Translations under genes and position numbers: made by a program
Notes under the pieces: generated by a model
Databases searched by the model: none
The model's input: only the letters and a program-made list of their open reading frames with translations
What the model was told of the DNA's origin: nothing
Assembly: GCA_964030785.1 (NCBI GenBank)
Contig: OZ034971.1
Coordinates: 36,069,804 to 36,133,803, forward strand
Length of the DNA stretch: 64,000 bases
Reading direction: 5' to 3'
From: Siderastrea siderea
Lineage: Eukaryota; Cnidaria; Anthozoa; Scleractinia; Rhizangiidae
Part shown: positions 1-64,000 of the stretch, piece by piece
How positions within the stretch are numbered: the stretch's first letter is position 1
Layout of the letters: each line of letters begins with the position of its first letter

Positions 1-48
1 CCAATTAGGCTGTCAAGTTTGCAAGTGCCTGTATCATTTTTGCACCCC

Positions 49-254
49 TTAAGTTAAAGTTAAACGCTCATTCATAATTACAGCCCCAGATATTTCTTTT
101 AATGACACAAAGTCATGTAAAGGTTTACCACTGGTTGATAGCCTGTATAAATCACTTGTTATGTTAAATTTGGAATTCACTTGTGATCTCAAGTTAAAGA
201 CAGTTGCATATGGTGCAAAGGTAAAAGAGTGTGATTTTCCTGTTATATCTATAA
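49..254 (-). CDS. Ubiquitin-like domain exon (partial, possibly broken)
   Basis: The minus strand reads as a ubiquitin fold. It starts with a beta strand (VIDITGK), continues through a helix-like stretch (TVFNLRSQVNSKF) and a YRLSTSGKPLHD segment matching the LIFAGKQLED region of ubiquitin, and ends in a final beta strand (VIMNERLTLT). The 5' border is a good acceptor, TGTATTTTAG at 255-264, so the exon starts at 254 and earlier exons lie to the right. The frame ends in TAA at 49-51. One base back, another frame reads LRGAKMIQ, which resembles the LRGG tail of ubiquitin. The tail may therefore have been cut off by a one-base frame change, or the exon may be degenerate. Cnidarians have many ubiquitin-like fusion genes, often transposon-linked; which one this is cannot be told. 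Confidence 0.5.
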
Positions 255-349
255 CTAAAATACATTGTAGATGTAACAAACCTTTTTGACCTGAACACCA
301 TACTGAAGAAAATGCCAGGGTGGTGAAGTTCAACCATTTTTAGACAAGG

Positions 350-926
350 ATAACTTAACAACGTACCAAGGGAAAGGTACAAAACAGGGAACAACAAAAG
401 GTCTCTAGGATGAGTGGAGCTAGCATAAAAGCTTTCACCAACTGTTGTTACAAAAACCAAATATGGAACTGCCAGAAATTGATAGGGTAGAGCAGATATG
501 GTCAGAATGAGAGAAGTGGCTGCTAAGTAAAAGGGAACAGAATGGCCCACTACCAGAGTTTGATTTGTTGCAAGATTTAACAAGATGCTGTAGTACAGTA
601 AAAGACATGTAACCATAACACGTAGCACACATAAAACTTTTGATGCTAGATTCCAAAAATATTGCACAAGGGAGAATTTGGATAGTGACTTGAAATGTAA
701 ACAAGTCTTATAAAGAGGTTCAGGCAGATATAAATTAACACAATTTAATATTAATAACAGCAGGAAAGAAGATAATCTCCAATTAATGCTCCCAACCCAT
801 GAATAAAGCAGCACAACAAATTGTGTGGGAAAAGGGGTAGGGGATGAAGTACTCGAGTTGCCTATACACATCCATCTATAAGGATCATACAGGTCAGGTT
901 GCTTGGCAACGAGAGTGCTAAGCCTC
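350..926. other. No recognised gene
   Basis: Open frames on the minus strand here are hydrophobic, AT-driven and show no domain. Nothing else was recognised. Confidence 0.4.
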
Positions 927-1095
927 TCATGAGGTCCTAATCCCGAGGCCACTGAGAGGTCCTAATCCTCTCTATGGGGTCCTAATCCCCAGGCCCTGAG
1001 AGGTCCTAATCCTTTCTATGGGGTCCTAATCCCCAGGCCCTGAGAGGTCCTAATCCTTTCTATGGGGTCCTAATCCCCAGGCCCTGAGAGGTCCT
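927..1095. repeat. 44-bp minisatellite, about 3.5 copies
   Basis: A unit of about 44 bp repeats in tandem. It contains GAGAGGTCCTAATCC and GGGGTCCTAATCCCCAGGCC, so GGTCCTAATCC occurs twice per unit. The last two full units are almost identical and the first is diverged. Confidence 0.85.
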
Positions 1096-1283
1096 TGTCC
1101 TCTCGACAACCGAGTATCCTGGGGTCCCATTCTACCAAGATAGCTGACCATGTGAGTCTATGGGGTAAAGGGTGACCTGTATGGAGCACTTCATCCCACC
1201 CAAACTTTATTAGATAACAAATAATTCAGCTCGAGGACTTTAAATAGTCAGAACCTGCTAAATTACAAAAAATCAAAACATCA

Positions 1284-1369
1284 AAAATAAAAAATAAAAT
1301 AATAATTATTATTTTATAATAATTATAATAATAACACTAATAATAATAATAATAATAATAATAATAGGA
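1284..1369. repeat. AT-rich (TAA)n-like microsatellite
   Basis: The tract is low-complexity AAT/TAA/ATT and ends in a run of about ten TAA units. Such tracts often mark retroelement tails, but no element body was recognised beside it. Confidence 0.7.
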
Positions 1370-1735
1370 CAACATTATAAGATAGATACAACAAAACTGA
1401 AGTCAGCAAACAAAGTCAAAACAGCACAGCACGCTGTGCGAGTCCAAAACAGCACTAGGCTGGATAACTGTAGCATAAGGGCAGACATGCTGCACTAGTC
1501 CACAAGAGCACAAAGCTCTATGACAGTAACATTTGCTAGAAGGTCATAATGGGCAGACATGCCGCACAAGTCTACAACAGTATTTGGCTGTATAACTAAT
1601 GTAAGCAATGAAAACCCTCTACAGGAGGTAACATCACAGAATAGGTAACCCAAAACAACTAAGGGCTAAAATACAATGCTTAATATTTTCATAACATTTC
1701 TGATAGTATGGGGGAATTTACAAGATTAATTGTTA

Positions 1736-1937
1736 ACCGTTTTACTCCCAAGAGTGCCGCAATCAAAATTCAAAACAAATAAAAATATTCTTGGTAAAAA
1801 TAAAAAATAGTACCAAGGGAAAGGACCGAAACTGTTGGAGAGGTCTTACTTCAGTGGTCACACCATAGGATTTCATCAACAAAACATAGTTTTGAACCAC
1901 AAAAATGACTCCAAGTGACTTTGGGAGTAAAAGGGGT
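1736..1937. mobile_element. Tc1/mariner-type MITE (TA target)
   Basis: Left end ACCGTTTTACTCCCAA and right end (reversed) ACCCCTTTTACTCCCAA form inverted repeats flanked by TA at 1734-1735 and 1938-1939. The 202-bp interior has no coding sequence. The size, TA target and lack of coding potential fit a non-autonomous mariner-type element. Confidence 0.7.
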
Positions 1938-2630
1938 TATGGCAATTACTGGGAATAAAATCTGTAAACTATAATTCTGTTGCCAATACGTTAACAAGAC
2001 AAGGGCTGGGTGGGTGGGAATTTTTGACCACCGCTTGGAAAGATCAGAGAATTATGAACTCTATGCAGGGAAATGTAAAAGAGAACAGTAATGTTTTGTT
2101 TGACAGTAAGACTTGCTGCATTTTGATTGGACTAGAAATGACAAGTCATTTCCTATGCACCAGGTCAAGTTGACCTTTGAATATACACACAGAGGCCATT
2201 GTCTTGCTAGCACATTGCGTGACAGATGTGATCACCTTCATGGTTGTCACATTAACTTAAATTTATAATATTTATAAATTTGCTTAAATAATTTTGTGTT
2301 TGGCTATACTTTACAATGTGCTTTGAACACGTTTTGCACGTGATTTCCCAGTTCATGAGGACAATGATTGTAAGTACAGCACAAACAAAAGTAATGGTTG
2401 AATAAAATAAATTTGACAGGAGAGTGGGATAAAATTGCATTGTTTTAAACTGTTGCATAACATCAGTAACAATGCCCCCTGAAGCACACCCAAATTTGAA
2501 TCAATTTGCCTGATGAACACTTGCCCCACTCCACTGGCATGGCATTTTTTAATTGGAATTTGGCGTGAACTTGAAGTGATGTAAAGGCTATGAGGCAGCC
2601 TTGCAATGTTTGGAAAGGCTTTTGAAATAG

Positions 2631-2738
2631 TAGCCTGCGAGCAAGCTCTCTCGGGGGTGGGGGCGCAATAGAGGGAAAGCTCTTTCCATCTTTCCCTCTG
2701 TTGCGCCCCCATCCCCGAGAGAGCTTGCTCGCAGGCTA
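2631..2738. mobile_element. Palindromic MULE-type MITE with 9-bp target duplication
   Basis: A 108-bp near-perfect palindrome begins TAGCCTGCGAGCAAGCTC and ends with its complement. The flanks TTGAAATAG (2622-2630) and TTGAAATAG (2739-2747) are identical 9-bp direct repeats, the duplication length typical of Mutator-like elements. Its TIR start, TAnCCTGCGA, is shared with the larger elements at 3928, 11293 and 42845. The near-perfect arms would form a long hairpin. Confidence 0.88.
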
Positions 2739-2749
2739 TTGAAATAGCT

Positions 2750-3918
2750 CCCATTACAACATGACAGTACAGAACAGATGCCACAAGATACACAAAGAAA
2801 TGGCATTCATGGAAAAAACAAGCAACGTTAAATACTAAATCATACAGCAAAATTGTCATTACCAAAATTAAAAGAAATACCTCTTTTTAATCAATGATTT
2901 GTTTCTTTATATTTTCTGCCAAAACATAATTGTTGACATTACAATAATATTATATCAATATTATGTCACTTTTCTTTTAATTATTATTATATAGAACTAT
3001 CTTATTATAATAAAAACTATTTTTCTTGTTTTTTGCTTTCTTATGAAATAATCATATTATTCAGCAAATTAAAAGCTGTGATTTTTATGTCATTTTGTTG
3101 TCACACTTATGTGTTCAACACCAGACTTTAGAATATTATAGACACTAAATTTGACAACCAAATACAGCTTATTCCCGAAGGCACGCTGTTTAAAAAAGAA
3201 ACAACGAAACAAGTTTAAAGGCCACGCAAGCGCAACACCACACGATAACAACAGCAAAACAACCGCTACAATATTTACATCGCAGGAATTTAGCAACAAT
3301 TAAGCCACACAGATCAAAATTAACGCACAATCAATATTTTAAAAAGCCAATAGATTGCATTAACCAGTGTAAAAGCCCACAAATTTAAAAACAGAAAACC
3401 AAGATAATTAACACAAGGACAGTCAGACAAAAGATTGAAGACAGTCAACGAAAGTAGGTACTCACAAAGAGACAGAAATCGATCACACCGCTGCGAAATT
3501 CGGAGGGAAATCAAGAAATCAACCATAGCCCACACTCCAACGGATTGATACATGGAGAACGGCTGATGCAATCCGTAAAAAAAATATATCGAAGTTAAAC
3601 GTGTGTGATCAGTGAATAAAACCTCCTATTCTGAAGACTATTCGTTGCGTATTTTAGAGAGAAACGTCACTGATTTATGTTGACCTTGCTGGTCCCGCAA
3701 AAAAGATGGCGGTCCGCCACAAAGCCCTCGACACAAATTAACAAAATTACACAATTACGCACACAAAACACTACAACAGTTTATACAAACAGATAAAAGC
3801 AACAACAAAGCTCACACACTTACGATCAAATTAGCGAACAATAGGGATATTAGCCTAGAGTTTTGTCTCTTCTTGACCTCTGTTGTTCTTGCTTCAATGG
3901 CGTCCTACGCTGAATCTG
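2750..3918. other. No recognised gene; AT-rich spacer
   Basis: Mostly AT-rich DNA with short minus-strand frames lacking domains. A G+C shift with an AAGATGGCGG motif near 3703-3712 could mark a promoter or first exon, but no gene can be built from it. Confidence 0.3.
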
Positions 3919-3927
3919 CCCAAGCGA

Positions 3928-5544
3928 TAACCTGCAATCAGGCTCTATTTTTGTTTCGCTCGGTGAAACATTCAGGCGGGAAGGGCGAAACGAAAAATAG
4001 AGCCTGATACAATTCTTCTACGGAACGTCTACCGCCCACTTTTTGATTGATTGACATTCAACAAAACAGCCAATCAAAATTTCTTCTGCTTGCACGATCC
4101 TCGGTATGCAAATTTCCCATAACGGCAATTCGCAAAAAGTGACGCAAATGTCGGCAAAATAAGAAAATCATAGGCTACGATATATCTTCTGGGCACCAAC
4201 ACTCAAATTTACACGATTGCTACAATGAGCGACAGAAGTAGTTGAGACATATTCTAAAATATAATGGCAGTGTACTCAGTTTCACTTTTTGCTGTTCAGA
4301 AAAGATTTTCAAACACAAATCCCCGCTCCCCTTATCCAATGTTGTACCGGGATAAACGCTGGTTCCCACCTAGCAAATTCAACATTGTTTGGGGGGGATG
4401 GGGGGTATATTTTAGTAAGTAAGGGGGATTTTAAAGCTAGGTATGCCAAAAAAAGGGGAATGTCTCAACACTTTTGACGCTCATTGTAGCTTGAAGGTTC
4501 CGGTATTGTACATGGTCGCTCTGTCTGAGCTGAAACTGAATGAAAATTCAAAACACGACGAGGTTGTCATGTACCAAAATATGCTGCATGCTTGAATCCT
4601 TTCCCATTTCAAGTGGTATCCGAAAATATTATCTTCGCATTTGTCACCGATTTTCTGCGTAATAAAAAACCTTGGGCAATTAAGAGAAATACCTTCAGTT
4701 TCATTCTTTAGAATAAAGATATAAATAAAACCGTTTATAAAGAAAGGAGTATTTTGTAATTTAATTTAGTTCCAGAAGTGATAAATATTTGAGATTAGCA
4801 GCGAATTTTATCTCTAAACAGCAGCGAATTTTAAAACGAAGAACATTTATTATAAAACTAGTCAGATCCTTTGATGTCAATGTCAGAGATCAATAAAACG
4901 ACACAAGTATTAAACAATGAATGAATAAACTGAAAATCGTTATTGCGACTTGATTGCAGTTCTCGCCAAACATCAGTTTACCGTTAAGTTAACCGAATTA
5001 TCGGTTGACTTGTTGATCATTCTTGGCGAAAGATACTTGTTCGTCTGCTGTTCGTTTTGTTTCATAAAACGCGGAAACAACCACTACTCTGTTCATGTTA
5101 TCAATACTAGCTGAAAACCGTCAAATGAAAATTCCGAGACACGATGCGGCAAAACGGAGTACATGCTTCACTGTTGCTGTACCTCTCTGCTCCAGGTGAG
5201 AGACAGCTTGCGCCAAACTGAACGCCATTCACAGGAGAGAAAGAAATGGTGACAATTCTCCTAGAACAATGAGAATTTATTAGAGCAACACATCTTACCT
5301 CGGCAGACTTGTTCCTTGGTTGTTCCTTGGCGATGGCGGTCGGATCGAAATTGTGAGCGAGTCTCGTAGACAATTTACTTCCGTTGACAGCTCTATTGTT
5401 AAAGGGCCAATCCGATTGCGAGATTCCCGCGGCCAAAGTTTGGCCGCCGACACGAACTCCTGAGAGGATCAGGCCCTATTTTAGCGAGCGACCAACGTAA
5501 GAGAATATGAGAGCGATGCTAAAATTCGGCCTGATCGCAGGTTA
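3928..5544. mobile_element. Non-autonomous MULE, copy 1
   Basis: The ends read TAACCTGCAATCAGGC and, reversed, TAACCTGCGATCAGGC. Both sides carry the exact 9-bp duplication CCCAAGCGA (3919-3927 and 5545-5553). The 1,617-bp element is homologous in opposite orientation to 42845-44023. It differs mainly by a nested 264-bp MITE and by about 150 bp that the other copy lacks. Subterminal palindromes lie at both ends. A 109-codon minus-strand frame (5107-5436) is also present in the other copy, but its differences are almost all amino-acid changing, so it is not treated as a gene. Confidence 0.9.
4223..4486. mobile_element. Nested TA-target MITE inside MULE copy 1
   Basis: The inverted ends CAATGAGCGACA and CAATGAGCGTCA (right end reversed) extend about 28 bp and share TTGAGACAT further in. 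TA flanks both sides (4221-4222, 4487-4488). The homologous MULE at 42845 lacks it and keeps an uninterrupted GATTGCTAACTTGAAGG, an empty-site comparison that proves insertion. Confidence 0.9.
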
Positions 5545-5916
5545 CCCAAGCGACGACAGTCACAAGCGACACGAAGCTATTGCCCGTTGCTACGTGACGT
5601 CACACTGGCAGGCGTAGTGGGTCAAGAAACGTAATTGGAAAACAATAGAGACGCCCCCTCCCTCCTGCATGGAAGAATGGCCCGAGATAGCGTGATTAGC
5701 GTCGCTAATCGTCTTGAGCGACCCTGTATCTAGCCTGGGAACGAAATTAACGTGTTTCCGTGAAGAGAAGAACGAAAACGACGACCGGAAGAAAGATTAT
5801 ATTTGTCCAAAAAATCTAAATTTTTAGGTAGAAGGCGTTGAGGTTCAAAAATCTTAAAACTTGCTGTTATTTTTGTTCATGTCATCAAAGCCTAGGCCTA
5901 GTCACATTAGTAAGGG

Positions 5917-6146
5917 ACTGACCATTTTATATTTTTTGGGGGGGGGGGGGGCGGGGGGTTAAGCAAATACAAAAAACTCCTGCACAGCTTTTGTAGAAGA
6001 AATAAAAATCGTGCATAGCGGCACAAAGGAAATAAAATTTATTGCAAGAAAGTGAAATAAAATTCATACTTTAAGTCACAAAAAAAATTCGTGCAGAAAA
6101 AAATCCCCCCCCCCCCCGCCCCGCTTCAAAAATATAATGGTTAGAG
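5917..6146. mobile_element. Poly-G/poly-C inverted-repeat MITE
   Basis: Left ACCATTTTATATTTTTTGGGG with a long G run is mirrored by a C run and a right end reading, reversed, AACCATTATATTTTTGAAG. A target duplication was not resolved. The interior is non-coding. Confidence 0.55.
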
Positions 6147-6214
6147 GGTCTGAGGGTCTGTTGCGCCCGGGTGTTACCGCCCGGGTGTTACCGTTGCGCT
6201 CAGTGGAATCGGGG

Positions 6215-7350
6215 GTCAATAGGTTTGCGGATCGGCGGATTTGGCCTTTTTTTGCGCACGGATTGAGGATTTTAGCGATAAATTAAGCGGATTGGCGGAT
6301 TTAAAAATACCGTGGATCACGGATCAGCTGAAATTTTGGCCCGGATTCCGGACTCTGCATGTCTAGAAGTTCGGACTGTGGATAGGATTATTAATTTTCG
6401 GTCGGCCTTGGTCGGTATTTTGGTGTTTCGTGGACTAATTTTTTCAGTTTCAGTTTTTTTTCTCGGCATAAATTTTATGCAATCACATCCGTTGGACCGT
6501 TGCACCAGTACAAATTGATCGGGGACTCGATAAACTGAACGGAGCTTACATTTTGCCCCTCATATTTAATGCTAGGATTAACTGCGACTGAAACACTATA
6601 TCTAAGCCGGAAAACAAATGCAATTTGCAATGGAGCGGAGATAGGCAAGCCACTTACCCGTCTTTTTTGGCAAGTGAAAAGGTCAGAAAGCCCATGACTA
6701 CATGTAGATAGCAGTGACCACTTTATCGAGAACAAAATGTAATTGTGATAAAAAAGTACGTTGAAGATTATGGAATCAAGAGGTCTAAGATGATACCGTG
6801 GAAAATACTTGCTGGTAAGTAAAGTAATTCTTAAAGAAAGTTGAGTACTGCCCACTTTAAAACGTGCTGTAAGCTAGAAAATTGGCCAAAGTGATGTAAC
6901 TAAGAGGTTACAAAATCTTTACACGCCATACCAGACACTTGCATTCCAAATTACGCTTTCGATTTGGTTTTATTTCATGCTCGCAGTAATTTGATAATTG
7001 AAACCTGAATTGTGCGGAGAAACACACCGCAATGTCCAACTTTTTTATGCTAGAATTGACGAAGCTGTTGTGTATACTTCTGAATACCTAAGTCCCGAAG
7101 TAGTTGCAATTGCAGAACAAATTGTGAAAGTATTTTTCTAATGCTGCAACGCTACTTTCTCAAACACTAGAAAGACAGAAAACTTCGGGTAAAATGTAAA
7201 TACTGTAGAAGAAAAAGAAAACGAATATGCAGTATATTTAAACCACGGAGATTTTTTAAGTAATGCGGATCCGGATTTGAACGAAAATAACGTCGGATCG
7301 ACGGATCAGGCCAAAAAATAGCACGGATCGGCGGATTTGCATACCCCTAT
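6215..7350. repeat. Region bounded by GGATCGGCGGAT motifs
   Basis: GCGGATCGGCGGATTTG occurs near both ends in the same orientation, with several degenerate copies nearby (GGATTGGCGGAT, GGATCGACGGAT). The 1.1-kb interior contains a 126-codon minus-strand frame with no recognised domain. It could be one dispersed element, but ends and target duplication could not be defined. Confidence 0.35.
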
Positions 7351-10300
7351 TACCCCTGAAGTTTTCAAACGTGTTGACTTCCAGATATTTGCATTGGGAC
7401 AAAGCTTCCTTCCTTACACACAAATGAAATGAGAAGCTCTCAAGCCTTTTCCTAGCTATAGGCGGCTAAAAGAAGAAACGGGTTCGGCTTGCAAGATCAA
7501 TAAATTGCCCATTCGACAGTGCTGTTTAATACTGGGTCGATTTTGAAGATGAGTGTCGGTCTTCTTTCCATGGGAGGAAATAAAGTCTATTATCAGTGTA
7601 CAACCAACACCGATACTTGCTTGTTTATATCGTCAATTCAACATAAGCGGATTTTCTTAAAATTTTCAGTACATCCGAGTCTTTCCCGGCTCCAGCGCTT
7701 AATACTCGCGAGTTGGCTAATACTGTAGAAACCATTGGTTTTAAAACTTATTATTATCTGTGTTTTTAATAATTTATGTGTGCTTGTTTTGTGTTACCTA
7801 CTGAGAATTTCTTGCTAAAGATAAAGTCCATAAAGTTCTTATTTTGATCGGTTGTTTGATGCGTCAAAGTATTTGTTAGGGTGAGACCTTCCTTTCCTTT
7901 GCCGGATCGTCCCACGATCATGTTTTTCTTTCCAAGTTAATGTGGGAAGCGATGGAATGTGATGTTTGATGGACGAGTGGCGGTCAGTAAGCGATGCAGA
8001 CAGTAAGACAGATAATAAACAGTTCAGGAAAAACAGGTGATTAGGTGATAGTGAGAACAGTTCTCGGATAAAAACATTTTCAGACAAGATCTCGGCGGCG
8101 ACTGGATAATAATGAGAACAGTTTCTGGATAAAAACAATAATCGCGGGTAAACGCTGAATGAAAATAAGATTTGAACAAGGTGGGAAAATAGGATTCCGT
8201 GCCTACAAAATTTTTTTCTGCTGGGGTCGTTCTGAATTTCTTTTTTACGAAATTTACAACTTGCTAGCTCCATTGTATGGATAGCATCAGCGAAGTATGC
8301 TACAAATCCTACATAATTTAATTTGGCGTGCTTTTATCGCGAACATGGAGAAATGAACTATTTGAAAAAAACAAACGATGATTAAGTTTCGAGTCGAACA
8401 CACACCGATGTAAAATTCAAATTTCTCGCCCTCGGGATGTAAATTAGTGAGGGGAAAGCGGCCTTCCTTAGACTGAAAATAAAATAAGAAAATCTGAAGG
8501 CAAGCGTGTTATCGGATGACCTGGAGAGGGATTCTGTATTAACCTCTTGCTTAACCAGCTTTGCAATGGTTTTAATTAATAGTGACCAGCAGATTGAACT
8601 ACTTGATCGAAATGTGAAATCGCTTCGGTTCTGATCTTGACTAATCACAAACAATGCAAACGTTGATTGGATAAAACTGAGAACAGTTCTCCATAATGAC
8701 CCATAATCTCTACCTTTGATAACAATGTACGTGACGTCACGATACATTTTCAATTGCTAAATTGCTCGCCGCGGGTTTCGCTGGCGGTCTTGATGATTTC
8801 ACTAAGCCGCGCGCGCCGCAAGGAAAGCGACAAAACAAAAACAGAAATCGAGAAAGACTTCCAAGAAATTGACATGACATGACGGGAGGAACCAAATAGG
8901 CAAAGCAACAGGGTCCAATCTGATCGTTCTCAGTCATCTTAATGGACCGCCAACGTTTATAAGAACGATTATTTTCCTGCGATCTGAAGTACCACTTGCA
9001 AAGTGGCGTGACAGCACTTGGCTATTCAGCAGGAAAAAACAGAAATTCATGCTAAGAAATAACTCTGCAACAATTCAGAAAAAATCTGAGCCCGTTGACT
9101 GAAAAAATGCACGAAGCTTGGGGTTAAAACGGACGGAATATGTCTCGTTTATTTACTGAAATTTGGCGGGAACAACATTGAAGAGCGCAAATGGGATGCG
9201 AACTACAACCTGGGACTTTCAATGATGGCCAACTAAAAGTTACATAAAAAGCGTCTCACTGTAACATTCTAATCAACGCAAACGCCGCTGCAACATGGAT
9301 CATAACTGGTAAGTCTTTGTGTGTATTTGTGTAGAAGTTTACAGCTAAAAATAAAGCTATTTCGGTATCCGTAAATCAGTCTATGAAATGTTTGAAAATG
9401 AAAATGGGCGTTACTTTAGCAGTAGCGTATATATGATCCCGTTTGTTAGCAATTTAATAGGAAACAATTACATGAACATGGCATATAAATATCAGAAGTC
9501 CGAATCTGGCACTGTGAGAGGAATTCATTTGCTTTTTATGTGCGGCAATTTAGGTGATGACAAGATAGTAGCTATTCTGCTTTTTTGAATTATCGGCTAT
9601 GCATGACAAACATTCACTAGACATCCGGTGGCTAGTTAAAATATAGCTAATCCTATTGGTCAAGAATGAGAAGTGTTTCTGGTTTGAGAATGACTGTAAT
9701 TTTAAGCAATCTCATTGGTTCTTACTGAGAACAGATCTCGCAGCCACAAAAAGGCCTCTCTTTCCAGTTTAAAAGTGCATTTCCACTTTGAGATTGCACT
9801 CTGTTGATCCTGTAATTGTTTTGTAGTCATGACCTATGATGCTCAATTACTGGTGTTTTTGCTGGCGTTTGGTGGCTTAATTTTTCTCCCATTAAAAAAA
9901 AGTTTAAAATAAGGTCCAAAGTCCGTGCGGGCAGATTCCACCCCCCCCCCCCCCCCTGCCCCCCGAAGTTTATCCGAAGTACGAAATATAAGCTTACGTC
10001 TTTTGTGGCAGGGAAGTGGGCAATAAAACGTAATGTAAAAATAAGAGACAGAAAAGTCCAGATCTAAGAACTGTGATACACTAAATACTGCATGATCTTG
10101 CGTAAAAATTGTCGCTTACTTTTCATTAAGGAAAGCCAGGATCCTTAAATTGCTCGATAATCGTGATCAGTTCCTAGCAAAGAAAGAAAGATATTGCATT
10201 AGGCATACTGAACGGCTGGTGTTCAGCAGCTTCATAAATTCCACTCAGTTTAGTGGTGTAAATTGAATGCATGTAAATCAAGTTTGCTGTTTTTCATGAA

Positions 10301-10440
10301 TTATCATAGTTAAGCACAATCGCTGCTTTCAAATTCTTCTGAGGGAGTTAAACATTATATAAAGCTTAAATACACTTGCTACGAGCTTCTGTATTTCCAG
10401 AGGAAAGTCTCTATGTTTTTACTGGAAAGCTGCGTTTCAT
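7350..10440. other. No recognised gene
   Basis: No domain-bearing frame was found. There are imperfect repeats around the palindrome GAGAACAGTTCTC (about 8048, 8112, 8678, 9730), a C-run at 9941-9956, and short frames on both strands that look like chance openings. Confidence 0.4.
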
Positions 10441-10444
10441 GTCA

Positions 10445-11045
10445 CATCGTTGATCAACCTCGGAAATTCAAATTGTGACACATCGAAATGGCATATTTTG
10501 TTAAAGGACCCGGGGGCAAAACTTTAGAGATAAACGCTAAATGACTTACCGAAAACTCTGTTATCCAAGAAGCCTTTGAAGACTTTGCTTCGCTATCTTA
10601 GCTCACGGAAAACGGGCTAATTCTTGGAATTGAGCACACGCTCCGCTTTCCCAGAATTGATAGCTGAACAAACAGCAGACCGGCCACGTAAACAAAAAAC
10701 AAATTTCTCGGAATAAGTTTCGGCTTCATTGCACCCGATGTAATGAACACAGTGTTGTAATATCACATCCCATAAAAATGGCATATTGTGTCAAACAACC
10801 TGGTGACGAACCTTCAAAGATAAAGACTTAATGACTTACCGAGACCTCTGAGTATCGTAGAAACATTCAAAAACTTCGTTTTGTTATTGTCTCAGTTATC
10901 AGGGAAGGCTGCGGCTTCTTGGAATGAACGGAACACCGAAGCGGCGCTTTCCCAGAACTGAAAGCTGAGCAAATAAAACACCGGACATCACGTGAACAGA
11001 TTTCTCGGAATAAGCATCCGCTTCATTACACATGGTGTGACGTCT
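10445..11045 (-). repeat. Diverged tandem duplication of an exon-like segment
   Basis: Two related segments (about 10490-10745 and 10790-11045) share ATGACTTACCGA, TTTCCCAGAA, GCTGA.CAAA and TTTCTCGGAATAAG in the same order. On the minus strand each ends in a donor-like GGTAAGTCAT (near 10540 and 10830). The right copy holds a 63-codon minus-strand frame; the left copy does not keep it. This could be a duplicated first or untranslated exon, or simply a duplicated repeat. Confidence 0.45.
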
Positions 11046-11292
11046 TTGTGGCTCGCTGTTGGAAGCCTTAGTTGCTATGGACGCTAACATTGATCTAATT
11101 AAATGCTCGAAAATCTAATTAAGTGAACCCATCGTTTAAGCCAATCATAGAGTGTAAGGGAATTTGATCTTTATTGCCGTTTTCAACGCTCGCAGTTGGA
11201 GTTTGATTTGCGGCCGAAAACATACATCCGGCACGTTTCACCAGTCGAATTTGAAACCCTAGCGTTTTCGCCGCAATGGAAACCTGAAAATG

Positions 11293-12464
11293 CACCCTGC
11301 GAGCAGAGGCCCTTCGATCGTCAGGAAGAGGAAGGGACCTCTGCCAGCCGCCTCGACTTTCCCTGTTGAGCATGCGCTAAATTCAAATGTAACCGAGCCT
11401 TGTCGGCTTCGCTTCAATTACCATGTTCACTGAATGACAGCCGCGTCGACAACAAACTATTCTGACTTTGGTCGTAACACAAGAGAGTTGAGGAAAGCTT
11501 TAATGAAATCGTAAGGCTGAGAATTAATCTGTTCGAATTTATGTCACAGGTTGAAAACTTATCAGCCTCGAAATGTTTTTGCTGATCAAGAAACTGCGAT
11601 TTGTCGACTGTCAACATGCTGTTACAGTCCAGTGATTTCCAATTAGCGGGTCACGGAAGTCTCGCATAGAAATCTTGGTCTTCGAGATATTTATTTTATT
11701 TTGGCCCTCTTTTTGTCTCCGTCATTCAGAAGTATTTTCGTGTTGAGTCTCTTTCGTCCTCAACATTCTCGTCTTTCATTCAACAAAACGCATTTGTGTC
11801 GAGTTTGTTTCGTATTCAAACTTCTCGGCCGTCATGCGGTGAATTATATTTTGTGCTGAGACCGTTCCGTTTACCGGCCGTCAGTCGGCAAATAATTGTT
11901 TCTCTTGCCGTTTGCTTGTCTCGCCGTTGACCAAAATAAATGTCATTTCGCCATAAAAACAAGCGTTGAAGTGCACATTCGTGTAGCCCTTCGCATCGAT
12001 TCCCGCTCAAACCAGAAGTAAAATTTTTTGGTCCGAAGGCAACCGCAACCCAGATTCTTTTGTTCCAGTTGGTAAATTAGCGATTTGCCATGGCCGGTTG
12101 GCAAACAGACAAAAGAATCTTTACCACACAGAAAATTAAGCAAGGCCTTCGACTGGTGTTGTGTGATATTGCTTATTCCATGAGTATTCACTCCTCCCAG
12201 TGCACTTTTCACGGCTTTGACATCCTTCGAAAGAAAAACGTCCAGTGTTGTGAACTTCACGAGCGTACCGAAAGTACCGTGGGTGCGCATTTAGTCAGCA
12301 ATTTCTAACAAAGCACATGCGCACTCAGCAAAAACTGGAAAAACTGGTTTCAAACCGGACTGACTCATCCGTTTCGGTGGATGAGAAAGTCGAGGCGGCT
12401 GGCAGAGGTCCCTTCCTCTTCCCGGCTTATCTAGGAAGATCGAAGGGCCCCTGCTCGCAGGATA
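11293..12464. mobile_element. MULE-type element carrying a RecQ-like fragment
   Basis: The ends are CACCCTGCGAGCAG and, reversed, TATCCTGCGAGCAG. They continue for about 75 bp as inverted repeats sharing GGCCCTTCGATC, GAAGAGGAAGGGACCTCTGC and CAGCCGCCTCGACTTT. Perfect 9-bp duplications CTGAAAATG flank it (11284-11292, 12465-12473). The interior includes a host-like helicase fragment on the minus strand, making this a candidate gene-capturing (Pack-MULE-like) element. No transposase was seen. Confidence 0.85.
12066..12290 (-). pseudogene. RecQ-family helicase N-terminal fragment
   Basis: The frame reads DVFLSKDVKAVKSALGG, then the RecQ-type Q motif region (ITQHQSKALLNFLCGKD), then Walker A as FVCLPTGHGKSLIYQL. 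In RecQ helicases this part binds ATP. Similarity stops right after YQL, where the family continues with its alanine/proline-rich motif Ia region; instead the frame runs into unrelated sequence. No DEAH motif or other helicase motif follows. The abrupt end suggests a captured exon. It lies wholly inside the MULE at 11293-12464. Confidence 0.7.
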
Positions 12465-12857
12465 CTGAAAATGGGGAAACATTCAAGCTTCTTGAGTTGT
12501 TTTTCGAACTTTTGTAGGATCTTTCAGTGGTCGCGCTACCTGTGTGATTTTTGTCGAGTGCAGAAGCGATGATGATATATAATAATCACGAGTGCTTTTT
12601 TAATTTAAAAAAATAAGGTCCACATCATCGAAAACAACGTGTCATCCCTAACGTAATCGTTGTGGTGTATTTCGGTAATTTGCACCACAGAGATCAATTT
12701 CTTCAAAATTCCTTTGTTGTACTTTCCCTGCAGTAAGCAATTTTCGATATTGTTTTGCGATAAGCCGCTGTCCATTCGAATTTGGTATATCGGATTATGG
12801 AATAGTGGGCACACACGCAAGCCAGAGGCAACTTAGCCAGCGATCGCGTTACAAGCC

Positions 12858-13142
12858 TTGGAAGCGGGAATTGAAGGGAAAGTGCGCGCTTTCGAAAGAA
12901 CGATCATGTCACGACGCTCTCGTGAAAATTCAATCGATGAGAAACGCAGGATAAGAAATGAAAGAAACAAAAGAAAGCGATTGTCTCGGATTATGGAAAG
13001 AGAGGCCAAGAAAATTCGAAAACAGAAAGGAAGAGACACGTATTCGCGTGCTAAATCAGTAACTGGCTCGTGTTTACTATGCCAAACGCGTCGGGAGGAA
13101 CTAGCCGAACAGAATAAAAGAAGAACGCTTTACAGAACCAAA
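12858..13142 (+). CDS. Candidate basic coiled exon, unknown function
   Basis: A 95-codon open stretch, very rich in Arg/Lys/Glu (RRIRNERNKRKRLSRIMERE), predicts a charged helix followed by a CLLC pair. An ATG lies at 12906. The frame reaches a possible donor (AAAGTATGA) at 13143. No family was recognised. It may be a transposon-gene N-terminus or a chance frame; the minus strand is also open here. Confidence 0.3.
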
Positions 13143-13149
13143 GTATGAC

Positions 13150-13690
13150 TTAAATTTTACAAACAGTGCTAATCACAGTATTTAAGATCGCACTTAATAT
13201 TTTTGTTTATCTGAACTGGCGGGTGTTGCGTCTCATACAGTTCGATGTAACATAAACAGATCACAAAATTTAAGATCGCACTTATCCATCTGAACTGGCG
13301 GGTGTTGCGCCTCACACAGTTCGATGTAACATAAACAGTACTAATCACAGAATTAAGATCGCACTTAAGTTAATATTTTTGTCCACCTGAACTGGCGGGT
13401 GTTGCGCCTCATACAGTTTGATGTAACATAGACAGTACTGATCACAAAATTTAAGATCGCACTTATCCATCTGAACTGGCGGGTGTTGCGCCTCATACAG
13501 TTCGATGTAACATAAACACTACTGATCACAAAATTTAAGATCGCACTTAACATTTTTATCCATCTGAACTGGCGGGTGTTGTGCCTCATACAGTTCGAGT
13601 AACATAAACAGTTCTGATCACAAGTTTTAAGATCGCACTTAATATTTTTATCCATATGAACTGGCGGGTGTTGCGCCTCATACATGTACA
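13150..13690. repeat. Minisatellite, six copies of about 79-97 bp
   Basis: TGAACTGGCGGGTGTTG recurs at about 13212, 13291, 13388, 13472, 13564 and 13657. Each copy is followed by CCTCATACAGTTCGATGTAAC and TTAAGATCGCACTTA. Length variation comes from the presence or absence of an AATATTTTT stretch. Confidence 0.9.
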
Positions 13691-13974
13691 GTTCATTGAG
13701 CCCGAAAATAACTGAAAACCTAAGAATTTGCCAAAATTGTTCGTCTAGTGAGGTAGAAAATGAAATTCACTTTCTTTTTTACTGCAATTCTTATAAGTGT
13801 GTAAGGAAAACGTTTTTTAATGATATAATTTTGAAATATCCCGACTTTAACACTCTTAGTGAACGTGACAAAATATTATTTCTCTTTAATAACATAGACC
13901 CTTTTATATGTAAGAAACTAGGATATTTTATTTTCGAGGCTTTCCAGAAAAGAAAACAAAGATCTGGATTGTAA
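13684..13974 (+). pseudogene. Non-LTR retrotransposon C-terminal fragment
   Basis: The frame contains RICQNCSSSEVENEIHFLFYC and ends ...YFIFEAFQKRKQRSGL. The C-x2-C...E-x-EIHFLF-x-C arrangement is the cysteine/histidine tail seen after the reverse transcriptase of many animal LINE ORF2 proteins. The polymerase itself is absent: the sequence to the left is minisatellite, so this is a 5'-truncated copy. A short AT-rich 3' stretch and a TATG microsatellite follow. Confidence 0.65.
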
Positions 13975-14094
13975 TTTAATTGTTATTAATTATGTTATAA
14001 ATCATTGCTGTATAATTACTCCTATCATTCTCTTCCTTTTTGACCTATGTTGAAAACATAGGGTCTTAGCCAGCGTGAAGTTTTTCGCTTTCTA

Positions 14095-14464
14095 TGTTTG
14101 TTTGTTTGTTTGTTTGTATGTATGTATGTATGTATGTATGTATGTATGTATGTATGTATGTATGTATGTATGTATGTATGTATGTATGTATGTATGTATG
14201 TATGTATGTATGTTTGATCCGGGGGGGGAATCTCATGTGAGACGGGCGGGAATCCTCGTCGGAAAATTTAAATTAAAGCTATGCTAAAACAGACGGAGAA
14301 CGCGAGACGACGAGCATCCATGCACCTTTCACCCCCTACTAAGCTAAGAGTACATTCTACTAGTGAAAGAGCTGGTTAGAATCCGCTTACTGAAGCTGAA
14401 GGTCAGACAAGGTTAAGCTTACCGGCCATGTTGAATGTACATATGGGGACGGAAACGATCAGCG
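14095..14464. repeat. (TATG)n microsatellite with conserved right flank, copy 1
   Basis: About 28 TATG units run into TTTGATCCGGGGGG, CATGTGAGACGGGCGGGAAT, and AGACGGAGAACGCGAGACGA. The same microsatellite-plus-flank is found at 39670-40123, so the microsatellite belongs to a dispersed element. This copy lacks about 65 bp present in the other. Confidence 0.85.
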
Positions 14465-16757
14465 CAAATGTGCTTTTCTACTTTTTCCTTTCGAATATTA
14501 TATTTTCAGTAAAAGCTTGGTGTGGTGGAATTGATGGTAATTTCCTAAAGCTATTGTAAGAGCAGGTAAAATTGAACTTTGTCGCGCCAACGGTGGAACG
14601 TGCGTACGTGACAAAAACAATTAACATCGTTCCAAAAATAGACTTGTTGACGAGAAACTGTAGCTTAATTTGTTCTTTTATGATTTGTGTTATGAAACAG
14701 CTGTTTTGGTTATGTATCTTTGAGCAAGATGTTGGTTGAAAAGTTTGTATCTGTGCTTGATATGGATAATTTTGACTGTGCTTTTGAAAAAGCTTTCTTT
14801 GGCAATTTGAAATTTGTAGGGACGTGTTTATAAGATTGCAATGTGCATAAATTAGCTTGTTTATTCAAGCGTGTCAGTAGGTTTTTAAACCTGTTTTTTC
14901 TTCCCAAAATGCGGTTTAGTTTTAGTTTACGATGCAGTGTCCATGATTTATATCAGTCATATCCACAGATTTTCCAGCCGACAAAGAAATGATTTCTTTC
15001 TTGGTTTTTAGTTCGCAGTTGCTATAGCAACTGAGAACTATTGGGGCTGTCCTGGCGTCGTGTGCAGTTGCGTTAACTCTTTGGCAACAAGCCCAGACGG
15101 CCATTCAAAGTAGAATCCTTCGAAGTGTATAAATAGGCAAGTTTTGACGGGCTCTTAACCAAATTTTGCGCTGTCTCTGTGGATGAAGAATTAATCGGAG
15201 TGTTGCAATCCTCGAAAATACCCTAGATTTTGATTTCCAAAGACAGCGCAGGAAGGAATCGGAAGGAAATGTTTACTCAGGTGCGTGTTACGACTCGTTG
15301 GTCTTCAGTTTAGGTTGGCGTTCGCCAGCGGGCTAGGAGCAGCTGGACGAGGAAAGAAAATGGTTGTTAAGGTTAGTTGCTGTCGAAAAGATTGCAAAGA
15401 AGTCTTTGTGTGTTGATGTTTCTGATCTATTAGCGCAAACATTTCTTTATGCATAAGTTGACTGGGGGAGATAATTGGTTATAATTGATAAATAAAGTCC
15501 ACGAAAGGCGATCGTGTATGTTTTCATTTGGTAGGGTTTAAGTTATAAACTATCAAAAATCATCCACATCATAGTGTACCACGTGGCCATTCAAATTTTG
15601 CAAACTTTTGTGTCTCTTTTCTAAATTCTATTTGCAAATTCTAGCCTTAATTTCTTCTTTTCAGGATTATTTCCTGGACTTAGATTCACCAATTTGATTT
15701 CCGTTATTCTTTGATTGCTTTCTGTACGACGCCTTTCTGTGTTTTGGAATTATTTTGTCTAGGTTCCATTTTGCTTCTTATACTCCGTCTTTCGTCTTTT
15801 GCATTTTGTAATTTTCTTGCCTCGATTCCATGTTTGCATTTTAAATGCAAATCAATATAAATTAAAATTAAAATTAGTGTTTTGCTTGTTTTCGTTCTTT
15901 TGCATCTGTAATTATCCTGTTTCTTTTCTTGATTTATTTTATTAAACATACTACGGCGTTAACAGTAGTGATTCTCATTATTCCGAAATGGAAGTGCTCA
16001 ATTGCCTCAATTTCATGCCTGATTAAGGGCGCGAAAAGGTCACATGACCTAAAAAGGCGGGGAATCTTCTTGCAGCGACTAGCAGCTTCATTCATGAGAC
16101 AGTTATGGCGGGCTTGATAGAGCTAGATTTTGAAGGAAAAAGCGTTGGTTTGACGGCTTCAAATTTAAACAAGGCGACGATAGCTCGCTTCTTTAAGGTG
16201 CACGAACAAGGACTGCACTTAAAGGTGGTGAAAAATGGCAGGAGTGAAAATGTGTAGCCTTCATCTAACGGCAAGTTTTTAGTTCCAATTGGTACGAAGA
16301 GCGCCCAGGTGGTCGGTCGCCTTTCCTGAAGAAGATCAAGATTTGCGAGACGATGACGATTTTCAGGCAACATTTGATATTCGGTAAAAATTATATCATT
16401 ATTACGTTGTTTTGAGTGTTTTGGTTTCATTTCGTTGGAATCGGTAACTTATAAAGATGACGATAATTTGCACGACTCCATCGCGATCTTCTCATTTCTC
16501 TTTCTCGTTTCACTACAAAGGGCGCCCTCGCTTCCCATTTCTCGTCCACCAAGTAGTAGCAAGCAGCCGATTCCCTAGCCCACCAGTAACAAGTACTGGG
16601 TTTGGCAAACGACCAGCACCTGGCGTTTCCTTCATCAAGGCCAAACAAAAAAGAAAGCAGGCGAATTTGGTAAAGGACTTTATTTTCTCGTCAGTGGATG
16701 AAGAAGGACAAATGGTAATGCTGTTTCCGATATCAATCAACTTAACGGAGGTCCTAG
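14465..16757. other. No firm gene; scattered open frames
   Basis: A minus-strand stretch near 14835-14890 resembles 38600-38660 (both contain TAGGTTTTTAAACCTGT), so it is a dispersed repeat remnant. The plus-strand frame at 16457-16798 contains GFGKRPAPGVSFIKAKQKRK and is open, but no domain was recognised. Confidence 0.35.
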
Positions 16758-16887
16758 AAAGGGCAGCTGTCTGTGTCAATCGTCTGCAGCGCTATTGAGC
16801 AGGAACTGCGTGACCAAGGAGAGGTCGTTAGACGTGTCATTGTTGACTCTAGGGGACAGCCTATCATGGATTCTTCTCAAACAAGAA
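16758..16887 (+). CDS. Candidate internal exon, unknown protein
   Basis: A plausible acceptor (GTCCTAG, ending 16757) and a strong donor (AAGAAGTAAGTCC, GT at 16888) bracket a 43-codon frame reading KGQLSVSIVCSAIEQELRD, then QGEVVRRVIVDSRGQPIMD. Its composition looks like real protein rather than translated AT-rich DNA. Flanking exons could not be joined with confidence, and the acceptor's pyrimidine tract is weak. Confidence 0.35.
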
Positions 16888-17304
16888 GTAAGTCCTTATA
16901 ATTTGTATGAATTTTATTTTTCTTTTACTTTCATGGCTAAAAGTTTTCCTTCTCCTCTTCCCGAAAAAAACATCAGCCTTTAAAACGGCGAGATTTGCTC
17001 TTTGCTTAAAGTACAGAATCGGCAGCAAAGTAGAATGTTACTATTGATCCCAGACGTCCTTTCCAATTGCTTAAATTTCACCGCCCTTCACGGGCCGTTA
17101 ATTTCACGTGATACAAAAAATTCCTGCTCGTGCGTGGGAAAAGTTGATCTGGCGGTATAAACTGAAATGTGAATCTGCGCTATCCGCCGGACCGGTGTAG
17201 CTTGTTTCAAACGTTTTATAACTTCCAAGTGAGTTTCGGTCAAATGCAGATTATTTCATTTTGACCTCCTATTTTAATCTTGTGGGCCAGAATTTACACT
17301 TACA

Positions 17305-18005
17305 CAGGGTTGTCCCTAACAGCCGGCAGCCAGCAGAATTAACCAGCTAATTGGGTCGTTTGTGCCGGCTACTTTCGTAATATATATGTATTTTTACAGA
17401 CAAATTATTTGTTCCTTTACTGGCGCAGATATATGAAAATGAAACTTTTTTCCCATTGCAGTTTATTGACTTAAAAATAATCTGCTTGGCACAGAGATAC
17501 ACGATTAGTAGTTCATTACGTTGAGTTCTGGGAATTACATGTAGAAAGCCACTGAAGGCATGAATTTATACAATAAAAAAAAAAAGTTATGATTACTTTT
17601 GGAACTGACATGACTTTTGTAAATTTGTGCTCAGAATCAAGGAAATTCCGTTTCTGGGGACTTGCAGTTTATTGACTTAAAAATAATCTGCTTGGCACAG
17701 AGATACACGATTAGTAGTTCATTACGTTGAGTTCTGGGAATTACATGTAGAAAGCCACTGAAGGCATGAATTTATACAATAAAAAAAAAAAGTTATGATT
17801 ACTTTTGGAACTGACATGACTTTTGTAAATTTGTGCTCAGAATCAAGGAAATTCCGTTTCTGGGGACTTAAAATGTAAAAATTTCCTGGGGGGCATGGCC
17901 CCAGACCCCCCCCCCCCTAGAAGGGATCACCTTTGGCGCTCGATAATCACTATCCGGCTACTTAGAAATTTTTGCCAGCTACTTGAAAAGTTGTGGACAA
18001 CCCTG
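17305..18005. mobile_element. Nested hAT-like non-autonomous element
   Basis: The ends CAGGGTTGTCC and GGACAACCCTG are perfect inverted repeats. CTTACA is present on both outer sides (17299-17304, 18006-18011). The CAGGG start resembles hAT elements, though a full 8-bp duplication is not exact. The interior holds the 206-bp tandem duplication and a C run. Confidence 0.65.
17456..17867. repeat. Near-identical 206-bp tandem duplication
   Basis: Two adjacent copies start TTGCAGTTTATTGAC at 17456 and 17662. They match throughout as read, including an 11-base A run. This implies a very recent duplication or an assembly artefact. Confidence 0.9.
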
Positions 18006-18359
18006 CTTACACAATGTTTAACCCAAATGTTCCTCACAGTTATCCCACTGACTTTAAAGAAATCCGATTACATCTGGTTCAACTTTTCCCACGCGAGAGC
18101 AAGAATTCTTTGTATCACGTCGTCAGTACTTTCAATTGAAAGTTGAAAGTGCAGAGTAAATTTAAGCGCGGTGAAATTTTAAGCCATTTAAAAGCTTGGG
18201 TGTGGAACTCCCATTTTTTTAACGTCTACCATGATTTGAACTTCTTTGCTATCAGTGCCGTTTGCCGTTTCCCTCATTTGATAGTTCATTTCACCAGTCG
18301 AGTTAATATTTTACTACACAGAAGAGGAATTTTGGGCATCGCAGCGGACCTTTACATGT

Positions 18360-19282
18360 ATGTCTCAAAAGACATTTAGAAAGTGGAAGCCAGGGGTATG
18401 GGCCGCATTAAGCAACAGGCTCTACACCCTGGAGGACGAGTCTCAGGCAGAAGAGACATTAGTGGACCACCAAGATCCGTAATTAGATACTGTTGTAAGT
18501 TTCCTTAACATGTTCATGGCTCATTCAATTTTAACCACACCTTCCTCTCAGGAATCTGTCAGGGGTGGGGCACTACTTTTAAACAGGTAAAATTGTGGCT
18601 TTTTAAAGTTACATAATTATTATTGTTCTAGCGATTTGTTAACACGTTCAAAGTACTGAGGTTTATTAAGATTGATCCAAGTTAATTTAACAGCACAAAC
18701 TCCGTGAGAACTAAACTAAAAGGTTGGGTAAAAACTCAGAGGTTCAAATAGACTAACAACGAAACAAATTTAAGTAACTGTGTTGAGTAAATTTCGTTAC
18801 CTTGGTAAATGAAAGAAATGCCATTGAAATAAAAATTGAATGAAACATATTTTTCAGTATTTAAATAAGAAATTCTAAAATACTCTAGAATTCAACATGA
18901 AAACCTGTTTTGTGATCATACACTCCTAATTTCTGAATTTCTGCTTTCACAGGCTCAAAATCAAGACAGCTTCTCTGAAATAAAAAATATGTTTAAAGAA
19001 ATCAAAGAAACCCTTGAAGTAGAGAAAGAGAAGAAAAGAGTGAAAGATATTATTAAGTGTGTTATTTGTCAGTCATCATGCGCTGCATCATTGTATTTTT
19101 GTGTTGCTGGGTGTGGCCAATTAATTGTGTGCTTCTACTCTACCTCTAGATTGGAGGATTGCCCCCTTTGTAGAGTCAGTCTACCAGATGCAGAAACTCG
19201 CAAGCCACTTAAGATAAGTGGCCTGGCAGAGTTTTTTGGTATTCCTGATATTTCGATGACATTGGCACTACGCCAGTGTTAA
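18360..19282 (+). CDS. RING-like zinc finger protein, two exons, one in-frame stop
   Basis: Exon 1 (18360-18494) starts MSQKTFRKWKPGVWAALSNR and ends at a strong donor, GTAAGT. Exon 2 (18953-19282) follows a TTTCACAG acceptor and continues in phase as AQNQDSFSEIKNMFKEIK, with a charged coiled helix. Next comes a RING-like cysteine cluster (CVICQ, a C-x3-C, CFYSTSRLEDCPLCR), then the tail to TAA at 19280. RING-type fingers usually act in ubiquitin transfer, but histidine and several canonical spacings are not clear here. A TAA at 18480-18482 interrupts exon 1 in frame. Using an earlier GTAATT donor would avoid it but breaks the phase with exon 2. The gene is therefore a pseudogene, a polymorphic null, or a misread base. 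It sits just left of the CACTA-like element. Confidence 0.5.
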
Positions 19283-19642
19283 AGAGACAGGAACGTCACA
19301 ACGAAGGAACTCTAACAGCTTTAATAACAACAAATCGCTCACACTACAAGATGGCGGCGATATGAACAAACGAGGAAAAGAAAACCTGCGCGCACATATA
19401 ATAGTAACACAATACCGCAGGAACTGCCTGCTGGCGCTAAGGGAAGCCAGCATTGATGTAAACAATGTTGCTGATGGGGATGATGAAATCCTTTAAGGGT
19501 CTTAAACATTAATGTTGAAAGGTCCTTGTTGTACAAAACTAAAACAGAGGGGTTTAATTTTCACAGCAAAAAACGTTAACTCCTTTAATTTTCAATTTTA
19601 CAACTAGAAAAATCAACAACAGCTTACACTACTTGGCAAGCG

Positions 19643-20068
19643 ACATATGACAAACATATGAGCAACATATGAAAAACATGTAAAAAAGATATGACATATG
19701 ACAAAAACATATGAAATAGGTACAGTTTGAAAATTCAAAATTTTTTCAAAAAATTGCAATTTTCTGGGAAACATATGATAAACATATAACACATATGACA
19801 GAACATATAAGACATATGACATATAAGACATATTCTCCAAAACATATGACTTAATATGTGACTCATATGTCAAAAGATTTGATAAAAGTATAAACATATG
19901 GCAAACATATAAAACATATGACATTGACCTTCAATGACAATGCAAACATATGACACCAAATGAGAAACAAGTGACAGTTGTTGGATATCCTGACATCTGA
20001 GAAAACAAACATATGACTCAAGTGTGACTCATATGTCAGCAGTTTTCCACAACAGCATAACATATGAC
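19643..20068. repeat. Left subterminal CATATG-rich array
   Basis: CATATG (self-complementary) recurs about every 10-30 bp in short units such as AACATATGACA and GACATATGA, with little other structure. Its counterpart is at 31920-32665 near the opposite end. In CACTA elements subterminal repeats bind transposase; that role is inferred here. Confidence 0.8.
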
Positions 20069-21455
20069 ATTAACATGTCTTTAGCACCTGACATTATAAA
20101 TTACACTGAATATTGGGTGGAAACCAGTGAAAAAACCTACCAAAAACCTTCACAAAAGCATGTAACAGAAAATTATCCTGTGAAAAACCTGTGAATTTTG
20201 CAGGGTATAAAGATTCGTTTAAAAACATTCTCAATTTATTGGGAACTTTCAGGGAAAAAAGCTGTAAAAGAATTGACCTGTGAAAAAAGAAAACATGAAT
20301 ATTGACTGACAGCAAACCTTTAAAAAAAAGTGCGAAAAAGCCTGTATTAATCATATAATAATATAGTTTCCAATATTGGTAGATTCTTGTAGCCGCCGAT
20401 TTAAAGCTCCATGTACAGAATCAGAATCATTTTAAATTAATTATTGAGACCTCATGAAAATCAGCCTTCAGGTTATCTGTGCATCTAACACAGCGCTAAA
20501 ACTGCACTACATCTTTTAAAACATACAATAAAACTGCAAAAATATAATCTCTTTTTCAGAAATACATTCAAAGCTTGGTTGGTTTGAGTTCATTATCACT
20601 GGACCGACTCTAACAAAGATAAGCTTAAATATATTCAGGATATATCATACTGATATGAATGACTTCACAAAACAGAAATATAAATGAAAGAAAATCTCAG
20701 GTCTTTCAAAAAGTTTTTAATATGTTTCTTTCAGTTGCACAGTCATTTCTTACAGTGTAGTTAGCTAAATTATCTGACTATTATCAAACTACACATCTGA
20801 ACAACAATATATATATATATATAATTATGTTAGCTACCTTGAAAAGTCAGTAAAAGTCCTCAAAAATCTTGGAAAATGGCTTTGCATCCTTCATTTATAT
20901 CCCTCGCATTTGTTCCTTTTAGTGTTCATGGAACTTATCTTTTCCTGCACTGATGTAGGAAAATAGTTTTCTAAGGAAATAACATAACTTTCCAAAAACG
21001 TAATCCAGAAAAGAAATCCGTCTTCTGTAAAACGATTCTGTAAAACAAGAGAAAACGACAGAGAAAACAAGATGGTTGCCAAACACAATTGAGCCTACAG
21101 ATCTGTGGTCAGCTGACTTATTCTCCTGCAAGGACTGGACTCGATTGTGAAAAAGGCGGGAAAATTAACCAATGACAAAGCAGCTTTTGCACGGCTGGCA
21201 AGTTCTTGTGCAAGGCCAAGGCTTTTTTCAACTTTATCGTCTACAACCAGAATGAAAGTCGCTTTGAAAGATGTTTTTGGTTATAAAAGGTAAGATTTTA
21301 TAATTGAAATGTAGCTGAAAAGATTTTCCACCCTGAAACATGGCCAAAAATCCATTTCATTGACCGCTAGGGACTGGGGCGAGTGAATCGCGCTCCGGCG
21401 ATCGAGTTGAACTCGTGAAGGTTGTGTTCTGTGGGTCGTTGTGTCGTGTTACAAG
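20069..21455. other. No recognised gene; AT-rich, promoter side of chromodomain gene
   Basis: Contains AACCTGTGAA-type repeats near 20110-20290 and an (AT)n run at 20807-20822. From about 21100 the base composition rises toward the chromodomain gene's start. No TATA box can be assigned with confidence. Confidence 0.35.
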
Positions 21456-22453
21456 ATGGATTATCGAAAACTCCACTTAACTTCTAGTGTAGATCTTTTG
21501 AGGGACGTGTACACAAACTATCGCCCTAGAAAGCGAAGTCGGAGATCCAGAGTCTTCGAAGTGGAGCGTCTAATTGCCAAGCGAGATCGAGCCGAGGTAA
21601 GCGCCATGTTGTTGTTTGGAAAGTAAGCTTATAAGCTTATAACATGTTTGTCCAACACGATGTTGGACGGAAATATTTGATCGTTTAGCCGGCTTTTTAA
21701 GGTAAGATATCCTGGACTCAAGGAATTCACTTAAATAGCTAAGGGCCTTTGTTATGGTTCTTTCACAGGGTACAGAATATTTGGTGAAGTGGCTGCACTA
21801 TTCAAAATATGAAGCCACGTGGGAGAGTGCTGATGACATTTCCCCCGAGTGTATTCGGTCAGTTAGCCATCATTGATGTTCCAGTGTTCTGTACATTGTA
21901 GCCTATCTTATAGTTGAAGTTAATGTTTAGCAAGTTAGCTTTAGACAGTTGATCAGGTAGATTTCTAACTAGGTTACAACTGTACACCTTATTAGTGATA
22001 TTAAAAATAATTTCATGTGTTGAACATTTTAGGTAGGTGTGGGCAGAGCCAATGAAGAGTGAGAACATTTTTTCTCAATCTTAAGTAAGAGTTCGCCCAC
22101 AGGTGTGGCTGTTGTTGATTTATAAAGGGGTTTTTATTTATTTGTATTTTAGACTATTTGAACATCCTCAACCAGACAGAGTAGAAGTTATACAAGCTTT
22201 AGATCAGTTGAGACAGGCAGTGGAATGCAGACTTAAGTCGAAAAGCTGCCTTCCATTGACCATTGACTTTCCCTCTCATGTATTTCGCTACTTGTTTGAG
22301 GGCAAAGGGGAGGTCAATGGGGGGTGGCTTTACCTCAACCAAGAAGATTTTCGCCAAGAGCATTTTCCAAAGGATTGGGACAGATATCTTGACCATTTTG
22401 GAGAAGGACATAAAATATGCTACCCACTGAGAATGCGACATTTCTTGTCTTAG
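21456..22453 (+). CDS. Chromodomain protein, 176 aa, three exons
   Basis: The exons are 21456-21596, 21769-21857 and 22153-22453, joined by GAG|GTAAGC, TTTCACAG|GGT, CG|GTCAGT and TTTTAG|A with the frame kept throughout (531 nt with stop). Residues about 33-70 form a chromodomain: FEVERLIAKRDRAE, then TEYLVKWLHYSKYEATWE. The aromatic cage positions (F, W, Y/W) are retained, so binding to a methylated lysine such as on histone H3 is likely. The N-terminus is basic (RPRKRSRRSR). The C-terminal 100 residues match no domain I know. The gene is convergent with the transposase gene (682 bp between stops) and lies inside the CACTA-like element. Chromodomains are known on some transposon proteins, where they direct integration to heterochromatin; that role is an inference here. 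Confidence 0.8.
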
Positions 22454-23134
22454 TCTCCAAAGAAATTCATTTATGATGCAAACGGGGTCCTGCAGGAGAG
22501 TCCAAGAGCCTACACAGAGAGGGTTTCTTTCTCTTTTGCTAGGACTCCATGCTAGAGGGTAGGACACCATTATACACATTTTAATTTTCTTTTCGGTTTT
22601 GTTTTGGCCTATAGGCTCTGACAAGTATGGAACCCATGATCCCTCACACTCCGGTTACTAGGATAGTCAAGTTGTGTAACTCCACACATCAGTTTTGCAT
22701 CCTTAATGATTTCTTTGGTGGCCAAGACAAGAATTTTTGCATTCTCAGTGAGTAGCATAACTTCCTCTCAGGTTCTCGAAAATCAGTCAGAGTCACCACA
22801 AACAGTCTTTCTGAGGACTACACTCACCCAGACGATCATACTTCACCAACTTGTTACAGCTTAAAGATAGACTCTTATCGTGACTTCCACTCAGGATGTC
22901 AAAAGGACAGTCAAATATCACAAACAACAGTCCTTTACCCTCTTACACTGCATGATATAACTTGTGGGTTGAAACCATTTCATTTACAATCAGTGCAGTC
23001 AGGTTTGTTATCAGGCTGTTTAAAGCATGATTTATCACAAAACTCATGTTGAAACAGTATAGCTTTTTTGTGGGTGAACGTTCTTGTTCCAAACAATTAT
23101 AATTGCGGAAAACATATTTTACAGGTAGTTACTG

Positions 23135-26100
23135 TTAGTTTTCTTTCATTTCAGTTGAAATGCGCCTGCGTTTTGCACGAGATTCTTTAATCTCAGAATC
23201 CCAGTATTTTTCATTTCTTTTGGTGTATGCTCTTGGCTTTCGTTCTCTTTTCTGCAATGCCCAAAGGCGAGTTTCTGTCTGTAGGACATCTGCTGGACTA
23301 TCCCAATTGTTTGATTTTCTTCTTAATACTCTCCTTGCATCATCATTATTTTTTTCCACTCCTGAAATTAAAATTGCAATTGGGCAGTTAACCATTATAC
23401 ATGTAGACTGCTACTAAAGTGTGTGGAGGCAGGCCTTGAAATATGAAACTTGGTGCTGCTCAACTTTAAGTTTATTCCTGAACAGTACCGACAAAACAAT
23501 ATTAATAGGGGCATTTACAGAAAATAGGATGGAAGGTGAAATACCCTGGTATTTTGCTTAAGAGTAGTGAAAGTCAAATTTTCATTTGTTGTCCTTTGAT
23601 GCTCTACCACAGGCTTAATGTAAAATTGTACCATTGTTATAATCATTTATTATTTATTGGCTGTAGTATGGGAATCATCACAGAGGATATGTAAATTCCT
23701 ACAGTTGTACCTTGTCCAGTAAACTGTTTTACATTAGTATGTCTCTTTATCGCCTCTGGCAGATGGTACACCATGGAATGCATGTAGCATGTTACATTTT
23801 TCTTTCCGTAACCAGTTCGCTTGTTGCCCAAGGAACAAAATAAGTTAACCCAATCTTTTGCCTGTAAAAAGAAAGACACACAGGCTATGTTTACACGGGA
23901 CCGGTCCGGAATGGATCCGGTCTGATTTTCGGACCGGATAGGCCTTCTGTTTACACGGGACCGTTCTGGAACCGGTCCGGAACGGATCCAAAACTGGACC
24001 TGCTGTTTTGCAGGTCCAGTATCGGATCCGATCCAGACCGGTTCCAGAAAGGTCCCGTGTAAACACCTGGACCGGTTCCAAACAGTTCCATGTAAACAGA
24101 AGCCGATCCGGTCCGGTTCGGTTCGGAACGGTTCCGGACCGGTCCCGTGTAAACGTAGCCACAGTCTAGAGCTTATATATTTAGGTAACTTTGAAGTACA
24201 CGACTACAAAATACCTCAAAAAACTTTAAATTCTAAAAATGTTGAGTAAAATTTGTAACAAGGAATTGATTATCAGCACCTTTTGACAGAATGAGGTTGC
24301 ATCAACAGAGCCCATAACTGAAATATAGTCAAAATATAGCTCTCCAAAATCCTGTTGAATAAGAAATATGACGTTGAAAGTTTCATTAACTTGGCATCAG
24401 GAGATGAATGCATTAACATAATATATTTGCCATTAATTTGGTGTTATGAGATGAATGCTTTAACTTCTGGCAGGGAAGGCTGGGTGTGGTGGAGGGTAGG
24501 GATTGGGGCTTCCATATAATAATAATAATAATAATAATAATCTTTAATAATAATAATAATAATCTTTATTGAGGTAGGTACCAGAATCTTGTTCTGGGGC
24601 AGAGTTCTGGTACTGTTAGGAGGTACCATGGGGCTCATCAACAAGCTGTTTGATGTCTTACTTGTCTGGTTTAAAATCCTTGAAAGTACAGTACATTACT
24701 GTGATAAAGGGTCACTTATTTACCCAGGTTCAAATTTATTTATGAACATTTAGTGATCAGTTTATGCAGTTTATCTAAACAGATTACCTGTGAGTCTTCT
24801 TTTTTTAATTTTAGGCAGATTTGACCACAAAATGTTTTTACCTTATTGAAATGGTCTAGTACAGCTAGATCTAATTTCTGTAATTACATGTAGCCACTGG
24901 GAGTCATCTGTTACTTAAATCCATTTAGTGGATTGAAATGATGAGTGGATTTTAATGTACCTTGTATTTTAAAAATGAATTATTTTACATGATCCAATTT
25001 AGAATAAAGTAAAATTGTCAGTTGTAGGCATTGTGTACTGAGGACAGTAGTACAGTGTATTCATACCTTCCATATTTTCTCCACTGTTTTAGCGGTGTCT
25101 TGCCGCAAAAGAGAAGAAAAGTGTTCGGGGAAGGTCTTTAATAACAGTTTTTTCTCATTGCCCATCAGACTGGTCCAGTCGTAGGTACCGGATCCCTTGC
25201 CATCCGCATTCTTTTTCTCCCAGACTTGGAAAGTCACACCACATTTGTTGATGGCATCCACTGCTTTCTTCAAGTGCTGTCCAATTGATGCTGGCTTTGC
25301 AACTTTCTTTTTGTGGGACTCCTCATCATCCCACTCGATCATCTCATCCAAGACATTACGAGTTAGCACATCTGTTACCCTGAGTAACAGATGTAGCTCA
25401 TCAAGGATGATATGATCCAGTGGGATGTTGAGGAGTGGGGGGTTAATACAGCAAAAGTTTTTGTTCCCTCTCTTTAAATGGCAGCATTTTTTGATATCTT
25501 CCAGCGTCCGTTTTTTGAGGCTACTCTCATAGTAATCATCGGGCTTGGACATATCATACCTGTGGTGTGACACATTAGGTTAACTCTCAATTATAAAAGG
25601 TTCAAACATTCCAGATTGAGTACCTCAGTAATTGTTACTAGATTGTTCTCATGCTTTGTCTTCTCATCATGAAATTAACCTGCTAAATTATATTATCGAC
25701 ACACTAACCTTTCATCTTTGTGAATAGTGCACCACAGGCAAGAATAGTTTGACGTGGCACCACTAAGGCCCATGATAAGCAAAAGAAACTGCAAAACAAT
25801 AATTAAAGTTACCTTTTGTAAAGAAAATAAACTGTATAAAAGTGTCCATTATCTGGAAATAATTCTCTCCTTACAATGTACATGACTTTGTATATGGTAT
25901 TTTTGTGGTACAATTTTAGTTTAATTTGCATTTTTGCTTTAGATTCCTTTTCTTCATTGATATGTATTATATCTAGGTATACATCTATAGGAGTGTACTA
26001 CTAACTTTGTAGTCGCCACCTAGGAACAACTCCACAGGTATCTTCTCTTCTCCCACTTCCACAAAGCCGTCTGCTTGTACCTCATTAATTTCTTGAAACA

Positions 26101-27945
26101 CTTCCTTAAAAGATTCAGCTATTGTAGCATAGTCTTCGCTGCCCTTGACTACTGCAATTGTTCGGGTTCCTGTAAAAAAGAATCGGACAAGGAAGGGAAA
26201 GGGCAGACAAAGTGATGGTTAGTTGGGAATTTCTTTCACCCCTATTCTTATCTAAAGAGGGCCCTCGGGTTTCTCCACAGGCTTGTTTTGTGTCTGTTAG
26301 AATTCCACTGCCAAGGAAGTAATGGACTAACACTAATAACCCCTTAATATCCCACACTGAAAAAGAAGTAGCTATATACTTGACTTGATGTTTAAATATT
26401 GTGAGCACATCAGTGACTAATCAGTTCATTATTTATTGACAATTCAGTTATGTTAATTTATGAAACTGTACAGTCATGTACCTCTTGATGACATCACTTC
26501 TTCTTTTTGCAGAATTGAGAATGACACAATAACATAGTTACTGTTTCGTGTCATTCTCGCACCATCCCCACTGACCTTCACTTTGATTGGCTCTTTGGCA
26601 TCAATCAATGAATCACTTTCTCCTCTCTACAATAGTGGAATTATGGAAATTAATTTCATTATACAGTATGAGTGGAAGAACTGTGAATGCCAAAAATATC
26701 TTTGTTAAGTTAATTATGTTGGAAGGTCCTTTTAATACTTTGTTGGTTTTATGCTTTTAGTAGATCTCACAGTCATTGTTTCCAATAAACATTTCATTTC
26801 ATTTCATTTTCTTGTAACATATATATCACAAAAACATCTCCAGGAAGAGTGAATGAAATACCTACCAAATCAGTTATCTGCTCCCTGAGCAACTCCTTAA
26901 ATGAAGTTTGTACTCCTGGTGCTGTTCCTGGTGTGACTGTGAGGTGACGCATTGCATTCAAATTGCTTTTGCACTGCTTTACTAAATACGATCTTGGTAA
27001 ACCGTCAAATATCATGGTGAGGTTATGGTAGAACTCGTCACTTACACCAAACCGGTCCATCAAAAATAAAACTTCTTCCACCTTTTTCCTCTCATCGTCT
27101 GGCAGTGTTAAATATTTAGAACTGTTGCAGGTGTTGCCAGTGTCGACTGTTGTGCTGGTGGTGTTGGGAAAGTCATCTAAGCTTAAGTTATGCTTGGTTT
27201 TGTTGTTTTCCTCTACCTCTAAACTCTTTAATTTCAGACCATAAGCGTTCATGAACCATAGAGCCTTCTGTGCCCTAGTTTTTAGGTCTCTCAGGTACCT
27301 CCATCTGGTAGTGGGACTCACTGTTGACAAGTCCTTCCCATTCTTGTCAGTCTCCTTGTTTTTTTCCAGTTTTTCAATGTATTGTTTCAGTGATTCAGTT
27401 TCAGATAACAGATCATCTTCTCTTAACTTTTTTTGTTTAACCTCCTCAATGAGTTCTTCATATAATTTTTTGTTTTCTTTTTCTAGATTTTTTTTCGCTT
27501 CTGTCTCCAACTTTAAATCCTTATTTAACCTCTCAACTGACTCCACTTCTGCCACAAAAATGTTCATTTTGTAGCTCCCCAACAAAAGATCTCTTTTTTT
27601 GCGGCCAGAAGCGGCTTTAAAACGGTTGGAAATAAAAGAGCATTTGACTCGGAGCCGCTCCTCGATTCTTACAGCATCCTGTTTGACAGCAAACCCACAT
27701 CCAGGGATGTTTTCATTCAAAAGCTTCACAAATGAGACAAAATCCGTGGTATTTTTTTGAATCGTTTCCCAGCACAGTAACATTGACAGCGGAATGTCGA
27801 TACAACAAAACGATTCATTGTTTTTTTGCTTTTGTTCTAGAACGTAATTAAGCTGATTATTTCTCCAAGGCTGAACAGATAATCCCCTGATGTCTTGCGT
27901 GACATAGTCGGGAAGAAAGCTGCTTAAAACGGGGGTATCAGACAT
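23135..27945 (-). CDS. DDE transposase of CACTA/RAG1-Transib-like type, 833 aa, nine exons
   Basis: Exons: 27945-26866, 26626-26482, 26169-26006, 25788-25709, 25559-25067, 24877-24788, 24351-24280, 23861-23711, 23361-23135. All have GT/AG borders, no internal stop, and a total of 2,502 nt. Residues 1-360 form an N-terminal region with a coiled coil (about 140-215). The core follows: SGDGAR (D381) before a YVIVSFSIL strand, GGDYK (D461), C480-x2-C483 (CLWC), a conserved DELHLLLR (543-550), H736-x4-H741 (YMHSMVYH) and GVEKNNDD (E761). In RAG1 the acidic triad and the Cys-Cys/His-His zinc site have the same order: D708 to C727 and D461 to C480 are both 19, and H942 to E962 and H741 to E761 are both 20. 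It should cut and join the element's ends in the nucleus. It appears intact. Confidence 0.85.
23883..24160. mobile_element. 278-bp MITE in transposase intron 7
   Basis: The ends GGCTATGTTTACACGGGACC and, reversed, GGCTACGTTTACACGGGACC are near-perfect inverted repeats. The interior is filled with GGACCGGTCCGGAAC-type palindromic motifs. ACA borders both sides and may be a 3-bp duplication. It sits in the intron between exons 7 and 8, so it should not disturb the protein. Confidence 0.8.
24515..24645 (-). mobile_element. Retroelement 3' end with (ATT)n tail
   Basis: On the minus strand GGTACCTACCTCAATAAAGA is followed by ATT repeats, again AAGATT, and more ATT repeats. A unique 3' end ending in a short tandem tail is typical of SINE or LINE insertions. 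It lies in the intron between exons 6 and 7 of the transposase gene. Confidence 0.5.
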
Positions 27946-28509
27946 GATTACCGGTTTTTTAACAACTTCGTAGTAGTAGAGTTTCTACTACGTTTTCATT
28001 CATTCACTGATGAATGAAATACTACAAGCTGCCAAATTTGTCGCGCGTTTATTTATATTTCGCGGCAATTTTTATCTTCGCCAATAATGGGCTTTCTTTC
28101 ATCGATCAACTATTGTGTTAATCAGACCAATCACGAGTCCTGTATTATAAGAAACTAGTACTCAGGCCTACTTCAAATGATGAGAGCAAAATGGCGGCGA
28201 GAAATGAAGAAAGATGGTTTGAAGTGAAGACGGTTTTCAGCTGAATTTTAACGCGCGGACATCGGCGAATGCTTCACGTGGTCACGCTACTGTGTGGGTT
28301 ATATTACGACCTGAATTTTAAGCTTTGTTGTTGTGAGACGGGAAGGACGAGGATTCATTTATGGACGTCAAAAACACTGACAAGTTAAAGAGATGACTGT
28401 GTACTTGAAGATTCCGATCGAACAAATGGGAATTTGTAGATAGCGCTGTCGGCAGAAGGCATGGAAAAATGTCATTTTGAAGCACAATGATCGAGTTTGT
28501 AGAGATCTG
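27946..28509. promoter_or_regulatory. Putative divergent promoter region
   Basis: It separates the transposase start (minus, 27945) from a plus-strand first-exon candidate. It holds a hairpin, CGTAGTAG/CTACTACG, near 27969-27992, a CCAAT (28130-28134), and an AAAATGGCGGCGAG motif near 28189 resembling YY1-type promoter sites. Promoter function is inferred from position. Confidence 0.3.
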
Positions 28510-29688
28510 ATGGGCGACGAAGGTAAGTTGTATTGCATTTGTTTTTCTTTTTCTGGGAAGCGCGGAATTTGAAGCTACAAATTCAATACTGCCAAAACTA
28601 ATATCTAAAGAAGTTCTACTTTCAATATCAGATCGAACAAATTGTTCAGGTTCGTATCAGCCTAAGTTATTTATCGTACAAGTTTTACCTCCCCACATTT
28701 CTCTGTAAAATTACGCTGTTTGAATTTATCGTTTTTTTCTAAGTGTCGATAGCTAGTGCGCGTGCGTGAAATTTAATTTTGGACATGTTCCTAATGATTC
28801 ATGTGGAATCTTTCATTAGGTGCTAGTTTGATCAGTTTAATTCCAGTGTAATGTTATAAACAAAGTTTAATCCAGCTTCTCTTTTACTAGCTTAAAAGTT
28901 TAAGATTTAAGCTCAAGTTGTTCTGCTTCATTTATTGAATGGAAAGGTCCAGGTTTATTTTTCTGTCTGCCTGTTTGATTCAAGAAACAAGAAGAATGGG
29001 CTCACTTAACTATTTAATTATTATCAAAACCTTACACTAAAATGCAAAGCTAAGTCTGGTCAATCTTTTGAATACTGACTAAAAAATATTGAAAATGCTG
29101 AAGCCAAGCATGGATCATTGCACTGAGGTACAAATCTTGCAAGTTTAGTACATGTTACTCATCGATGTTTTGATTAAAGCAATCAAATTATTGACACTTA
29201 AGCCTGGTGTCCAATTACAGTCCTCTTAGCCCTATAGTCATACCTAATTTAAAACTTCCTATCTGTTAAACCAAATTGTTTTTTGAAGTTAGCAGACAAT
29301 TGGGACGTTCCATTTTTTATCCGAACCCCCCCTAAGGATGGCAAGTTTCTGCACAAAGAGGGTGGGATTTTAAATCAAAGGAGCCGCCAAAAAATTAACC
29401 CTTCGGAAATTTTTTACAAAGGTGCCACCAAAAAATGAATCCTTCGGGTGTTTTTCTTTAAAGGGTGCCGCCAAAACTTTGAGGGGTCGGAATCCTGCCA
29501 TCCTTGGGGGGGGGGGGGGGGGTGCAGATAAAAAATGGAACGACCCATTGCCATGATGTAAGTATATCACTCATATAATATTTAATATTATGTAAACTCT
29601 CACAGGGATTGGAAGTCTTATGAAGATGTTAAAAATAGCCTGTTTGCAGTTTGGAACAAGGTAGAGTCAATCCAATTTGACAATGAAT
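28198..29688 (+). CDS. Candidate two-exon 5' gene part, unknown
   Basis: A first exon ending GACGAAG|GTAAGT (donor at 28523, with ATG at 28510) could splice to 29606-29688 (acceptor TCTCACAG, donor AATGTGAGTAA). Exon 2 reads DWKSYEDVKNSLFAVWNKVE in one frame. That frame is not the one set by the ATG at 28510, so the start is unresolved. A later acceptor-bounded stretch at 30287-30343 reads VSLAQQLQGEAVNVYADP and stops. No domain recognised; it could be a decayed cargo gene. Confidence 0.3.
29302..29547. mobile_element. Poly-G MITE with GGAACG inverted ends
   Basis: The left end reads GACGTTCCATTTTTTATCCG; the right end, reversed, GTCGTTCCATTTTTTATCTG. A C-rich stretch on the left is mirrored by an 18-base G run on the right. 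Non-coding interior with repeated GCCGCCAAAA. Confidence 0.7.
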
Positions 29689-30685
29689 GTGAGTAATACT
29701 ATTAATATATCCATTCAATGAACTGTGTAGCATTCAAGAATTTAATCCAAAATTAATATTATATATGGCTGTAATAATCCAGCAGCTGCTAATTTGTAAC
29801 TGAACAAAGTAAAGAGGAAAATAAAAGTCAGCAATAAAATTTGTATTATATCATTTGTTGTTGTTTCGAATAAACTGAAAACATGTTTCAATGAAGTTTT
29901 ACCTCAAAGAAAACCAAAGCTAAAACTAAAGTTAGATCCAAGTATATCATCACAAGGAGGCACAAACTAACACTAACACGATGATCACGGTGTACGTATT
30001 ACTGATACATCTACACATAGAAATGAAAGTGAAGTGAAAGTTGAAAGACTTCATGTACATCCACATAGATAAAGGGATTGGGCAGGCAAACAGGCAAATG
30101 GGCCTATGGCCCCTTGCTGTGAACAGTTATGAGCCATTGAATTAATGCAATGGGCCAGAAAAAAAATCAGGTTCAGTCAAATTGGTACACAGTGTCAGTT
30201 TGTAGTTTAATGTTTTTGTTACCGGTAAATCTTTAATATGGTTTTTTGAGTACCTTGCAGTTAATGCAAATCAATACAACATACAGGTTTCACTGGCTCA
30301 ACAGCTTCAGGGGGAAGCAGTCAATGTGTACGCTGATCCTTGAACTAATGAAATAAATTTGACTGAGATGTGAGACTACTTTGAATTTACACTCTTCTTA
30401 GACTTGCCCACTAGTCGAGCTCAGGGTATTTTTTTTCGGAAGCGCGAAAAAAAAAAACCAAGTAGAGCGCGGAGCGCAAGCGATCGGGCCCACCACCGGA
30501 ACCAGAAATGAAAAGGTAAGAATTTTTGAGAAAGTCTACGCTCTTCGTTGCTAGGCCTGAAAGATGTGTTTCTTTGGCCTGTTTCATCCGTTGTACCAAT
30601 TAATGCTTGCATCTTTGTCGCATTCCTTCACACACTCGTTGGGCATGGTGTTCATGCTAAAAAATGTTGACAGTTTTCTTTGGTA

Positions 30686-31176
30686 ATGCACTTACCAGTC
30701 AAATTGAAGCTTCAACATCCACCGCCCGGGCAAACCCCCGGGCATTTGAACTTTTGAAGATTGGCTTGTTCAAATTCCCTCCCCTCGGGGCAAAAAGGCT
30801 GATCAAATGCCCCACCAATTAGTACTGAAATACCTCTCCTCAAAGACAAATTTTGTCTTCACACAAACACTCTTCACGCTTTTCAGAGTGAGATATATAT
30901 GCCATGGACACCTTCAAACTTCTTTTAAAGACCCTTTTGAAAGAGTTATTCACTCACAAAGGCAAAATTCTATCTTGGAAATCCGTCAGACCCTGCAAAA
31001 ACCGAAAAAACTCACGGGTGTATAACGCTAGAACAAGCGATAAATCTGGTTCAAATTTCCCACCCTTTCAAGGCAACGTTCAAATTCCTCCCTCCCCGGG
31101 CAAGGATTACAGTCAAATGCCTTGGGTATGCCCGGGGGGGATGTTGAAGCTTCAATTTGACTGGTACATAATTATC
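30686..31176. mobile_element. Inverted-repeat element (CCAGTCAAATTGAAG family), copy 1
   Basis: CCAGTCAAATTGAAGCTTCA begins the left end (30695) and, reversed, the right end (31164). Both run into ACATCC and CCCGGGCA motifs. Similarity may extend outward into TAATGCA-like flanks, so the exact ends and duplication are unsettled. A related copy is at 35733-36732. Confidence 0.75.
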
Positions 31177-31919
31177 CAACTTTGGAATTTTTTTTTGGAG
31201 GTATATTAACTGAACATTACCAGAGCTATTTACATGCATGTAGATTCACAGTGAGCGATTTGAAGGTCGAAAATCTAAACAAAAAACTCGAAGTACATGC
31301 ATTTTCGATGGCGAACCTGGTTTGGGAGTTGAGTGAAAGTGCTCATCATAAAATAGCCTACAGCCATTTACGTGACTAGGGCGCATCTTTTGCGCCGTAA
31401 GTAGATTTATAATGCACCTTTTTAGAACGTTATGGGCCATATGCGCCTGGCGCATGGCCTTCCCCAATCCCTGTCAAGATATAACCCAATGCCCTCTTGT
31501 GTAGTTTATTGATGAGCAACAGGTAAAGTAAGACATAACAAAAGAATTGTAAAGGCTGTGAGACAACACATTATATCTGACCTATAACTGGCCGACTATA
31601 AAGAATGTCAAGTTATTTCCTTACTTTTTTGCACCTTAAACTTCAAGGAGTCACCTACAACAACACCAAGCTACAGTAATTACACTCGTTGTTAATTTCC
31701 CTTTGGCATATATATTTGATACAACAGAGTTATAGTTCGTGAAAGGTTTGAGAGCCTTGCACTTCTCTGGCTTAGGAACAATCTCACCGATGTAATCCCT
31801 TTACCATGCACGAGGCACAGCAAGTACTTCACTGACACACATTCAACCTTAGTGGCATTGGGTCGTCATCAGAGTAGTAAAGCTGATTGAAACAGTTGTC
31901 TTCACAGTTGTTCACGTGT

Positions 31920-32665
31920 TTGACTTATATGTTGGTAGAACTTCATATGTTTGCAATTTTTCATTTCCAAAAGAAGTGAATCACAGGTTGGTCTGTTTCC
32001 AGGTTTGCAAATTATGAAACAGCTATTTTTATACCAAACATATGAATCATACATTGGTACATTAATTATTTCACATGTTTGCAAACATATGAAATGGCCA
32101 TTTTCATATGGTTGAGATTTTTTCTTTTCAAAACATATGAATCTTATGTTGGCAAAATTCTTATGTTTGCAAACAAATGAAACGGCCATTTTCATCTGTT
32201 TGAGATTTGTCTGTTTTCAAAACATATGAGTTATATGTTGGGAAAATTCATATGTTTTACAAACATATGAAACGGCCATTTTCATATGTTTGAGATTTTT
32301 TTCGTTTTCAAAACATATGAGTTATATGTTGGGAAAAGTCATATGTTTACAAACATATGAAACGGCCATTTTCATATGTTTGAGACTTTTTTTGTTTTCA
32401 AAACATATGAGTTATATGTTGGTAAAATTCATATGTTTACAAAACATATGAAACGGCCATTTTCATATGTCTGAGTAGATGCTTGTAATTTATATGTTTG
32501 CTAGTGTTATTCATATGTTTACAAACATATGAAACGGCCATTTTCATATGTCTGAAATTAGGCCTAAACCTGTGACAAACATATGGAAAACATACAGATA
32601 ACATATTAAAACTTATATGTTTGTTATATGTTTCCAATATGTTTTTCACATGTTTTTCATATGTC
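31920..32665. repeat. Right subterminal CATATG-rich array
   Basis: At least four near-identical units of about 110-120 bp contain AAACATATGAAACGGCCATT and TTCATATGTTTGAG, then TTTTCAAAACATATGAGTTA. Shorter CATATG-rich sequence follows up to the terminus at 32680. It mirrors the left array. Confidence 0.85.
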
Positions 32666-32887
32666 AAAATCCCAGTAGTGTTATTAAGCTTATTCAGCCG
32701 TTCATTTTTTTTGCTTTCTATGTAATGTTTGTTACATAAAACTACAGTTTAAACAGAAGGGTCATTACAGTAAAAGAAGAGACATTTTATAGTGTATATT
32801 ACAAACCGTTAAAACAATCTCATGATCTGTATTACAGTTAAAGGGGGTTAGTGGGGTTATGCCCTCTTATGTAAATCAAGAAAACCA

Positions 32888-32893
32888 CTTTAT
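32888..32893 (-). promoter_or_regulatory. Poly(A) signal AATAAA
   Basis: AATAAA on the minus strand lies about 95 bp after the integrase-like stop codon, a normal place for 3' end formation. Confidence 0.4.
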
Positions 32894-34479
32894 TTTATGA
32901 TAAAGGATTGTATCATGATAATGATCAAAATTTACATTCGAAATAAAAACCGCTGTTGAAGTTCTGTTCTGGAAAATAATTCTAGTTATGGAGTGAGTTC
33001 TGTTTGAGCAAGATAATCTGTTAGTTGAATGAAACTTTTGATTGCATTTACTAATGTATCAATCTTTTGATGAACAACATCAGAAAATATGTGCTCAAAC
33101 GATGGGTTTTGAGAATTAGATAAATATTCTCTGGATTCCATTAGATGATCATAACATGCAATTGGATCATAACCAATGCTTGGGTCAGTATTAAGTCTTC
33201 CACCCTGTTCTTCATACAATTGCACAACCTCTGCAGTTGTCGGAATTAAATGCGGATCAAGCTGGACAGCCATGTTGGTTTCTGTCATTTTCTCAATGGG
33301 TATACACCCCTTGGGTCCTGCAAATGAAAATATAAAATTAAGTTATTCATAACAACACCACTTCAAGCAAAAAAACATTTTTATGAATAGTATTAACTCA
33401 TTCAGTGAGAAAGTAACCCAGCATGAAAGTGTATGCCATTTTCTTAAGCACTCACCTGGAATTCGGTGATAGTTCCAAGAGTTGACAAAGTTCTCTGACC
33501 CCACTCTGCTGACATGCAAAGTTACCCAAGACACTGCAAAACTAACAAGGGGATCTTCCCAGTCGAAAATTTCCTGCTCTTTAATAAAGCAAAGAGCCTT
33601 CTTAAGAGGGTAATTCACTCTAGCATTTTCCTCTGGCCACAGCCTCTCTGTCCTGTAGTTCTTAGTAGATGTAGTTTGCCTCCAAGGGGCTCTGCTGGTA
33701 TCACCACGTCTATTTTTTAGTAGCTCCTGCACAAAGATGCAAAGGCAAAATTCTGTTCCATGATCGACACGTAGCTGATCAAATAATCCATACTGAAGAA
33801 GTAAGGGCCTGTGTGAAATAGAAAAATACAGAATGATTCAATGATTCAATATGTACATCAATACTGATAGCTAAATAACAGGGCTTGAAAAGATACATAT
33901 AGACATTTGAATATTGTACTTGCCTACCACAGTCGCATGCTTTTGTCATTTTTTTAGAAGAGCACTAATCTAGGCCCTTGCCAATTGGACAAGTGAGCAT
34001 GAAATGTTACTTCCCCACAAAGTAACTTAACTTTTAATCTGAATCTGACAAAAATATTTTAGTTATCTTGTCTTTCAAGAGAGCAAGCAAACAATAATGG
34101 GAGAGCTTTATTTATCATTTGAACTTCAAGACAAACTCAGAAAACCATGAACCATGAAATACTTCAGGAATGTTGTTTTCCAAGTAATCAAGTACATTCA
34201 TTCACTGTAGATTGGGACACAAAAGCACACCACTAAATGAAAAACTAGTACGCTTTCTGCCTATGCCTTACCTGGTTTAGTTTTCAGATATTCTTGCAGT
34301 TAAGTTGAAAGTCTGGTTGCTTTTGTTTTGCAAAACAATAACTGATTGCAGGAATATATCAGGTTTTCACAGTTGTCCGTGTTTCATAGTACATGTTATT
34401 ACAAGACCAGCTGAATAATTCAACATTTTTGTGAAACGTGTTGGAAGTGCATGTTTGACAATATACTTTTCCAACTATG

Positions 34480-34703
34480 AATTGAAGGATCGAGAGCATA
34501 ACCGTCTTATGTTGAACTTAGGCGGTATTTAATTGTTTTCCTCTAAACAGCGTCAATTTTTACATGGGGTCTTCAGTTCATTCATAGAACACTGCCTATA
34601 AAGTTTTTTGAAGGTCCCATGCACAAATTGAAGCAGTTTAGAGCACAAAATTAAAACTGACTAAAATTCAACATAAGACGGTTATGCTCTGAGCCCTTCA
34701 ATT
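34480..34703. mobile_element. MITE in integrase-gene intron
   Basis: The left end ATTGAAGGATCGAGAGCATA and the right end, reversed, ATTGAAGGGCTCAGAGCATA continue into ACCGTCTTATGTTGAA. No coding sequence. Target duplication not clear. Confidence 0.75.
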
Positions 34704-35732
34704 TTGCATGTTTGATCTAGATCTCAATTTTCATAAAAAAAAATTATGCATGATGCATAATGTCTAATCGTCTAGCCACCTCTGCCCACAATAATTCCCA
34801 GCTGGTTACAGCATTTTGAATGATTCCAAATGGGAACTTACCGAAACAAATGTTGATAAATGAGCACTGGGTTCTTTCTTGGTATTGTAATAAAACCAAG
34901 AACCATCCTGCTACAGCCATCCAGAGCATGGACATGTGTGACTCCAAAATCCTCAGCTATCTTTTCATTTTGGTCCATATGTAGCTTATAACCAAAATAG
35001 GGTGCATGACACGGAATCGGATTATTTTGTTTTCTCCAGTAAGTCATGGGCCCGTTCTCTGTGGGCACAAGGGGCAGTTTTTTTCAACATCTTTGAAATT
35101 CTTCTCTGACTGATCTCACGACACTGTGAACTTTCTTTCAATTGATATCGAAGGGCACCCTGTATCAGACGCCTTCCATATGTATGTCCATACTACGAGA
35201 AAAAATAAAAACTGTCATCAACTGATTCAAAAAATAGTCAGCTGTTATGCAAGACGATCGTTGTATTTCATTATGTGGCAATTATGTCACTTACTGTGTA
35301 GCTAACTTTTGATGTAGACGCATACATTTACATCTTTTGATGTCAAGTAGCTCTGCTTGCAGTTTCAGATGTACTGCACATACATGTGAGAGGTGTCTGA
35401 TAAAATGATGTTGTTCACATCACTATTACTAATTACATTAAGGGTGACCAGAACATCATGGTGGTAAAGAAAAGCCTGGATAAAAATTGAAAGCTAAAAA
35501 CTATCTTCATCATAAAACAAGCAAATTCAAAAGTTATAGCTGAATGTTATTGAGAGCAAACCTGAATTTCCTCTTAAAAGCTTGCAAGTAATGAGAGTTG
35601 CGATAAAGTGCTAGACTGTGAGTAGTCGCTTACATTCATATGGAAAATGCAGGGGGGGGGGGGGGGGAGCGTCACTTATTTTTTCTTTTCATTTGCCTGA
35701 AGCAATATTCACTAATGTAATTCACTTGTTCT

Positions 35733-36732
35733 ATTATGCATCAGTCAATTTGAAACTTAAACATCTCCCCCCTCCCGGGCATGTGACTATTTTGTGTGCC
35801 CGGCGAGTAAGGAATTTGATGCAAAAGGTCCTCCTGGGGAGTGGGGAATTTGATCTTTGCCTAGGTAGGGTAGGGAGTTTGAGCCGGAAGTGCCAAGTTT
35901 AAAATCTTTTCTTGTCCGGCATCCAACACACATAATTGTTGAATATGGACCAGTTTAAAGGCAAAGATCTCACTTTTGTGAGTGAATGGCTGGCGAAAAA
36001 AAGTGCTACAAGCTCTGCAGTATTTTTGAAGGTACGTATGAAAAGTGGAGTGTGTTTAAGGACGGTGCCTCCTTTTGTTACTGCGCATATGTTCTGCGCA
36101 TCTCAGGATATTCGGTTTTCGTAAAGAATTTGCTCCCTAATACAACGATATTTTTGCGCGGTTTATGACTATGTGGAAAAAGCAGATCTTAGCAAGGGCT
36201 ACCAGAATCCAAAAAGAAAATAGGGGGTAACTGTGCATTTTCTGCGATAATTGAGCTTAAACTTGGAAAGAAATTGCCATACATTCTTTGTCTTTTAACG
36301 CTTTTTTAGAATTATGGTTGCTTAGTTATCGATATCTCTGAAAAATGCGCGGTTACCCACATTTTTCTTTTTCGATTCCAATAATTCTTGCTAAGGTCTA
36401 CTTTTTCCCCATAGTCATAACCTTTACAAAAATACATCTCTATTAGGAGGCACCATCCTTAATATCAAGGATTTATAGATTTTATACCTGCAAATTATTG
36501 CAAGTCACCGTTAATAAGTTCCATTTCATGATAACTGTTAAAATTCCCACTAAAAAAATTGCTCTTTGGGAGGGGCGTTTGACAGTCAAATCCGGCACTC
36601 AAGGGTAAGGCATTTGAACACAATTTTTGCCCAGTCAGGGACAGGAATTTGAATGAGCCAATCTTCAAAAATTCAAATGCCCAGTGGTTTGCCCGTGGGG
36701 GATGTTGAACTTCAAATTGATCGGTGCATTAT
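35733..36732. mobile_element. Inverted-repeat element (CCAGTCAAATTGAAG family), copy 2
   Basis: The ends read TCAGTCAATTTGAAACTTAA and, reversed, CCGATCAATTTGAAGTTCAA, with TGCA on both sides. It is about 500 bp longer than the copy at 30686. The extra interior contains a plus-strand ATG frame (MDQFKGKDLTFVSEWLAKK, 35945-36031) that ends at a donor-like AAGGTACGTATG, possibly a captured first exon. Confidence 0.6.
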
Positions 36733-37253
36733 GTTATCTCTGAGGAAAATGTGTAATCTTCAGTTTCCTTTTACATCAGTGGGCATGCGAATCCCCGCCA
36801 CAAAAAGCGCGGGTTGTCATAAGATTTCCCGCCAAAAATGCTGCATTCAATATGAATGTGACATTTGGCATTGGCTTACATGAACGCAGTGAACATTCGG
36901 TCCTTTGGTCTCGAGCTTAGCTTCGATAATCACAAAATTCAACTTCACCTGCATAATAGTTGACGTGACCATTTCCTCTAGGTATTCGTCTGATATCCAT
37001 CGTAATGTTGTCACATCACTTTTTCCTCTCTTTACAAAATCTTCTTATGCTTCTTGGGCTAAGCCCGCGTCTTTCTATCGTTAGAAAACTGAATATTAAT
37101 GAGCTATAAACTTGAATAGAAAAGGAATTCAAAGACACTTGAGATGGATAGCTTACCAGGAAAGAGCGCTCGAAGTCTTTCGCTAATGGCGTTGTACGAA
37201 ATCCTCCGTTCAACAAGCCCTCGAATAAAATCTTCCAGGTCAACTAAGCTCAT

Positions 37254-39066
37254 TTCGAGGGCAAGTTGCAATTGATGATTATTTCCAGTCTCACACGGTT
37301 TCAGCCTCTTGCTAAACTGTTTCCAGGCTATCTCGTTCCAATTCTTCTTGTTATTGCTAACAAAATTATTAATACAGAATGCCAATACTGGAAATAACCA
37401 ACGAGCATGAAATCGAGGCCAAATAATTTCAGAATGCAAAATACAGAATGTAAATACCGGATGGTATTGAAGGCACATTATGTTGGAATGCAATACTGCA
37501 AATAAACGCGGTCATAAAAATCAATGTAAAATAAAGGAGTTCATTTATTTGTTGAAAAAGGCCATAAGTAAATATCTATACGAGAAATGGCCATGTAGAG
37601 CACTTATTATCATGATCTTACAGATGTTCAAGGGTTTATTTACAGCTTTCAGTTTGAGTTTTATGCGGTTTACTTTGAGCTTATATATATGTTGCTCGGA
37701 ATTATCGGCCAGTCAGGATTTTCCCCGAACCCGCGTATTTAATAAATTAAATATTCCATGCATCATTGCCAGAAGAGTCCTGACACTCTTTCCCGTTATT
37801 GAGCTCTCCAGAATCGACCGTTATTGAAGCTGATTGAAGTGTTTCTGGTTTCTGTAGTTCATGTCAGTTTAATTTCGTAGTTCCCACAGTTGAATGTATT
37901 CGTGGTTATGACATTGATCTGACGATTTAACTCGTTATTCTGAACTTCCCAAATGATGTTTGTTCATTGATGATCACCAGAAGGGTTCTTGAAATCTTTC
38001 TCATTTAGCTGCAAAAAATGTTTTGTGTTTTCTTTCGCTTAGGCTTTTAGAACGATCTAATTCGTGAGCTTTTCCTGACACGAAAAGCTATTTAAATTTG
38101 ATTTTCATAATTCAATTAGTAGAATGTTTACATACGTGCAATGTTGGCATGATTTCTGACACGAAAGTGTAATTGTCAATCTCAAGTTTTTAAATAAACT
38201 CAAACAATTAACTTACATATACGCAAAAACTAGCCCAACGTCTGTTTCTCTTTAATTATGTACGTATTCTTAATTATACATTCATTCTATTATTACGGAA
38301 AAAAAGACGATTTTCCAGACTTATGATGGCATATTTCTTTTCAAATGCGTGACTACTTTTTCTAAACCCGTCAATGGTGGTCTCCCCGTTATTCTTTAAT
38401 TTTGCGCTGCCTGTTACCCATTTAATGGTGACGCTCTCTATCATGCAACTTCATCCTGCTCCTGATAACCCACTGATATACACTGAACAACAAAGACAGC
38501 GGAGGAGAAATAGTAGTAACATCTAAAAAACAACTGCGAACTATCCGCTCGTTTCATACACGGGAACATATGGTTTTTGAAATTTTTTAGCGGCGTGTTT
38601 AAGATAGCAATTTGCATAGATTAGCTTGTTCAAGCATGTCTGTAGGTTTTTAAACCTGTAATGTATACGGTAACATAGCGAGTTCACGGTACGCTCAAGC
38701 TCGGAAACTTCGTTAACTGCAAAACCAAAATGTGCTTTTGAATCGTCTTGCAAAGGAATATGAAATACTCCCAGAAGGTGCGAATCTTTCCGTCGAGAAT
38801 TCCTTACTGCTGGGCATTTTTTGGAGAACTCGGTGCTAAGCTGCTGGCCATGTCATATTATATCTTAACACGACAAAAAGTGAAAAGTCCTAAAAAGTAC
38901 AACAAATCACAGTTTACTTAAAGAAATACCAGTCTGCATAGTCTGCGTAGTCTGCATGGTCTGCAGTCTGCACAGTCTCAGTGCAGGCTGCGTTTTAACA
39001 TGACCGCAATGACTGTCCTCTCCTCAAATTATTATCTACTACACTTGTTTCTTTCACATCTTGTTG
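37254..39066. other. No firm gene; AT-rich
   Basis: The minus-strand frame at 38541-38753 contains RFKNLQTCLNKLIYANCYL, resembling RFKNLLTRLNKQANLCTLQ at about 14810-14900. This points to a dispersed, probably retroelement-derived, repeat. Nothing else recognised. Confidence 0.35.
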
Positions 39067-39668
39067 TGACCTCGATTTATATTCTTCCGTAATATGCAAA
39101 CAATCATTAGTTGACCTTAACTGAGATTTCAGTTTTAGATTTAATTTGAAATTTTTATGCAGTCGTTTTGTTCTAGTGTCAGTTTGACTTTAGCCTGTAG
39201 CCTACTAGTCCGATGGTTGCTCTATCTCCAATTTTGGTCCAACTGAGTTTTTAGCGGGATGTTGTTTTGCATTCCAAGGGTATTGCTGAGTAAACGAAAA
39301 AGCTGTTTTAGGCCCAGTTCAGACGCAGTACCTATCATGGGCCGTACCAAATACGTTTTCGCTCCTTGGTCGTATTTAAGTGGCAAACTTTGTCGTACCC
39401 TGAGATTTTGGCTTGCCTAATTGAAAACTGTCGAAAAAAACTCATTTGGACACCGTACAACTGCCAAAAAACTACGTATTACTTGGTACGGCACATGGGA
39501 GGTGCGGCGTCTGAACTGGGCTTTATGCACTCAGGTGCTATAGTGGAGGGTGAAGTATTTGCAAGAATAATCGCGTGTGTTGTTTTGTCCTCAAAATATG
39601 TCTTAAAAATCGCAAATAAGCGAGGATAAGACTTGTCATTTCAACATAGTTCAAGCACGCAATGCGTG
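39067..39668. repeat. Segmental duplication, copy 1
   Basis: From CCTCGATTTATATTCTTC onward this matches 40131-40735 with few differences, including a shared Harbinger-type MITE. The TATG element separates the two copies. Confidence 0.85.
39311..39522. mobile_element. PIF/Harbinger-like MITE, copy 1
   Basis: GGCCCAGTTCAGACGC starts the left end and its complement ends the right end (one base altered). TTA borders both sides (39308-39310, 39523-39525), the 3-bp target typical of PIF/Harbinger. Internal CCGTACCAA repeats are also inverted. Confidence 0.75.
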
Positions 39669-39669
39669 C

Positions 39670-40123
39670 CTATGTATGTATGTATGTATGTATGTATGTA
39701 TGTATGTATGTATGTATGTATGTATGTATGTATGTATGTATGTATGTATGTATGTATGTATGTATGTATGTATGTATGTATGTATGTATGTATCTATGTA
39801 TGTATGTATTTTTGATCCGGGGGGAAATCTCATGTGAGACGGGCGGGAATGCTCGTCGGAAAATTGAAATTAAAGCTATGCTAAAATAGACGGAGAACGC
39901 GAGACGACGAGCATCCATGCACCTTTCACATGGGAGTACACCGACCCCCCCGGAGAATTTATGTGGCACTATGTGGCACCAATCAGATTGAGGCTACTAA
40001 GCTAAGAGTACATTCTACCAATGAAAGAGCTGGTTAGAATCAGATTACTGAAGCTGAAGGTCAGACAAGGTTAAGCTTACCGGCCATGTTGAATGTACAT
40101 ATGGGGACGGAAACGATCAGCGC
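39670..40123. repeat. (TATG)n microsatellite with conserved right flank, copy 2
   Basis: More than 30 TATG units run into the same flank as at 14095-14464 and end near GGGGACGGAAACGATCAGCG. It sits exactly between the two halves of the 39067/40131 duplication. Confidence 0.85.
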
Positions 40124-40130
40124 TTTTCTG

Positions 40131-40735
40131 ACCTCGATTTATATTCTTCAGTAATATGCAGACAATCATTAGTTGACCTTAACTGAGATTTCAGTTTTAG
40201 ATTTAATTTGAAATTTTTATGCAGTCGTTTTGTTCTAGTGTCAGTTTGACTTTTTAGCCTGTAGCCTACTAGCCCGACGGTTGCTCTATCTCCAATTTTG
40301 GTCCAACTGGGTTTTTAGCGGGATTTTGTTTTGCATTCCAAGGGTATTGCTGAGTAAACGAAAAAGCTGTTTTAGGCCCAGTTCAGACGCAGTACCTATC
40401 ATGGGCCGTACCAAATACATTTTCGCTCCTAGGTCGTATTTAAGCGGCAAGCTTTGCCGTACCCTGAGATTTTGGCTCGCCTAATTGAAATCTGTCGAAA
40501 AAACTCATTTGGACACCGTACAACTGCCAAAAAACTACGTACTACTTGGTACGGCACACGAGAGGTACGCCGTCTGAACTGGGCCTTATGCACTCAGTGT
40601 GCTATAGTGGAGAGGAAGTATTTACAAGAATGATTGCATGTATTGTTTTGTCCTCGGAGTATGTCTTAAAAATCGCAAATAGCGAGGATGATACTTGTCA
40701 TTTCAACATAGGTCAAGCACGCAATGCATGCCTAT
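40131..40735. repeat. Segmental duplication, copy 2
   Basis: Second copy of 39067-39668. Here the sequence continues beyond the duplication to a (TTG)n tail at about 40782-40799, which looks like a retroelement 3' end. Confidence 0.85.
40375..40585. mobile_element. PIF/Harbinger-like MITE, copy 2
   Basis: GGCCCAGTTCAGACGC and its exact complement bound 211 bp, with TTA at 40372-40374 and 40586-40588. It was present before the segment was duplicated. Confidence 0.8.
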
Positions 40736-40799
40736 GTTTCTTTATGCAATACCATCTATATATATGGGAATGCAAATAAATTGTTGTTGTTGTTGTTGT

Positions 40800-42290
40800 A
40801 ACACAAACAGTACTAATCATAGACTCACTGAGCGGAATTGTAAACGGAAGTGAAGAACATATCTTACTTCCTGACAATAAAAAATGTCAACTCACCCTAC
40901 CCTTGCTAATTTCTAGGGATAAACAAAAGTGAATGAAGCATACTTATAATAGGCATGAGAATATATATATTTTCCAATTCACCCAAATTCATTACTAGAA
41001 TATTGCAGTAAATGACCGAAAACGACAAGTCCAGGTCGTCTAATGCTTGCATGTGCAACAATTTCAAATTATAACCACCCTCCCACCTAGCCTCCCCCTC
41101 CCGAATCTCGCACTGAAAAAGGTGGACTGACTGCGTGTCGTATTGTCTGTCACGTTTACTCCGCTCGCCTGACTATTAATTATTCGCCTAAGTACGGCAT
41201 GTCTGAAAAAGCGGAGGCGAACTATCGAAAAGCTGAACCGCAAGTAAAAAGAACGAAGCGAAGCGGTTCTTGCGCTCGGATGTTTCGATATTTCGCAAGG
41301 ACCGTGAAAAGTTGACGTGTGACTGATGGTTAACATTCGTTTTACCAGAGAACACACGAGAGTCCAACTGTGTGCCTCGTCAAGTGTCGACGTGTGACTG
41401 ACGATTAACATTCGTTTACTAGAGGCCAGAGGAGCACCCGACTGTGCGCTCTGTCAACGGCTCCTATTGTCTTCTAGCGGGTTGGGATCAAAGTTCGGTC
41501 ATTTCAGATGACCGAACTTCCCGTTTCTAAGGCCTGAGAGTTCTCATGTTTTCCAACAAACGTCACCCTAAAGGAAGAATACCTACAATCTCGGTCGGAA
41601 TAACATGGAACAGAAACCCCCTACACCCCCCCCCCCCCAACCCCAAAATCAGCGATGAAGTCGCGCGAAGGGAAAAACGCGCCAGATTTGGGGGGAGGGG
41701 TGGTCTAAGTGTTCCATTTAAAATGTTCAAGATTGTAGCTTGCGTAGCAGTCGTTCCGTTTTCTTTTGTTTGCTTGGTTCACGCTTCTCCCGCTTGGCTA
41801 AAAGGAAACTGAAACGACTGCTACACAGTCTAAAGAATACCCTTATCACAGTACACCAGTACTAAGTCACCAAAAAGAAAACAAATACTGCACCGCAGTG
41901 CACGAATGCACTAGAGGAGATGTGACTGACTAGTCACATCTTACAATAAAAAAATAATAATATAAACAGCTTTTAACCTATTTATATCTATTTACACAAA
42001 ACAGAGTAGACAGGCAGCGTTCTTAGAATTGGCTCTTTGTTTTCTGGAAAAAAGTGACAGCTGAGCATGAAACACTGTTTGTTTTGGAAACTGAATATCT
42101 TTTATTTGTACGGCTGAGTAGATTTCAAAGAGTCGTCTACAATATAGCTTAGTATTTTTAACGGGAGTTAATTTCACCAATTAGGCCTTTCCAAAAAATA
42201 CCACAAAACTCTTTAATGTGCAGGCTTAGCCTCCTATATATTCACAGGTAGCCAAAGCTTGAGTTATGACTGAACATTAATAAAAAATTA
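40800..42290. other. No gene; small repeats and a hairpin
   Basis: A roughly 75-bp unit with GACGTGTGACTGA and TTAACATTCGTTT is duplicated at 41312-41455. A perfect 12-bp stem, AAGTTCGGTCAT with a 5-base loop, lies at 41491-41519. An inverted pair GTAGCAGTCGTT/GAAACGACTGCTAC bounds about 41738-41825. No coding exon recognised. Confidence 0.45.
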
Positions 42291-44435
42291 TGAAATAAAC
42301 AGTGTTTCTTTGTTTATATCTTACGTCCTTGTTATCTAGAGCAAGAATTCGCTCTCCGAGCGAGAATAAGCGTCTCTCTAATTTTTGTTCCCAATTAGTA
42401 TTATAATATTATGCAAAGGTTGCACACTGATCTGCCATTTCACCCACACAAAACCATACCTCTTTTCACTAAATGAGCTATATTTCTTGAAATGCGCCAT
42501 TTCCACTCACAATGTCCTCAAACCTGAATGAATCCATAGTCAAAAAACAACTATACGCCGGAAAAGTTCCATCTTTCCCAACATTTTGTCACCATAAACT
42601 GCAATATTTTGAGCTTCTTGTATAAGAAATCAAATGTCGGTATTCGACCGCCGACCTCTGCGCACAAATATATGCAAATATGCTAATCTCATCTCGCTGT
42701 TCTCTTCTCACTGGACAATTCGCACAATGGCGTGGACATGGCAAAAGCTACTTTGTTGGGGTGCGACGTTTTATGTTTGAAGCGTGGCAATTTCTTCTTG
42801 CTCACCGTGCACGCCTCCCCGACACAGTAGATTTTGTCTTGTACTAACCTGCGATCAGGCCGAATTTTAGCATCGCTCTCATATTCTCTTATGTTGGTCG
42901 CTCGCTAAAATAGGGCCTGATACAATCTCTCACAAGAGTTCGTGTCGGCGGCCAAATTTTGGCCGCGGGAATCTCGCAATCTGATTGGCCCTTTAACAAT
43001 AGAGCTGTCAACGGAAGTAAATTGTCTACGAGTCTCGCTCACAATTTCGATCCGACCACCATCGCCAAGGAACAACCAAGGAACAAGTCTGCCGAAGTGA
43101 AATGTGTTGCTCTAATAAATTCTCGTCGTTCTAGGAGAATTGTCACCATTTCTTTCTCTCCTGAGAATGGCGTTCGGTTTGACGCAAGCTGTCTCTCACC
43201 TGGAGCAGAGAAGTACAGCAACAGTGAAGTATGTATTCCGTTTTATCGCATCGTGTCGCGGAATTTTCATTTGACGGCTTTCAACTGGTATTGATAACAT
43301 GAACAGAGTAGTGGCTGTTTCCGCGTTTTACGAAACAAAACGAACAGCAGACGAGCAAGTATCTTTCGCCAAGAATGAACAACAAGTCAACCGATAATTC
43401 GGTAAACCTAACGGTAAACTGATGTTTGGCGAGAACCGCAATCAAGTCGCAATAACGATTTTCAGTTTATTCATTCATTGTTTAATACTTATGTCGTTTT
43501 ATTGATCTCTGACATTGACATCAAAGGATCTGACTAGTTTTATAATAAATGTTCTTCGTTTTAAAATTCGCTGCTGCTTAGAGATAAAATTCGCTGCTAA
43601 TTTCAAATATTTATCACTTCTCGAATTAAATTACAAAATACTCCTTTGTTTATACGTCGTGTTTTGAATTTTCATTCAGTTTCAGCTCAGACAGAGCAAC
43701 CATGTACAGTACCGGAACCTTCAAGTTAGCAATCGTGTAAATTTGAGTACTTCTGCCTAGAAGATATATCGTAGCCTATGATTTTCTTATTTTGCCGACA
43801 TTTACGTGACTTTCTGCGAATTGCCGTTATGGGAAATTTGCATACCGAGGATCGTGCAAGCGGAAGAAATTTTGATTGGCTGTTTCGTTGAATGTCAATC
43901 AATCAAAAAAAGTGGGCGGCAGACGTTCCGTAGAAGAATTGTATCAGGCTCTATTTTTCGTTTCGCCCGTCCCGCCTGAATGTTTCACCCAGCGAAACGA
44001 AAATAGAGCCTGATCGCAGGTTAGTCTTGTACGAATTATTTAACATATTTGCATATATTTGTGCGCAGAGGTCGGCGGTCGAATACCAACATTTGATTCA
44101 GTTATACGAGAAGCTCAAAATATTGCCGATTATGGTGACAAAATGTTGGGAAAGATGGAACTTTTCCGGCGTATAGTTGTTTTTCGACTATAGATTCATT
44201 CAGGTTTGAGGAAATTGTGAGTGGAAATGGCGCATTTCAAGAAATATAGCTCATTTAGTGAAAAGAGGTGTGGTTTTGTGCGGGTGAAATGGCAGATCAG
44301 TGTGCAACCTTTGCATAATATTATAATACTAATTGGGAGCAAAATTAGAAAGACGCTTATTCTCGCTCGGAGAGCGAATTTTTGCCCGAGATAGCAAGTA
44401 CGTAAGATATAAAAAAAGAAACACTGTTTATTTCA
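42291..44435. mobile_element. Foldback-like element with about 390-bp inverted repeats
   Basis: 42291-42685 (TGAAATAAACAGTGTTTC...) is nearly the complement of 44045-44435. Between the arms are about 150 bp of unique sequence and an inserted MULE. Without that insertion the element is about 960 bp. No transposase and no clear target duplication. Confidence 0.8.
42845..44023. mobile_element. Non-autonomous MULE, copy 2, inside the foldback element
   Basis: The ends are TAACCTGCGATCAGGC on both sides (right end reversed), flanked by the perfect 9-bp duplication GTCTTGTAC (42836-42844, 44024-44032). It is homologous in opposite orientation to 3928-5544 but lacks the nested MITE. Confidence 0.9.
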
Positions 44436-44526
44436 CAGCGTGCGTGTGGGTAATGCATCCATGTTAGATCCACCAAGCGTCCCGAACTTCTAATTTACAT
44501 ATCGTTACTTGACAGCCATGCGTGTC

Positions 44527-46062
44527 ACCGTTTACCCCAAGTAACCCATGTTTCGCCCTGTTTTCCCATATTTGCCCGAAGTTGTCCACAATTCGCTCTG
44601 TTTTCTCACAATTACCACAAGTTACCCACATTTCACCCTGTTATCTCACATTTTCCCCAAGTTAGCCACGTTTCACCCTGTTTTCTCACATTTTCCCCAA
44701 GTTAGCCACGTTTTTCCCTGTTTACCCTCATTTGACCCAAGTTACCCAAGTTTTACCCTGTTTACCCTCATTTACCCCCAAGTTACCCACGTTTTAACCT
44801 GTTTACCCTCATTTACACTTAGTTAACCACGTTTCACCTTGTTTACCCTCATTTACTCCAAGTTACCCACGTTTCACCTTGTTTACCCTCATTTAATCCA
44901 AGTTACCCACGTTTCACCCTGTTTACCCACATTTACCCCAAGTTACCCACGTTTCACCCAGTTTTCCCTCATTTACCCCAAGTTAACCACGTTTCACCCT
45001 GTTTACCCTCATTTACCCCAAGTTACCCACGTTTCACCCTGTTTACCCACATTTACCCCAAGTTACCCACGTTTCACCCAGTTTTCCCTCATTTACCCCA
45101 AGTTAACCACGTTTCACCCTGTTTACCCTCATTTACCCCAAGTTACCCACGTTTCACCCTGTTTACCCTCTTTTACTCCAAGTTACCCACGTTTCACCCT
45201 GTTTTCTCACATTTACCCCAAGTTACCCACGTTTCACCTTGTTTACCCTCATTTAATCCAAGTTACCCACGTTTCACCCTGTTTACCCACATTTACCCCA
45301 AGTTACCCACGTTTCACCCAGTTTTCCCTCATTTACCCCAAGTTAACCACGTTTCACCCTGTTTACCCTCATTTACCCCAAGTTACCCACGTTTCACCCT
45401 GTTTACCCACATTTACCCCAAGTTACCCACGTTTCACCCAGTTTTCCCTCATTTACCCCAAGTTAACCACGTTTCACCCGGTTTACCCTCATTTACCCCA
45501 AGTTACCCACGTTTCACCCTGTTTACCCTCTTTTACTCCAAGTTACCCACGTTTCACCCTGTTTTCTCACATTTACCCCAAGTTACCCACGTTTTACCCT
45601 GTTTACCCTCATTTACCCCAAGTTGCCAATGTTTCACCCTTTAACCCTCATTTAACCGAAGTTACCCACGTTTTACCCTGTTTACCCTCATTTACACTTA
45701 GTTACCCACGTTTCACCCTGTTATCCCTCATTTACACCACGTTACCAACGTTTCACCCTCTTAACCCTCATTTAACCCAAATTGCCCACGTTTCACCCTG
45801 TTAACCCTCATTTAACCCAAGTTACCCACGTTTTACCCTGTTTACCCTCATTTGCTCCAAGTTACCCACGTTTCACCCTGTTTACCCTCATTTATGTCAA
45901 GTTACCCACGTTTCACTCTGTTTTCCCTCATTTACCCGAAGTTACCGACGTTTTACCCTGTTTTCCCTCATTTACCCCCAAGTTACCCACATTTCACCTT
46001 GTTTTCTCATATTTACCCCAAGTTACCCACGTTTCGCCCTGTTAACCCTCATTTAACCCAAG
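44527..46062 (+). repeat. 40-bp minisatellite, left arm (about 38 copies)
   Basis: The unit contains TTACCCTCATTTACCCCAAG followed by TTACCCACGTTTCACCCTG. A 360-bp (nine-unit) block is duplicated in tandem at about 44862-45221 and 45222-45581. All three plus-strand frames are largely free of stops; since 40 is not a multiple of three, three units give a 40-residue protein repeat. Confidence 0.95.
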
Positions 46063-46155
46063 TTGTAGGTATGTTGATTTTCAGTTTAGCCTTTATTTTT
46101 TGCATAATTTAAATACTGCTTATATCATCTAATCATTTTTTTTTTATCCGTCCAG

Positions 46156-46964
46156 GTAACGAAGCTTCTGTCGATCCAAGCAATGAGCAGGGTTTGTTGA
46201 TTTTTTGTTCCTGTTACTATTTGTCCGCCTGCTAGGTGGCTCTATTTTAGGGAGCAAGCGGCAAGCGAGAGGCGAAGCGGCAAAAAGTTTTGGGCAAACC
46301 CAAACACCTAGAACCTGCTCACAGACTAATTGTTTGTTAATTGTTGCGTTTGTTCGTTGTTATCTTCCCTTAAAGCGCTGGGTCAACTAAGAACAAATTT
46401 GTTTTTCTGCTCGTTGAAATATTTTATCCAATGCTTTGTTATTTTATTTTGTAGAGAAAGTGCCTGCAACTCGATCCAAGACTAAGAGGAGTAAGTACAG
46501 TACTAGTTCAGTAATGTTATGTAAGTTATTCGTTTATCGACAAAAATATGGCAGTTTCCTTACCTCTTTTAGCCCTACAATGTGACAACTCACCCAAAAT
46601 ATTACCCAGTAATAGTGTGTTAAGGATTTCACAAGGAGTATCGAGGTAAAAAAAAGGCTTTAGTGTTATCCTCCTACAAACTTTTTTTCTCGCTATCTCT
46701 TTCATCTTTTTACTGTCATTGCCCTTTACTGTGTGTTGTAATGAAAAGTTTTACCTGTAGATTGTTGAAGCTTTTGTGTTGAGAAATGATTTACCAAGGC
46801 AGACATGTTTGTTCTAATCACCAGCTAGGTATTTCCGCATTTGTTACAGTAGTTTAAGTCGCCATCACATGCAACGAGGAGAAAGTAGCATGAAAAGTTT
46901 TTTTTTCATTTTAGAACTAGCAGAAGGGAGCTTGGAGCAGAAAAAGAAGAAGAATCACAAGTAG
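46156..46964 (+). CDS. Small spliced gene 3' end with basic tail, core of 12-kb element
   Basis: Three exons keep frame: 46156-46191 (acceptor GTCCAG, donor GTTTGT), 46455-46490 (TTTGTAG, GTAAGT) and 46915-46964 (TTTTAG, stop TAG). They read NEASVDPSNEQ-E, then KVPATRSKTKR, then KLAEGSLEQKKKKNHK. The tail looks like a nuclear localisation signal. The first two exons are both 36 nt and share TCGATCCAAG, suggesting exon duplication. The upstream exon is not certain. A donor-like GTATGT right at the end of the left minisatellite (46071) is in the correct phase, so the array itself could be translated into this protein. Confidence 0.45.
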
Positions 46965-47755
46965 CATTGCGGAGCATACACATATAGTGACACTATGTTT
47001 TGTTGACACTATGAACTGTTCTGGAAGCTAATTATTGGAAACACTAAAGACACCAAATTTTTTGATTAGTTAAACAAATCGTGTATCAAATTTTGGGTTT
47101 TCACTCTTCTTTTTAAAGAACCTCCTCTGTAAGATCGGATATTGATATAGTGGCACAGAAAACGCAACTTGAAATAGCGAAGCGCTCGAGTGACGTCTTG
47201 ACTAAAACAAAGACTCAGACAAATAAACCGGAATGGCGGACGATTTTCCTAAAGCACTTTCTAAAACAGCCAGAGTTACCAAAACACTTTTTTGAAACAA
47301 AAACTTCGCCTAGACTTCCTCTATTTCTCTCAGAACACGCTGAAGTTGTCCAAGCCTCGTGGGGGTCTAATCACTTGATTCTATTTTTAACCCTCGCGGG
47401 CTTCGCTTTTAGTTAGACTGCCAGATTTAAAGCCACTCACATTCAAGTGGGTAAAGAAATTTTAAAAAATGTATGAAATGAAGTTCTCCTCGCGTAAAAT
47501 GTACTATGATTCACAAGGTCACTCTGACTCTTGGTTTTTAAAAGTATTGAAATTACATTTTATACGCTAAGAAACGTCACAGTGGGGCAAAGCAAAACTA
47601 TTAAAAAAAAGGGCAGGTCAAGGAAAAAACTGACCCCCTTGTCGACTTTAGTTAACACAACAATGGCCTGGTGATTTACAAACATTGCAAAGGTGCATAA
47701 AATGGGTACGCGCTTTGTCATCGCCTTGTCCCTGAGGCATTATCCTTGGATTAAT
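46965..47755. other. Core spacer, no recognised gene
   Basis: Presumed 3' region of the small gene, then unassigned sequence. The plus-strand frame at 47150-47416 has no domain. Confidence 0.35.
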
Positions 47756-48543
47756 TACTTAATATCATGGGTGACAAATTACTCCTTAATTTTGGCGCGA
47801 AATTTCAGCGTTAATTTATAATTTGACATGTGAAATTACAAAATTGCCATGACAACGGGTCTATAGCTCAGCGCCAAGATGGCGTTGAGGTTAATGATGA
47901 GGATGTTTTGTGCAGAACTACAGCAATTCTGGAAATATTCATTGAGGACACAATTGGTAATCGGTAAATTTTGACTTTTAATTGACTGAACTTCTCAGAA
48001 ATCACCTGCGAGTTAAAAAGAAGAGATTATTTTTGATAGTGTGACAGCGAAAATTTTTGAACGGCGAGCCAGTTGCAACGATCGAGTGATTGACTGCGAA
48101 CTCAGAGAACTAATTCAGTGGATTTGGGCACTTCTTCGCGGAATAAAGGTCAGTTTTTAAATACAAATTTGCTTCCGAAGTCTACCTTCGTTAAAACAAG
48201 TTTGCTGTGCGTATTTTGAATGTATTTGTGAAGCCTTCTGAGCCTTGCTCGATGGAGCAACGTAGTGCACGATTCAGCAGGATTCAGTGAGTTTGCCGGA
48301 TAAAACGCGGATAACCTTTGCCAAGCGATTTGCTTTGGTACTTTTCAAGTAAAAATTCAGAGTCTGGTGTATTTTGCTGTCGGTTACAAAAAAACACTTG
48401 TCACAAGGTTTTTTCATTATTTCACTCAGAAAAATGTGAACTTTAGCCGTTAAACCGTTTCAATGCTCAAGGAGTTCTCGATGATATAAACAAGTCAAAA
48501 CCCCACGATTGTGAGTGTAATTTGTCACCCATGATATTAATAG
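47756..48543. mobile_element. Inverted-repeat element (ATATCATGGGTGACAAATTAC ends)
   Basis: ATATCATGGGTGACAAATTAC at the left is exactly reversed at the right, about 770 bp apart. TAAT-like bases flank both sides, so the exact target cannot be told. No coding sequence. Confidence 0.65.
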
Positions 48544-48702
48544 GTAATCAAATGGTATACTCGTGAAATTAGGAAATAATTTCACTTGCGTTTTGTCAAA
48601 ATTTTAATAATTTCACTCGCCTAAAGGCTCGGGAAATTATTAGAATTTTGACAAAACGCGCGTGAAATTATTTCCTAATTTCACTCGTCACCATTTGATT
48701 AC
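48544..48702. mobile_element. Long hairpin element
   Basis: GTAATCAAATGGT...GTGAAATTAGGAAATAATTTCAC...CGTTTTGTCAAAATT is mirrored almost completely, leaving a loop of under 30 bases. It directly abuts the element ending at 48543. Confidence 0.75.
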
Positions 48703-48716
48703 ACATACTAATTTTT

Positions 48717-48737
48717 GGGTGTCAGTAGAACACCGAC

Positions 48738-48769
<32 letters not shown>

Positions 48770-48888
48770 CATTGTTCTTTTGTTTCGTTTTCGGTTTTAT
48801 GTTTTGGTTAGGGCAAGACAACAGAAAACGAAACAAAAGAACAATGGACCCCGACCCCGACCCCGAGTCGGTGTTTTACTGACACCCT
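48717..48888. mobile_element. GGGGTC-repeat hairpin MITE, 8-bp duplication
   Basis: GGGTGTCAGTAGAACACCGA and its near complement bound 172 bp. Both sides carry TAATTTTT (48709-48716, 48889-48896). The left arm has five GGGGTC units and the right arm three. The 8-bp duplication fits hAT-type elements. The G-rich arms could form a quadruplex. Confidence 0.8.
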
Positions 48889-48896
48889 TAATTTTT

Positions 48897-50157
48897 AGTA
48901 CATTCCTTACTTTTAGTGTTTGAAAAAAGCATACTTTTTTATTTTCAAGTTACCTGTTTCGAAATAAAGAGAATCATTGTCACCATGTATTATTATTTGA
49001 AAACAGATCAACAAAAAGTGATTCCCATAAGTGCGTTTGTCATATGCTTTTACAATAGCCACTTAACAACGCGATAACGTGAGATATGTCGATGCTACAT
49101 GATTGCATTCTGGATATCGCGTTCAACCCAATTATCTTCGTCTTCTTTAGAGAAAAAGTTTATCACTTATAACACTATGATTCATTTTGCGTCCCATTAA
49201 GCAACGGCGAAGGCAAAAGAAAACAAAACAACAACAAGCAAAAAAAAACGGCTATGCACATGCGACACGCTTTTGTCCATTTCTTTGCCGTCGCCAATTG
49301 ACTGGATGAGGGCGTTTACACTACGACAATTTTGTTGTCCCTTTCTAAAGTAGAATACTATGGTTTATAAATAAACTTAAGAAAACAGTCGCAAACAGTG
49401 GACACTTTGAACAAGGAGTATATTAGCGATGAAGTTTGAAAAAACAGCGCGAAATCAATTTCCAACAACAATTTGACAACAAGTTTTGGCCGTTCTCTTT
49501 GTTTATGTCCTCCAGGAGTCGGTTTAATGCTGAATTGTTTTTTTTTTTTTTTTTGCTTTTTACCTTTTCAATAGTACATTTGGTCCAGCCTAATATAGCC
49601 AGTCAGGCCTGATGTGTTTTTGGTTACGATTTCAGGTCACCGAGAATATCTTCCCAGTTTGTTTAGGTCGTTTCCTGTAAACAAAATCATCAACAGATAG
49701 AAACCACATTTTAAAGCAAAGCTTACTTTTTTTACAAGAGATTATGAAGTTCCTTTTAATACAATGAATATTATTTAAAGGGACACACTACAGATACCTC
49801 TGATCGTAAAAAGCTAAGTAAACTTTTTAGCTTTAAACAGACTAAAGTTGGAAAATGCAGTGAACGTTAAATAAAACAGTTTCAAAATTGGTGAAAACGA
49901 AAAGGTGACCTGTAGGGAGGAAAGTAAAGAAAAAGGAACGACACAATCAGAAGGCGATTAGTTGTTAAAAGCGCTATTACTACCTGGCCTGTGTACCTGT
50001 GTTTCATAACAGAGGAGTAAATAAGGACGTAAGAAACACGGGCTGTAAGTAATAAAAACATGTATATGAATATTAAAACAACGTGAATAGGGGATCAAAG
50101 CGACAGCCTAGGTAATGACGCCATCTCCACTAAAACCGCAAACATTTTCGAAATACG
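48897..50157. other. Core spacer, no recognised gene
   Basis: AT-rich with a 17-base T run (49537-49553). No domain-bearing frame or clear inverted repeat found. Confidence 0.4.
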
Positions 50158-53100
50158 TTAGAAAGTAACTTGGGTGAAACGTGGGTAACTTGATGTACAT
50201 GTGGGAAAACAAGATGAAACGCAAGTGACTTGGGTTAAATGTTGGAAAAAGATGTAAACGTGGGTTGGCAAACGAGGTGAAACCTGGCTAGGATGGATAA
50301 AATGTGGGAAAACAGGGTACGACGTAAGTAACTTGGGGTAAATGAGGGAACACAGGGTGAGACGTGGGTAACTTTGAGTAAATGAGGGATAACAGGGTGA
50401 AATGTGGGTAACTTGGGGTAGACGTGTGAAAACAGTGTGAAACGTGGCTAACTTGGAGTAAATGAGAGTAAACAGGGTGAAACGTGGGTAACTTGGGGTA
50501 AGTGAGGGCAACTTGGAGTAAATGAGAGTAAACATGGTGAAACGTGGATAACTTGAAGTAACTGAGGGTAAACAGGGTAAAACGTGGGTAACTTGGGGTA
50601 AATGACGGTACACAAGGTAAAACGTGGGTAAGTTGGGGTAAATGAGGGAAAACAAGGTGAAACGTGGGTAGCTTGGGGTAAATGTGGGTAAAAAGGGTGA
50701 AACGTGGGTAACTTGGGGTAAATGTTAGAAAACAGGGTAAAACGTGGGTAACTTGGGGTAAATGTGGGTAAGCAGGGTGAAACGTGGGTAACTTCGGGTA
50801 AATGAGGGTAAACAGGGTCAAACGTGGGTAACTTGGAGTAAATGAGAGTAAACATGGTGAAACGTGGGTAACTTGAAGTAACTGAGGGTAAACAGGGTAA
50901 AACGTGGGTAACTTGGGGTAAATAAGGGTACACAGGGTAAAACGTGGGTAACTTGGGGTAAATGAGGGAAAACAGGGTGAAACATGGGTAACTTGGGGTA
51001 AATGAGGGAAAACAAGGTGAAACGTGGGTAACTTGTGGTAAATGAGGGAACCCAGGGTCAAACGTGGGTAACTTGGGGTAAATGAGAGAAAACATGGTGA
51101 AACGTGGGTAACTTGGGATAAATGAGAGTAAACAAGGTGAAACGTGGGTAACTTGGGGAAAATGTGGGTAAAAAGGGTGAAAAGTGGGTAAGTTGAGGTA
51201 AATGTGGGTAAACAGGGTGAAACGTGAGTAACTTGAAGTAACTGAGGGTAAACAGGGTAAAACGTGGGTAACTTGGGTTAAATGAGGGTTAACAGGGTAC
51301 AACGTGGGTAACTTGCCTTAAATGGGTAAACAGGGTGAAACGTGAGTAACTTGGGGTAAATGTGAGAAAACAGGGTGAAACGTGGGTAACTTGGGGTAAA
51401 TGAGGGTAAACAGGGTAAAACGTGGGTTGCTTGGGGTAAATAAGGGTAAACAGGGTAAAACGTGGATAACTTGGGGTAAATAAGGGTAAACAGGGTAAAA
51501 CGTGGGTTACTTGGGGTAAATAAGGGTAAACAGGGTGAAACGTGGGTTACTTGGGGTAAATAAGGGCACACAGGGTAAAACGTGAGCTACTTGGGGTAAA
51601 TAAGGGTAAACAGGGTGAAACGTGGGTTACTTGGAGTAAATAAGGGTAAACAGGGTAAAACGTGGGTAACTTGGTGTAAAGAGGGTAAACAGGGTGAAAC
51701 GTGGGTAAGTTGGAGTAAATGTGGGTAAACAGAATGAAACGTGGGTTACTTGGAGTAAATAAGGGTAAACAGGGTAAAACGTGGGTAACTTGGTGTAAAT
51801 GAGGGTAAACAGGGTGAAACGTGGGTAACTTGGGGTAAATGAATGTAAACAGGGTGAAACGTGGGTAACTTGGGGTAAATGACGGAAAACAGGGTAAAAA
51901 CGTGGGTACCTTGGGGTAAATGAGGGAAAAAAGGTGAAACGTGGTTAACTTGGGGTAAATGTGGGTAAACAGGGTGAAACATAAGTAACTTGAAGTAACT
52001 GAGGGTAAACAGGGTAAAACGTGGGTAACATGGATTAACTGAGGGTTAACAGGGTAAAACGTGGGTAATTTGGGGTAAATGAGGGTTAACAGGGTAAAAC
52101 GTGGGTAATTTGGGGTAAATGAGGGAAAACAGGGTGAAACGTGGGTACCTTGGGGTAAATGAGGGAAAACAGGGTGAAACATGGGTAACTTGGGGTAAAT
52201 GAGGGAAAACAAGGTGAAACGTGGGTAACTTGTGGTAAATGAGGGAACCCAGGGTCAAACGTGGGTAACTTGGGGTAAATGAGAGAAAACATGGTGAAAC
52301 GTGGGTAACTTGGGGTAAATGAAAGTAAACGAGGTGAAACGTGGGTAACTTGGGGAAAATGTGGGTAAAAAGGGTGAAACGTGGGTAAGTTGAGGTAAAT
52401 GTGGGTAAACAGGGTGAAACGTGAGTAACTTGAAGTAACTGAGGGTAAACAGGGTAAAACGTGGGTAACTTGGGTTAAATGAGGGTTAACAGGGTACAAC
52501 GTGGGTAACTTGCCTTAAATGGGTAAACAGGGTGAAACGTGAGTAACTTGGGGTAAATGTGAGAAAACAGGGTGAAACGTGGGTAACTTGGGGTAAATGA
52601 GGGTAAACAGGGTAAAACGTGGGTTCCTTGGGGTAAATAAGGGTAAACAGGGTAAAACGTGGGTAACTTGGGGTAAATAAGGGTAAACAGGGTAAAACGT
52701 GGGTTACTTGGGGTAAATAAGGGTAAACAGGGTGAAACGTGGGTTACTTGGGGTAAATAAGGGTACACAGGGTAAAACGTGGGCTACTTGGGGTAAATAA
52801 GGGTAAACAGGGTGAAACGTGGGTTACTTGGAGTAAATAAGGGTAAACAGGGTAAAACGTGGGTAACTTGGTGTAAAGAGGGTAAACAGGGTGAAACGTG
52901 GGTAAGTTGGAGTAAATGTGGGTAAACAGAATGAAACGTGGGTTACTTGGAGTAAATAAGGGTAAACAGGGTAAAACGTGGGTAACTTGGTGTAAATGAG
53001 GGTAAACAGGGTGAAACGTGGGTAACTTGGGGTAAATGAATGTAAACAGGGTGAAACTTGGGCAACTTGGGGTAAATGACGGAAAACAGGGTAAAAACGT

Positions 53101-56100
53101 GGGTACCTTGGGGTAAATGAGGGAAAAAAAGGTGAAACGTGGTTAACTTGGGGTAAATGTGGGTAAACAGGGTGAAACATAAGTAACTTGAAGTAACTGA
53201 GGGTAAACAGGGTAAAACGTGGGTAACATGGATTAACTGAGGGTTAACAGGGTAAAACGTGGGTAATTTGGGGTAAATGAGGGTTAACAGGGTAAAACGT
53301 GGGTAATTTGGGGTAAATGAGGGAAGACAGGGTGAAACGTGGGTACCTTGGGGTAAATGAGGGAAAAAAAAGTGAAACGTGGTTAACTTGGGGTAAATGT
53401 GGGTAAACAGGGTGAAACATGAGTAACTTGAAGTAACTGAGGGTAAACAGGGTAAAACGTTGCTAACATGGGTTAAATGAGGGTTAACAGGGTGAAACGT
53501 GGGTAACTTTTAGTAAATGAGAGTAAACAGGGTGAAACGTGGGTAACTTGGGGTAAATGAGGGTAAACGGCTTGAAACGTGGGTAACTTGGGGTAAATGT
53601 GAGAAAACAGGGGAAACGTGGGTAACTTGGGGTAAATAAGGCTAAACAGGGTAAAACGTGGGTACCTTGGGGTAAATGAGAGTAAACAGGGTGAAACGTG
53701 GGTAACTTGGGGTAAATGAGGGTTAACAGGGTGAAACGTGGGTAACTTGGGGTAAATGAGGGTAAACGGGGTGAAACGTGGGTAACTTGGGGTAAATGTG
53801 AGAAAACAGGGGAAAAGTGGGTAACTTGAGGTAAATAAGGGTAAACAGGGTAAGACGTGGGTAACTTGGGGTAAATGAGGGTAAACAGGGTGAAACGTGG
53901 GTAACTTGGAGTAAATGAGAGTAAACGGGGTGAAACATGGGTAACTTGGGGTAAATGAGAGTAAACAGGGTAAAACGTGGGTAACTTAAAGTAACTGAGG
54001 GTAATCAGGGTAAAACGTGGGTAACTTGGGGTAAATGAGGGTAAACAGCGAAAAAGGTGGGTAACTTGGGGTAAATGAGAGAAAACAGGGTGAAACGTGC
54101 GTAACATGGGGTAAATTTGGGCAAACAAGGTGAAACGTGAGTAACTTGAAGTAACTGAGGGTAAACAGGGTGAAACGTGGTTAACTTGGTGCAAATGAGG
54201 GCAAACAGGGTGAAACGTGGGTAAGTTGGAGTAAATGTGGGTAAACAGGGTGAAAAGTGGGTAACTTGGGGTAAAAGTGAGAAAACAGGGTGAAACGTGG
54301 GTAACTTGGAGTAAATAAGGGTAAACAGGGTGAAACATGGGTAACTTGCAGTAAATGAGGGTAAACAGGGTGAAACGTGGGTAACTTGGGTTAAATGAGA
54401 GTAAACAGGGTAAAACGTGGGTAACTTGGAGTAAATGAGGGTAAACAGGGTGAATCGTGGGTAACTTGGGGTAAATGAGGGTAAAAAGGGTAAAACGTGG
54501 GTAACTTGGAGTAAAATAGGGTAAACAGGGTGAAACATGGGTAACTTGGATTAAATGAGGGTAAACAGGGTGAAACGTGGGTAACTTGGAGTAAATGAGG
54601 GTAAACAGGGTGAAACATGGGTAACTTGGAGTAAATGAGGGTAAACAGAGGTGTCACGAGGGTAACTTGGGTTAAATGAGAGCAAACAGGGTGAAACGTG
54701 GCTAACTTGGGGTAAGTGAGGGTAAACAGGGTGAAACGTGGGTATTTTTGGAGTAAATGAGGGTAAACAGGGTGAAACTGGGGTAACTTGGAGTAAATGA
54801 GGGTAAACAGGGTGAAACGTGGGTAACTCGTGGTTATTGAGGGTAAAAAGGGTGTCACGAGGGTAACTTGGGTTAAATGAGAGTAAACAGGGTGAAACGT
54901 GGGTAACTTGGGGTAAGTGAGGGTAAACAGGGTGAAACGTGGGTATTTTGGAGTAAATGAGGGTAAACAGGGTGAAACTTGGGTAACTTGGAGTAAATAA
55001 GGGTAAACAGGGTGAAACGTGGGTAACTTGGACTAAATGAAAGTAAACAGGGTGAAACTTGGGTAACTTGGAGTAAATGAGCGTAAATAGGGTGAAACAT
55101 TGGTAACTTGGAGTAAATGAGGGTAAACAGGGTGAAACGTGGGTAACTTGGAGTAAATAAGGGTAAACAGGGTGAAACTTGGGTAACTTGGAGTAAATGA
55201 GGGTAAACAGGGTGAAACGTAGGTAACTTGGAGTAAATGAGAGTAAACAGGGCGAAACGGGGGTAACTTGTGGTTATCGATGGTAAACAGGGTAAAAGGT
55301 GGGTAACTTGAAGTAAATGGGGGTAAACAGGGTGAAACGTAGGTAACTTGGAGTAAATTAGGGTAAACAGGGTGAAATGTAGGTTGCTTGGAGTAAATGA
55401 GAGTAAAGAGGTGGGTAACTTGAAGTAAATGGGGGTAAACAGGGTGAAACGTAGGTAACTTGGAGTAAATTAGGGAAAACAGGGTGAAATGTAGATTGCT
55501 TGGAGTAAATGAGAGTAAAGAGGGTGAAACGGGGGTAACTTGTGGTTATCGAGGGTAAACAGGGTAAAAGGTGGGTAACTTGGAGTAAATGAGGGTAAAC
55601 AGGGTGAAACGTAGGTTACTTGGAGTAAATGAGAGTAAACAGGGCGAAACGGGGGTAACTTGTGGTTATCGAGGGTAAACAGGGTAAAAGGTGGGTAACT
55701 TGGAGTAAATGAGGGTAAACAGGGTGAAACGTAGGTTACTTGGAGTAAATGAGGGTAAACAGGGTGAAACGTGGGTAACTTGGACTAAATGAGGGTAAAA
55801 AGGGTAAAACGTGGGTAACTTCGAGTAAATTAGGGTAAACAGGGTGAAACGTAGGTAACTTGGAGTAAGTGAGGGTAAACAGGGTGAAACGTGGGTAACT
55901 TGGAGTAAATGAGGGTAAACAGGGCGAAACGTGGGTAACTTGGAGTAAATGAGGGTAAAGAGGGTGAAACGTGGGTAACTTGGGTGAAATGAGGGTAAAA
56001 AGGGTGAAACGTGGGTAACTTGTGGTTATTGAGGGTAAAGAGGGTAAAAGGTGGGTAACTTGGGTTAAATGAGGGTAAACAGGGTGAAACGTGGGTAACT

Positions 56101-56420
56101 TTTGGAAATGTGAGGAAACAGGGTGAAACGTGGGTAACTTGGGGTAAATGAGGGTAAACAGGGTGAAACGTGGGTAACTTGGGGTAAATGAGGGTAAACA
56201 GGGTGAAACGTGGTTAACTTGGGGTAAATGTGGGTAAACAGGTAAAACGTAGGGAGGTTTGGGTAAATGAGGGTAAACAGGGTAAAACGTAGGTAACTTT
56301 GGGTAAACGTGGATAACTTGGGTTAAAAGTGAGAAAACAGAGCGAATTGTGGATAACTTGGGGCAAGTATGGGAAAACAGGGCGAAACATGGGTTACTTG
56401 GGGTAAATGGTGACACGCAT
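50158..56420 (-). repeat. 40-bp minisatellite, right arm (about 155 copies)
   Basis: This is the same unit as the left arm, reversed (GGGTAACTTGGGGTAAATGA...). Copies vary at a few positions (GAGGG/GTGGG/AAGGG, TTGGGG/TTGGAG). A block of about 1,197 bp is duplicated in tandem, for example 51021 onward against 52218 onward, both with the rare GGGAACCCAGGGTCAAACG variant. Long minus-strand frames here are by-products of the stop-poor unit. Confidence 0.95.
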
Positions 56421-56489
56421 GTCTGTCAAGGAACGATTTGTAAATTAGAAGTTTGGGACGCTTGGTGGATCTGACATGGATGCATTACC

Positions 56490-58379
56490 GTCTTTTCTTA
56501 TAAAAGTAGCACATTCCTGAATTGGCGGTAGTGAGTAGACTTAGTCTCCGCGCGGGCTCTAAATAATCAGGCTCGTTATAATGACGTGTATTTTACGAGA
56601 TTGAAAGTGTGAAGTGTAATTTTGTTGTTTTGAGTTTCGCGGTGTATTGAAGTTGAGTAAAGGTAATTGTTGAATTGTTTATTTCGCTATTTTTTTAGGA
56701 GCTTTCGTTTCTAAGGGGCAGTGTTTACAAAGGCTAGTGAGAACTTCGGAGTTGTGCAGGTTGTCAGTATGTCGGCATAAAAATAGTTTTGTATGTTGTG
56801 TTGCGTTGTGCACGTTGTCATAAATGACATAGAAAGGGAGATTGAAATGCCATTTTGTTTAGCGTGCGAGATCGTCTATGAGCCATGGAGAGTATTGTTA
56901 GTTGTGGTTACATAGTGCTTCGAACTCAACCGGTTGCAAAAGCGATGACAAACTCCATTCTTGAGTTTTGTGATGATGTAAAGCATAGGAAGGAAGATAT
57001 TGTTGAGTCTACTGGTTAAATAGCAGTGCACAGTAAACACCGATCTTTATAAACACAGGTTTAGAGGTTTTAGATTGCAAGTAGCCTCTATTTATTTCTT
57101 GAGGTAAAGTCACCGATTTCATCAGTTAATCAATTTCTGAAATATTTGACATTCTTGGGTAATATCATTTAATTTCACTGTGTCGATAGAATTCATTGAG
57201 AGGTCATTAAGCGAGAAAATTCTCAAAGCAAACCTGTCATATACGCGGCATTTCTTTCGTCAGATTAGCTTTGTTGAAGAGTTTGAAGGTGAATTTTTCA
57301 TTTGTAGCTATGACGTAAGCAGATAGATTTAGTTATCTGTTGGAGACGCTAGCGAAAGAGACTCTTCGGAAGCTTTGACGACAAAAAGTTTACCTACCAT
57401 TCTAGGTAAGTTACGTATATTAAGACCGTTGATGTTTTGAGCGCCATAGCACGAGTCACATTCGAGCCCGAATCAAGTTCGATTCAAGGTAGAGAACTAT
57501 TTATACATAACAGCCCAGGGAAAGGAAGCTGATAGACTCTGCGCCGCCTGAAAATTCCCTAGAATTTCTTGTTTTGTTTTGCAGCCGTATTCAATTGTCC
57601 CATTAGGCTGCTGCGCAGAGAAAGCTCTGTCATCTCTTGGTATTGTGAGGGACGAAAGAATAGGCGACGTCTAGTGAGATTAAAACAAATCAAAATAAGT
57701 CTGATGATCTGTCATACCTGCAAGTGCGACCGAATACACCAAAATGTTTAATTCAAAAATATAAAGGCTGCTAGGTAAGTGTATGCCAACCACTCTTGAA
57801 GCAAAGCGATCTTACTAGAATTAACCTTGCACCTTCTATCTAATTATGCGCTTTTTTTTCGTTGTCTAAGGACGCTGAAGCCCAAGAACCATTGCAGACG
57901 AACGAACGAAAAAAGAAACAAAAATCCTTCGGATCGCCTTTGAAAGCAGAAAATAACCTCAACATAGGTCAAAGGGTGGCCACTTATAAAGCGTTCATAT
58001 GCACGCTATCAAGGGGCACTTATATTGATGGTGAATCAGTTTTTTTTTAAAGTACAAATAGGTCGCAATATTCTTGTCTTCATACTACCCTACAGTTTTT
58101 TTGAAGGTATCCACAAACAAACAGCATACTTCCATGACCTTTTACTGGAAAAACTAAATTGGTGTAATAACAAACCAATCGGTGATCCGGCTTCTGACTG
58201 ATTTCCAAAGACTGATTCAATTAAGGGTTATCCAAAGCTGCCGAAAACCTTACTTCGTGCCGTTTAACTCCGCTTCCGTATCCTTTATTGTTAAACTTTT
58301 AACCTCGGCTATTGCATTTCTAACAAATAAGGGCGTTAGTTTCTAAAGAAACTGTATTGCTGCGTCAGTGGATCCGGAA
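56490..58379. other. No firm gene
   Basis: Possible exon edges exist (TTTTGCAG|CCGTATTC near 57584; CTAAG|GACGCTGAAG near 57870) and one short frame has a basic stretch (NERKKKQKS), but they could not be joined. The area may hold the 5' end of a plus-strand transcript. Confidence 0.3.
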
Positions 58380-58600
58380 AAGTGAAACTTAAAGGTAAAT
58401 TGGCCACCGTTAAGAAATTGAAACCTGACGTTTCGAACGCTCGAAACGCCAGCTTTCAATTTCTTTACGGTGGAAGAGGTAAGAGAAATAGGGAGAAATT
58501 ATGCAAAATTGTGCAATATTTCGTAATCGAAGAAAAGTGCAAAGAGGACCATACAATAGTGGGCGCGATCCGCCATTAAAGGATACGGGAAGCGGGAAGG
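58380..58600. repeat. Dispersed repeat with a 68-bp palindrome
   Basis: 58405-58472 is a near-perfect palindrome (CACCGTTAAGAAATTGAAA...). The following sequence (ATTGTGCAATATTTCGTAAT, GGATACGGGAAGCGGG) resembles 59580-59790, so both are copies of one repeat family. Confidence 0.6.
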
Positions 58601-60186
58601 TCACTACTGTACTGAAGACACAACTAGAAATCATTTTCAAAAGTCTTGTTTATTGTTAGTGGTACAGAAAACAAAAAAAACAAACAAACAAAAAAAAAAC
58701 AAATATAGCATATGTGATGCTGGGTCTCTACCTTGAAAGTTTAGGGACAAATGAACTGTTAACCGGACTAAACAAAACAATTCTTGTTTGGGGATAATTA
58801 CACGATTAACCATAGCTGTGAAGTTACCGCAGCGATATATAAAGTAAAAAATATATATCCTTACTACATTGCATGGGAATACATCCAACAACCTGTCTAA
58901 GAAACCTAAAGCCTACTTTTCATTGCCCGTTTAACCTACATTTTTACCTTTACACCTCAGCATTGAATTAGGACTTAAAATAAAACAAAAACAACGACAA
59001 TAAAAGCGGATAAGTATTTTTGTGTTGTAACACAAAACCCCTAACCGTTGTTGATTCGAACAACAACATCATAAGAAATAAATGTAAAGAAGATCCTATA
59101 TGAATTTCATATATTCATAATTTCAACATCATAAGAATTGTTACAAACAGATGAAATTTACGAAAACCTTTCAGGAACACGTGAGGCACGACGTCTGTGC
59201 ACGTGCAAACCGCTCCCAGCGTCTCAAGTTTGTCTTAACCCTTGAAGCACCAATACCAACATCCTCAATCTCCTCGCTGCCCCATCGTAATGTAATTGTT
59301 TTGATACTATTTGGGAAAATTTGTTTAAACATCAAGTTCCTTTCGGTGATCTTTTATTTTGTTCTCGTGACCTGTTTGTTAGATCAAGTAGTCATATTTT
59401 AATGAGTTAAATACACTTCATTATTAGGGCTTAAAGTTTTGCAAAGCTAAAATTATTACGTCCTTCTTGATGCAAAGAAAGTGGGGTCTTCATGATTTCT
59501 GCTTGCTTCGTTTTTTATCTTGAAAAGAACAAAGAAAAAGGGATATGGTAAATTAAAGTACGTATGTAAAATGTTTTCTCAACTCAAGGGAATCTATAGG
59601 GGGCGGAAAGCGGGTTTCAAAGGTGGCGGGAAGCGGGAGAAAAAGGGAAAATTAACCAACATTGCATGATATTTCGCAATAGAAAGGAAAAACGCAAAGT
59701 GGTGGGAGCCAACAAATACAGGGCGGGAACCGGGATTAAAGGATACGGGAAGCGGGAGGTTTAGACCCCCATGCCCCCCCCCCCCTTCCTAAAGGGGATC
59801 AGCCATTCAACAACGTTTTCAAGTTAAACACGTTTGGCCACTCTTTTAAATGATTTTAAATCCAACACCATTCTACTTTTCCTTTTCAGTAACATGTGAT
59901 TTTCTTGGGTCCCGTCCTTCAACATCACACAATTTTAATTGTACAATTAATCTTGAATGATGCTGAGTCCGCTTGACGGAGGTCGAGGTCATACCACTAC
60001 TCTAAAAGATTCCACAATAGCTTTAACCGGCTTGCCATTGATTTATCTACCGGTGTTTCCGTGTACCTCTTTGACTTTCCACTGCTATGTACATACCTTT
60101 AAAAGCTCCCAAAGCAGCTATTAGTATATAATAACAACAAAAAAGAAAGACTATAATATAAACACAAATATCAGAAATCCATGGCA
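58601..60186. other. No gene; contains second copy of the GGGAAGCGGG repeat
   Basis: 59580-59790 repeats motifs from 58400-58600 and ends in a C run. The rest is AT-rich and unassigned. Confidence 0.4.
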
Positions 60187-60192
60187 TTTATT
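60187..60192 (-). promoter_or_regulatory. Poly(A) signal AATAAA for sacsin-like gene
   Basis: AATAAA on the minus strand about 410 bp after the stop codon at 60598, a plausible 3' end for the sacsin-like transcript. Confidence 0.4.
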
Positions 60193-60597
60193 AAAATATA
60201 TCACAGTTTCGCATGTTCTTTGAGGGGCTGCAGATAAAGAGTTGCCTGTGACTAGTCTTCTCGTGTTTTTATTTTAATCATTCTATTCTCGAGATTTTAA
60301 CTCGAGAAACGTTCGTGGCAATTCGAATGTCGCAACAAATTTTCAATTCTTTGCAATTTTGAATTCATCTTTCAAACTAACGCGTTCGTCCGGAGACTCG
60401 ATTCTCGTCACGCGTAACGTACAATAATAATTGTAAAGGCCAACAGTGATTCCTAAAATAAATCTGGATGTAAGTCCTTTAAATGAGGTGATGTCATGCA
60501 CTCTACTTGTGTCACTGACAAACTCGCACAACCTGGAACTAACGGGGCTTTTTTAGAAAAAAAAAGTAATGCTTTTATACTATTGCAGTCTCATACC

Positions 60598-60876
60598 TCA
60601 AGTTAGTCTGCCTCTCACTCGATTCACGATATTTTTAGCTAGGTCCAGGGCTCCACTTGCCTTCTCTACTTTGTACACGTCATTTGGGATCTTCGGGTAG
60701 GTCATTCTGTCAGGATAGCGCATATGTGTCGAATTACCCACAAGGCACTCCAGCTGTCTCGCCAACTGGGTTAATTTAGGGTCACTCAAACTGTAGCTAT
60801 TCTGAACCAAGTTGTGGACATTCGTCTTCTCTGCGTCTCTATGATACTGAGCGGCCTTCAGAGCCTTCTCTGCTGC
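60598..60876 (-). CDS. SACS-like: Sacsin-like gene, last exon (HEPN domain, second half)
   Basis: After the acceptor GTCATTCTAG the exon reads AAEKALKAAQYHRDAEKTN, then SDPKLTQLARQLECLVGN, MRYPDRMTYPKIPNDVY and a final helix to TGA at 60598. This is the second half of the HEPN domain that ends sacsin; the MRYPD...IP.DVY block is typical. The exon joins in phase 0 to the donor at 61315 (CACCAG|GTAAAG), where the first half of HEPN ends (WACFKCHQ). In sacsin HEPN mediates dimerisation and nucleotide binding. Confidence 0.88.
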   Translation of the reverse strand, partial: AAEKALKAAQYHRDAEKTNVHNLVQNSYSLSDPKLTQLARQLECLVGNSTHMRYPDRMTYPKIPNDVYKVEKASGALDLAKNIVNRVRGRLT

Positions 60877-61315
60877 CTAGAATGACAAAGTTACCGTGAA
60901 AGTCGACTATCAATTTAAGGAAATATGGGCCGCAAAATGACTTTAAATGTTAAAGGGCTGCAATTTTATGCTACAACCAAATTTAAGAAATTTAAATAAA
61001 AACGCAACAATCCATGCTGCTTTGACCTGATCTTTGTCGCCATTCCGCAGGTTTCTTTATAAACCCATTTTTCCTTCTTAGTTATTTCACTAAAGACTGA
61101 TAAGAACGAACAAGACATAACCGTCTAAATCGATGATTAACATGTGCCTGCATTGCTGCTGTCATAGATACATGTAGCTTACGCCAATCTTCTCCCTTTA
61201 CTTCTGTCCATGCGTCACTAGTTGTAAGAACAAACTTTAATCAGTACTCCGTGCTACTTAACCTCGTGAAGGCGGAAGTGCACTGTTTAATGGAGCAAAT
61301 AAAGGCTTACTTTAC

Positions 61316-64000
61316 CTGGTGGCATTTGAAGCATGCCCACTCATAAGAAGGTCTGCTGAAGGCAATTTCATTAGCAGCAGCCTCGAGGTCGGCTTCAGCT
61401 TGTCTAAACCAGCGTCTGGCCTCTCCTGGTTGAGGGTTACTTGTGCAAAAACTTGGAGGAAAATTTCGCCATTTTCTGTGTGCTGATGACGACCCATACT
61501 TTCGGCAGATGTTTCGTCTGTATTCTTCACGCTGAGAGCCATGTTCCCTTGCACGCGCTCCCCAGCAAGCAAACAAGTCGTCGTAGGAACCGCCAAGCCG
61601 AGAAACCTCCCTAAGTATGTGCTGAAAAACCACCGTGTAGAATTCTTCATCGCCTAAATTCTTTTCTGGATGCCACTGCAGACACAGACGCTTGATAATT
61701 TGTCGTCTTTCTTCCTCTGATAATTCCCATGCCTCCTTCAATATGCTTGAAATCTCATCAAAGACATCTTGCTTATTTGTGTGACATCCTGTTTGCTCGT
61801 CAAATATCTCCATAAGACGGTGAAATTTATGCAGAACAGCAGCACTGACTACCTCTGTTTCTCTGTCGTGACCAATGTTGATTCTGTACTTCTTTCTTAA
61901 GCGACCTGCCGCATCTTCAGTTGTCACCTCTTAAATAATTTTTGCGTAGATGTACGTTGCAACGCCGTCCCTTTGGTTTAGACTTGGGTCCTCCAGCTGA
62001 TAACCGACGTATTCCTCAGGCTCAAACTCTTCAAAGGCGTCATTCAGGAGATGATGGTCCTCGATTGGAATCAGGGTACCTGGGACTGGATAGATATCCA
62101 CATCTTCTCCATTATAGCTGTCATCCTTTCGAATACCCATGCTATCCAATAATGACCAAATTTTCGCAGGAGAGCAACGTAGCATCTCAGAGATCACAAA
62201 CGCCTTCTTTCCGAGGAACTCTCCATACATTTCTACAATTACGTTTGTTACCATAGATGTGGCCGAAATGGTGTCACGGTTTTCGTTCACCGCATTGATG
62301 TAAACTTTCCATATCTCCTCACCAGACAATTCACGCTTCTCTTGGAAATACGGCACCACAGCTTCACTTCCAGGAATTAGAATGTCATTGTGAAAAAGGG
62401 AGGTTTCAAGACTCTCCACAGCACAGAGCTCGATACTTCTAAGACCTCTTTCGATGTTTGTAATTACTTCTTCGTCAACGTCTTTCTTCTGATAGTTGGC
62501 ATCTCTAATAATCCTGGCAATCCCACGACCAAACTGTTCACAAGACAGTTGCTGTTTCAATGCGTTTACAGCTTCACTTGTCACTATGACGGTATTATCT
62601 GGATCACTGAGTTTTTCTTTCACCTCACAAGATAGCAATTTTGGCTGTAAAGCTGAGGGTAGTTTCATCATCAGATCTGTATAGTTCACCATGGCAGATT
62701 TGCAGCTTACATCCATCTTACTGAGTTCAAGCACAAACAGCTGTCTAAGTCCCTTGATCCGATTGCCGTAGGTAGGAGCGTCATCAAATATCAGCTCAGC
62801 TGATTGGTGTAAAGTAACAGAGATGGTGCTGAGAGACGTATCTCTGGAGCAATGTCCCGCAGGGACAGCTGGTAGATGCAATTTAGATAGCGTAGACACA
62901 TCCGCGTTGTCTTCCTGCAACTTGTCAAAGAAGCCTTTAACCGCCTTGGAGCACGTTCGAATCTCATTTGGGTGTAGCTTGGCATTCTGGCAAGTCTTCT
63001 GCAACATCTCCAAGACCATAGCATAATGGGTAGATCTTACGTACTTGGAGCAACCAAGGAACTCAAACAATTGCCGATACTTCCCAAATTCTGGAGGCAC
63101 TCTGTAGAGAAACGGCTTTATCTCATCAGTATCTAAGAGCTCGATAATAGCTTGGCTTGGTAGAATGAATTTCCTCCCCTCTTCAACCAAAATACAGCGT
63201 GTACTTTGAAGTTTGACCTTCGCTACACAGTCTTCAACCACGTTCTCCTGTAGAAATGTGTATATTTTTTCCATGGTCGCCACTATCGTTGAACACTGGT
63301 CACGTGCAGCATTTTCCTTCTCGTTGCTGCTTTCAAGGTGGTAGCAAATGGTCTGGCAGTGACTGACAACAAGGTCAACCGATGGCTTCTTCAGAACTTG
63401 GAGCTTGAAGAAAAGATCATTGAGATACTGGTCAATTTTTCGAAAAGAACAACCTAGCTCGTAGCGATGAGACCTTGGATCTGCCCACCTTGGAAGCAAA
63501 TGCGCTTTTGTCCAAACGAGTTCTTCATAATCACTGACGACTGCTCCTTTAAATGCGATGAACGGACTTTTATCCTCCTGCTTTTCGGCGAAAGGTGGGC
63601 ATAGTGCTTGCAATGGTTCTTTAACAGGATCTGCTGCCACAAAGGGAATATCATGAACAAGGTATAGAAGGCTTCCTTCCACCACATTGGGTCGAGAAAT
63701 GAGGTGATTGACTAAAACTTCAGACTTCTTGTACGTATTTTCCGTCAGTGCTGTTACGGCTTCATGTGCAACTTGCCTGGCAAATTTCAGAAAATCGCCT
63801 TCCGATACATCTTCAATTAGGCCTACTTTCTTCAAAAACGGCAGCCATTCATCTGAAGCGAAAGGTTTTGTCGGAAACCTGTCCTCTGACAAAAGTGAAG
63901 CAAACACCTCGTTATGAGGGTCATAGAAACTGGAGGCTGCCTTCAAGGTGCCGTCCATTGTTGGAATGAATTCAACCTTTTTCAAACTGTCACACAGCCT
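61316..64000 (-). CDS. SACS-like: Sacsin-like co-chaperone, 3' part, with one in-frame TAA
   Basis: One long exon, open to the window's right edge (the start lies outside). From the N-terminal side it has a C-terminal sacsin-repeat stretch (FIPTMDGTLKAASSFYDP), an XPCB-like region (GEFLGKKAFVISEMLRCSP), the conserved link VATYIYAKII, then a J domain (EERRQIIKRLCLQWHPEKN) and the first HEPN half (NPQPGEARRWFRQAEADL). Sacsin is a giant Hsp70-linked chaperone acting on intermediate filaments and mitochondria. The J-domain signature is HPE rather than HPD. A TAA at 61931-61933 lies in frame between KII and EVTTED; the frame is otherwise open for 894 codons. It may be a pseudogene, a null allele or a sequence error. 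Confidence 0.85.

Follow-up and report, generated by a model that had tools for sequence, protein, structure and literature searches.

Element structure and copies

The 64,000-bp stretch of Siderastrea siderea DNA analyzed here (the window) very probably contains a recently mobile cut-and-paste DNA transposon with two genes in a tail-to-tail arrangement, one for a RAG1-type DDE transposase and one for a chromodomain protein, that moves by the steps proposed below. Its features are listed in Table 1. Three further copies (C5, C173 and C4) are 98.4-98.6% identical to the window element across approximately 7.1 kb, and these four near-identical copies, all with open frames, form the group f1. The window copy alone carries 281 bases, made up of a foreign insert with inverted repeats and its duplicated bases, that are absent from the other three.

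The element ends are 5'-CATGGCCAAAA and 5'-CATGTCCAAAA (at 21339 and 28787, respectively). The left end is identical in all four f1 copies, while the right end is complete only in the window copy and C173; 7 and 13 bases are missing from C4 and C5, respectively. The preliminary description took the terminal repeats to point to CACTA elements, but the ends start with 5'-CATG, not CAC. The window termini (CATG...CATG) have the 5'-CA..TG-3' form of most CMCT elements, those of f2 are CATC...GATG (inverted) and CAT...ATG is common to five lineages. Positions 8-10 of the terminal inverted repeat (TIR) read AAA in f1 and AGA, AAG or AGC in the other lineages. L029 was counted as one lineage with L032 because the two are 98.9% identical over 5,004 bp. 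One copy, f3_c11, has lost both ends, and a terminal-repeat scan of L030, L031 and L033 gave no convincing ends.

Table 1. Features of the window element (positions are those of the window)
Feature	Position	Strand	Remarks
Whole element	21339..28787	.	7,449 bp, including the foreign insert
Left terminal inverted repeat CATGGCCAAAAATCCATTTC	21339..21358	+	Agrees with the right end's reverse complement at 16/20 positions
Chromodomain gene exon 1	21456..21596	+	Start, a basic stretch and the first chromodomain half; similar layout in other lineages
Chromodomain gene exon 2	21769..21857	+	Second half of chromodomain
Chromodomain gene exon 3	22153..22453	+	Conserved C-terminal part; ends in TAG
Transposase exon 8	23135..23361	-	E731 and stop
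Transposase exon 7	23711..23861	-	H706 and H711
Foreign palindromic insert	23883..24160	.	In the intron between transposase exons 6 and 7; not element sequence
Transposase exon 6	24280..24351	-	24 codons; agrees with homologues
Transposase exon 5	25067..25559	-	DELH motif (D543)
Transposase exon 4	25709..25788	-	C480 and C483
Transposase exon 3	26006..26169	-	Terminates shortly past D461
Transposase exon 2	26482..26626	-	D381
Transposase exon 1	26866..27945	-	N-terminal region, coiled coil, start of DNA-binding part; open frame, GT donor
Right terminal inverted repeat CATGTCCAAAATTAAATTTC, inward reading	28768..28787	-	

Target sites

Joined-flank queries were used to find unoccupied sites; four of ten were successful, with 40 of 2197 candidates scored. 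At f1_w, f1_c173 and f2_c4 the flanks are directly joined in the unoccupied site (0 bp), and at f3_c6 the value is 0-1 bp, which allows a 1-bp duplication. PMC12730594 assigns target site duplications of 2-5 bp to the CMCT clade (EnSpm, Mirage, Chapaev, Transib, RAG1 and their kin), and these were absent at all four sites. Among the ten copies with both ends, the only 3-bp repeat is the CTC found on both sides of L032, and 2-bp repeats flank two copies; short target duplications are conceivable in some lineages. L029 (in which the outermost bases do not fit), f1 copies C4 and C5 (short right end) and f3_c11 were left out of this count. A CATG duplication was rejected because the f2 termini are inverted, not direct, and the aligned unoccupied sites have no CATG at the junction. 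The window element seems to insert without the usual target duplication.

The absent duplications could instead arise if excised elements were end-joined into breaks that occur by chance, and not from stagger-free joining by the transposase. RAG-type enzymes release signal ends blunt, and blunt joining of a free element would also leave junctions free of gaps and duplications; the two f1 copies with short right ends and f3_c11 are what ragged joining might give. However, end-joining usually trims or adds bases, and no base was lost or gained at f1_w, f1_c173 and f2_c4. Furthermore, the end base is the same at the f1 left end in 4/4 copies, at the f1 right end in 2/4, in f2 in 3/3 and in f3 in 3/4. 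We consider end-joining unlikely and favor stagger-free joining by the transposase.

Transposase gene and conserved residues

The transposase gene (27945-23135, minus strand) is intact and spliced, with eight exons (not nine, as first read), seven introns that are all GT-AG and a product of 803 aa. D381, D461, C480 and C483 fall exactly where the preliminary description placed them, while its H736, H741 and E761 become H706, H711 and E731; the aligned homologues lack the 30 extra residues that the former numbering would need. The spacings it gave (D-to-C 19, H-x4-H and H-to-E 20) are right. The coiled coil that it read at the N-terminus is consistent with the long helices that precede the core in the P0002 homologue model and with chance matches to coiled-coil proteins.

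Conservation was scored in set A3, which comprises 57 of the 124 homologues. The preliminary description had named loss of D381, D461 or the glutamate among homologues as evidence against itself; the first D is kept in 56 of 57, the second in 55 of 57 and the E in all 55 that are not gapped there. Each zinc-site C is present in 56/56 non-gapped homologues, and both zinc-site H residues, the H-x4-H spacing and the D and H of the DELH motif are present in 57/57. The D-to-C spacing is 19 in 56/56 and the H-to-E spacing is 20 in 54/55. Because residues and spacings are kept across these proteins, the motif set is not due to chance. It has the arrangement of the CMCT clade, a DDE triad whose second D and E flank C(2)C and H(3-4)H.

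Chromodomain gene

Pfam identifies a Chromo domain in the convergent gene (3.9e-14) and finds no kelch or PHD domain there at E ≤ 1, in contrast to the kelch and PHD domains of a RAGL RAG2L gene. Chromo scores over the cut-off in all five proteins analyzed, one per lineage; the gene was not found in L030, L031 and L033 (10 kb each). The position of the exon 3 TAG is read as W in P0122, f2, f3 and L034, and this stop, common to all four f1 copies, removes approximately 34 residues. A whole-protein model of P0126 (pLDDT 72.8) had no PDB match at E ≤ 0.001 (best E-value: 1.1e-3); its nearest folds are the CDYL2, CBX7 and HP1 chromodomains, and nearly all of the 50 PDB matches listed are chromodomains. 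No relative of known fold was found for the conserved C-terminal part. Judged by eye, aromatic residues occupy what we take to be the three methyl-lysine cage positions of this putative histone reader.

Relationship to RAG1, Transib and EnSpm

A family profile searched against PDB sequences matches RAG1 (E-value: 4.9e-6), whereas phmmer with the single window protein returned only three coiled-coil chance matches; the RAG1 signal emerges with the profile. The structure prediction that the preliminary description called for was made for P0002, a homologue of the spliced window protein, and RAG1 is the nearest solved structure to this model, which has the RAG1/Transib core (RAG1 459 to 1007). 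P element, ISCth4 and Hermes are far below RAG1 (VIA rows). We know of no solved CMC structure (Chapaev, Mirage or CACTA) in the PDB. RAG1/Transib would therefore be nearest for any CMC relative as well, and the absence of matches to those three groups is uninformative. The RAG1-type core claimed in the preliminary description is backed far more strongly than before. Of the spacings cited for it, only H-x4-H separates RAG1 and the window family from two canonical EnSpm transposases encoded in this genome, which have D-19-C, DPMH and H-20-E, but H-x3-H. At the database size used for RAG1, the profile gave E-values of 51 and 170 against these two proteins. Sequence kinship leans toward RAG1 and away from the two EnSpm proteins compared.

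One alternative is that the element belongs to Transib/RAGL and has exchanged RAG2L for a chromodomain protein. RAG1 is its nearest relative in both solved structure and sequence, and, in PMC7204232, RAGL elements have a convergent two-gene layout and protostome RAGL ends resemble the f1 TIR with its AAA. This alternative is nevertheless improbable for four reasons. First, P0002 (18.2 bits) and P0006 (12.7 bits) are below the 25-bit cut-off of Pfam RAG1 (PF12940), and 7/57 members match this Pfam family at E ≤ 1 (best 9.7e-5). Second, the seven RAG1-family matches over the cut-off in the genome are separate, with none at the window. Third, the TIR starts with CAT, not CAC, and the other lineages lack AAA at positions 8-10. 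Fourth, the 5-bp target duplication made by Transib (PMC7204232) is absent.

A drifted but otherwise ordinary cnidarian EnSpm/CACTA element would share D-19-C, DxxH and H-20-E with the two EnSpm transposases, and the outermost bases, CA..TG, would also fit. We regard this as very unlikely: the window protein has no Pfam match at E ≤ 10, none of the 127 Transposase_21 (PF02992) matches in the genome is at the window locus, the profile does not reach the two EnSpm proteins, and neither 5'-CAC..GTG-3' ends nor (in f1 and f2) target duplications of approximately 3 bp are present. NCBIfam gave nothing relevant for five homologues. A domesticated host gene or chance open frame, to which the intact intron-bearing gene might point, is refuted by four near-identical copies with one left end in unrelated places, by unoccupied target sites and by many divergent copies (77 genome matches to a homologue query, counted exon by exon).

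Proposed mechanism and significance

For the cut-and-paste transposon preferred here, we propose that the coiled coil would dimerize the transposase, which would pair both element ends and cut them with a D381-D461-E731 metal site. The cut ends would then be joined to target phosphates directly opposite each other, leaving neither gap nor duplication. The chromodomain protein may read a methylated histone lysine, and its conserved C-terminal part may bring the transposase to a given kind of chromatin or permit it to work there, by analogy with the RAG2 PHD finger that serves RAG1.

We tentatively suggest a new superfamily-level lineage that combines a RAG1-type transposase, a separate convergent histone reader and integration with a 0-bp stagger. 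If so, a RAG1-type enzyme working with a chromatin reader would be a repeated theme, represented by the chromodomain here and by the PHD finger of RAG2, and might predate RAG itself. The literature titles and abstract openings covered contained no account of the window family or of a chromodomain-bearing RAG1-like or EnSpm transposon. How RAG1 acquired its reliance on a chromatin reader is an unsettled question in the origin of V(D)J recombination, and a many-copy family, seemingly outside RAG/Transib, with a RAG1-kind core, tail-to-tail layout and another histone reader offers an independent comparison; its copies look young enough for tests in cells. To our knowledge, no enzyme of the RAG1 fold joins ends to directly opposite phosphates; if true, such 0-bp joining would be a useful integration tool that leaves no duplication.

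Comparison with known systems

Spy transposons have a PHIS-type transposase, in contrast to the RAG1-like one here. EnSpm/CACTA elements are alike in the DDE triad, in the C(2)C and H(3-4)H pairs and in the two shared spacings; no significant profile match was obtained in the trials made, and their ends and duplication are unlike those of the window element. In PMC12730594, ESTA, Plavaka and Lanisha have the same motif set and mostly CA..TG ends, with HHpred similarity to RAG1 for ESTA; they are set apart by description, with 2-5 bp duplications versus none here. The word "chromodomain" is absent from the text of that paper. Because the f1 and f2 sites have 0 bp, not 2-5 bp, the family is filed as a CMCT relative with the motif set and not as a described lineage.

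DUF1280 (PF06918), grouped with RAG1 in PMC3985635, is matched weakly by 5/57 members at E ≤ 1 (best 4.3e-5), and the available part of that paper describes no element for it. Transib (HzTransib, 6pqx and 6pqn) matches the family less well than RAG1 and is absent among the best 60 of the 65 sequence matches of the profile. RAGL/ProtoRAG and RAG1-RAG2, as described in PMC7204232, are alike in core fold (here that of P0002), DDE triad and ZnC2/ZnH2 residues, in having two convergent genes and in a partner protein that carries a domain of the histone-reading type. They differ in that the second RAGL gene encodes kelch and PHD domains, the ends are 5'-CAC with a 5-bp duplication, and the N-terminus is unlike that of the window transposase, whose element pairs it with a chromodomain, starts with 5'-CAT and leaves no duplication.

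The transposase and its relatives

In the rebuilt gene model, the transposase lies on the minus strand and is encoded by eight exons separated by seven GT-AG introns (803 residues), rather than by the nine exons at 23135-27945 of the preliminary description. D381, D461, C480 and C483 keep their positions; the residues previously numbered H736, H741 and E761 are H706, H711 and E731, 30 lower, and the aligned homologues have no extra stretch there. The spacings between the catalytic and zinc residues (19, x4 and 20) hold in the rebuilt protein.

Using transposase residues 200-803 as the query, with the best 7,993 candidates scored, 124 relatives were identified among public proteins. In the 120 of these that were listed, identity to the window transposase was 33-53% and the named sources were stony corals, sea anemones, octocorals, an acorn worm and a sponge, the nearest being anthozoans. 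The catalytic and zinc residues and a DELH motif are nearly invariant in a 57-member alignment (A3); D381, D461 and E731, whose loss in homologues had been proposed as grounds for abandoning the RAG1 comparison, are among these nearly invariant residues. DELH aligns with DALH of RAG1. Several homologues, P0090 and P0106 among them, carry a C-terminal DNA-binding domain of SAP or Rho_N-like type (13 and 14 of 57, E ≤ 1); Pfam detected none in the window transposase.

Copies of the element

The window family (f1) has three further copies (C5, C173 and C4). Over some 7.1 kb their identity is 98.4-98.6% to the window copy and 98.9-99.0% among themselves; the right ends of the C4 and C5 copies are 7 and 13 bases short. 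In all four copies the transposase frame is open with identical splice sites (between copies, dN 0.003-0.005 and dS 0.016-0.029) and the chromodomain frame is open to the same stop. Genome searches with the element ends located eight places for the left end and four for the right. The palindromic insert occurs in the window copy alone, adds 281 bases including duplicated ones, and is flanked by the repeat CACAG (or ACA).

Features of the window element
Feature	Position	Strand	Description
Whole element	21339-28787		Left end at same base in 4/4 copies; right end complete in window and C173 copies
Chromodomain gene	21456-21596, 21769-21857, 22153-22453	plus	Three exons, 176 aa, convergent with transposase
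Inverted repeat	22416-22466 / 22709-22759		51 nt, 86%; at and beyond 3' end of chromodomain gene
Palindromic insert	23883-24160		Intron between transposase exons 6 and 7; ends GCTATGTTTACACGGGACC...

Two copies of the related family f2 (L023-L026; C5:51.38 Mb and C13:29.9 Mb) are identical over 11,205 bp with different flanks, which indicates very recent movement or copying. The f2 copy on C4 is shorter than these by about 4.6 kb. Three similar stretches at C6:41.9 Mb (L036-L038), each with a left end resembling that of f1 (87-93% over 45-46 bases), seem to derive from a single old copy that was duplicated along with its surroundings.

The chromodomain gene

The second gene encodes a Pfam chromodomain (E 3.9e-14). 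A convergent chromodomain gene was found by tblastn in f1, f2, f3 and the stretches L034 and L029/L032; the transposases of the latter four are about 30-64% identical to that of the window in aligned pieces. It was not found by tblastn in L030, L031 and L033, which are 10-kb stretches without known ends. L029 and L032 are the same element (98.9% identity), and the gene is therefore present in 5 of 8 lineages. All five proteins pass the Pfam Chromo cut-off and, as judged by eye, an intron splits the chromodomain at the same place in each. A profile search identified 59 proteins; relatives with both protein parts come from Montipora foliosa, Dendronephthya gigantea, Actinia tenebrosa and Paramuricea clavata (partial record). 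The best structural matches of a whole-protein model (homologue P0126) are chromodomains. All four f1 copies have TAG at 22451-22453, where relatives have tryptophan, with about 34 residues lost.

Element ends and target sites

The ends read 5'-CAT...ATG-3' in five lineages, with 14-19 of 20 bases matching. Among the ten copies with both ends, direct repeats are 3 bp in L032, 2 bp in f2_c5 and f3_c8, and 0-1 bp in the others. Each of the ten joined-flank sequences served as a genome query; of 2197 candidates, 40 were scored, covering 4/10 sites, and 10 of the 40 were aligned as unoccupied sites. These matched without a gap for f1_w, the window copy (two sites, 216 and 215 of 220), f1_c173 (one, 218) and f2_c4 (four, 217-220 of 220), with zero bases gained or lost at the junctions. 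For f3_c6 (three sites), one base is gapped, either exactly at the junction or next to it. PMC12730594 gives target duplications of 2-5 bp for CMCT elements. RAGL elements, as described in PMC7204232, have 5-bp duplications and 5'-CAC ends, in contrast to 0 bp at f1_w, f1_c173 and f2_c4 and 5'-CAT.

Relationship to EnSpm and RAG1

PMC12730594 traces the C(2)C and H(3-4)H motifs common to EnSpm, Mirage, Chapaev and Transib to a 2011 paper, ascribes them also to RAG1, names this group CMCT, and reports ESTA as similar to RAG1 by HHpred; PMC3985635 groups RAG1 with DUF1280. None of the 127 genome matches to canonical EnSpm (PF02992) falls at the window locus, and the family profile scored E 51 and 170 against two EnSpm transposases of this genome (L049 and L050). 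Both have D-19-C, DPMH and H-20-E as in the window family, but H-x3-H. Because they share the two equal gaps pointed out in the preliminary description, these are not peculiar to RAG1. H-x4-H, common to RAG1 and the window family, together with the overall sequence, leans toward RAG1. The RAG1 family (PF12940) has seven genome matches over the cut-off, all outside the window; sequences over the curated cut-off lie at C2:37686291-37688056 and C2:29455990-29457277.

Proposed mechanism

The element's anatomy, the predicted fold of a homologue (P0002), the conserved active site, near-identical copies and exact insertion at three sites in two families form the observed basis for a working model. 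The transposase would dimerise via its coiled coil, pair the element's two ends, cut them and join them at opposite phosphates, while the chromodomain protein may read a methylated histone and thereby steer or enable the transposase. A sea urchin RAG2L PHD binds methylated H3K4 (PMC7204232). Like RAG1L-RAG2L, the window element has a convergent gene pair with a histone reader in the second protein; without claiming common descent of the pairing, we regard this as a likeness of design.
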